IMG/VR virus record: IMGVR_UViG_3300032562_000113
Coordinates: 1-32,338 of that record
Source of the DNA: a virus
Direction: 5' to 3' (one strand)
DNA: 32,338 nucleotides
Shown here: positions 1 to 32,338 of the stretch, piece by piece
Layout: each line of letters begins with the position of its first letter
How positions within the stretch are numbered: position 1 is the first letter of the stretch
Program-made: the position numbers and the translations under genes
Notes under the pieces: model-generated
Told to the model about the DNA's origin: nothing
Databases searched by the model: none
Seen by the model: only the letters and a program-made list of their open reading frames with translations

Positions 1-168
1 CTGCGCTGCCTGTGACTCACCGGGAAGGTAAGTAAAAGGAGCGCGTGGATCAAGGATGCCGCCCCCCGCATAAAATAGCGAGGAGCCTAGATCAGGGTTG
101 TAGTCCGAAGGTTGTGTTGGGTTTTGCCCAAAAACAATCAGTGGACCGGAGAATGCGGTATCAGCCAT
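1..168 (-). CDS. Partial structural-region protein (N-terminal 56 codons only)
   Basis: Open minus-strand reading frame beginning MADTAFSGPLIVFG and running off the left edge of the window. The start is supported by an AAGGAGAAG ribosome site just upstream and by its place 12 bases after the capsid gene stop. Visible residues are Gly/Pro rich (GGGILDPRAPF) with no membrane segment or known motif. Genes directly downstream of a capsid gene are often virion proteins, so a structural role is likely by context only. The C-terminus is not in this window. Confidence 0.7.
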   Translation of the reverse strand, partial: MADTAFSGPLIVFGQNPTQPSDYNPDLGSSLFYAGGGILDPRAPFTYLPGESQAAQ

Positions 169-180
169 AGTGCCTTCTCC

Positions 181-1095
181 TTACGAGGTTGGGAACGAGC
201 CGTAGATCGCGCGCCAGTTATAGTAACCAAACGAGTAACGCTCATAACCCTTAACAAGCAGGTTATCAGTCACAAAATCGACTTGCATATCGGTTTCAAA
301 CTTTACGCGTTCCATATATGCGAGACCGTCGATGTTCGTGAGCAAGAACCATGCATAAGAAGAGGTCAAGAAGTCGTTGACCAAGTAGCCTTCTGGCAAG
401 CCACCTGCAGTTGTCATGATCGCGTTGACATCATTATCTGCAGTGCCTGGGCGCAGTTCCGTCTTCAAAAGACGAATAGCAACTGGCTCAAGTGCTGGTG
501 GGATAATGAGCTTGCGACCACGAGCAAACACCTTCAGACCAGCCTGATCGCGGAAGTTCGTACGGATTGCGATCATCGCATTCAGCAACGTGGCTTCGTT
601 AAGATCAACCTGAGTGGTTGGGGTGTTTGCGACCGAACCGCCGTCGATAGGATGCGAGGTCGAGCAGAGTGCTACGCCGTCACCGCCAACAGCATTGTTA
701 TAGGTCTGTGCCGTGTTAAGAAGGTTTGCGCCGTAGATTTCCTTGGTCTGCTGGAAAGATTCCACCAAGCCGAGGTTTGAAGGCGTAAACTGGGTCTTGT
801 AGAGGTTGTCGTCGATTGCCTTACGCGTAATCGCATAGCCGAGAGCAATTTCAGTGTGCTCTTGGTTATAGACGAAGCGTTCGCCAGCGCCCGAGTCAAA
901 GGAGGTCTGGCCACCTTCGGTCTTGAGCTGTGCGAGGCCGAGGTAACGCATTTCAGCGGTACGTTCGAGGGCCATCTTCGAGTCGTGTTTCGTGAAGATC
1001 TTGTCGTACTGCGACGGGATCTGCTCATATTTGCCTTCAACGCCACGGAGACCGGGAAGGAGAAGGTCTTTGATCTGACTAAGATTAACAGCCAT
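181..1095 (-). CDS. Major capsid protein, Mu gpT-like (HK97 fold family)
   Basis: 304 residues, the usual size of a Mu gpT-like major head subunit. It forms the icosahedral shell. Visible family features are an N-terminal segment with KYEQIPSQYDKIF, the phrase ALGYAITRKAIDDNLY near residue 85, a central HPIDGG loop near residue 148, and a C-terminal segment ending in YERYSFGYYNWRAIYGS. No protease or fused scaffold is seen; a separate coiled-coil scaffold-like gene lies upstream at 2454-3326. Start MAVNLSQ follows an AAGGAGTAATGAGTC ribosome site. It is preceded in the same transcript by the 1109-1762 gene and, further up, by a GroES-like gene. The assignment rests on motif recognition and gene order. 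Confidence 0.85.
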   Translation of the reverse strand: MAVNLSQIKDLLLPGLRGVEGKYEQIPSQYDKIFTKHDSKMALERTAEMRYLGLAQLKTEGGQTSFDSGAGERFVYNQEHTEIALGYAITRKAIDDNLYKTQFTPSNLGLVESFQQTKEIYGANLLNTAQTYNNAVGGDGVALCSTSHPIDGGSVANTPTTQVDLNEATLLNAMIAIRTNFRDQAGLKVFARGRKLIIPPALEPVAIRLLKTELRPGTADNDVNAIMTTAGGLPEGYLVNDFLTSSYAWFLLTNIDGLAYMERVKFETDMQVDFVTDNLLVKGYERYSFGYYNWRAIYGSFPTS

Positions 1096-1108
1096 GACTC
1101 ATTACTCC

Positions 1109-1762
1109 TTACGAGATACCAGTGTTTGCAGCGTTTGAACGCCAGACTTCGTTGTTGAAGCCGACAATCAAGTTGCAATACTGTGTGGTTTGGTCGCCAC
1201 CGTTGCCGAACGAGACGGCATAGTCGACGATGATGAATGGCGAGGTGTTGGTCGTTGAGGTAGCATTGACATAAGCCGTCGAACGGCCCGTTGCGTTGTT
1301 ACCACCCGTCGAGTTGCCCGACGTTGCGCCAGTCGTGGAATAGGCGAACGTGACGAGCTGACCCTGAACGCCAGACGTCTGAGAAGTGGCCGTACCCGTG
1401 ACAGGGAAGCCCGAACCAGAAGACTGAACGATAAAGCGAGCGTTTGGATCGTCAATGACGTAAGCTTCAACGTCGCCCGTTGCGTCCGAACCAGGCCAAT
1501 AAGGCGAAGGAATAACGCGCTTCTGCGAAGTTGAATAGTACTTGCAGCCAACAAAGATACCTGCGAGCTGAACCGAGCCACCAGCAGTTGCCTGCGTGAT
1601 GTAGCCAGTTGCGGTCGATGTTACTGGTTGTACTGGGTCGCCAGTGAAGATTGGGGTCGTATTACCTGCAGCAATACGACGGACGGATTGGGCGAACGTT
1701 GGAGCGCCACCTGCACCACCCTGATATTGTAGAAAGCCGCTGGGCGCAAACGTATTGGCCAT
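1109..1762 (-). CDS. Capsid-associated Ser/Thr/Gly-rich protein (decoration-like, function unproven)
   Basis: 217 residues from MANTFAPSGF. I prefer this start over an in-frame ATG 63 bases upstream because AAAGGAGAACCCGTC lies directly before it. The middle (roughly residues 110-165) is dominated by Ser, Thr, Gly and Asn, as in exposed beta-structured virion proteins. The C-terminus reads YAVSFGNGGDQTTQYCNLIVGFNNE. It has no transmembrane segment and no enzyme motif. It sits between the scaffold side and the major capsid gene and has its own leader after a terminator, which fits an abundant head protein such as a decoration protein. This is a context inference; I do not recognise a named family. 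Confidence 0.75.
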   Translation of the reverse strand: MANTFAPSGFLQYQGGAGGAPTFAQSVRRIAAGNTTPIFTGDPVQPVTSTATGYITQATAGGSVQLAGIFVGCKYYSTSQKRVIPSPYWPGSDATGDVEAYVIDDPNARFIVQSSGSGFPVTGTATSQTSGVQGQLVTFAYSTTGATSGNSTGGNNATGRSTAYVNATSTTNTSPFIIVDYAVSFGNGGDQTTQYCNLIVGFNNEVWRSNAANTGIS

Positions 1763-1833
1763 GACGGGTTCTCCTTTCAGAGAGTTTCCATCATCGCGCA
1801 ACGGGGCGACTGTGAAACGGGACATTGGGTTAC

Positions 1834-1855
1834 GTCTCCCGCGACGGGGGGAGAC
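1834..1855 (-). promoter_or_regulatory. Leader hairpin ahead of the capsid genes
   Basis: Perfect 7-bp inverted repeat GTCTCCC / GGGAGAC with an 8-base loop. It lies between the terminator at 1886-1914 and the start of the 1109-1762 gene. It would form in the 5' untranslated region of the capsid transcript and could protect the message or mark a processing site. No convincing promoter -35/-10 pair was seen beside it. Confidence 0.4.
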
Positions 1856-1885
1856 ACAAGCGGAGACACTATTACATATTTACTT

Positions 1886-1914
1886 AGAAAAGAAAAGAGG
1901 GGGCCGAAGCCCCC
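1886..1914 (-). terminator. Intrinsic terminator after the 1930-2442 gene
   Basis: Read on the minus strand: GGGGGC, TTCG tetraloop, GCCCCC, then a pyrimidine run TCTTTTCTTTTC. A 6-bp all-GC stem with a UUCG loop and a T-rich tail is a textbook rho-independent terminator. It separates the packaging/scaffold transcript from the two capsid genes, allowing read-through control of their dosage. Confidence 0.8.
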
Positions 1915-1929
1915 CCCGTCCTGACAGAC

Positions 1930-2442
1930 TTATTGTTCTGGCACGTATAAATTGTGGTCTTTGCTGACCTTCATACGGGCGTTTGCGTCGTCTCGGTTCA
2001 TCAAGCCGCCGCGGCCTTTCGGGTCAAGCTGACCTTCCTTAGTCTTGACCTGATTGCGAGCCGTCTGTGCGTCGCGGGCCTGTCGGTCTTTGGTAATTTC
2101 CATAGGACGCTCGCAAAGCAACATACCTTCACGCTCGATCGCCCCGACATGGCCCTTCGGCATCATTTCAGGGTGGCGCTTGGAATCAACCGTCTCCCAA
2201 CCGCCCATGGAAATGCGGTTATAGTGGCTCGGATCTTCCCAGCCGTTGACCGACTTCATTTTCCACTCATACGACCAGCCGGGCGGTGGGGTTGGGGTAG
2301 CAAACTTATCAACGCCCTCATCGAGGTTGGCGTTGTTGTGGTTGCGAAGCTCGGCAAGACGCCTTGCGAGGCGATCGTCGTTTGCTTCTGCTTCTGGGCG
2401 CATTTCAGTGCGCGGCGATGGACGTTCTACACCAGTCTTCAT
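1930..2442 (-). CDS. Hypothetical protein in the head gene cluster
   Basis: 170 residues from MKTGVERPSPRTEM. An alternative start 12 bases upstream (MEII) overlaps the previous stop as TAATG, but that stretch itself contains GGAGAT, which is correctly spaced for the inner ATG, so the inner start is preferred. The protein is charged and Met/Arg/Lys rich, with PPGWSYEWKMKSVNGWEDP near residue 55 and GGWETVD near residue 83; there is no signal peptide or membrane helix. It lies between the scaffold-like gene and a terminator. I recognise it only as a type of small soluble phage head-region protein; function unknown. Confidence 0.7.
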   Translation of the reverse strand: MKTGVERPSPRTEMRPEAEANDDRLARRLAELRNHNNANLDEGVDKFATPTPPPGWSYEWKMKSVNGWEDPSHYNRISMGGWETVDSKRHPEMMPKGHVGAIEREGMLLCERPMEITKDRQARDAQTARNQVKTKEGQLDPKGRGGLMNRDDANARMKVSKDHNLYVPEQ

Positions 2443-2453
2443 AATAATCTCCA

Positions 2454-3326
2454 TTAACCAGCTAATTTACCAGCCCGTACAAGGGCCATTTTGTTTTCTG
2501 CATACTCTTTCGGCGTCATGCCCATATCCCGAGCCGCTTCTTGTTCGGCGCGCGTTAGGGTGACGACGTTCGGACGGCTTCCCGTCCCTGTACCAGAGCG
2601 GGATACAGGAGCTGCGGGCGGAGCCGCGGCCCGACGACCAGAAGTAGACGTTGAAGCTTCAGACAAAGCTGCCTCCTGTTGTTGAACAGGCGCTTGCCTG
2701 ATTTTTAAACGGCTTTCTACGTAATCAAAGTACTCGTCGGTGTCTGGACGAATGCCCTCGTCAAGAGCGTCTTCATGCGCCCGAACCATCCGGCGGGTTA
2801 ACACCTGATCGCGAGCGTATTCGGGGTGCGCCCGAACCCATTCTGCCGATCGAGGCGTTAAATTGGACGCCATAGCCTCAACAGGATCCGCTGGGGCCGC
2901 TCTGACCGTCGCTTCATACTGCTGCTTGCCATACATAAGCTTTTCGTGATCCGACTGAGCCTTCTGGATAGACATAAGGATGTCGGCTTGCGCGTCGGCG
3001 TCACCTGCAGCAACCGCATCGCGAAGATTTTGCTTTAAAATCTCCTGATTGCGCTTGATTGTATCGATAGCACTATCGATCATCTTCATATTGCTGTCTG
3101 CGGCGTCGTTTTTATACACCGAAGCTTGTTCCATAGCCTCCTTGGCGCGCCTTTCGGCCGCTTCACGGGCTTTGCGCTCTTCTTCAAGCTTAAATTTCAG
3201 TTCGTTGATGCCATCTTCAACCGTTAATTGAGGTTTTTCCTCAATCTTTGGTTCTTCCGGCGCTTCAACAATCTGAATCTCTTCTTCTTGAGGCTCTAAC
3301 TCTAATTGGATTTGATCATCTTCCAT
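2454..3326 (-). CDS. Scaffold-like coiled-coil protein
   Basis: 290 residues. The N-terminal 35 residues are very acidic (ELEPQEEEIQ). Residues about 40-75 form a Glu/Lys/Ala coiled coil (FKLEEERKAREAAERRAKEAMEQ), followed by helical segments to about 140, a middle domain with TPRSAEWVRAHPEY, an Ala/Pro/Ser linker near 225-250, and a C-terminal basic helix (MTPKEYAENKMALVRAGK). This acidic-start, coiled-coil, basic-end plan, directly upstream of capsid genes, is typical of phage scaffolding proteins, which template shell assembly and then leave. The family identity is inferred from composition and position, not from a diagnostic motif. A ribosome site AAGGAGTAAATA precedes the ATG. Confidence 0.65.
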   Translation of the reverse strand: MEDDQIQLELEPQEEEIQIVEAPEEPKIEEKPQLTVEDGINELKFKLEEERKAREAAERRAKEAMEQASVYKNDAADSNMKMIDSAIDTIKRNQEILKQNLRDAVAAGDADAQADILMSIQKAQSDHEKLMYGKQQYEATVRAAPADPVEAMASNLTPRSAEWVRAHPEYARDQVLTRRMVRAHEDALDEGIRPDTDEYFDYVESRLKIRQAPVQQQEAALSEASTSTSGRRAAAPPAAPVSRSGTGTGSRPNVVTLTRAEQEAARDMGMTPKEYAENKMALVRAGKLAG

Positions 3327-3336
3327 TATTTACTCC

Positions 3337-3729
3337 TTACCAGATAATATCGGGTGATTTGACGCGGCCGCGAATGGCTACGTCATCGAGAATGCGGCAG
3401 GATTTTCCATTAATGGACACCGACCAACCATCTGAAGGCCGGAAAACCACCCAGTCTCCAACCTTGATCTTCATGTTTTTGAACCATTTTCCGCTTTCAT
3501 CGACGAAAGCTTCTGGCCCCATCTTCAATACCAGCCCGACTTTGCCCTGATACTTGTCTTCATCGACGTATTTTTCGGTCAGAATAATGCCAGAAGCCGT
3601 CTTCTGTGGCCGAATATAAATCGCGCATAGGATTTGATTGTTAAAGATCTCTACTTCTTTGATATCACCGACTTCGTTAAGCAATTCAGTCTTGGGATCT
3701 GTGGCGTGTGCCATTTTCATAGGAGGCAT
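3337..3729 (-). CDS. GroES-like co-chaperonin
   Basis: 130 residues. From about residue 30 the protein follows the Cpn10 pattern: a first strand with ILCAIYIRPQKTASGIILTE, a mobile-loop region, the turn GKVGLVLKMGPEAF, then KVGDWVVFRPSDGWSV and a C-terminal NGKSCRILDDVAIRGRV. Cpn10 proteins cap the GroEL folding chamber; phage versions such as T4 gp31 let the chamber accept the capsid protein. It is longer than bacterial GroES (about 95 residues) because of an N-terminal 30-residue extension. The start overlaps the previous stop as TAATG with GGAG upstream; an ATG 3 codons in is an alternative. Its place two genes before the capsid genes supports a capsid-folding role. Confidence 0.82.
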   Translation of the reverse strand: MPPMKMAHATDPKTELLNEVGDIKEVEIFNNQILCAIYIRPQKTASGIILTEKYVDEDKYQGKVGLVLKMGPEAFVDESGKWFKNMKIKVGDWVVFRPSDGWSVSINGKSCRILDDVAIRGRVKSPDIIW

Positions 3730-3926
3730 TAGCGTTTCTCCGCATTGGTTTGAGCAATTTCCATGAGTTCTAGAACGGTACGCAGGCCAGCGATTGTGCC
3801 GATGCTGCGTTGATATTCCGAGAAATCTTGTGCCGCTCCGCTTGCGAGATTGTCGCGTATCCTTTCGTATTCCTGCTCGATTAATTTACGCAGCTCATCT
3901 GCATATTTAGACGCTGTTGTTAACAT
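3729..3926 (-). CDS. Small helical protein, unknown function
   Basis: 65 residues, almost entirely predicted helix: LTTASKYADELRKLIEQEY then FSEYQRSIGTIAGLRTVLELM. Ribosome site AGAGGG precedes the ATG, and the stop overlaps the GroES-like start as TAATG, so the two are translationally coupled. Similar small helical proteins of this size occur in phage head gene clusters, but I cannot name a family. Confidence 0.7.
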   Translation of the reverse strand: MLTTASKYADELRKLIEQEYERIRDNLASGAAQDFSEYQRSIGTIAGLRTVLELMEIAQTNAEKR

Positions 3927-3940
3927 TTTGCCCTCTTTAA

Positions 3941-4037
3941 CCCCTTGAATGATGGTTAGACCGGACGCTCCAAGGGGCTGGAAAAGCGTCCGGTCTTCCT
4001 CTCACCTAGTCAGAAAACGGGAGGAAAACCGACTAGG
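3941..4037. repeat. Cluster of three inverted repeats in an intergenic gap
   Basis: Between the stop of the KGG-motif gene and the next start. A 12-bp perfect inverted repeat (AGACCGGACGCT at 3958-3969, AGCGTCCGGTCT at 3985-3996) is overlapped by a 7-bp pair CCCCTTG (3941-3947) / CAAGGGG (3971-3977), whose second arm lies in the loop of the first. A third pair CCTAGTC (4005-4011) / GACTAGG (4031-4037) lies beside them. No T-run follows on the minus strand, so it is not a classic terminator; alternative folding or RNA processing is possible. Confidence 0.55.
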
Positions 4038-4044
4038 GAAACTT

Positions 4045-6228
4045 TTACTTCCGCTTTGGAGGCGTCAGACCGTAAGCCTTAACCTTATCCAAACGGGCTT
4101 CTCCGCCGCCCGAACCTGTCTCGATCGGATAGCCAGTGCGGCCACCTGCCTTGCGAGCAGGCTTGAGGCCGTAGGCGTCTTTCTTTTCAAGACGAGCTTC
4201 GCCACCGCCCGCACCCGAATCAATCGGGTATCCCGTGCGACCGCCATGCTTACGAGGCATTGGCATGCCGCCCTGCGGAGGCATTGGAGGCATACCCTGT
4301 GGAGGCATACCGCCCTGTGGCATTGGTGGCTGTTGCTGCGGGATGCGAGGCGACACAGGAGCGTTTGGCATTGGCTGACCACCCATCATGCCTTGCGGCT
4401 GACCACCTTTGCCCGTGGCAATGATGATGTTGACGTTGGTTTTGCCTTTAGCTCGTCCACCTGATTTGCGTGGCAACGCATCTTCCTGCTCAGGTGTTAA
4501 CCCATAGGATTGCTCACTTGTATCCATAGGGCGTTGTCCGGGACGTGGCGTTAAGTCAGAATTAATTCCCGCATCCATGCTGTCCCGCAAGCGTTGATTT
4601 TGTCTTTGAACAAAATCGCGTTCACGAGCTGCATAGCTTGACGGATCATTTTCCATACCGCTTGGATTTCCAAAAACAATAGCAGGTTCACCTGCTCCGC
4701 CTTGGCGAATACCGGGCATATAAGTGTTTTGCGGCCGTGGTGGTGGGGCCTGCCAAGTTGGGGATTGCGTAGGATCGTAACGACCTGCCCCTTGGTTAGC
4801 CTGTGCACGTTGCTGCGGGTCCATCATGGAAAGATCAGAAGCACCCGCGGCCATCGGCGAAGGTTTAGGAGCAGAACGACGTGAACCTGCACCATAGCCT
4901 GCGCCCGGCATACCGCCCATACGAGTAGGGGCATTACCTTGAGCTTCCATAGCGCGCGCACGATCTGCAGAATTCATTGCAGCGATTTGATCAGGCGTTG
5001 CCTTATCAAGGTTTTGCCAGCCGCTGAACAAATCATAATGCGCGCCCGACCAATAGTTAGGGTCGTCGTACATGCTGCTGCTTTCGCCGCCGCCCTTCTT
5101 AGCCTGACGTCCGCCTACATCGCCGGGGATTTTTGTCTTGCTGTCGCCCGAGAAGATGCCGCCGCCGCTATACTTGCCAGTACGGCCGCCCCAGCACATT
5201 TTGCAGGTGCAGTCGTCGTGATGCATAGCCTTGCCACCCTTGGCTTTGAAAGCCGTTGGCTTGATCATTGACTTGATCAACTGACGATCGGCCTTCTCAT
5301 CGGGGTGGCTAATCTTGCCGCCCTTTTTAAGGCCGGGGCCGGGGTTTGTTTTTGGCTTTGGGCCAGTATAAACCTCTGGCTTATCCGCAGGCCGTGCCGT
5401 TGGGCGAGGAACCTTGGCATAGCTTGTGCCCATCGGTTCAACGGATGACATGTTATTAACCATCTGGCTTAGTTCATCAGCACCATAGTTGCGATCAGCA
5501 TAATCAGCTTCAGCGCCACCGCGGGCTTTTTTATGGACCTTGCCACCCTTCTTCATCATGCCGGAAGCCTTACCCATCATTTGGTTTTGTTGGGAAACTG
5601 GGTTGTTACCCATCATCCCGCCGCCAAACTTGTGTGCGCGGCCGCCTTTTTTCATGCCAGCTTGTGACTTAGCTGTATCTGCATCACGAGAGGCCATGTA
5701 TGCTTTTGCAGCATCCATAGAAAGGTCCATATTAGACTTATTTCCAATGCCCGATGGACTAAAATCTGCCCATTTACCAGCGGTGTCCCACGCATTGTCA
5801 TACGCTTTATTAGATCGGGATTGTGCTGCACCGACCCGTTGAGCTTCAGTTTGGCCGCCATCTGCACGGTGTTTGGCCTTGCCGCCCTTCTTGAACCCAC
5901 CGACGTGCTTTTCGCCTTCACGGGCTTCGTTAGCCGTGCGGACGTCGCGGTTGATCAGGCTATCAGGCGTTAGCTTATTGGTACGGCCGCCCGTCTTGCG
6001 AGGCATACGGCCGCCGTGCTTGTGGCTGTCTTTGCCTTCATGCTTGCCAACAACCTTGCCGCCCTTTTTATAAAGGCGTTTTACAAGGGGGCGAGCGCCC
6101 GTCTTGACGTCGGCTTCAAGTGCTTCAGGTGGCGTCCAAGTTGAGCTATCAACTTTGGTGTGTGGGTCGGCTTCTGTAAGGCGCTTGGCCTTTGACCGCC
6201 CACGGTCGTCTTTCTTGTATTCTTCCAT
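4045..6228 (-). CDS. Long low-complexity protein with repeated KGGK/KGGR motifs
   Basis: 727 residues, rich in Gly, Lys, Met, Pro and Arg. Short motifs of the form KKGGK, KHGGR, RKTGGR and RKAGGR recur at least ten times along the chain. The last 65 residues contain two copies of a roughly 31-residue unit, each reading GGRTGYPI, then a GGGEARL core, then AYGL. A Cys/His patch HHDDCTCKMCWGG sits near residue 340. A Pro/Met/Gln-rich stretch lies near 620-660. No membrane segment or enzyme motif is visible. Ribosome site GGAGTACGTACT precedes the ATG. It sits among virion genes, and the same motif appears in the next two genes upstream. Function is unknown; a nucleic-acid-binding internal virion protein is one possibility. 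Confidence 0.75.
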   Translation of the reverse strand: MEEYKKDDRGRSKAKRLTEADPHTKVDSSTWTPPEALEADVKTGARPLVKRLYKKGGKVVGKHEGKDSHKHGGRMPRKTGGRTNKLTPDSLINRDVRTANEAREGEKHVGGFKKGGKAKHRADGGQTEAQRVGAAQSRSNKAYDNAWDTAGKWADFSPSGIGNKSNMDLSMDAAKAYMASRDADTAKSQAGMKKGGRAHKFGGGMMGNNPVSQQNQMMGKASGMMKKGGKVHKKARGGAEADYADRNYGADELSQMVNNMSSVEPMGTSYAKVPRPTARPADKPEVYTGPKPKTNPGPGLKKGGKISHPDEKADRQLIKSMIKPTAFKAKGGKAMHHDDCTCKMCWGGRTGKYSGGGIFSGDSKTKIPGDVGGRQAKKGGGESSSMYDDPNYWSGAHYDLFSGWQNLDKATPDQIAAMNSADRARAMEAQGNAPTRMGGMPGAGYGAGSRRSAPKPSPMAAGASDLSMMDPQQRAQANQGAGRYDPTQSPTWQAPPPRPQNTYMPGIRQGGAGEPAIVFGNPSGMENDPSSYAARERDFVQRQNQRLRDSMDAGINSDLTPRPGQRPMDTSEQSYGLTPEQEDALPRKSGGRAKGKTNVNIIIATGKGGQPQGMMGGQPMPNAPVSPRIPQQQPPMPQGGMPPQGMPPMPPQGGMPMPRKHGGRTGYPIDSGAGGGEARLEKKDAYGLKPARKAGGRTGYPIETGSGGGEARLDKVKAYGLTPPKRK

Positions 6229-6244
6229 AGTACGTACTCCAGAG

Positions 6245-7831
6245 TTACGAGCGGCGTCCCGCTATTGCTGCCAGAAGGTGGGGATCCAACGCGGGCAGCG
6301 GCGCGCTAATCTTGTCAAGCACATGCTCAACAATAGGAGAATGGGGCATTTGTTTATAATCTACCTTCTCTCTATCTATGGTCCCACCTTTTGCTTTTGT
6401 AATTTCTGGATCGTAACCCCATTCATTTAATGAATCTCCATTAGTAAAAACATCTTTTGCTTTTACCATTTTACTCAAAATTTTATATTTTCCACGAAGA
6501 ACACCGTCTCCATGTAATTTTGCATATGCTCTAGAGGGCGTAACCCAATCTCCGGGATTAATAGCTGCGATTGAAGGCGCAGACTCATTTGGTTGCGTTC
6601 TTAATTTTTCACGCAAATCGTAAGCGTTATTATACCACTGACTACCATTAGTTGTTCCCGCATCATTAGGAAGCTTCTTTCTTCTTTGGTAAGCAGCCAT
6701 ATCAGATTCAAGTTTAGCAAGCTTTTCTTGAGATGATGGCTCATGTGGAACAGCACGGTAAACCCGAACAGGAGCTTCTGGTTTTCCTTTTAAACGCACT
6801 GTATGGCGATACGATTCTTGATCAATCGGATCAGTCGCGTCACCATAATAATGCAACCCTTTGGGGCTATATAAATCAGCAGGGTACACGCCCGTCGTAT
6901 CATGCAATGGAGCGCCAACATCATCATTGCGACGAGGAGCTTGATGACCGCCACGATAATCTTCGGTTTCTCCACCACGGCCGTATCCTTCAACCTCGCC
7001 GCCCTGCTCGTATTTCCGTTTAATGCTGACCCTGTTGCGGTCAAAGATGACGTAGTTGTGGGTTAATTTAGGAGGTTCAATAGAATATTCTGGGTTTCTT
7101 GCATGAAATTCCTTTGCAGATTTTTCATTTGGAAACTCATTAACGCCACCTTGTGGATGCTTTAAAACCCATGGTTTATCGCCTCTAGATCTCTCATCAA
7201 GATAACGAATGCCGTGAATGCCATGTTGATGGAGAACTTTGGATGTTTCTTCATTGGGAGAATCTTTGCCAATAAACCCCATAATTCGTTCTAAATCTTG
7301 ATATGCTTTTCCTCCGCTAAAAGGAGAAACCTTTCCATATGTGTTTATAACGTTGTTAAATGCACCTTTTACATGCTCACTCTGCTCACTCAACGGCTTA
7401 TCCCAATCCAACATGTGATCAGGATGCGCGTCGATGGCGACCTCGTACATGTGGCCGGGTTGTTTAATGCGACCTTCTTTGACCAATTTGTCGTAATGGT
7501 TAAGAAGTTGCGGGTGTCGGGCCTCCATCACAGATCGCGCCGTGTCACCATAACTTGACACAATGTCTGCAATGTCATGTTCAATAGTTGGGTCGGTGCC
7601 ATACGGAAGTTTGTATTTTTCCGAAGCCACTTCGCTCATTGGTCTTTTGTCAAGTGTCGATTGGCCCATCGCCAATTTGTCCCGATAACCTTCCGCCACT
7701 GGCTCATGCTCGGCAAAATATAGCCCATGCCCATACGCCTGTGCGCCTTCGCCCGTGCCGATCTTGGACGTGTCAAACTGTTCAAAGTCGTGTGGTGAGC
7801 CGTGGTATGCGGTGATGCCATCATCAACCAT
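6245..7831 (-). CDS. Protein with two ADP-ribosyltransferase-like domains
   Basis: 528 residues. Domain 1 (about 5-270) starts ITAYHGSPHDFEQFD, has GEGAQAYGHGLYFAE at 27-41, MYEVAIDAHPDHMLDWD at 128-144, HGIRYLDERSRG at 206-217 and closes NYVIFDRNRVSI. This is the pattern of ADP-ribosyltransferases found in phage polyvalent proteins. Domain 2 (about 305-475) has VRVYRAVP at 355-362, NPGDWVTPSRAYAKLHG at 425-441 and NGDSLNEWGYDP at 464-475, an R / S-T / E order like the R-S-E class. A linker near 274-295 carries YEQGGEVEGYGRGG, matching the motif of the downstream gene. Such enzymes transfer ADP-ribose from NAD to host proteins. The ATG overlaps the upstream stop. The second domain is noticeably AT-rich. 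Confidence 0.72.
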   Translation of the reverse strand: MVDDGITAYHGSPHDFEQFDTSKIGTGEGAQAYGHGLYFAEHEPVAEGYRDKLAMGQSTLDKRPMSEVASEKYKLPYGTDPTIEHDIADIVSSYGDTARSVMEARHPQLLNHYDKLVKEGRIKQPGHMYEVAIDAHPDHMLDWDKPLSEQSEHVKGAFNNVINTYGKVSPFSGGKAYQDLERIMGFIGKDSPNEETSKVLHQHGIHGIRYLDERSRGDKPWVLKHPQGGVNEFPNEKSAKEFHARNPEYSIEPPKLTHNYVIFDRNRVSIKRKYEQGGEVEGYGRGGETEDYRGGHQAPRRNDDVGAPLHDTTGVYPADLYSPKGLHYYGDATDPIDQESYRHTVRLKGKPEAPVRVYRAVPHEPSSQEKLAKLESDMAAYQRRKKLPNDAGTTNGSQWYNNAYDLREKLRTQPNESAPSIAAINPGDWVTPSRAYAKLHGDGVLRGKYKILSKMVKAKDVFTNGDSLNEWGYDPEITKAKGGTIDREKVDYKQMPHSPIVEHVLDKISAPLPALDPHLLAAIAGRRS

Positions 7832-8090
7832 GCAACGCCCCCGTAAACACAGGTTCGCCCGCGTCGGCCGTTACGATATGAACGCCGGGGATATGATGAA
7901 AGTGCGTTTTTTGCACTTTACCGCCCTGCTTATAATGAACAGGCTGCGCCATATCATTTTCAGGAACGTCGTCATGTGTTTGCCACCACTCTTTAGTCGG
8001 GTGGTTCATGCTATGAAAATGCGGCTGATCTTCGTTATGAAACTGCTCATAGAACGCATCAACTGGTAATTTTGTTCTTTTAATCGTCAT
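7824..8090 (-). CDS. Small His-rich protein with a KGG motif
   Basis: 88 residues, His rich (DQPHFHSMNHP, THFHHIPGVHI) with YKQGGKVQKTHF at about residues 53-64, the same basic-Gly-Gly motif seen in the two genes downstream. It overlaps the GP88-like gene (ATGA) and the ADP-ribosyltransferase start, so the three are translated as a coupled set. GAGGGGGAATTGAA precedes the ATG. No known domain is recognised. Confidence 0.65.
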   Translation of the reverse strand: MTIKRTKLPVDAFYEQFHNEDQPHFHSMNHPTKEWWQTHDDVPENDMAQPVHYKQGGKVQKTHFHHIPGVHIVTADAGEPVFTGALHG

Positions 8091-9367
8091 TTCAATTCCC
8101 CCTCTGGAATACTATCATTTGTTAATGGCGTTTGCTGCTTGCCCTGCGGCATAACAGATACTTCCGTATTAGTACGCAAAGTTGGTTTTAATTTAATTTT
8201 TCCAGAAGGGCCAGTAATATCAGGCGCGCTTTCATCACGCTGCCAAGTACCCTTCTCAGTTTTCATGCGCCGTGGATCATATTTAACAAAAAATCCGTTA
8301 GATTCCTTATGAGCATCACTTTCGGAACCAAATCCTTTTTTGTTTTTCAGACCAACAATAACGCCATCTTCTCCTTCAGGCTGCTCATCAAGCGGCCTGA
8401 AATCATGCGTATCGCCATTAACAACGCGATACCGTTTGCCTGTTTCTTTATCGTGCAATGTTTCTGGCAAATGTTCTTTATCTGTAAACGCCATAGCAAC
8501 ATTGTTGCCAGAATCCAACATGCGGCGCATGCGGCCCCAATTGCTGTTTGGATTGTCAACATCAGGTTGGGTTAGACCAGTTGATGAATATGTATAATGG
8601 TGATTAGGCGCTACAGGTTTATAGGCCATCTTTGTGTAATCATAAAATGACACATCTGGATGCGCTTTAATAATGGATTGAGTAATCCGAGGATTAAGAT
8701 CTGACAGCACGTTAAGACGCACACCAAGGTGGTTGCCATTGGCCCTAGCTTCTTGTTTGGCTTGCGTAATTTCATCATGCAACCGAACCGCAAAAGCTTC
8801 TGGCTCACGTAACATGGCAATGGTTTTATTCAAGCTATTGAGGCGGGGCCCTTTAAACGCAGAAAGATCTTGTCCGCCGCCCACTTTAAAGTAATTGCCT
8901 GACGTCTTACCAAGGCACTCGTCTTTGCACGATGCAGCATTAGGGCAAGTATTAAAATTCTTTTCTTCATATGAGGGAGCCAACGCCAAGCCTGTCGTTT
9001 CAACACCACGTCCATCTGAAATCGTTACAGGCTCCTCGTCACCATAACCCGTTTGTGACTTCATGAGCTTGGCATTTTTACCCAATAGCGGAACCAACGT
9101 ATTGTCTTTACGCATTCCAACATGGGGCGCTAACCGCTTAATAGCTTCTTTTGAATTAGCTACTCGGTCGCCATACGATAAACTTGTGTGATGAGCAATT
9201 GCATTATCAAACGCCGTTGCAAGAGACATTGTGCTTGGGTTTGACGTGTCGGACTTAGGCATAGAAGTAGGGCCAGCCGACATCGGCTCTTCAGTAGGCG
9301 GCATAATATTAAACCGCTGCCGTTGCGCTGGCTTCACATCTTTTGCAATTTTCAGCGCGTCAGTCAT
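8087..9367 (-). CDS. GP88-like phage protein with a Cys cluster
   Basis: 426 residues. The central part resembles the phage 'gene product 88' family: a cysteine cluster NTCPNAASCKDECLG near residue 138-152, LNVLSDLNPRI near 222, and the diagnostic phrase DVSFYDYTKMA near 244. The family is widespread in phages, and its biochemical role is not established to my knowledge. The first 60 residues are Ser/Pro/Thr rich, and the last 60 are a charged tail (GPSGKIKLKP). The start overlaps the upstream 57-residue gene. It lies between portal and ADP-ribosyltransferase genes rather than in an early region, which is unusual for accessory enzymes. Family call is by motif recall only. Confidence 0.6.
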   Translation of the reverse strand: MTDALKIAKDVKPAQRQRFNIMPPTEEPMSAGPTSMPKSDTSNPSTMSLATAFDNAIAHHTSLSYGDRVANSKEAIKRLAPHVGMRKDNTLVPLLGKNAKLMKSQTGYGDEEPVTISDGRGVETTGLALAPSYEEKNFNTCPNAASCKDECLGKTSGNYFKVGGGQDLSAFKGPRLNSLNKTIAMLREPEAFAVRLHDEITQAKQEARANGNHLGVRLNVLSDLNPRITQSIIKAHPDVSFYDYTKMAYKPVAPNHHYTYSSTGLTQPDVDNPNSNWGRMRRMLDSGNNVAMAFTDKEHLPETLHDKETGKRYRVVNGDTHDFRPLDEQPEGEDGVIVGLKNKKGFGSESDAHKESNGFFVKYDPRRMKTEKGTWQRDESAPDITGPSGKIKLKPTLRTNTEVSVMPQGKQQTPLTNDSIPEGELK

Positions 9368-9533
9368 TGCAGTTGTCCTTTAGTGCGGCGCGCTGCTCGG
9401 TGCGCTGACGTTTCCAGAAAGCCCGTTTAATTTTTCTCACAACGCCGCTTCGTTGCAGGTAGCAGTAGATTTTACGAGCATAGAACGCATCGTACTCACT
9501 GCCGCTCTTCAACTCTGCGCGCGTTCCCATCAT
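9360..9533 (-). CDS. Small basic protein downstream of the portal gene
   Basis: 57 residues: MMGTRAELKSGSEYDAFYAR, then a very basic stretch VRKIKRAFWKRQRTEQRAA. Its ATG overlaps the portal stop (ATGATG over TGA), and its own stop overlaps the start of the GP88-like gene, so it is fully embedded in the operon. The second ATG at 9530 is an alternative start. Short basic proteins beginning with a 'ELK.G.E.D' phrase are common beside phage head genes; function unknown. Confidence 0.72.
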   Translation of the reverse strand: MMGTRAELKSGSEYDAFYARKIYCYLQRSGVVRKIKRAFWKRQRTEQRAALKDNCND

Positions 9534-11875
9534 TGCTTAACACTCGTAATGGCTGGGATGACGTTGCCAAGCAAGTTACGCACGACTTGCTCGCTCTCAG
9601 GATGCACAGCAATGTTCTGCGCCAAATCAACCATTTGGATCCGCTCCTTGGCAAGCATGTCTTCCTGCTTGATTTGGTTGTCAAACGCATCGCGCTTCAT
9701 CTCGGCGGCCAACCCTGCTGCTTTCAACTTGCTGTCCATCATTTTAGCGTCGGCAAGTTTTTCCTTGATGATCAAATCAATGCCATCAACACGCTTTTCA
9801 TGGTCAGTTTTTTCTTGTGGGCCTACAAGACCGCCCTGTTGGCTGTCCTGCTGTGCCTTAGCCATGTCCAGCTGTACGCGAGCCTGATCCAAAGCAATTT
9901 TGCCTTGCGCCAGCTGCTGCTTGGTGTCGCTGTCCTGCTTCTTGATCTGCAGCTCGGCCATAGCCTTTTGCATCTCAGGAGGAGGCGAACCTTGCGCCGA
10001 AGCGGGGATCATGAACTGCTCAGGATTGCTCCAGCCAACAGCTTGCAACGCCGCAGTATCAATCGCGATCGGGTCATACATTGACGGGTTCTGCGCTTGA
10101 ATTTGCTTCAGCGCCACAACCTTCATTAAACGCTGGGTCTGGCTTGCGGTGTTCGGATCAGCCTGCGGAACCAGATCAACCTGATCCAACGCGCGAAGGA
10201 ACGTCTCCTCGTCCCACTTGCGTGCTGGGCGCTTGTTCTGCTGCCAGAACGAATCAGGATTTTCGCGAAAACATTTCACCAACATCTCAAACTCTTCAGC
10301 TTGCGCCGAGTGCATGCGCTTGTGTACAGAATTGAGTACCTTCGTGGCCTGATCGATCAGCGCAATCGTCGTGCCGACTGGCGCATCTTGCTTGCCTTCG
10401 CCCACAGCCTGCTCGGCCGTTCCGCCAACCCGCATACCCGTCTGGTTGATGTTCTCCACCAACGCCATCAAGCCACCACCGACATCCTTGTATGGCAACG
10501 GCATAACGGCTTGGCTGATCGGCATGCCGCCAGTCTTTACAAGCGCGCCACCGCCGGGCGGTACACGGAAGATGTTGGTGTTTTGCCGCGCGCCCGTATC
10601 AGCATAAAGGAAGCCTGGGAAGTTGGCGTACATACCAGCATCGAGCATTTCGCGCCAAGCGGCAGTCAACGCATTGGTCGTGTTGCCTAGGATGTGCAGG
10701 AGACCAAGGTCATAAAAGCCCATCCCCGGTACGAATGTGTACTTGACAAACGACTGCCGCTGTTCAGGAAGCTCTTTAGTATCTTCATCATAATTGCGTA
10801 CCACAGACAGGATTTCATGGGTCGACGCGTCAATCGTTACGCGATACGGGATCTCAAGGCCCGTCTCTTTGTTCTTGCGGCGATGTTCAAACCCTTTAAT
10901 GTCCAACTCGCAATAGCACTCGTAGATCTCGCGGTCTCGGTCTTCTGGGTTAAACGACTCTGAGCTGATGCCCTGCTGCGCCATCTTCTCACGCTGTGCC
11001 GCATCCCACTTGATCATCTTCGGGTCGGACAGGTCGATGTCCTTATAGACGCCGAGGATCTGCATGCGCTTCACGGTCGAAGCCCGCATGTAGATACGGT
11101 GGGTTATACGTTTGGCGTTGCTGAGATCGGTTGCAGAGTTATTGACGATGAGGTCGTCAGCATCGATCGACTCACTGACCGGGCGATTTCTGAGCGGGCA
11201 GAAGTATACCTTCTTGAATGCGGTGCCACCAAAACCGAGCATGAGGAGCATGCGGTCGGTGTCGGGGTAGTATTCCTTTGCCGTACTTGTGAGATAATGA
11301 TTGAGGTCGTTCTCAAGATCATTAGCTAACTGGTCCGACTGAAGATTAGCATTGTTGTTATCTTCCCTTATCTTGACGGGCCCGTCAGTTGGCAATAGCT
11401 CGGCTCGCGCATTCGCCTGAAACCGCAATACAGCTTCGAGCAATAATGGGTGCCTGACCCGTGACATGCCTTCCACGGGAGCGCCATCGGCCGCCCCTGC
11501 CAGCCCGGGGATCTCGACTTTGAGCCCGAGGAGCTTGATGCCTTGGGCGCGGTCTTCAATCCATTCTTTTCGGCTGTCGAGGTCATCTTGTACGCCCTTC
11601 ATCAAATTATGGGCGATCATCGACAGCTCGGCGGCATCGATTTCATCAACCAGATTGTCAAACCAGCCCGTCTTGCGTGCATTAGCGGACTTCTCAATTG
11701 GCGACCCATCCAACGAGAACGTAATCGACCCGTCAGGCAGCTCGATCGACATAATGTTGCCGTGCTCGTCGATGTCCTGCTTTGGCCCATCCTCCGCAAT
11801 CTCCACCGAGATGTCTTCAGCTTCCAATGGATCTTGGTCAACTAGTCTAAGGTTGGGGTTAGCGACAAGAGCCAT
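9530..11875 (-). CDS. Portal protein, P22-like
   Basis: 781 residues, close to the size of P22-type portals. It forms the dodecameric ring at one capsid vertex through which DNA is packaged and ejected. Visible signs are MLLMLGFGGTAFKKVYFCP near residue 210, VNNSATDLSNAKRITHRIYM near 245, FVKYTFVPGMGFYDLGLLHILG near 380, GMYANFPGFLYAD near 417, and a long C-terminal helical barrel (about 640-750) of Gln/Lys/Asp-rich coiled coil (AQGKIALDQARVQLDMAKAQ). It follows the large terminase gene by two bases, the usual packaging order. The first 80 residues are acidic and probably flexible. No frameshift or truncation seen. Confidence 0.88.
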   Translation of the reverse strand: MALVANPNLRLVDQDPLEAEDISVEIAEDGPKQDIDEHGNIMSIELPDGSITFSLDGSPIEKSANARKTGWFDNLVDEIDAAELSMIAHNLMKGVQDDLDSRKEWIEDRAQGIKLLGLKVEIPGLAGAADGAPVEGMSRVRHPLLLEAVLRFQANARAELLPTDGPVKIREDNNNANLQSDQLANDLENDLNHYLTSTAKEYYPDTDRMLLMLGFGGTAFKKVYFCPLRNRPVSESIDADDLIVNNSATDLSNAKRITHRIYMRASTVKRMQILGVYKDIDLSDPKMIKWDAAQREKMAQQGISSESFNPEDRDREIYECYCELDIKGFEHRRKNKETGLEIPYRVTIDASTHEILSVVRNYDEDTKELPEQRQSFVKYTFVPGMGFYDLGLLHILGNTTNALTAAWREMLDAGMYANFPGFLYADTGARQNTNIFRVPPGGGALVKTGGMPISQAVMPLPYKDVGGGLMALVENINQTGMRVGGTAEQAVGEGKQDAPVGTTIALIDQATKVLNSVHKRMHSAQAEEFEMLVKCFRENPDSFWQQNKRPARKWDEETFLRALDQVDLVPQADPNTASQTQRLMKVVALKQIQAQNPSMYDPIAIDTAALQAVGWSNPEQFMIPASAQGSPPPEMQKAMAELQIKKQDSDTKQQLAQGKIALDQARVQLDMAKAQQDSQQGGLVGPQEKTDHEKRVDGIDLIIKEKLADAKMMDSKLKAAGLAAEMKRDAFDNQIKQEDMLAKERIQMVDLAQNIAVHPESEQVVRNLLGNVIPAITSVKQ

Positions 11876-11877
11876 AA

Positions 11878-13512
11878 TCAGATCCCATAAAGTGGTTCAG
11901 GCGGTCTGCCCGTGTGCTGCCGACTGTCTTCGTACATTTCCTGTATCTCATCCTGCATCAGGGCAAACCCTGTCCGGCGGAGATACCGCATCGCCATCGA
12001 GACCGAATCCACCAGATCGTCATGCTTGGCTTTTGGGAACCGCATGCACTGGCTTATAACCTCGTCGGCCCATGCCTTGTCGGGACAGTAGACCAAGCCT
12101 TCCTCGAACAAATGTTGCACCGAATAAAGCCTAGCCCGTTTGTCAATCGAGCCGACGGGTTCCATTTGAACGCCAAAGTTCTTTCCAGAATACATCCTTC
12201 TAAGCTCCCGCGCAACTGGCTTGCCCACGGTGGTGTCTTCTATCAGGATTGTCTGGACTTTCCACCGGAGGCACGTCTGCGCCACCTCCGTGACCAGCTC
12301 GGGCATTTCAAGGTGCTTGGCCCACGCATGCATCATCATGATCCGAGGCGGCACCTCCCGCTCGTCATAGGTTCGTAGCACATGGGTCATGTGGCCATCG
12401 CGGTTCAGCATGCGGGTGGCATGGGTCTTGGGATCATCGGTCCAGACGCCCCAGACCGTTAGCGCCGACGGGTCGTTCTCGGTCTTCTCGGTCATGGCCG
12501 TGTCGAGGCTTGCGATGATGTAGTCGAATGGAGGGTATTTTATGTCTTCCCAAAGCTGCCAATGCTTGCGCTTGATAATGCCGCCATCTTCTGGGGTCGG
12601 CAGCTGCTGGAACTGGCCGGACGCCGCGTACTTGCCCATGATCCGCTTGTCGCGCTCGACCACATGCCGCGGGAACCGTTTCGGGAAGAACAGCTGGCCC
12701 TTCTTCCACCGAGGATCCTGCCAGCCCAACATTGTCGGGTAGGACCGATCGGGGTCGTATTCCATCGGGATCATGATGTGGTCGTAGCCCAGCTCTTTCT
12801 CGAGGATCACGCCGGACACGTCTTCCTCGTGCAGGCGCTGCATGATCACGATGATCGCGGACTTGTCGGGGTTGTTAAGGCGGGTCGGGATCGCCTGCTC
12901 GAATGTCTCAATCGTGGTGGTGCGCTCGGCTTCGGAGGCGGCGCTCGACACCGAGTGCGGGTCGTCGATGATGACGCGGTCGCCGCGGGCACCCGTCATG
13001 CCTGACATAGCCACCGCCTGCCGGAATCCTGTGGCCGTCGTCTCGTACTTGATCTTCTCGTTCTGGTCACCTGTGATCGTCACCCGATCGCCCCACCGCT
13101 CCTGATACCATGGGGATGAGACCAGTCGCCTCATCTTGATGCTGTCACGGATGGCGAGCGGCATGGCATGCGAGGCGCACACGTACCGCATATAGGGCAT
13201 ATTTTTTGGTCCCCATTCCCAAGCTGGCCATAGGACGTTGACCAGAAGGGACTTCATCGCGCCAGGCGGGACGTTGATCAGTAAGCGGTTGTAGTACCGC
13301 TCGTCGTCGATCATCATCTCGTTGGTGATGGCCTCGAGGTGCTCGGCGATGGCCTTGATATGCCAGTTGTGAATGTAAGGCTGCCCTGGCTCGATCACAT
13401 GCCACGCCTGCTTGATGAAGTCGACCAGCTTCATCTCGCACATGCGCCTCGCCGAGTTGAACTCGTTCATCTCGACGTTAAGCATCTGGCCATCGACGGG
13501 GATGACGGTCAT
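11878..13512 (-). CDS. terL: Terminase large subunit
   Basis: 544 residues, full length. The N-terminal ATPase has a Walker A variant VPPGAMKS at 81-88 (the PPGxxKS form common in this terminase branch) and Walker B DRVIIDD at about 178-184. The C-terminal RNase H-like nuclease has its first acidic residue in SLDTA (335-339) and later acidic residues in KHDDLVDS near 507. It pumps DNA into the procapsid and cuts the concatemer. The start overlaps the 13512-13775 gene stop as TAATG, and the portal gene follows. Neighbours on both sides agree with the call. Confidence 0.93.
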   Translation of the reverse strand: MTVIPVDGQMLNVEMNEFNSARRMCEMKLVDFIKQAWHVIEPGQPYIHNWHIKAIAEHLEAITNEMMIDDERYYNRLLINVPPGAMKSLLVNVLWPAWEWGPKNMPYMRYVCASHAMPLAIRDSIKMRRLVSSPWYQERWGDRVTITGDQNEKIKYETTATGFRQAVAMSGMTGARGDRVIIDDPHSVSSAASEAERTTTIETFEQAIPTRLNNPDKSAIIVIMQRLHEEDVSGVILEKELGYDHIMIPMEYDPDRSYPTMLGWQDPRWKKGQLFFPKRFPRHVVERDKRIMGKYAASGQFQQLPTPEDGGIIKRKHWQLWEDIKYPPFDYIIASLDTAMTEKTENDPSALTVWGVWTDDPKTHATRMLNRDGHMTHVLRTYDEREVPPRIMMMHAWAKHLEMPELVTEVAQTCLRWKVQTILIEDTTVGKPVARELRRMYSGKNFGVQMEPVGSIDKRARLYSVQHLFEEGLVYCPDKAWADEVISQCMRFPKAKHDDLVDSVSMAMRYLRRTGFALMQDEIQEMYEDSRQHTGRPPEPLYGI

Positions 13513-13775
13513 TAATCCGCCTGCAAGGCCGTCTGAGCCTCTTCAATGATGTTCCAAAGCGCCTGCCGCATTTCCTCTGTAGCTTCTTCTAAACCCAAAA
13601 TCTTTACTGGCGGCTGCGCGGCAACCACAGGCGATCCGATCATGCTTATGGCAACGTCGGCCACGCGTCGCCAAGCTTGCTTGGCTTCATGATCAGACTG
13701 ATGCCAAGAATCAACAAGGTCTGTCCTGCTTTCCCAATAAGCCTTGCGCAGTTCCGATGCTAAAGCTTCCCTCAT
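13512..13775 (-). CDS. Small protein between the terminase genes, unknown
   Basis: 87 residues, helical: ALASELRKAYWESRTDLVDSW, then LEEATEEMRQALWNIIEEAQ at the C-terminus. It overlaps the upstream gene by 4 bases and TerL by 1 base (TAATG), so it is translationally coupled with both. No family recognised; location suggests packaging or no more than co-expression. Confidence 0.7.
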   Translation of the reverse strand: MREALASELRKAYWESRTDLVDSWHQSDHEAKQAWRRVADVAISMIGSPVVAAQPPVKILGLEEATEEMRQALWNIIEEAQTALQAD

Positions 13776-14119
13776 GGCTTGTGCTCCTTCTTGACGGTGC
13801 CAAAGACCCCAACGGGGCTCAGGTGGTCGATGAAGTTATAGTCTTCCTTCATGCGCGCAGGCGTGACAATGGCCTCCAAGCCGCCCAGAATGATCGATGC
13901 GTCGCGGGCAATAGAGCTGGCTGGATCGTGCTTCCGAAGCTCCACCATTAGGGATTCAATCATGTTCTGGGTAACCTTCACACTCCCAATAACGGCATCA
14001 TAGTCTCGCCTTGGCACCATATCGAGCATTTTGACGCACAATTGCATCTTTTTATCTATTTGCTCGGCCAGCTCTTGGTTCAGCCGATCGATCTCTTTCG
14101 CCATTTCCGTTAACATCAT
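13772..14119 (-). CDS. Small protein downstream of the small terminase, unknown
   Basis: 115 residues. The N-terminal half is a coiled coil (MAKEIDRLNQELAEQIDKKM); the second half contains ASSIARDASIILGGLEAIV. GATAAGGAGAAAGAAG directly precedes the ATG. Its stop overlaps the next start by 4 bases. No known family; might be a packaging accessory by position. Confidence 0.7.
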   Translation of the reverse strand: MMLTEMAKEIDRLNQELAEQIDKKMQLCVKMLDMVPRRDYDAVIGSVKVTQNMIESLMVELRKHDPASSIARDASIILGGLEAIVTPARMKEDYNFIDHLSPVGVFGTVKKEHKP

Positions 14120-14190
14120 CTTCTTTCTCCTTATCCCAACTAAATTTAGGCAGCGTCACAGGCGGACGCTCCCGTGCTAGATCCATGGTT

Positions 14191-14727
14191 TTAATCTTCT
14201 TGAGCGCCTTCTCCCTCGCCATCATCAACTTCTTCGTAGTCGGTGTAGTCTTCATAGTCGTCGTCAATTTCCTCTCCTGAAGCTATCTGCAGCGCCTGCC
14301 TGAACGCGACCAGCTGGTCATAGTCGAGCGCCTCGACGTCGATCACCTTGCCTTCGACTTGGACGTTCGCCTTAACATCGAGGTCGATCTTGTCACCATA
14401 ACGGAAACGCTGCAGGCGGATCGCATGCCAGCGGCGATCGTTGACGATCTCTTTACGCGCGTCCCAAGGCACTTTTGCCCACTCACCTTCGCCACGCAAA
14501 ATCGCCTCGTTCTCCTCGACTTTCGGCTCGACGGCAAACTCCCTCGCGCGCGCATATTCCGAAAGAAACGCCGGATCCCGCTTCAACTCCTCGTTCACAG
14601 TGCGATCTGAAACACTAAAACCTTCATCTCTGACGATGTCGACGACAGATCTTCCTGCTGCGATTTGTTGCACCAAATAATCTTTATCAGCCTGCGTCAT
14701 TTTGCGAGGCGGTCCTTTTTTAGCCAT
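14191..14727 (-). CDS. terS: Terminase small subunit
   Basis: 178 residues. The N-terminal 50 residues form a helix-turn-helix (MTQADKDYLVQQIAAGRSVVDIVRDEGFSVSDRTVNEEL), followed by an oligomerisation region with AREFAVEPKVEENEAI and RYGDKIDLDVKANVQVEG, and a strongly acidic tail (about 155-178, YEDYTDYEEVDDGEG). Small terminases recognise the packaging site and hand DNA to TerL. 'YGDK.DLDV' followed by a short beta segment is a familiar phrase of this family. It is the first gene after the AT-rich gap, so the late promoter should be upstream. Leader GGCATGGAGAATTTAG gives the ribosome site. Confidence 0.85.
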   Translation of the reverse strand: MAKKGPPRKMTQADKDYLVQQIAAGRSVVDIVRDEGFSVSDRTVNEELKRDPAFLSEYARAREFAVEPKVEENEAILRGEGEWAKVPWDARKEIVNDRRWHAIRLQRFRYGDKIDLDVKANVQVEGKVIDVEALDYDQLVAFRQALQIASGEEIDDDYEDYTDYEEVDDGEGEGAQED

Positions 14728-15106
14728 CTAAATTCTCCATGCCCTAACCCATAATACCTCGCGGGCGAGGAAAGGCCACAACATTTATACATACGCAAAA
14801 ACGACCCACTATGTGTACGCATTGTGTTTGTATTAAGTCTCTGTAATCTCTCTATAAATTTATTATAAATATATATATATATAGATATATATAAGACTGG
14901 TTTATATTTTTACTTAAAAAATAGTCTTAAGAGTAGGTATATATCTCTAATTCTATCTCTATAGAATGTCTCTTATAGGTAGTGTGTATCTGTATATTAT
15001 AGGTGTATGTATTTATGTGTTTTTTCTACTCAATTAACCCGTTGATATTAAACAGTTTTTTTAACTTACGCCCCATTTTTGCAGGCCGCGTAAGCAATTA
15101 TGTATG
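14728..15106. other. AT-rich noncoding region, candidate late promoter or origin
   Basis: No credible gene in about 380 bases. The centre (about 14820-15060) is extremely A+T rich with an alternating AT run at 14867-14890. It holds a perfect 7-bp dyad ATTCTAT (14950-14956) / ATAGAAT (14961-14967), a 7-bp pair TAAGACT (14892-14898) / AGTCTTA (14923-14929), and CTTACGC (15065-15071) / GCGTAAG (15088-15094). Several TATAAT-like hexamers exist on the minus strand, for example within CACCTATAATATA, too many to choose one. It lies just downstream of a terminator and just upstream of the terminase operon, which fits a late promoter. Easy unwinding would also suit an origin. Confidence 0.55.
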
Positions 15107-15138
15107 AAAAAAGGGCCGCCCCACCCACTGGACGACCC
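15107..15138 (-). terminator. Intrinsic terminator ending the small-gene transcript
   Basis: On the minus strand GGGTCGTCC (15138-15130), an 8-base loop, then GGGCGGCCC (15121-15113), a 9-bp stem using two G-U pairs, followed by TTTTTT. This is a well-formed rho-independent terminator and marks the end of the accessory block before the packaging operon. Confidence 0.8.
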
Positions 15139-15179
15139 CTTCTCACAGCTTGACTGGTTTCACTGGGAATTACACACCC

Positions 15180-15273
15180 CTACGCAGACCAGAACCAATC
15201 CTTGTAGCGCCTTGCACGCTTGCCCGTTGCTGTAACGGCCGCAGGTGACTTCCCCCGCGTAGGGTGTTCTTTA
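15180..15273 (-). other. Open extension after the alpha-CTD-like gene, possible +1 frameshift product
   Basis: Directly after the stop of the 15271-15795 gene the +1 frame is open for 31 codons and reads [14 protein letters not shown], then TGKRARRYKDWFWSA, then TAG. The composition is protein-like (basic, aromatic end). That frame has no ATG, GTG or TTG after its preceding stop, so it cannot start by itself. The junction is CTT TAA A preceded by GGAAGAAG, the same kind of arrangement as the CTT TGA C site of release factor 2. Alternatives are a base-calling error, a degenerate gene, or chance. Confidence 0.3.
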
Positions 15274-15795
15274 AAGCATCTTCTTCCGCTGCACCTTTCT
15301 CGAGTACATCATGGCATAGCCATAGCGATAGGCGATGGCAGCATGAGCCTCGGCGTCTCCCTGATAGTGCAGGATCACGCTTGGCAAGGCAGCAGCCGCA
15401 AACCGATCGATGAGGGATTCCTGATCATAGGCGGACAGGCGGTTGACCTCCTCCTTCCATGCGTCATTGGAATGCTTGGCAAGGTCGATGACGTGCTCGA
15501 GTTCCTTGATCTGCTGTTTTAACTTGCTGTTCTCCTCAGCCTCTTTGGTAGCGTATCCTGCCCTTGCATCCCAATCGATGCCAATATCGTCTTTTAAAGC
15601 CACTTTAAGCTCATTTAAGCTTAATTTGCCAAAATTGGGCATTCGCAACAGTTCCGCGTCCGTTTTTTGAACCAGATCCCCAATCGTCTTAATATTATCA
15701 TTTTTAAGGCAATTACTGGTTCTAACGCCTACAGCTAGATAATCTACGGTCGCTTCCAATACGTTTTTGTAGTCTTTTTGCCATGAGTATTTCAT
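15271..15795 (-). CDS. Phage protein with an RNA polymerase alpha C-terminal-like domain
   Basis: 174 residues. Residues about 18-68 match the RpoA alpha-CTD helix-hairpin-helix: [17 protein letters not shown], then [20 protein letters not shown], then [10 protein letters not shown]. Equivalents of E. coli DNA contacts R265, N268, C269, G296 and S299 are present (R25, N28, C29, G56, S59), while K298 is Leu58. There is no alpha N-terminal domain, so it cannot dimerise into polymerase in the normal way. Residues about 90-118 form a coiled coil ([19 protein letters not shown]), and the C-terminal part reads [16 protein letters not shown] then [14 protein letters not shown]. It could bind UP elements or host activators and redirect transcription (inference). 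It is the last gene before the terminator. Confidence 0.75.
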
Positions 15796-16046
15796 AATAC
15801 GTGTCCTGCGTTCATAGCCGCGCCAAGGGTATACAGGGCATCAAGGCGGACGCGGTTACCATCCTTGAGCCTGCCGTCGTAACAGAAAGCAAACTGGCGG
15901 CCGCGCTCGTATTGCCAGACGTCTGCATAGTTAAACCTATCAGAAGCCAGTGGCAGCCCCTTCTTGGCCTCCTCGTAGCCCCTCCTAAAGGCAGCGCAGC
16001 TAATTATGCTGCGGAGCGTGACCTGCCGTGTTTTAGCGTTTCCCAT
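15792..16046 (-). CDS. Small conserved-looking phage protein, unknown
   Basis: 84 residues from [13 protein letters not shown]; the ATG two codons upstream leaves no space after GGGGAGGT, so the inner start is preferred. Core phrase [14 protein letters not shown] then [17 protein letters not shown], a pattern ('rrG...gkG.p.......YerGRqfA') seen in many short phage proteins of unknown role. It overlaps its downstream neighbour by 4 bases. Confidence 0.7.
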
Positions 16047-16048
16047 GA

Positions 16049-16342
16049 TCATACCTCCCCTGTAAGAATGGATATCTTGGCCCTTACAAGGCTTGGCCAG
16101 ATCTGGCCTGGCTCAATCTTCTCCCACAAAAACTTGGCCATAGCCTGCTTGTTTGGCTCAGTTATCTGATAAATCGTTTCGGTCGGGAGATGGATGTCTC
16201 TTTCCTTGTCGAACAAGCCGTCCTTTTTCAAACTGTACGTCCGAATAAACCCGTTTCTGACTGTGCCAACCTTGGCCAGCTCAACCCCGCGTTCGGATTT
16301 AATGACGCAAATATCGTGGCGTCTTGGGTAATAATTATCCAT
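16049..16342 (-). CDS. Hypothetical protein
   Basis: 97 residues from MDNYYPRRHDICVIKSERG. A longer frame exists upstream, but it is Arg/Gly-rich shadow of the preceding gene and lacks a ribosome site, whereas GGGGTACTGATC precedes this ATG. Mixed alpha/beta composition, C-terminal helix KQAMAKFLWEKIEPGQIW. No membrane helix, no recognised family. It lies 2 bases after the 16345-16605 gene. Confidence 0.7.
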   Translation of the reverse strand: MDNYYPRRHDICVIKSERGVELAKVGTVRNGFIRTYSLKKDGLFDKERDIHLPTETIYQITEPNKQAMAKFLWEKIEPGQIWPSLVRAKISILTGEV

Positions 16343-16344
16343 GA

Positions 16345-16605
16345 TCAGTACCCCTGTTCCAGTAAGAAAGCGTCGTACTCGGCCTTCACCTGCGCCAGCT
16401 GGGCCTCCACAGCCCGTTTGTCGTCGACGGCCTTGGCGTAGGCTCTCTGCGTCACCTTGAGCTCGGTATACAACGACCGCAGGCCGTCCAAAAAGCCCCG
16501 CTCCCATGCGGTACGGGAGCCAGTGCCGTTTGTGTATGGATTATCGGTAGGCAGGCCGCCCGTGCGGGCATGATATGCTGCTTCTGCGCGTATGGTATCT
16601 AACAT
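16345..16605 (-). CDS. Hypothetical protein with coiled coil
   Basis: 86 residues from MLDTIRAEAAYHARTGG, supported by TTGGAGGATTAAA before the ATG; an upstream in-frame ATG lacks such a site. The first half carries the common phage phrase NPY...GTGSRTAWERGFLDG; the second half is a coiled coil (KAVDDKRAVEAQLAQVKAEY). Function unknown. Confidence 0.7.
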   Translation of the reverse strand: MLDTIRAEAAYHARTGGLPTDNPYTNGTGSRTAWERGFLDGLRSLYTELKVTQRAYAKAVDDKRAVEAQLAQVKAEYDAFLLEQGY

Positions 16606-16606
16606 T

Positions 16607-16792
16607 TTAATCCTCCAATTTATAACGAAGATAAATATTTTCAAAAAGGTTTTCTATGGCTTCATCCTCGGTACTACCCCAACCTATCGTACCGTCTTCG
16701 CCGTCCTCATGGGCGTAATACTGCCAAACACCTTCTTGGTACTCATCAATATCGGTTATAAATTTAATTCCGTTAATTTCATGCTTTTCCAT
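16607..16792 (-). CDS. Small HicB-like-motif protein
   Basis: 61 residues. The phrase WQYYAHEDGEDGTIGWGSTEDEAIENLFE resembles the 'G.G.T.EEA..L' strand-helix end of HicB/UPF0150-type small domains. It is paralogous to the protein at 17681-17923, which has YYAHYLEDGELVGYGETEEEAIEDL. Both share the same leader CTAGATGGAGATT before the ATG. No HicA toxin partner is nearby, so a toxin-antitoxin role is not supported. Confidence 0.65.
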   Translation of the reverse strand: MEKHEINGIKFITDIDEYQEGVWQYYAHEDGEDGTIGWGSTEDEAIENLFENIYLRYKLED

Positions 16793-16817
16793 CTAAAATC
16801 TCCATCTAGTGAGGGGT

Positions 16818-16833
16818 GGGGGCCGAAGCCCCC
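16818..16833. repeat. UUCG hairpin identical to the terminator stem at 1899-1914
   Basis: Minus strand GGGGGC TTCG GCCCCC lies immediately after the stop codon of the 16834-16992 gene. No T-run follows on the minus strand, so it is probably a 3'-end stabiliser or weak terminator. Confidence 0.55.
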
Positions 16834-16992
16834 TTATTTGCAATGTTCTGCAATATAGGCATAAGCGCCCATCTGTGTGTTGAAGGTCGGTGCGTCCCAA
16901 GCAAAATCACGCTCGGCTTGGGTGCCTTGATTGGTCTTAACTTCAATGCGGAAGCCATACTGATCTTGGTACACATAAAACACATTTTGCAT
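16834..16992 (-). CDS. Small phage protein, unknown
   Basis: 52 residues from MQNVFYVYQDQYGFRIEVK. GGAGAGTGAAG precedes the ATG; a much longer upstream frame is rejected because it crosses a terminator and has no ribosome site. C-terminal phrase ERDFAWDAPTFNTQMGAYAYI has a familiar ring from other small phage proteins, function unknown. It has its own leader, a possible promoter and a hairpin after the stop, so it is a single-gene unit. Confidence 0.68.
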   Translation of the reverse strand: MQNVFYVYQDQYGFRIEVKTNQGTQAERDFAWDAPTFNTQMGAYAYIAEHCK

Positions 16993-17037
16993 CTTCACTC
17001 TCCATCTAGCGGGCATCAACGTCCCGACAAGAATCAC

Positions 17038-17067
17038 AGTATACGAACTTTCCGACGATGCAAACAA
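17038..17067 (-). promoter_or_regulatory. Possible sigma70-type promoter
   Basis: Minus strand TTGTTT (17067-17062), 18-base spacer, TATACT (17043-17038). It lies between the terminator at 17084-17117 and the 16834-16992 gene, the only gene it could serve directly. Two of the -35 bases differ from consensus. Confidence 0.4.
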
Positions 17068-17083
17068 AAAAATGCACTCAATC

Positions 17084-17117
17084 AAATAAAAAATAGGGCC
17101 GCCCGAAAGCAGCCCCA
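17084..17117 (-). terminator. Probable intrinsic terminator
   Basis: Minus strand GGGCTG...CGGCCC type stem (with one G-U pair and a small loop) followed by TATTTTTTATTT. It falls six bases after the stop of the 17123-17254 gene, where a transcript end is expected. Confidence 0.6.
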
Positions 17118-17122
17118 AGTCA

Positions 17123-17254
17123 TCACCCATTGGGAGGAGACGCAACATAAGCCTTCTTGATGATCTTGTCGAGCTTGGCGGCGCGCTTCTTATTGCCATT
17201 CCGCACAGCAGCGGCATAAGCGTTCACAAGCTCCAGCAGGGTAGGCTGTCTCAT
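17123..17254 (-). CDS. 43-residue basic protein
   Basis: Reads MRQPTLLELVNAYAAAVRNG, then KKRAAKLDKIIKKAYVASP. One amphipathic, Lys-rich helical peptide. Its ATG overlaps the stop of the 17251-17499 gene (ATGA), and a terminator follows, so it is the last gene of that transcript. Unknown function. Confidence 0.6.
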   Translation of the reverse strand: MRQPTLLELVNAYAAAVRNGNKKRAAKLDKIIKKAYVASPPNG

Positions 17255-17499
17255 TTCCCAAAGTCCTTTGCGATATCGTGTAGGGCGACGGACATGATGA
17301 ACTTCGTCACCAGCTCCTGTTCTTCCATCTTCATATTGTCGATCCCCTGCTCGATCGTCACCATGACGAGGCCCGCTAGGATAGCGTTGTTGCGGTCCTC
17401 TTTGGGAGCCTCGAGATTCGCCTGATGGAACACCGACGACAGGCGGCGCAGCTCGATCAGCATGTCGCGTGACAGCTCGTGTTGTTCTTCGCTGGTCAT
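17251..17499 (-). CDS. Small helical protein, unknown
   Basis: 82 residues: MTSEEQHELSRDMLIELRRL, a middle segment NNAILAGLVMVTIEQGIDN, and LVTKFIMSVALHDIAKDFGK. Overlaps both neighbours by 4 bases. The hydrophobic middle is amphipathic rather than a clear membrane helix. No family recognised. Confidence 0.68.
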   Translation of the reverse strand: MTSEEQHELSRDMLIELRRLSSVFHQANLEAPKEDRNNAILAGLVMVTIEQGIDNMKMEEQELVTKFIMSVALHDIAKDFGK

Positions 17500-17684
17500 A
17501 TTTCCATATCCTTCAATTTATCTTTATACCATTGGACGAGATGCGGCTGATCATCCTCTTCTAAATATTCTATAAATTCTTTAACTATTTCACGAAGGAT
17601 CTTAATATCTCGATCGCGGTATTTGATGCCATCCTTTAAAAGCTCAATGGCCAATTCTGGCTTTACCTTTTCAATAAGGTTCAT
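17496..17684 (-). CDS. Small charged helical protein, unknown
   Basis: 62 residues, Lys/Glu/Asp rich: MNLIEKVKPELAIELLKDGI then REIVKEFIEYLEEDDQPHLV. Overlaps both neighbours by 4 bases and is part of the same coupled run. Unknown function. Confidence 0.66.
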   Translation of the reverse strand: MNLIEKVKPELAIELLKDGIKYRDRDIKILREIVKEFIEYLEEDDQPHLVQWYKDKLKDMEI

Positions 17685-17923
17685 TGCAATGCCTCCTGTA
17701 CCTGTAACAGATCCTCGATAGCCTCTTCTTCGGTCTCGCCATAGCCGACGAGCTCGCCATCCTCGAGATAGTGCGCGTAGTAGGTGGCGGTATGCATCTT
17801 GTCGACGCAGATCACGTCGCAGATCTTGTCGGTGGTTTTGCGGACGAAATTAACGTGGAAGCGGGCAACCTCATAGGATTCGGCCGTGGCGATCGGGGTA
17901 CGAGCTTGGTAAATGTGGTACAT
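17681..17923 (-). CDS. Small HicB-like-motif protein, paralogue of 16607-16792
   Basis: 80 residues. The second half, YYAHYLEDGELVGYGETEEEAIEDL, is similar in order and wording to the 16607-16792 protein; the first half (MYHIYQARTPIATAESYEVA) is different. The leader CTAGATGGAGATTATAG is also shared. Probably a small alpha/beta domain; function unknown. Confidence 0.66.
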   Translation of the reverse strand: MYHIYQARTPIATAESYEVARFHVNFVRKTTDKICDVICVDKMHTATYYAHYLEDGELVGYGETEEEAIEDLLQVQEALQ

Positions 17924-17936
17924 CTATAATCTCCAT

Positions 17937-18182
17937 CTAGAGGGCGACCACCGCCCTGCCCAATTCTTGTGGCATATCTAAATTTGAATTGCAAACACTT
18001 TTTTGTTTTCTTTTTAAAATATATTTTAACGTGTCAGCCGATACCTCAACCGTCGTCCATCGATGGCGGCACAGGCCGCATTCCCTGCGCCTGTGGATCC
18101 CGTTCGGTATGGCACTCGTCCGCGTGGAATACACCCGAGAGTGGCCGCCGCATGCCTCGCATTTCATTCCTACGGCTGACAT
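17937..18182 (-). CDS. Zinc-ribbon protein resembling NrdR N-terminus
   Basis: 81 residues. Residues 6-45 show KCEACGG...STRTS...IHRRRECGLCRHRWTTVEV: two CxxC pairs and the 'RRRREC..C..RFTT.E' phrase typical of the NrdR zinc ribbon, which binds DNA upstream of ribonucleotide reductase genes. The NrdR ATP-cone domain is absent; the remainder is a basic segment (LKYILKRKQKS). Similar stand-alone ribbons occur in phages and are presumed regulators. An alternative start is the ATG five codons in, after GTAGGA. Specific targets are unknown. Confidence 0.68.
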   Translation of the reverse strand: MSAVGMKCEACGGHSRVYSTRTSAIPNGIHRRRECGLCRHRWTTVEVSADTLKYILKRKQKSVCNSNLDMPQELGRAVVAL

Positions 18183-18183
18183 C

Positions 18184-18381
18184 TTATTTCCTAACCTGCA
18201 TCATCGAGACATTCTCCTGCAACTTGACCTGCGGGTTCGGCCACGTCCAGCACTCGCCCGTGTCGTCTTGGAAGCATACGAATAGCAAATGGTGCTCTTG
18301 TCCATAGTCGATCAGAAAGTGCGCTTTGGCACGTCCCTTAGGCGTCTCTAGCGGAATGGTAGGGTTGAGTTGGATGATCAT
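18184..18381 (-). CDS. Conserved-type small phage protein
   Basis: 65 residues beginning MIIQLNPTIPLETPKGRAKA, then HFLIDYGQEHHLLFVCF and GECWTWPNPQV. This wording recurs in small proteins of many phages; the role is unknown. The ribosome site AAGGAGGGCGACC sits inside the end of the upstream gene (its codons for KEGDQ), a variant of the array junction. Confidence 0.7.
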   Translation of the reverse strand: MIIQLNPTIPLETPKGRAKAHFLIDYGQEHHLLFVCFQDDTGECWTWPNPQVKLQENVSMMQVRK

Positions 18382-18560
18382 TGGTCGCCCTCCTTCATCC
18401 CTAATCCCGCAATCAACTGGCGAACTTTATCCTTAAACAACTTGTTTTCTTGTTGTGCTTCGTATAGCCATCTGGCTTGCATGACGTTGGTTTCCCGCAA
18501 AAGCGCACAGGCATGATAGTCAATGAAATCCAATATTCGCATCCATACGTCATGATCCAT
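18378..18560 (-). CDS. Array gene MDHDVW-type, long form
   Basis: 60 residues. The N-terminal half MDHDVWMRILDFIDYHACAL is nearly identical at DNA level to the gene at 19742-19864 (18500-18560 versus 19804-19864, 3 differences in 61). The C-terminal half is different: a soluble helical tail MQARWLYEAQQENKLFKDKV. It ends with KEGDQ, forming the ribosome site of the next gene. Unknown function; last member of the array. Confidence 0.65.
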   Translation of the reverse strand: MDHDVWMRILDFIDYHACALLRETNVMQARWLYEAQQENKLFKDKVRQLIAGLGMKEGDQ

Positions 18561-18808
18561 TACTCACCCTCCCCAATCACCCCAATAATATCTTTTGCCA
18601 TATCCAACCGCCCAGCCTGTCTCCCAACAAAATACGCTTCATTAATCGCTTCTGCTGTGATTCCGTGTTGGTTTATGAAATACTGTGGCACGTTACCATC
18701 CGCAGCTTTTAACCGTTCGCTTGTCCAGTGAGCAGAACTGCAAATTTTGCGAATGTCGTCTTTTATAAACTTAATCCGCATTTGTAATTTTTCATAATCA
18801 GTTTTCAT
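18560..18808 (-). CDS. Array gene MKTD-type, copy 1
   Basis: 82 residues from ATG at 18808 (the preceding in-frame GTG is part of the junction). Helical, with KFIKDDIRKICSSAHWTSERL and GITAEAINEAYFVGRQAGRL, ending IGEGE. About nine residues in ten are shared with the protein at 19494-19742, including a long stretch of identical DNA over residues about 38-65. Coupled to the next gene by TAATG. Unknown function. Confidence 0.7.
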   Translation of the reverse strand: MKTDYEKLQMRIKFIKDDIRKICSSAHWTSERLKAADGNVPQYFINQHGITAEAINEAYFVGRQAGRLDMAKDIIGVIGEGE

Positions 18809-19044
18809 CACTCACCCTCCTTCAGTGCATCCCAAGGATTAAAATCATCGCCGGTAAGAAATTTTGACCAATATTTATCAGCAACCTTTTTTGCGATTAA
18901 CTTGCTAATAACTGCCTGATATTTTTCCTCATCTCTCCGCAATTGTTCAATCGTATTGGCGGCTTCATCAAAGATGTCATTGTTGCCCCAACCAACAGAT
19001 AACCAAGTGGCGGCGCGTTTCCGTAGCCGTTCAACAATATCCAT
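18808..19044 (-). CDS. Array gene MDIVERLR-type
   Basis: 78 residues. The N-terminus MDIVERLRKRAATWLSVGWG and NNDIFDEAANTIEQLR is shared with the 20579-20863 protein; the remainder (VISKLIAKKVADKYWSKFL) is unique. Ends with ALKEGE whose codons are the ribosome site of the next gene. Phage proteins with 'MDIVERLR...AA.EIERLR' are common and of unknown function; here it is a predicted coiled-coil protein. Confidence 0.68.
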   Translation of the reverse strand: MDIVERLRKRAATWLSVGWGNNDIFDEAANTIEQLRRDEEKYQAVISKLIAKKVADKYWSKFLTGDDFNPWDALKEGE

Positions 19045-19244
19045 CACTCACCCTCCTTCAATGCGGCGCGAACAATAGCCTTAACTCTTTCATCGTTTTT
19101 TACATAAGGCAAAGCCCATCGCAAAGCATCCCGCAATTGTTCAATCTCATTGGCGGCATCGTTCTGCAATCCAAGGCGAAACGTATAGCCATCTTGTGAG
19201 TAAACAGTATTTGCGCTTTTGCGTAATTGTTCAACAATATCCAT
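19044..19244 (-). CDS. Array gene MDIVEQLR-type
   Basis: 66 residues: MDIVEQLRKSANTVYSQDGY, then NDAANEIEQLRDALRWALPYV, ending ARAALKEGE followed by the shared stop/start. One coiled-coil phrase. A 13-base gap separates its start from the preceding gene, but the ribosome site AAAGGAGGGTGAGTG is the standard junction. Confidence 0.66.
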   Translation of the reverse strand: MDIVEQLRKSANTVYSQDGYTFRLGLQNDAANEIEQLRDALRWALPYVKNDERVKAIVRAALKEGE

Positions 19245-19257
19245 CACTCACCCTCCT

Positions 19258-19494
19258 TTAATTTGCCAACACATCAACGGATGTGATTTCAAATCCATCA
19301 ATATTTACGCATGTTGTAGAAGTATTGTTTCTCATGTTCTCCGCTACATTATATAATGTAACAGCGACCAAAGATCGCAATTCCGCAGCACCTTGTGTAT
19401 TTTGAGACAGCCCATCATTTGTTTCAACCCTAAACAATTCTTGCACGGGGTCAAAGTAAAGTGAGACCAATCTAATATCTTCCAACTTATCCAT
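19258..19494 (-). CDS. Array gene with unique beta-rich protein
   Basis: 78 residues from ATG at 19494. MDKLEDIRLVSLYFDPVQEL, then ELRSLVAVTLYNVAENM, then INGF-like ending DGFEITSVDVLAN. Unlike its neighbours it has no coiled-coil phrase and does not end in KEGE; the standard junction lies just after its stop instead. Unknown function. Confidence 0.62.
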   Translation of the reverse strand: MDKLEDIRLVSLYFDPVQELFRVETNDGLSQNTQGAAELRSLVAVTLYNVAENMRNNTSTTCVNIDGFEITSVDVLAN

Positions 19495-19742
19495 CACTTA
19501 CCCTCCCCGATCACGCCCATAATATCTTTTGCCATATCCAACCGCCCAGCTTGCCGCCCAACAAAATACGCTTCATTAATCGCTTCTGCTGTGATTCCGT
19601 GTTGGTTTATGAAATACTGTGGCACGTTACCATCCGCAGCTTTCAAGCGTTCGCTTGTCCAGTGGGCAGAACTGCAAATCTTGCGGATGTCGTCTTTAAT
19701 GAACTTAATCCGCATTTGTGCTTTTTCTAAATCGGTTTTCAT
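19494..19742 (-). CDS. Array gene MKTD-type, copy 2
   Basis: 82 residues. Paralogue of 18560-18808, with KFIKDDIRKICSSAHWTSERL and GITAEAINEAYFVGRQAGRL both conserved; it ends IGEGK. It follows the MDHDVW-type gene at 19742-19864, the reverse of the order at the other copy. Unknown function. Confidence 0.7.
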   Translation of the reverse strand: MKTDLEKAQMRIKFIKDDIRKICSSAHWTSERLKAADGNVPQYFINQHGITAEAINEAYFVGRQAGRLDMAKDIMGVIGEGK

Positions 19743-19864
19743 TACTCACCCCTGTTAATTGTTACGCGACCAATGCCGCCAATTGACAGCACAACCATCC
19801 ACCAAAGCGCACAGGCATGATAGTCAATAAAATCCAATATTCGCATCCATACATCGTGATCCAT
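19742..19864 (-). CDS. Array gene MDHDVW-type, short membrane form
   Basis: 40 residues. The first 19 residues (MDHDVWMRILDFIDYHACA) match the 18378-18560 gene, but the tail is LWWMVVLSIGGIGRVTINRGE, making one likely transmembrane segment. It starts on the A of the previous TGA and ends on TAATG. The switch of tail within an otherwise near-identical gene looks like a recombination chimera. Confidence 0.6.
   Translation of the reverse strand: MDHDVWMRILDFIDYHACALWWMVVLSIGGIGRVTINRGE
19804..19864. repeat. Direct repeat of 18500-18560
   Basis: 61 bases matching 18500-18560 with three substitutions by eye. It covers the 5' half of the two MDHDVW-type genes and stops where their coding tails diverge. 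Confidence 0.75.
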
Positions 19865-19979
19865 CACTCCCCCTTTAACACAACACAAGCGACACCAATG
19901 GCACCGATTATTGCAAATAAAAATTGTAGCGTCTGCGCTAAATTAGTTCCTATCTCCATCACTCACCCTCCTTCAGTGC
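19859..19979. repeat. Direct repeat, copy 1 (partner at 21106-21226)
   Basis: 121 bases matching 21106-21226 with two substitutions by eye, one inside the microprotein gene and one in the junction beyond it. It contains a whole 31-residue gene plus both flanking junctions. Confidence 0.85.
19864..19959 (-). CDS. 31-residue membrane microprotein, copy A
   Basis: Reads MEIGTNLAQTLQFLF, then AIIGAIGVACVVLKGE. One strongly hydrophobic segment (about residues 10-27) ends in a Lys, consistent with a single-pass membrane peptide. Start and stop use the standard TGATG overlaps. An almost identical gene lies at 21111-21206. Preservation of start, stop and frame in both copies argues that it is translated. 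Function unknown; a membrane-active phage peptide is possible. Confidence 0.6.
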   Translation of the reverse strand: MEIGTNLAQTLQFLFAIIGAIGVACVVLKGE

Positions 19980-20144
19980 GGCTTGCTGATGAAAAGACAA
20001 ATCTTTTCCTTGTAAAAGCCTTCTTATGGCCGCGCATTTAACACAGCGCACAATCCACCCCCATTTTTTTCTTTGAAAATATCCTTTTCCAACACCAACA
20101 TTGCAGCGGCAGTCAATGCAATCACCAGCGTATTTATTTCGCAT
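19959..20144 (-). CDS. Array gene, small zinc-finger-like protein
   Basis: 61 residues from ATG at 20144. Cysteines in CIDCRC near residue 10 and CVKC near residue 34 suggest a four-cysteine zinc site, with YAGDC, GKGYFQRKKWGWIVRC between them. It ends QAALKEGE at a standard junction. Resembles small zinc-binding phage proteins with 'YAG.C..C...V..G.G' wording; function unknown. Confidence 0.66.
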   Translation of the reverse strand: MRNKYAGDCIDCRCNVGVGKGYFQRKKWGWIVRCVKCAAIRRLLQGKDLSFHQQAALKEGE

Positions 20145-20461
20145 CACTCACCCTCCTTCAGTGCGGCACGGGCAATTTCGTGCATCTCATCACATTTCAT
20201 GGACGCGCCTTCTGGCCCGTAGTATTTTACAGCGTCAATTTTCCGCAACGCTTCCCGCAACCGTTCTGGCGTGTCGCACAAAATCGTCCACATTTTAAAA
20301 TTATCTTCCCGCAGCTTTTCAATTTCATTGGCAGCTTTTTGAAATGCATCCCAATAAAGGCGGGATTCTTTCCGCAACCGCTCAATCTCATTTTTGGCAT
20401 CGGCTGCTAATTGTGCATATTCAGGGATCATCGGCCCCTTTAACCGTTCTACAATATCCAT
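20144..20461 (-). CDS. Array gene MDIVERLK-type coiled-coil protein
   Basis: 105 residues from ATG at 20461. Begins MDIVERLKGPMIPEYAQLAA, then three coiled-coil phrases (AKNEIERLRKESR, AANEIEKLREDNF, PERLREALRKIDAV) and ends ARAALKEGE. Longest member of the array. Function unknown. Confidence 0.68.
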   Translation of the reverse strand: MDIVERLKGPMIPEYAQLAADAKNEIERLRKESRLYWDAFQKAANEIEKLREDNFKMWTILCDTPERLREALRKIDAVKYYGPEGASMKCDEMHEIARAALKEGE

Positions 20462-20471
20462 CACTCACCCC

Positions 20472-20579
20472 TCAAAACCCGAACACAATTTTGGCTATTG
20501 CAATTACGCATATAAACCCCAATCCCATACCCAGAACCACAGCAAACGTAGCTTTAAACAGACCTATAAAGTCATCCAT
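20472..20579 (-). CDS. 35-residue membrane microprotein
   Basis: MDDFIGLFKATFAVVLGMGL, then GFICVIAIAKIVFGF. Nearly the whole length is hydrophobic after the first 10 residues; one membrane helix, Gly-rich. The start uses the TGATG overlap with the 20579-20863 gene and GGAGGGGGAGTG as ribosome site. Unknown function. Confidence 0.55.
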   Translation of the reverse strand: MDDFIGLFKATFAVVLGMGLGFICVIAIAKIVFGF

Positions 20580-20863
20580 CACTCCCCCTCCTTCAGTGCG
20601 GCGGAACTTATTTTTAACAAAGCCCGTTTGATGTAAGAACCATCATGCAACCATTGATTGATGCCCTTATCAATCTCACGCAAAGCCTCCCGCAACCGCT
20701 CAATCTCGTCGGCGGCTTCATTTGGCCGATCTTTTGGCCGATCTTTTGCAGCCTCCCGTAGTCGTTCAATCTCGTCGGCGGCTTCGTCAAAAATGTCATT
20801 GTTGCCCCAACCAACAGATAACCAAGCGGCGGCGCGTTTCCGCAACCGGTCAACAATATCCAT
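20579..20863 (-). CDS. Array gene MDIVDRLR-type with duplicated coil phrase
   Basis: 94 residues. MDIVDRLRKRAAAWLSVGWG and NNDIFDEAADEIERLREA repeat the start of the 18808-19044 protein. A second EAADEIERLREA follows after a DRPKDRPN linker, a tandem duplication within the gene. It ends SSAALKEGE at the standard junction. Function unknown. Confidence 0.68.
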   Translation of the reverse strand: MDIVDRLRKRAAAWLSVGWGNNDIFDEAADEIERLREAAKDRPKDRPNEAADEIERLREALREIDKGINQWLHDGSYIKRALLKISSAALKEGE

Positions 20864-21111
20864 CACTCACCCTCCTTCAGTGCGTTGTTGACAAAAAGTA
20901 TAAGTGCTTTGGCATTCGGTGGGCTATCAGATTCGCAGTGCGTTAAAATATAACGTAACGCTTTCCGCAACCGTTCAATCTCATTGGCATATGGCTTGAC
21001 AGCCTTGATCCACGCATCGCGGTGGAATTTGCTATACCATTTTCCATCTTTCCATTCTCCGCCATCCATAGCCAATGCAATATCAGCAGCCATCTTTTCA
21101 GCAATATCCAT
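20863..21111 (-). CDS. Array gene MDIAEKM-type
   Basis: 82 residues from ATG at 21111, which overlaps the microprotein stop (TGATG); an in-frame upstream start lies inside that gene and is rejected. MDIAEKMAADIALAMDGGEW, then ANEIERLRKALRYILTHCES, ending NNALKEGE. Unknown function. Confidence 0.66.
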   Translation of the reverse strand: MDIAEKMAADIALAMDGGEWKDGKWYSKFHRDAWIKAVKPYANEIERLRKALRYILTHCESDSPPNAKALILFVNNALKEGE

Positions 21112-21226
21112 CACTCCCCCTTTAACACAACACAAGCGACACCAATGGCACCGATTATTGCAAATAAAAATTGTAGTGTCTGCGCTAAATTAGTTCCTAT
21201 CTCCATCACTCACCCTCCTTCAATGC
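21106..21226. repeat. Direct repeat, copy 2 (partner at 19859-19979)
   Basis: See copy 1. The copies lie 1247 bases apart in the same orientation, with unrelated array genes between them. Confidence 0.85.
21111..21206 (-). CDS. 31-residue membrane microprotein, copy B
   Basis: Same reading as copy A at 19864-19959 apart from one base, which changes a codon in the TLQFL region (ACG to ACA, both Thr). A synonymous difference is a small hint of protein-level constraint. It starts and stops on standard TGATG overlaps. Confidence 0.6.
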   Translation of the reverse strand: MEIGTNLAQTLQFLFAIIGAIGVACVVLKGE

Positions 21227-21499
21227 CTTTTTAGCAAGACCAACCGCCATTGCCAAAACGGTCCATGTTACGCCTTCGTTAGAAGTTTGAGGGACTGGGA
21301 TGTCTTCATGTTCAATATCTGCGATCTGCTGCAATACGCCGCGTAACCGTTCAATTTCATTAGCGGCATCAGTGATTGTTTTTGGCATGAGCCGTAACGC
21401 TTCCCGCAGCCGTTCAATCTCATTGGCGGCTTCATTCGTAAGCGCATTAACATCCTCGCTCGTATGTATCCGCCACCGCAACCGTTCTACAATATCCAT
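21206..21499 (-). CDS. Array gene MDIVERLR-type with two coil phrases
   Basis: 97 residues from ATG at 21499. MDIVERLRWRIHTSEDVNAL, then NEAANEIERLREALRL and DAANEIERLRGVLQQI, then a different C-terminal domain (GVTWTVLAMAVGLAKKALKEGE). Same junctions at both ends. Function unknown. Confidence 0.68.
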   Translation of the reverse strand: MDIVERLRWRIHTSEDVNALTNEAANEIERLREALRLMPKTITDAANEIERLRGVLQQIADIEHEDIPVPQTSNEGVTWTVLAMAVGLAKKALKEGE

Positions 21500-21690
21500 C
21501 ACTCACCTTCCTTCAATTTTGGCCTGTAACCTTCATAGCCTTTATTTTTGCAATAATTGTGAGATACGACAATGCTTTGATTTGCAGCACCAATATAACA
21601 GCAATGGTCGTGTCTTTTCTTTTTTCCTTGATGCTCACTAATATTAGAGGCCAGTGCCAAACAACCTTTGCACTTTGTGGGTGTTTTCAC
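21499..21690 (-). CDS. Small Cys/His protein, first array member
   Basis: 63 residues from a GTG start at 21690, chosen because GTGA overlaps the upstream stop and GGAGGTGCA is well spaced. KTPTKCKGCLALASNI, KKRHDHCCYIG and SHNYCKNKGYEG give several Cys/His, probably a zinc site. It ends KLKEGE at a junction written AAGGAAGGTGAGTGATG, one base off the usual form. It is the transcriptionally first gene of the KEGE array. Confidence 0.62.
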   Translation of the reverse strand: MKTPTKCKGCLALASNISEHQGKKKRHDHCCYIGAANQSIVVSHNYCKNKGYEGYRPKLKEGE

Positions 21691-21806
21691 CACTGCACCT
21701 CCCCGTTAATTACAACCTGCACATACCACCTGTCGCCGCTGTCGTTCTCCCACAGCGCACATATGTTGTCGCCGTCCCGCTCATGGCGGACTATCCATTT
21801 CCTCAT
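21687..21806 (-). CDS. 39-residue protein, unknown
   Basis: MRKWIVRHERDGDNICALWE, then NDSGDRWYVQVVINGEVQW. Trp and charged residues, probably a small beta structure. ATG overlaps the upstream stop (ATGA), and its stop overlaps the GTG of the next gene. GAGGAAGTT provides the ribosome site. Confidence 0.6.
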   Translation of the reverse strand: MRKWIVRHERDGDNICALWENDSGDRWYVQVVINGEVQW

Positions 21807-21967
21807 AACTTCCTCATTTTAACTACAACACATTCATCTAACACAGACACACCATCTGGCAGGCCATAATACACTTCCCAGCTTGGCAACTTAGCCCGAT
21901 AAAGCCGCGCCCACACGTAGCAATAATCATGGACGGTATGCATGCCACCGATCACGCGCATGGTCAT
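21803..21967 (-). CDS. 54-residue protein, unknown
   Basis: MTMRVIGGMHTVHDYCYVWA, then RLYRAKLPSWEVYYGLPDGV, ending CVVVKMRKL. Both ends overlap neighbours by ATGA, so it fills the gap exactly. Aromatic-rich; no known family. Confidence 0.6.
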   Translation of the reverse strand: MTMRVIGGMHTVHDYCYVWARLYRAKLPSWEVYYGLPDGVSVLDECVVVKMRKL

Positions 21968-22158
21968 TTCAATTCATCCAACAAATAAATCATATCGTTA
22001 CAGTGAATAGCGCCTTCCGGGACATGATTGCCTTCATCAATGCGGATCAGCATCCATTGCCCCATGCCGGGCATTACATAAACCGTTCCATATGCGTCAG
22101 GGATAGGCTCTTCTGGCCTGTTATTATGCTTATACCAATAATAATTGATCTGTTTCAT
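21964..22158 (-). CDS. 64-residue protein, unknown
   Basis: MKQINYYWYKHNNRPEEPIP, then YGTVYVMPGMGQWMLIRIDEG and MIYLLDELK. Soluble, mixed alpha/beta. Overlaps both neighbours by 4 bases. No family recognised. Confidence 0.66.
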   Translation of the reverse strand: MKQINYYWYKHNNRPEEPIPDAYGTVYVMPGMGQWMLIRIDEGNHVPEGAIHCNDMIYLLDELK

Positions 22159-22355
22159 TTTGGCCCCTCAGGTAATTCTGGCAAATGCATCCAATGCGTA
22201 GGACGGCAACTTAAATAAAACTTAGGATCATCAATTTGAGCATATTGCCATTGGTCTGCGTAAATCCATTTGGCAACCATAAGATGCCAGCCGGGTTCGT
22301 ACACTAATACCCAATGATCCTTTGGGCAGGTTTCTATCGGTTGCCATTCACTCAT
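22155..22355 (-). CDS. DUF551-like phage protein
   Basis: 66 residues from MSEWQPIETCPKDHWVLVYE. The opening 'W.PIET.PKD' and the end RPTHWMHLPELPEGPK are the two hallmarks of DUF551, a small domain common in phages and prophages, function unknown. The start at 22355 overlaps the upstream stop as ATGA; a longer start is rejected. Confidence 0.75.
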   Translation of the reverse strand: MSEWQPIETCPKDHWVLVYEPGWHLMVAKWIYADQWQYAQIDDPKFYLSCRPTHWMHLPELPEGPK

Positions 22356-22555
22356 GACCGCACCATCCCGCAATAGCCGTGGGTTGTGCTAATTTTCTTT
22401 ATAACTTTTCCAGAACGGTCCATTTGTTGTTTCCACCGCCAAGCCATGCACGTTTTGCCAATACATGAAGCAGCAAATTCTGGCCTATTCATACTCATAC
22501 AGCATCCCATTTTTTCAGCCTCTTCAGGCGTCACATAGTGTGGGGTGTCAGTCAT
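22352..22555 (-). CDS. Small Cys-containing phage protein
   Basis: 67 residues. CC at about 18, then SCIGKTCMAWRWKQQ and HGYCGMV. The phrase 'C.G..CMAWRW....GYCG' is familiar from short phage proteins and suggests a metal site formed by Cys; function unknown. Overlaps both neighbours by ATGA. Confidence 0.7.
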   Translation of the reverse strand: MTDTPHYVTPEEAEKMGCCMSMNRPEFAASCIGKTCMAWRWKQQMDRSGKVIKKISTTHGYCGMVRS

Positions 22556-22785
22556 TGCGGCGTGTCCTCGTTCTTGTCTGATGCAATGATGGTATAGAAA
22601 CGCATAGCGGCATCCATACGAGCTTCTGGCGACATCGTGGACAACACCTGCGCTACGAACGACGCGGTGATGTGTAACACGGTCCCGATCGTCAGGCCGT
22701 CCATTGCCTTAGCCATCGTATCATAAACCTTGACGTGCTTTTGTTGCGTTTTCTTTTTCATATGTTCATTGAGATCAATCGTCAT
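22552..22785 (-). CDS. Hypothetical protein
   Basis: 77 residues from MTIDLNEHMKKKTQQ, after AAAGGAGCTAAAA; a longer start lies inside the previous gene without a ribosome site. The centre MAKAMDGLTIGTVLHITASFV and PEARMDAAMRFYTIIA suggest a small helical fold. No family recognised. Confidence 0.67.
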   Translation of the reverse strand: MTIDLNEHMKKKTQQKHVKVYDTMAKAMDGLTIGTVLHITASFVAQVLSTMSPEARMDAAMRFYTIIASDKNEDTPQ

Positions 22786-22975
22786 TTTTAGCTCCTTTCC
22801 GTAAGTCTTCCATAACGCTTTGCCACATTCTGATCGCCTCGACGCGTTCAAATTGTTCAACTTTGTCTCTTAGCTCTTGGATATATTCGGCGATACCGAC
22901 TAGATCGAGACGAGTAGATTCTTCTTTAAGGTAACGATGGATTTGCTTAAGGTAGTCAATGCGTCTCTTTTTCAT
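22775..22975 (-). CDS. Hypothetical basic coiled-coil protein
   Basis: 66 residues: MKKRRIDYLKQIHRYLKEES, then YIQELRDKVEQFERVEAIR. Ribosome site GTAGGAGCG lies in the last codons of the upstream gene. It overlaps the downstream gene by 11 bases. Unknown function. Confidence 0.67.
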   Translation of the reverse strand: MKKRRIDYLKQIHRYLKEESTRLDLVGIAEYIQELRDKVEQFERVEAIRMWQSVMEDLRKGAKNDD

Positions 22976-22976
22976 T

Positions 22977-23723
22977 TTACGCTCCTACGTTATATGCCCT
23001 ACGCTCTGCGATCCAACCTTCGTCGGCATTAACGAAGACTGGCTGTATGAATATCTTCTGGGTCAGTTCACGATTTGGGCCGTAATGCTGTGTGCGTATA
23101 TGGCCACGACGCATGTGTGGTCTCTTTTTGGATCCTGTGCCGCCTTGCCCTTCATATGTTTCAGTAATCTTCCCGATCGATATCGTCGTGGTGATCGGGT
23201 AGTCTTTGCGATAGGCTTGCTTTTTGTTGTAACGACCACGCGCAATATCTTTATCTACACGATCTTCTTTAACATGATTTTTTGTTGCAAGAAGAACTAT
23301 TAAAATTCCCAATATATTGGCACTTATACTTTTCACTTGGTTTCTCAATCTATCATAACTTGCTTTATCAAGAAGATGTGATTTGTATTTTATTAAAAGA
23401 TCGTAATCCCAATCAATCCATTCATCTTTATAACATCTGTGTATAGAATAATTTTTTCCGTTAACAATAACCATTAATTTAAATTGAATATTTGGATCAT
23501 ACTCAATTTTCATTTTTTTAGCCGATTCAATCATTTGTAATTGAGAATCTTCATCTTCAAGATTCATCATTTTTGAAATAAATTTACGATTTACCTCAAT
23601 TGCAAATTCTTTATATGGAACATCAGCGATACCCATTTCCATCATATCTATAAGCGTGCTTTTCATTTCTTTAATAGTCAAAGCATCTAAAACTTCTGAT
23701 GATAATCTAAACAGTTGTTTCAT
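22977..23723 (-). CDS. Hypothetical protein with conserved phage C-terminal motif
   Basis: 248 residues. The N-terminal two thirds are helical, Lys/Ile/Asp rich and noticeably AT-rich in DNA (about 23280-23700). A hydrophobic stretch near residue 133-146 (ANILGILIVLLATKN) may be a membrane or core helix. The C-terminal 60 residues are different: GTGSKKRPHMRRGHIRTQHY then IFIQPVFVNADEG, a phrase ('RPH.RRGH.R...G......V.P..VN') I have seen in phage proteins of unknown role. The composition change suggests a fusion of an acquired N-terminus to a conserved tail. It lies 2 bases after the primase gene. Confidence 0.7.
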   Translation of the reverse strand: MKQLFRLSSEVLDALTIKEMKSTLIDMMEMGIADVPYKEFAIEVNRKFISKMMNLEDEDSQLQMIESAKKMKIEYDPNIQFKLMVIVNGKNYSIHRCYKDEWIDWDYDLLIKYKSHLLDKASYDRLRNQVKSISANILGILIVLLATKNHVKEDRVDKDIARGRYNKKQAYRKDYPITTTISIGKITETYEGQGGTGSKKRPHMRRGHIRTQHYGPNRELTQKIFIQPVFVNADEGWIAERRAYNVGA

Positions 23724-23725
23724 AT

Positions 23726-25993
23726 CTATGCCTTTCTATATCTTTGGATCTTATCTTTGCGACGAGGATGAACGCTTTCCTCGACAATTATTGCACCCTT
23801 GGTAACGAGCTTTTCTAAAGCGCGTTCTAGCTCGTCCTTCTTAACTCCGCGAAGGCGATTGAGCATAACACCAAACGTCTTGCCGTCATCGTCTTTGAGG
23901 AGGTTATCGATCTTGGAGAACAAAGCTTTCTCCGGCGAATCCTTTGCTCGGTCGTTGCCGATGACAAGGTTGGCTTTGGTGTCGACGTCGTTCTTAACCA
24001 ACGCGTAAGCCCAGCGAACGTGCTCGACAGTGCGTAGGCCAGACGGCGTGGCAATGATGAACGAGATCTTGCCGACAAGTTCCTTGGCACGCAGGTAAAT
24101 CGCCTCTAGGCCAGTCTTTTCGGCGTGGTCTTCGGCGAGATGCTGGAAGCACTTGTTGGCCCTCTTGAGAAGCATGCGAGCGTCGTCAGTGGTCGGTATG
24201 GCGATCTTCTCGCCATAGTTCTCGATGCGGCCTTCCATGAGGTTGTAAGATCCACCAGTCGATAACTCAATGATAGAGTTCCGCATCGCCTCATCCATTG
24301 CGCGTTTTGAAAAATCTTCTTTTTCTGGCGGCGTTGAATTTTGCTCAATGAACAGCATCGATCGGCCGATGAAACCATTGGTCGCGTTCTCGAAGTTCAC
24401 AGAGCCGTCGAAGTTGACGGGCGTGGTAAAGCCAAGGATCGACAAAAAGGGCGCTTTGATGCCCGTCTGTATGTGCTCGAGGCCCACTTCCACCGACGCG
24501 CGGCGAGCTGACAAGAAGGCGTTCGGGCCTTCGTCAAGCTGCTTGTCGATCTGGTTGATCTCGGCCACTAACTGCTTGCGGATCTCCTTGCGAACGTCAC
24601 CTGATACCAACAACACACCGTTAGCCTTGGAATAGATCGACATCACGATGCCGAGGATGCCTTCGAGGTAGGCGGCAGTGCCTTTGGTTTTTGCATTGTT
24701 GATCTTGGATAGAAGAAAGCCAACTTCATCGAGAAGGTAAAGTGTTGGCTGATGCTCGACGAGGTTTCTGACAACCTCTTGTTCGGATTTGATGGTGCCA
24801 TAGGCGGCGCGCTGTAAGCCGACGATCGTAAGGATCTCAATTGATGCCTCCAATATACTGTCCTTACCCGTGGCGGATCCTGCGACGCAAAAGCCAATGA
24901 GGTTCGACGTTGTTTGCGCCAAAGGATCGCGATACTTGAGGCCGATAAGGTTGCCTACGGTTACAAGGGCGGCACCCATAGAAATAATTTCGCGTTTGTA
25001 ACGGACTTGGTCCTCAATCCACTTAGAAACCTCTCCAACAAACCCCGGCGGGCGTGTGAGGTCTATCCCCGATATATCTATCAATTCACTGGTTTCAGGA
25101 ACAATGAACTCTTCAAGCGATTCGTTCGTCTTGAACGTGACGGGCTGCTCCCATCCGGCTTGTTGGGCGTAGTAGACCAGTGTGCCAAGGGTGACGGGAT
25201 TGGCGGACTTGCCGAACGAGTGCCAACGCTTGGCGAGGTTGTCTGATCCGGGGTACTTGCTACCCTTGGCAGACCAACTGTCCCATACGGCGAAGCCCGT
25301 GCCACCCGTCGCGTGATGGGTTGCCATGCCGCATCGCACCCAAGTCTCGTGGTCGATATCCGAATTGATGTAACTCAACATGTCGGCGATGTCCTCGTGA
25401 GACACGTCAATCGTGGAACCGCCAAGATCTGCGCGGTGCCGTTCTGGCTTGCGAAGGGCTTCAATCAAGGACGCAGGAGCCTGCTCGATGTCCGCGGGCG
25501 ATCCGTACAGGGTATTGTACCTGTTGCCAGACGCATGCAGCGATCCGGCGCCCACGACGAAGCCTGACGACTTAAAATCAACGCCAGGGTATTGTGGAAG
25601 ATTGGTTAAAAGAGCAAGGCCTTCGTCGCATTTGAAGTATAGGTGTTTGGATCCACCGCCACTGCCCGTCTCGACAATCAGGCCCGCGCCCATCACGTCT
25701 GGGTAATCCTCGACAAGACGCGCGTATGATTCGACGCCTCCATTGCGGGCGTCCACATCGATGACCAATAGTTTATAAACTAGAACGCCGTAGCCTGTGG
25801 CGAAGTTCCCAAGCTCTTCCTGCACCTCAAGCTGGTCTTCCGACCACTCTGGCGTGTAAGTCCAGTTAGCGGTAAGGGGGTGCTTACCTGCGGCCTTGCA
25901 GTCTTTATGGTTACATCCACAGGTGCCGTCTCGGCGAACTGGATGAAGCCCAAAAACGCGATGATCCGCCTCCCAAAAAGCGCGGTGCAACAT
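23726..25993 (-). CDS. Primase-polymerase / helicase fusion
   Basis: 755 residues. Residues 1-180 form a bifunctional primase-polymerase domain: CGCNHKDCKAAGKHP (27-39 region), GYGVLVYKLLVIDVDA with catalytic acidic residues at 79 and 81, ETGSGGGSKHLYF and GVDFKSSGFVVGAGSLH. Residues about 200-282 look like a PriCT-2 helical domain (HETWVRCGMATHHATGG, SDNLAKRWHSF). Residues about 310-750 are an ATPase with Walker A AGSATGKDS at 371-379 and Walker B LYLLDEVG at 418-425. It would unwind and prime phage DNA. It is the first large gene leftward of the HTH gene. The start is the ATG four bases after the HTH stop; its ribosome site (AGAAAGATTAATAA) is weak. Confidence 0.83.
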   Translation of the reverse strand: MLHRAFWEADHRVFGLHPVRRDGTCGCNHKDCKAAGKHPLTANWTYTPEWSEDQLEVQEELGNFATGYGVLVYKLLVIDVDARNGGVESYARLVEDYPDVMGAGLIVETGSGGGSKHLYFKCDEGLALLTNLPQYPGVDFKSSGFVVGAGSLHASGNRYNTLYGSPADIEQAPASLIEALRKPERHRADLGGSTIDVSHEDIADMLSYINSDIDHETWVRCGMATHHATGGTGFAVWDSWSAKGSKYPGSDNLAKRWHSFGKSANPVTLGTLVYYAQQAGWEQPVTFKTNESLEEFIVPETSELIDISGIDLTRPPGFVGEVSKWIEDQVRYKREIISMGAALVTVGNLIGLKYRDPLAQTTSNLIGFCVAGSATGKDSILEASIEILTIVGLQRAAYGTIKSEQEVVRNLVEHQPTLYLLDEVGFLLSKINNAKTKGTAAYLEGILGIVMSIYSKANGVLLVSGDVRKEIRKQLVAEINQIDKQLDEGPNAFLSARRASVEVGLEHIQTGIKAPFLSILGFTTPVNFDGSVNFENATNGFIGRSMLFIEQNSTPPEKEDFSKRAMDEAMRNSIIELSTGGSYNLMEGRIENYGEKIAIPTTDDARMLLKRANKCFQHLAEDHAEKTGLEAIYLRAKELVGKISFIIATPSGLRTVEHVRWAYALVKNDVDTKANLVIGNDRAKDSPEKALFSKIDNLLKDDDGKTFGVMLNRLRGVKKDELERALEKLVTKGAIIVEESVHPRRKDKIQRYRKA

Positions 25994-25996
25994 TTA

Positions 25997-26185
25997 TTAA
26001 TCTTTCTGACGGAACAAATAATCTATGAGCTTATCAAGGGTCTGGAGCGTCGGGTTGGTGTTTTTACCAGCCGCAATCGCCCTAATGGTATTCTCGTGTA
26101 AACCCGTCTGGGCTGCCACTTTTGCTAGGTTTCTATCCGCCAAAGCGCGCCGTATGCGCTCAAGCGGGAAATCGTTATAGTCCAT
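25997..26185 (-). CDS. HTH DNA-binding protein, Cro/CI-type repressor
   Basis: 62 residues. The helix-turn-helix is LAKVAAQTGLHENTIRAIAAG (about 20-40), followed by TNPTLQTLDKLIDYL, the standard fourth/fifth helix pattern of small XRE proteins. No sensor or protease domain, so it is Cro-sized. It lies at the divergent junction, beside an inverted repeat, and probably controls both directions. AGGGGCCAACAAA precedes the ATG. Confidence 0.8.
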   Translation of the reverse strand: MDYNDFPLERIRRALADRNLAKVAAQTGLHENTIRAIAAGKNTNPTLQTLDKLIDYLFRQKD

Positions 26186-26273
26186 TTTGTTGGCCCCTAA
26201 TTCACATTACACTGTTGACAATCACACAATCACCCCTGTAGTGTCAACCCTGTTGAAGAAGAGGAGTGTGCCA
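26186..26273. promoter_or_regulatory. Divergent early control region
   Basis: Transcription diverges here. GTTGACA (26214-26220) and TGTCAAC (26242-26248) form a 7-bp inverted repeat that places a perfect TTGACA box on each strand. Rightward: TTGACA at 26215-26220, 18-base spacer, TAGTGT (weak -10). Leftward: TTGACA at 26247-26242 with a poor -10. The repeat is a natural operator candidate for the adjacent HTH protein. ATG at 26274 is preceded by GAGGAG. Confidence 0.55.
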
Positions 26274-27062
26274 ATGGGCATTTTAGATAGCGTATCAAAA
26301 CCGTCCGATCGTCCGGTACTTATAACGATCTGTGGTGACAGCGGCATGGGTAAGACCACACTGGCTGTCACGTTTCCAAAGCCCATCGTGATTCGTGCGG
26401 AGGATGGCCTTCAGGCTATTCCGGCCGACATGCGCCCCGATGCGTTTCCTACCTTGACTGGGCCAGAGGATCTCTGGGAGCAGCTCAAAGGTCTTATTAA
26501 TGAGCAGCACGACTATCAGACTGTGATCATTGATTCGGTGACTGCGCTTGAGCGTATGTTTACGCAATGGGTGGTTGATACTGACCCTAAGAAGCCAAGG
26601 GGCATCCAGCAGGCTCTAGGCGGCTACGGCGCAGGCCGTGACGCAGTGTCTGGCATGCACCAGCGGCTGCGTAAGGCGGCGGGTATTCTGGCCGATAAGC
26701 GCGGCATGAACACGGTGTTCATTGCCCACGCGGACACGGCTAGGATCGAGCCACCGGATGATGATGCCTATATGCGTTATACGCTGCGGCTTCATGAGAA
26801 GAGCATGCCTGCCTATGTCGACGACGTCGACGTGGTTGGGTTCCTAAAGCTTGAAACCTTTACAACGGGTGACGGTGAGAAGAAGAAGGCCATCAGCGAT
26901 GGCACTCGTATTCTGATCACCTATGCCACGGCGGCGAACGTCAGTAAGAACCGTTACGGCATTCAAGAGCCCATCACGGTTAAGATTGGCGAAAACCCAC
27001 TGGCAGAATTTATTCCGGCATTACGTCCCGTTGTAGCAAAGAAGGATAAGGCAAATGGCTGA
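26274..27062 (+). CDS. Sak4-like RecA-fold ATPase (AAA_24)
   Basis: 262 residues from MGILDSVSKPSDRP; an earlier in-frame ATG at 26187 lies across the control region and lacks a ribosome site. Walker A GDSGMGKT at 21-28, Walker B TVIIDSVT at 83-90, then IAHADTARIEPPDDDAYMRY near 168, as in phage Sak4 / AAA_24 proteins that load or assist recombinases on single-stranded DNA. The next genes encode an ssDNA-binding protein and a YqaJ exonuclease, the usual partners. It overlaps the next gene by 8 bases. Confidence 0.8.
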   Translation: MGILDSVSKPSDRPVLITICGDSGMGKTTLAVTFPKPIVIRAEDGLQAIPADMRPDAFPTLTGPEDLWEQLKGLINEQHDYQTVIIDSVTALERMFTQWVVDTDPKKPRGIQQALGGYGAGRDAVSGMHQRLRKAAGILADKRGMNTVFIAHADTARIEPPDDDAYMRYTLRLHEKSMPAYVDDVDVVGFLKLETFTTGDGEKKKAISDGTRILITYATAANVSKNRYGIQEPITVKIGENPLAEFIPALRPVVAKKDKANG

Positions 27063-27600
27063 TTTTTGGGAACTCTCAGATGGCGATGATATCGTCAAAA
27101 CAGGTGGCAAGTTTGAAACTGGCGGCGGTAACATCGAGCCAATTCCAGATAAAACAGATGTTGTGGCCGTCATTGACGAGGCGCGCATCGAGCGGAATCA
27201 GCAGGGTCTGCAATACATCTCGTTGAGGTGGTCGATTGTCGCTCCTGCAGATTACAAGAACCGTAAAGTGTTTCAGAAGTTGTGGGTATTTGATGACGAC
27301 CCGCAGGCGAAGAACCCTGTACAAAAGCGTGATAAGGCGAAGAAGATGTTGTTCGCCGTCGATACTAATGCTGGTGGCAAGTTGAAAGCATCAGGCAAGG
27401 CTCCAAGCGATGATCTGTTACAGGCCACGCTGACGAACAAGCCGATGCAGATCAAAGTCATGCTTATGAAGCGTGACGATGGCACTGGCATGAACTGGAT
27501 CTCATCTGTCGCACCTCGTAGTGGTGGGGCTGCCACGTTAACTGCAGCGGCTGCTCCCAAGGCTGCTGCGGTCGAGATCGACGATTCAATTCCGTTTTGA
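27055..27600 (+). CDS. DUF669-like single-stranded DNA-binding protein
   Basis: 181 residues. Beta-rich core with ISLRWSIVAPADYKNRKVFQKLWV (about 56-79), a region RDKAKKMLFAVDTNAGGKL, and a C-terminal Ala-rich linker ending EIDDSIPF. An acidic tail finishing in D-x-IPF copies the tip of bacterial SSB, which recruits partner enzymes. DUF669 proteins are phage ssDNA-binding proteins beside Sak4/recombinase genes. Start follows AAGGATAAGGCAA within the preceding gene. Confidence 0.78.
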   Translation: MADFWELSDGDDIVKTGGKFETGGGNIEPIPDKTDVVAVIDEARIERNQQGLQYISLRWSIVAPADYKNRKVFQKLWVFDDDPQAKNPVQKRDKAKKMLFAVDTNAGGKLKASGKAPSDDLLQATLTNKPMQIKVMLMKRDDGTGMNWISSVAPRSGGAATLTAAAAPKAAAVEIDDSIPF

Positions 27601-27615
27601 GGGGCTAGAACGGAA

Positions 27616-27646
27616 GGGGGCGGTCGCAAGGCCGTCCCCATTTTTA
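27616..27646 (+). terminator. Intrinsic terminator between SSB-like and exonuclease genes
   Basis: GGGGGCGGTC (27616-27625), GCAA tetraloop, GGCCGTCCCC (27630-27639): 10-bp stem with G-U pairs, followed by ATTTTT. It would limit expression of the downstream genes relative to Sak4 and SSB-like proteins. TATAAT at 27655-27660 overlaps the next start codon and is probably fortuitous. Confidence 0.75.
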
Positions 27647-27658
27647 CAGGGTGGTATA

Positions 27659-28276
27659 ATGGAACAACGCACTGAAGAATGGTTCAAAGCCCGCCAAGGG
27701 CGTGTGACGGGATCGGCCGTAGGAGCCATTCTCGGTGTGTCTCCATTTACCAAACGAACTGACGTTATGCGCCGCATGGTACGCGACTGGCACGGAGCGC
27801 CAAGCGAGTTCACGGGTAATATCGCAACCGACTGGGGCACGATGAACGAGGATGGCGCTATTTCGCAATATGAAATGAAGACGGGTAATAAGGTTGAGAA
27901 GTGCGGATTTTATACGAGAGAGGATTGGTTAGGAGCTAGTCCAGACGGTCTGATCGGCATCACTGGTTTGATTGAAGTGAAGTGTCCGTTTGGCCTACGT
28001 AGCAAAGATCCGCCTGTTTTTAAGACAGCTAAGATGCAAGTTCATTATTATAGTCAGATGCAGATACAGATGTATGTAACAGGCCGCGAGTGGTGCCACT
28101 TTTATCAATGGGCTCCGAAGGGAGACGAGCTGGAAACGGTGCATTTTGATAAGCCATATACCGACACGGCGCTTATGGCATTGAAACGGTTCTACGATGA
28201 ATATTTAATAGAGCGCGAAAAACCAGAGAAGTATTTAGATGGGGAAGAGATCAGCATTCAAACGCCACAAGCTTGA
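27659..28276 (+). CDS. YqaJ-family viral recombinase exonuclease
   Basis: 205 residues. N-terminal EQRTEEWFKARQGRVTGSA (about 2-20) and ILGVSPF, then the catalytic PD-(D/E)xK core GASPDG (D96) and LIEVKCP (E106, K108), and HYYSQMQIQMYVTG near 120-135. This is the lambda-exonuclease/YqaJ type that resects double-stranded ends for annealing. Full length. AGGGTGGTATA precedes the ATG, and the 3' end overlaps the methyltransferase-like gene by 38 bases in another frame. Confidence 0.88.
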   Translation: MEQRTEEWFKARQGRVTGSAVGAILGVSPFTKRTDVMRRMVRDWHGAPSEFTGNIATDWGTMNEDGAISQYEMKTGNKVEKCGFYTREDWLGASPDGLIGITGLIEVKCPFGLRSKDPPVFKTAKMQVHYYSQMQIQMYVTGREWCHFYQWAPKGDELETVHFDKPYTDTALMALKRFYDEYLIEREKPEKYLDGEEISIQTPQA

Positions 28277-28754
28277 TCTTTATTCAACGCCGGAAGAGGC
28301 GGTGCTACCGCTTCTTAAACACCTCGACAAAAGCACATATTACGCGGAGCCATGTGCGGGTGACGGTGCGTTGATAAAGATCTTGCACAAGCGCGGCCAC
28401 AAATGCGTGGCAGCTTATGACGTGGAACCAAGACACAAGATTGTGCAGCAGGCCGATGCGGTGTTTTTAAGCAAGGAAAACATGAAGCGCGCAGATGTGG
28501 TGATCACAAACCCACCATGGGGGCGTGACGTGCTTCACCAGATCATTGAGCGCAGTGGCTTTTGGGGGCCGACGTGGTTGCTATTTGACGCTGACTGGAT
28601 GCATACGCGGCAGGCGATCCCTTACCTTACGCGTTGCAAAAAGATCGTGTCGATCGGCCGCGTGAAGTGGTTCGGCAACACGGCGGGCAAAGACAACTGT
28701 TGCTGGTATTTGTTCGACGAGCAGCCAACTGAAACGATATTTGTAGGTCAATAA
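28239..28754 (+). CDS. Adenine-methyltransferase-like protein
   Basis: 171 residues. Motif I-like YYAEPCAGDGALIK (34-47) for S-adenosylmethionine and motif IV NPPWG (91-95), as in amino-methyltransferases. The opening HKLDLYSTPEEAVLPLL resembles phage versions. It is short and has no visible target-recognition domain, so it may be a solitary phage methylase with relaxed specificity, or catalytically modified. CAGDGAL replaces the usual (D/N)PF or FxGxG spacing with a plausible variant. It overlaps YqaJ and is joined to the helicase by TAATG. Target sequence unknown. Confidence 0.72.
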   Translation: MGKRSAFKRHKLDLYSTPEEAVLPLLKHLDKSTYYAEPCAGDGALIKILHKRGHKCVAAYDVEPRHKIVQQADAVFLSKENMKRADVVITNPPWGRDVLHQIIERSGFWGPTWLLFDADWMHTRQAIPYLTRCKKIVSIGRVKWFGNTAGKDNCCWYLFDEQPTETIFVGQ

Positions 28755-30535
28755 TGTTACGTGATTATCAACAGACCAGCCACGACGCGATTATATCGTG
28801 GATCCGCAAGACGACTGAGCCTTGCATGATCGAGGCCGCTACGGGCGCAGGCAAAAGCCACATCATTGCGGCATTGGCGCAGACGATCCACGAGATGTCG
28901 AAGGGCAAGCGCATCCTATGCTTGGCACCGAGCGCCGAGCTTGTGATCCAGAACAGCGAGAAGTACGCGCTTACGGGCAACCCGTATTCAATTTTCTCGG
29001 CCAGTGCGGGGGCGAAGTCTCTGCAGCATCCGGTGGTGTTTGCTACGCCTATTACGGTCCACAACCGGATCAGAAAATTTGGCAATCAGTTCGCCATGGT
29101 GATCATCGACGAGTGCCACGGGATCACGCCGACGATTAAGAAGATCATCTGGGCTATGCGGGAGGAGAACCCAAACCTCCGCGTGGTTGGCATGACAGCG
29201 ACGCCTTATAGGATGGGGTCGGGTTACATCTTCGCACAATGGGCGGATGGCAAGCCAGTGCCTGAGCACGAGGCAGATGAGCCTTACTTTGCCGCCTGCG
29301 TTGATCAAATTACTGCTCGGCAGCTGATCGCCCGTGGATACCTTACAAAGCCTGTTGTGGGGCAGATCCACGCCGAAAGCTACCACACGTTGGATATGAA
29401 GTTGAACAGCCGCGGCCAGTTTGACGCGGCCGATGTCGATCGTGCGTATGTGGGGCTGGGCAGAACAACGTCGGACATCATCGCAGACGTGGTCGCACAA
29501 GCCAGAGACAGGCAAGGGGTGATGATCTTTGCCGCGACGGTGCAACATGCCTACGAGTGCTTCGCTAGCCTGCCACAGGAGCTTTCTGCGATCGTGACGG
29601 GCGAGACGCCGAGAGAAGAACGCGCGGACATCATAGCTTGTTTTAAAGCCCGCGAAATCAAGTACATTGTAAACGTGTCGGTGCTGACGACTGGGTTTGA
29701 CGCGCCGCATGTGGATCTGATTGCGATGCTACGCGCGACGGAATCGGTCGGTTTACTGCAGCAAATTATTGGACGCGGCTTACGGGTCAGCGAGGGGAAG
29801 GACGATTGCTTGATCCTCGACTATGCCGAAAACATCGAGCGGCATTGCCCAGATGGCGACGTGTTTGACCCGACCATCAAGACAGCCAAAAGCAAAGAAG
29901 AAGCCATTTACGTTAAATGCACTTGTCCAACATGCGAGGCGGAAAATGAGTTCAAGGCAAGACCAAACGACACGGGATACAACATATCACCTAGTGGGTA
30001 CTTTTGTGATCTCGACGGGAACTTGATACCGTCAGAATACGGGGATGTTCCGGCGCACTACGGCAGAAGATGCGGAAGTAAAGTATTGATTGCAGGGCAG
30101 CTCGTCCAATGTGCGTATCGATGGACAGCAAAGCAGTGCCCGCACTGTGAGGCTGACAACGACATAGCGGCTAGGTATTGCGCCGAATGTAAGGGCGAGA
30201 TCGTCGACCCGAACGAGAAGCTTCGTGCTGCGTTTAATGAGAAGAAGGGCGACCCTACGAGGCGTCAAACGGATAAGGTGCTGAACTGGGAAGTTGCTAG
30301 TACGATTAGCCAGTCTGGCCGCGAATGTTGGCGCATCAACGTGACAACGCCTTACAGGACGTTTGCGTTCTGGGTGTTCAAGGCACCGACGTGGTCGTCT
30401 GGCTTCACGGACAGGGCTGCGTTTCTGGGGCTAGGCGGCAAGCCACCTGAGACGATCACGTACCAGAAAGATCCTAATACAAAGTTTTATAAGGTTCATG
30501 CTTACAATCGGAGGGCAGATGAAATTCCCCAGTGA
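28754..30535 (+). CDS. DECH-box superfamily 2 helicase with zinc-ribbon tail
   Basis: 593 residues. Motif I ATGAGKS at 29-35, motif II DECH at 119-122, motif III TATP at 148-151, and motif VI QIIGRGLR at 337-344, the complete SF2 core. Residues about 388-480 hold a cysteine-rich insertion: CTCPTC (389-394), C440, C453, CPHC (462-465) and CAEC (476-479), resembling one or two zinc ribbons. The C-terminal 100 residues (TPYRTFAFWVFKAPTW) are a separate small domain. Similar phage helicases remodel replication or recombination intermediates. Overlaps the VRR-NUC gene start by 17 bases. Confidence 0.87.
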   Translation: MLRDYQQTSHDAIISWIRKTTEPCMIEAATGAGKSHIIAALAQTIHEMSKGKRILCLAPSAELVIQNSEKYALTGNPYSIFSASAGAKSLQHPVVFATPITVHNRIRKFGNQFAMVIIDECHGITPTIKKIIWAMREENPNLRVVGMTATPYRMGSGYIFAQWADGKPVPEHEADEPYFAACVDQITARQLIARGYLTKPVVGQIHAESYHTLDMKLNSRGQFDAADVDRAYVGLGRTTSDIIADVVAQARDRQGVMIFAATVQHAYECFASLPQELSAIVTGETPREERADIIACFKAREIKYIVNVSVLTTGFDAPHVDLIAMLRATESVGLLQQIIGRGLRVSEGKDDCLILDYAENIERHCPDGDVFDPTIKTAKSKEEAIYVKCTCPTCEAENEFKARPNDTGYNISPSGYFCDLDGNLIPSEYGDVPAHYGRRCGSKVLIAGQLVQCAYRWTAKQCPHCEADNDIAARYCAECKGEIVDPNEKLRAAFNEKKGDPTRRQTDKVLNWEVASTISQSGRECWRINVTTPYRTFAFWVFKAPTWSSGFTDRAAFLGLGGKPPETITYQKDPNTKFYKVHAYNRRADEIPQ

Positions 30536-30932
30536 TATTCCAGTTTATGGCGACCAATTGTATCGCGGCGAATGTCCGAGCGAGACGCTTGAGCAGGTGA
30601 CGTTCTTCTCGAGGCTGCGAACTTGGTACGGTGATTCGTATGGATTAATCGCGCTTCACCCGCGCAACGAAGGGCAACGGACATGGTCGAAGGCGGCGTT
30701 TGAGCGGGCCGAGGGCATGACCAAAGGCGCGGCCGATATTATAATACCGGGGTCCCCTTCGTTCGTTTGTGAGATCAAACGTCGAGATCATACGAAATCT
30801 AAATGGCAAGATGGACAGCAGGAGTATCTTCATGTCGCGAAAGAAAAAGGCGCATTCGTCTGCGTCGCGCTCGGGGCAGACGCAGCTATCGATGCTTTCG
30901 CAGACTATCTGGCCGAACGCGGTGAGACCTAG
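30519..30932 (+). CDS. VRR-NUC domain nuclease
   Basis: 137 residues from MKFPSDIPVY (ribosome site GGAGGGCAG); an upstream in-frame start lies further inside the helicase gene. Core: KGAADIIIPG (D73), FVCEIKRRD (E85, K87) and QDGQQEYL (Q100), the D / ExK / Q pattern of VRR-NUC nucleases, which act on branched DNA. Stand-alone phage forms sit beside a SNF2- or DEAD-type helicase, as here. The role is likely branched-intermediate resolution. Confidence 0.85.
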   Translation: MKFPSDIPVYGDQLYRGECPSETLEQVTFFSRLRTWYGDSYGLIALHPRNEGQRTWSKAAFERAEGMTKGAADIIIPGSPSFVCEIKRRDHTKSKWQDGQQEYLHVAKEKGAFVCVALGADAAIDAFADYLAERGET

Positions 30933-30951
30933 CAGGGGGATCGATGCCGTA

Positions 30952-31149
30952 ATGAATGGTAAAGAGAGGTTAGAAGATCAGCATCCATCCATACAATCCT
31001 GTTGCACGTTCTACATTTACCGAGAAGCAAAAAGAATCATGCGTCATAAGGCAAAAATTGATAGAATTGACGCCTTGAATAAGGTGCCTGAGCTGCTTCG
31101 TCCGCACGTAAAAAAGGAGGTTGAAAGATTATGGTTGTTAGACAAGTAG
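30952..31149 (+). CDS. Small helical protein, unknown
   Basis: 65 residues from MNGKERLEDQHPSIQ. Core FYIYREAKRIMRHKAKIDRI then KVPELLRPHVKKEVERLWLL: a short arginine/lysine-rich helical protein of a type often found after phage VRR-NUC genes. The start is uncertain: an ATG at 30832 in the same frame has a better ribosome site (GGAGTATCTTC) but overlaps the nuclease gene by 101 bases. Confidence 0.55.
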   Translation: MNGKERLEDQHPSIQSCCTFYIYREAKRIMRHKAKIDRIDALNKVPELLRPHVKKEVERLWLLDK

Positions 31150-31241
31150 CTGAATTTATTGCATTTTTTTGGGCTATAGGGATCATTGGGTATATAATAA
31201 GAATTATTATGCTTGTTGTTAAAAAGCCAGTTGACGGGTAA
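31131..31241 (+). CDS. 36-residue membrane microprotein
   Basis: MVVRQVAEFIAFFWAIGIIG, then YIIRIIMLVVKKPVDG. Two hydrophobic stretches or one long segment across residues 8-30, with positive ends; likely single-pass. AAGGAGG lies ten bases upstream, within the previous gene. Unknown function. Confidence 0.55.
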   Translation: MVVRQVAEFIAFFWAIGIIGYIIRIIMLVVKKPVDG

Positions 31242-31311
31242 AATTTTATCCGCTATACAATGTTCATCAGCGCGGTGCTGATTAGATTTTAGATGTAGAT
31301 GGAGATTTCAA
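31242..31311 (+). promoter_or_regulatory. Intergenic hairpin and leader
   Basis: ATCAGC (31266-31271) / GCTGAT (31277-31282) gives a 6-bp stem with a 5-base loop followed by TAGATTTTAG; a weak terminator or processing site. The stretch ends in GTAGATGGAGATTTCAA, the same leader wording used by several minus-strand genes. Confidence 0.4.
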
Positions 31312-31608
31312 ATGTCAAACCGTTCCCTCGCCGACCAGTACGCCGACCAAGACTTCGCAGAAAAAGCTGCCGCAGATGCCAAGAAAGTTCTCAAGGCTCA
31401 GATCATTGAGCTTGGCACAGAGTTGGTCGATGGCGACCAGTACGACGTTAAGGTATCATTGTCTCAGCGTTCAGTAATGGACTTCGACAAATTATTTGCC
31501 ACCTACGGCATAACCGAAGAGCAGTTCAAGCTGTTCTCGGCATGCACCAAAGAAGGCAAGTGTTTCGAGGTTCTCAAGGTTGTACCAAAGAAAGGATCCA
31601 CAGAATGA
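31312..31608 (+). CDS. Hypothetical protein
   Basis: 98 residues: SLADQYADQDFAEKAAADAK, then LKAQIIELGTELVDGDQYDV, then a helical end ITEEQFKLFSACTKEGKC and a beta end FEVLKVVPKKG. Soluble alpha/beta. Starts after GGAGATTTCAA; the stop overlaps the next ATG (ATGA). I recognise the layout from other phage proteins, but not a function. Confidence 0.7.
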   Translation: MSNRSLADQYADQDFAEKAAADAKKVLKAQIIELGTELVDGDQYDVKVSLSQRSVMDFDKLFATYGITEEQFKLFSACTKEGKCFEVLKVVPKKGSTE

Positions 31609-31892
31609 CCCTACCGACCATCATGTCGGTCGTTAATTACAAGAAGCTTAATTCATCGACGAAAATTCTTTGGATTAAGCTTTTTGACCTATACGGCTAT
31701 AAATCGTTTTCGGGCGCGTATGAAGAAATGGCAGATGAAGTTACCAGTAGGCGCTGGACTGTACGAGCTCAAATATGGAAGCTTCAAGAAGTCAACGCCA
31801 TTGATGTTACATCCTATTATGAGAAAGGTGCCGTAGGACAAGTAGGAAACACATATCGTCTTATAAATCCCAAGGATTGGAAAAATGCCTAA
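31605..31892 (+). CDS. Winged-helix-like protein
   Basis: 95 residues from MTLPTIMSVVNYKKL; an earlier in-frame ATG lies inside the upstream gene in a shadow frame. Pattern TKILWIKLFDLYGYKSF, then YEEMADEVTSRRWTVRAQIWKLQEVNAI and a C-terminal wing GQVGNTYRLIN resembles the winged-helix of phage replication or transcription proteins (helix 'E.AD.....RWTV...I.KLQE'). DNA binding is inferred from the fold-like pattern only. Confidence 0.55.
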   Translation: MTLPTIMSVVNYKKLNSSTKILWIKLFDLYGYKSFSGAYEEMADEVTSRRWTVRAQIWKLQEVNAIDVTSYYEKGAVGQVGNTYRLINPKDWKNA

Positions 31893-32274
31893 CATGTTAG
31901 ATTATGAGCGCCTTGTGCGCCAGAATGCAGATCTCCGCGTCGAAAACGCGAAGTTAAAAGGAAATTATAAAGTTCAAGGAAGGGATGAAGAAAGATGGAA
32001 TTGGATAGAGAGGCAACCATTGACTGGAGCGAAGAAGGAGGAACTTCGCCTTCGTTTAGTGATACGAGATTGGGAGGAGCGGTACGACATCTTGTCGGAG
32101 CTTTACGCCCAGCGAGAACTGAGCCCGACAGCGGAATGGCACCAAGTGAAGATGGATCGGGAGGCTCGTCAGAGGCTTCAAACGGAAATGGCGTCACGCC
32201 GTCAATATCGAGCATATTGGCTGCAGCTGATCGTCGACAAATTGAAGATCTTAACAAAATGGAGAGTAAAATAA
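31885..32274 (+). CDS. Hypothetical coiled-coil protein
   Basis: 129 residues. MLDYERLVRQNADLRVENAKL is a coiled coil, followed by charged helices (EERWNWIERQPL, EARQRLQTEMASRRQYRAYW) with a Trp/Arg-rich C-terminus. Overlaps the upstream gene by 8 bases and the downstream gene by TAATG. No known family. Confidence 0.65.
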   Translation: MPNMLDYERLVRQNADLRVENAKLKGNYKVQGRDEERWNWIERQPLTGAKKEELRLRLVIRDWEERYDILSELYAQRELSPTAEWHQVKMDREARQRLQTEMASRRQYRAYWLQLIVDKLKILTKWRVK

Positions 32275-32338
32275 TGTTAGTTAATAATCGTGAAAAAACC
32301 CATGGCAATTACCGCGATAACGCAACCATGAGCCAAGG
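32274..32338 (+). CDS. Partial gene at the right edge
   Basis: Starts MLVNNREKTHGNYRDNATMSQ and runs off the window. GGAGAGTAAAATA precedes the ATG, which overlaps the upstream stop (TAATG). 'NREKTHG.Y...A..SQ' resembles the beginning of a short phage family I associate with nucleotide-metabolism-type helical proteins, but too little is visible for a firm call. Confidence 0.55.
   Translation, partial: MLVNNREKTHGNYRDNATMSQ

Follow-up and report, generated by a model that had tools for sequence, protein, structure and literature searches.

Integrons are made up of tandem single-gene cassettes that are bounded by a common site. The array of small phage genes described here also consists of tandem single-gene cassettes with a common bounding site, but the bounding site is here a short ribosome site inside the overlap between genes, and neither an IntI-type tyrosine recombinase among the proteins scanned nor an attC-like site was identified, in the absence of a dedicated search for either. 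In lambdoid phages, short conserved boundary sequences, or linkers, have been proposed to account for mosaicism (PMC3029335, PMC2327257). The array resembles lambdoid linkers in that homologous recombination at short conserved sequences bordering exchangeable modules is proposed for both, and it differs in that a single sequence recurs at nearly every gene, lies inside the overlapping stop and start codons and includes the ribosome site, and in that each module is one gene of 31-105 codons. In T4-type phages, small genes in PeSL (promoter early stem-loop) cassettes are likewise shuffled by means of a regulatory element that is repeated between them (Arbiol 2010 and Comeau 2014, via PMC4503421). 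A PeSL is a promoter with terminator stem-loops placed between genes and acts in transcription, whereas the array junction is a translation signal in the gene overlap. An early promoter beside a terminator stem-loop between genes was not found in the array, and promoter-like sites in the array region were not in excess (7 as against 10.8 in shuffles). The start-associated sequences (SAS) of cluster K mycobacteriophages, GGGATAGGAGCCC (PMC3203893), are, like the junction, repeated asymmetric sequences with a Shine-Dalgarno core just ahead of the starts of unrelated non-structural genes, and their conservation also goes beyond 16S pairing. SAS are mostly in gaps of more than 50 bp and are linked to the same gene families in different phages, and the section on them describes no shuffling role; in the array, gaps are -1 nt at 13 of 15 junctions and the consensus is AAGGAGGGTGAGTG, so that it shares neither the sequence nor the spacing of SAS. 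No description of such an array was found in the literature, which was covered in part by titles and abstract openings.

The window, by which we mean the whole stretch of 32,338 nucleotides that was analysed, contains 16 consecutive small genes of 31-105 codons that run in a single direction. As had been stated in a preliminary description made from the sequence alone, these genes are joined by one junction, namely, AAGGAGGGTGAGTG ahead of ATG, a repeated stretch of 17-25 nt which serves as the end of one gene and the start of the next. The carrier of the array is a freshwater phage. The features of the region, with the array genes in order, are as follows.

18378 to 21690, minus strand: small-gene array, 16 genes running from 21690 down to 18378
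21687 to 21806, minus strand: upstream anchor gene MRKW..NGEVQW, 39 aa, terminating in a second junction type, GGGGAGGTGCAGTGGTG
21499 to 21690, minus strand: array gene VKTP, 63 aa
21206 to 21499, minus strand: array gene MDIV_a, 97 aa, with EIERL repeats
21111 to 21206, minus strand: array gene MEIG_a, 31 aa, hydrophobic
20863 to 21111, minus strand: array gene MDIA, 82 aa
20579 to 20863, minus strand: array gene MDIV_b, 94 aa
20472 to 20579, minus strand: array gene MDDF, 35 aa, hydrophobic; its stop precedes the junction
20144 to 20461, minus strand: array gene MDIV_c, 105 aa
19959 to 20144, minus strand: array gene MRNK, 61 aa, two CxxC pairs
19864 to 19959, minus strand: array gene MEIG_b, 31 aa, same protein as MEIG_a
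19742 to 19864, minus strand: array gene MDHD_a, 40 aa
19494 to 19742, minus strand: array gene MKTD_a, 82 aa
19258 to 19494, minus strand: array gene MDKL, 78 aa; its stop precedes the junction
19044 to 19244, minus strand: array gene MDIV_d, 66 aa
18808 to 19044, minus strand: array gene MDIV_e, 78 aa, an extra cassette relative to contig L082
18560 to 18808, minus strand: array gene MKTD_b, 82 aa
18378 to 18560, minus strand: array gene MDHD_b, 60 aa, the final array gene
18184 to 18381, minus strand: downstream neighbour MIIQ, after a decayed junction (4 mismatches)
19045 to 19058, minus strand: exact copy of AAGGAGGGTGAGTG before the ATG at 19044
minus strand, before the starts at 21206, 20863, 20144, 19959, 19244 and 18808: further exact copies of AAGGAGGGTGAGTG

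Compared with AAGGAGGGTGAGTG, the 15 internal junctions have no mismatch in seven cases, one in two, three in two, four in two and five in two; thus nine are within one mismatch and all are within five. The stop/start overlap that had been said to be built into the junction is there as TGATG or TAATG, with one shared base, in 13 of the 15, and in the other two the upstream stop lies 10 and 13 nt ahead of the start. Among the window genes outside the array, 29 of 30 differ from AAGGAGGGTGAGTG by 6-11 mismatches, the sole exception (4 mismatches) being the adjoining MIIQ, which is common to relatives at 83-90%. A 22-base junction pattern, with up to 3 mismatches allowed, had 8 sites in the window, all inside the array, while the reversed control pattern had none, and nothing in the GTDB genome collection matched the 22-base junction followed by ATGGAYAT exactly. 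The claim that most of the proteins end in ALKEGE was overstated since 7 of 16 do so and 8 of 16 end in LKEGE. Similarly, only two proteins begin with MDIVERLR, which had been said of many, but MDIV starts are present in five and there is one MDIA. That the junction is preserved better than the gene interiors is correct across unrelated genes but not throughout, because several interiors are themselves repeated: MKTD is present twice (92% over 263 nt), as are MEIG and MDHD, the latter alike in the first ~20 codons, and the EIERL motif also recurs within array genes. The array genes tested are under purifying selection, dN/dS of MKTD being 0.05. The AlphaFold model of MKTD was poor (pLDDT 55.5), ten array proteins searched against PHROGs and Pfam had no significant family match, and MDIV_b had no relative among INPHARED phages. 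For the suggested host-takeover role of these genes there is no direct evidence.

The junction was then compared over 205 junctions in IMG/VR contigs, the relatives being metagenome contigs only. Junctions with unrelated neighbours resembled each other only from about -24 to +8 (background 0.26). Both neighbours were homologous in 8 junction pairs and a single side only in 69 and 92, and homology terminated inside the junction coming from either side. Thus, a conserved junction does lie between unrelated genes. It is also preserved where it does not encode KEGE: at 19 of the 205 sites, with 6 more ambiguous, the end of the upstream gene is clearly not at -2, and this gene either stops ahead of the junction or reads through it in a different frame. 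Stops in all three frames were present in 145 of 205 junctions, one of the three being missing in the variants that make up the other 60. It could be argued that many genes have arrived at this wording independently through a strong Shine-Dalgarno sequence, a stop/start overlap and codon bias. Single occurrences are indeed known in unrelated phages: with any of the three Gly codons other than GGT, the junction site was found in 47 contigs, mostly as single matches, as against 84 with GGT alone. GGT also pairs with the 16S tail 1.6 kcal/mol better than GGC. However, GGA pairs as well as GGT and is in only 1 of 114 KEGE junctions, the wording is unused by 29 of the 30 other window genes, and conservation reaches -16 to -24 and beyond the start codon, which is outside the ribosome site. 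Since GGC, the commonest Gly codon in the large genes of the window (55%), is in none of the 114 KEGE junctions, the wording does not come from codon bias. Codon bias with ribosome-site need, which had been named as a possible refutation, therefore fails to account for it, and we regard such convergence as very improbable.

Comparison of relatives established that near-identical genes change neighbours: genes 96-100% identical occur beside differing neighbours across contigs, and the array is common to phages whose terminases are 38-100% identical and whose replication genes differ. MRNK is 100% identical over 214 nt in contig L092 and is absent in L013 between the same two neighbours, and MDIV_e is missing from L082. 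Most whole-gene blocks 96-100% identical to the window begin at about -3 to -24 of one start codon and finish at +2 to +17 of the next. In aligned sequences, crossovers inside the junction could be read directly. A fixed gene order among relatives with randomly distributed breakpoints, which the preliminary description would have taken as refutation, did not occur; order varies and breakpoints sit in the junction. The proposal that the repeated junction is a recombination site at which genes are gained, lost and reordered is thus supported by these comparisons.

A different explanation is that exchange is illegitimate and random, that only crossovers at gene boundaries survive selection, and that the junction is a good ribosome site carried along by duplication and descent and not a recombination site. 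Indeed, flanking small genes without the junction were equally enriched for breakpoints at gene starts (52-56%), and boundary sequences are missing at most mosaic joints (PMC3029335). Because of this flanking-gene control, boundary location alone proves little, and the position of alignment ends was rejected as proof of junction recombination. Against this explanation, 17 clean gains or losses break at a junction with 5-36 nt shared there (median 21), whereas 23 of 40 indels elsewhere had no shared nt at the break. Hybrid junctions were also found, and the break fraction per homologous pair was 0.76 at junctions as against 0.32 at other boundaries. The contrast is moderate when paired within contig pairs (0.83 and 0.70), and these comparisons are not mutually independent. 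Recombination also occurred at the EIERL repeats within genes, which selection for boundaries would not predict; being a repeat therefore does not set the junction apart. Selection alone is therefore unlikely, though it has more to be said for it than convergence. The gene orders could also be false if the assembler misjoined genes at short repeats, the junction itself being a repeat of 17-36 nt, and contig L093, which is 99.98% identical to the window, does end at 19515 within the 263-nt repeat. Against this, L093 matches the window right up to its end, gene orders repeat across separate data sets (L137/L148/L102; L129/L029; L042/L045/L053), and usual assembly word lengths exceed these repeats. 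We consider an assembly artefact highly unlikely.

Two features expected of linker mosaicism are present, namely, a short conserved sequence bordering unrelated modules (the island from -24 to +8) and crossovers within it (the 17 junction indels); for a third, dependence on homologous recombination enzymes, the evidence is limited to the presence of the candidate genes listed below. The array is best read as a new form of boundary-sequence phage mosaicism in which a translational junction serves as the linker. EBPR podovirus 2, which a 61-base query matched at E 0.4 over 28 nt, has one weak site (4 mismatches) and no array at that locus, and in Rhizobium genomes with terminase relatives at most one junction-like site was found in the stretches examined.

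We propose, and think it quite probable, that this is a modular small-gene array of integrase-free cassettes in which the translational junction is at the same time a linker for recombination. In RNA, the junction, which usually has stops in all frames, would close one reading frame and open the next by its Shine-Dalgarno sequence followed by TGATG. At the DNA level, it would be a direct repeat for deletion, insertion or swapping of whole genes between co-infecting phages. Because the junction closes any incoming frame and brings a ribosome site, one would expect translation of a swapped-in gene beside any neighbour. The exchange is probably carried out by the phage's own annealing set, for which the candidates are as follows.

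26187 to 27062, plus strand: Sak4-like single-strand annealing ATPase (phrog_124, PF13479)
27055 to 27600, plus strand: phage SSB, C-terminal DDSIPF (phrog_9002)
27659 to 28276, plus strand: YqaJ/RecE-like recombination exonuclease (PF09588, phrog_434)

That translation is coupled, which enzyme acts and what the benefit is are inferences, made without an expression or recombination experiment.

It has long been asked how phages can exchange small genes and keep their operons intact, given that mosaic joints usually lack border sequences (PMC3029335). In this array the border can be seen, recurs and has a known function, and therefore recombination at a translational junction is directly measurable. 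The junction also gives a route to unknown small phage genes, namely, anything between two junctions, and the array is a natural plug-in operon design. There is perhaps an even chance that the junction, with its stops in three frames, ribosome site and start, acts as a translation adapter independent of frame and is the common currency of several lineages with different replication modules, so that lake phages would draw on one common pool of interchangeable small genes without an integrase, a translation-level counterpart of the integron.

The 32,338-base virus record includes terminase, portal, capsid, primase and recombination genes, together with this array:

21690 to 18378, minus strand: array of 16 genes, 31-105 codons each

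The preliminary description of short genes sharing one junction, at once stop, Shine-Dalgarno sequence and start, was correct in substance. Compared with AAGGAGGGTGAGTG followed by ATG, 7 of the 15 internal junctions were exact, 9 had at most one mismatch, 11 at most three and all 15 at most five, and in 13 of the 15 stop and start overlap as TGATG or TAATG; of 30 other genes of the window, 29 had 6-11 mismatches. The protein ends are less uniform than had been claimed, because ALKEGE, said to end most of them, ends only 7 of 16 (LKEGE, 8 of 16), and as for the MDIVERLR start, five begin with MDIV and one more with MDIA. Among the array genes, named here by their first residues, MKTD is present twice, in a 263-nt repeat (92%) made of the gene and parts of its junctions, and MEIG twice with identical protein. 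The MDHD copies are alike in their first part only, as are the MDIV copies, and the repeat shared by MDIV_b and MDIV_e terminates at an EIERL motif. Judged from sequence, these internal duplications hint at a modular make-up of the array.

Related loci, all metagenome contigs, were collected by scanning IMG/VR for the pattern and for the terminase, and by an MKTD search, and 146 were left once contained sequences were removed. In a frequent layout, a variable array comes after an anchor gene that ends in GEVQW. The suggested comparison of gene order bore out the expectation of reshuffling, since the same genes occur in differing orders with differing neighbours; L082 and L092 have genes near-identical to the window's, yet their terminase is just 38% identical. 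Arrays also adjoin other replication genes, namely, a DnaB-like helicase (L086), O-like initiators (L062, L182) and DNA polymerase (L072, L009). Identical gene orders were seen again in separate data sets, and L093, near-identical to the window, stops at the long repeat. The comparisons are not independent and p-values are therefore indicative only. The locus L192 (EBPR podovirus 2) has a series of short genes that overlap and have no known function, and a single weak junction-like site.

Several individual exchanges can be read. In L082, MDIV_d is joined directly to MKTD, whereas the window has 236 nt more, which are MDIV_e plus one junction, with 23 nt shared. Between L184 and L050, CGTGCCGCACTG-AAGGAGGGTGAGTGATG-AAAACTG unites the left flank of one junction with the right flank of another. 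L013 and the window differ by 185 nt at MRNK, a gene that in L092 is 100% identical to the window over 214 nt. Hybrid junctions were also found: MKTD bodies carry the anchor gene's GGTGCAGTGGTG tail, and L037 has a gene with the ending EPPK that is fused to the junction and so ends in EPPKGG at the second TGA. Clean gains and losses within MDIV-type genes also occur at their EIERL repeat:

window 20144-21499 and 18808-19244; also L011, L031, L129, L138, L184, L050: EIERL-repeat gains/losses

Since these fall within genes, they give the MDIV-type proteins a second level of modularity.

In the arrays, 54% of local-alignment ends lie at starts (null 21%) and another 21% at EIERL repeats (null 8%). 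In junction-free flanking small genes 52% and 56% of the ends were likewise at starts (null about 20%), so that a position at a boundary is by itself no more than ordinary phage mosaicism. Three signals are particular to the junction: the break fraction, the nucleotides shared at gain or loss breaks, and the limits of identical blocks. The mean boundary-break fraction of homologous pairs was 0.76 at junctions and 0.32 elsewhere with MDIV-type genes left out, 0.83 versus 0.70 when paired within contig pairs, and 0.75-0.88 versus 0.44 at other boundaries in a cruder earlier estimate (non-MDIV genes). Clean gains and losses of 60-1,500 nt at junctions (n=17) had 5-36 nt in common at the break (median 21), and crossovers can be read inside the junction, as the breakpoint check had anticipated. 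Elsewhere (n=40), 23 shared none; judged by sequence, a few of the 40 are repeats of the EIERL type. Independence does not hold for every listed event. Finally, blocks of 96-100% identity shared by the window and divergent phages frequently begin shortly before a start codon and end shortly past the one that follows. These results show that single-gene modules bounded by the junction are exchanged with crossovers inside it.

When 205 junction sites were aligned on the start codon, similarity at those with unrelated genes on both sides was confined to about -24 to +8 (background 0.26). The sites had been selected on positions -14 to -1, and so only the raised columns beyond that stretch, e.g., 0.72 at -16, escape selection bias. 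Where the downstream gene alone is homologous, identity is lost upstream of -16, and where the upstream gene alone is, past +2. With the large MDIV family treated as one, neighbours were homologous on both sides in 8 pairs versus one side only in 69 and 92.

Conservation of the junction is at the level of nucleic acid rather than of the peptide KEGE. Of the 205 sites, 180 have the end of the upstream gene at -2 and 19 clearly have it elsewhere (10 at -16; two each at -19, -6 and -22; one each at -26, -5 and +1), with 6 more ambiguous. In TGAAGGAGGGTGAGTGATG every frame has a TGA, and stops in all frames occur between -18 and +2 at 145 of 205 sites. In one of L138 and L122 a KEGE-ending gene precedes the gene MAIIK, and in the other its predecessor stops at -16; one exchange therefore altered the reading frame through the junction. 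At KEGE sites the glycine codon is GGT in 103 of 114 and GGC in none, whereas GGC is the most frequent glycine codon (55%) in the window's large genes. It had been allowed that codon bias and the need for a ribosome site might produce this wording. The need for a ribosome site does by itself give rise to such wording in other phages, though less often, a scan with the three other glycine codons giving 47 contigs, mostly single hits, versus 84 for GGT. Extended 16S pairing can account for GGC being avoided, but does not do so for GGA. The uniform wording is most simply explained by descent of one junction along with its cassettes.

The host is uncertain. The best genome match of the terminase is a 3.2-kb contig (L237, bin Umea2_bin-2380, Rhizobiales; 96% identical over 271 residues), which is either a host hint or mis-binned phage; weaker matches are in Rhizobium genomes. 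Three other proteins of the window were noted:

15271-15795, minus strand: 174-aa phage protein carrying the C-terminal domain of bacterial RNA polymerase alpha (PF03118, 4.7e-19); it may act on host transcription
6245-7831, minus strand: 528-aa protein with an N-terminal YHGSPHDFEQFD...GHGLYFAE motif, which by eye only resembles an ADP-ribosyltransferase-type domain
4045-6228, minus strand: 727-aa protein of the structural region, with many Lys/Gly/His-rich repeats (KKGGK, HGGR)

No function could be assigned to the array genes, and the proposed role in host takeover is without support. The products that were tested are under purifying selection (dN/dS 0.05 for MKTD).

The phage codes for a Sak4-like protein, an SSB with C-terminal DDSIPF and a RecE-like exonuclease. 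We infer that exchange would proceed by annealing of short repeats, here of 17-25 nt, on which Sak4 may act. The Sak4 of HK620 carries out single-strand annealing stimulated by its SSB via the last six residues (PMC5928155), and Rad52-like phage recombinases and lambda Red tolerate divergent substrates (PMC3945230; PMC2327257). Termination-reinitiation is presumed at every junction. The closest known ideas are the boundary sequences of lambdoid phages, the PeSL cassettes of T4-type phages and the start-associated sequences of cluster K mycobacteriophages. In the part of this literature that is openly available, none of the three is described as combining a stop, a ribosome site, a start and a recombination site within a single short overlap that recurs along a gene array, and on that basis the array, while akin to these systems, appears to differ from them.
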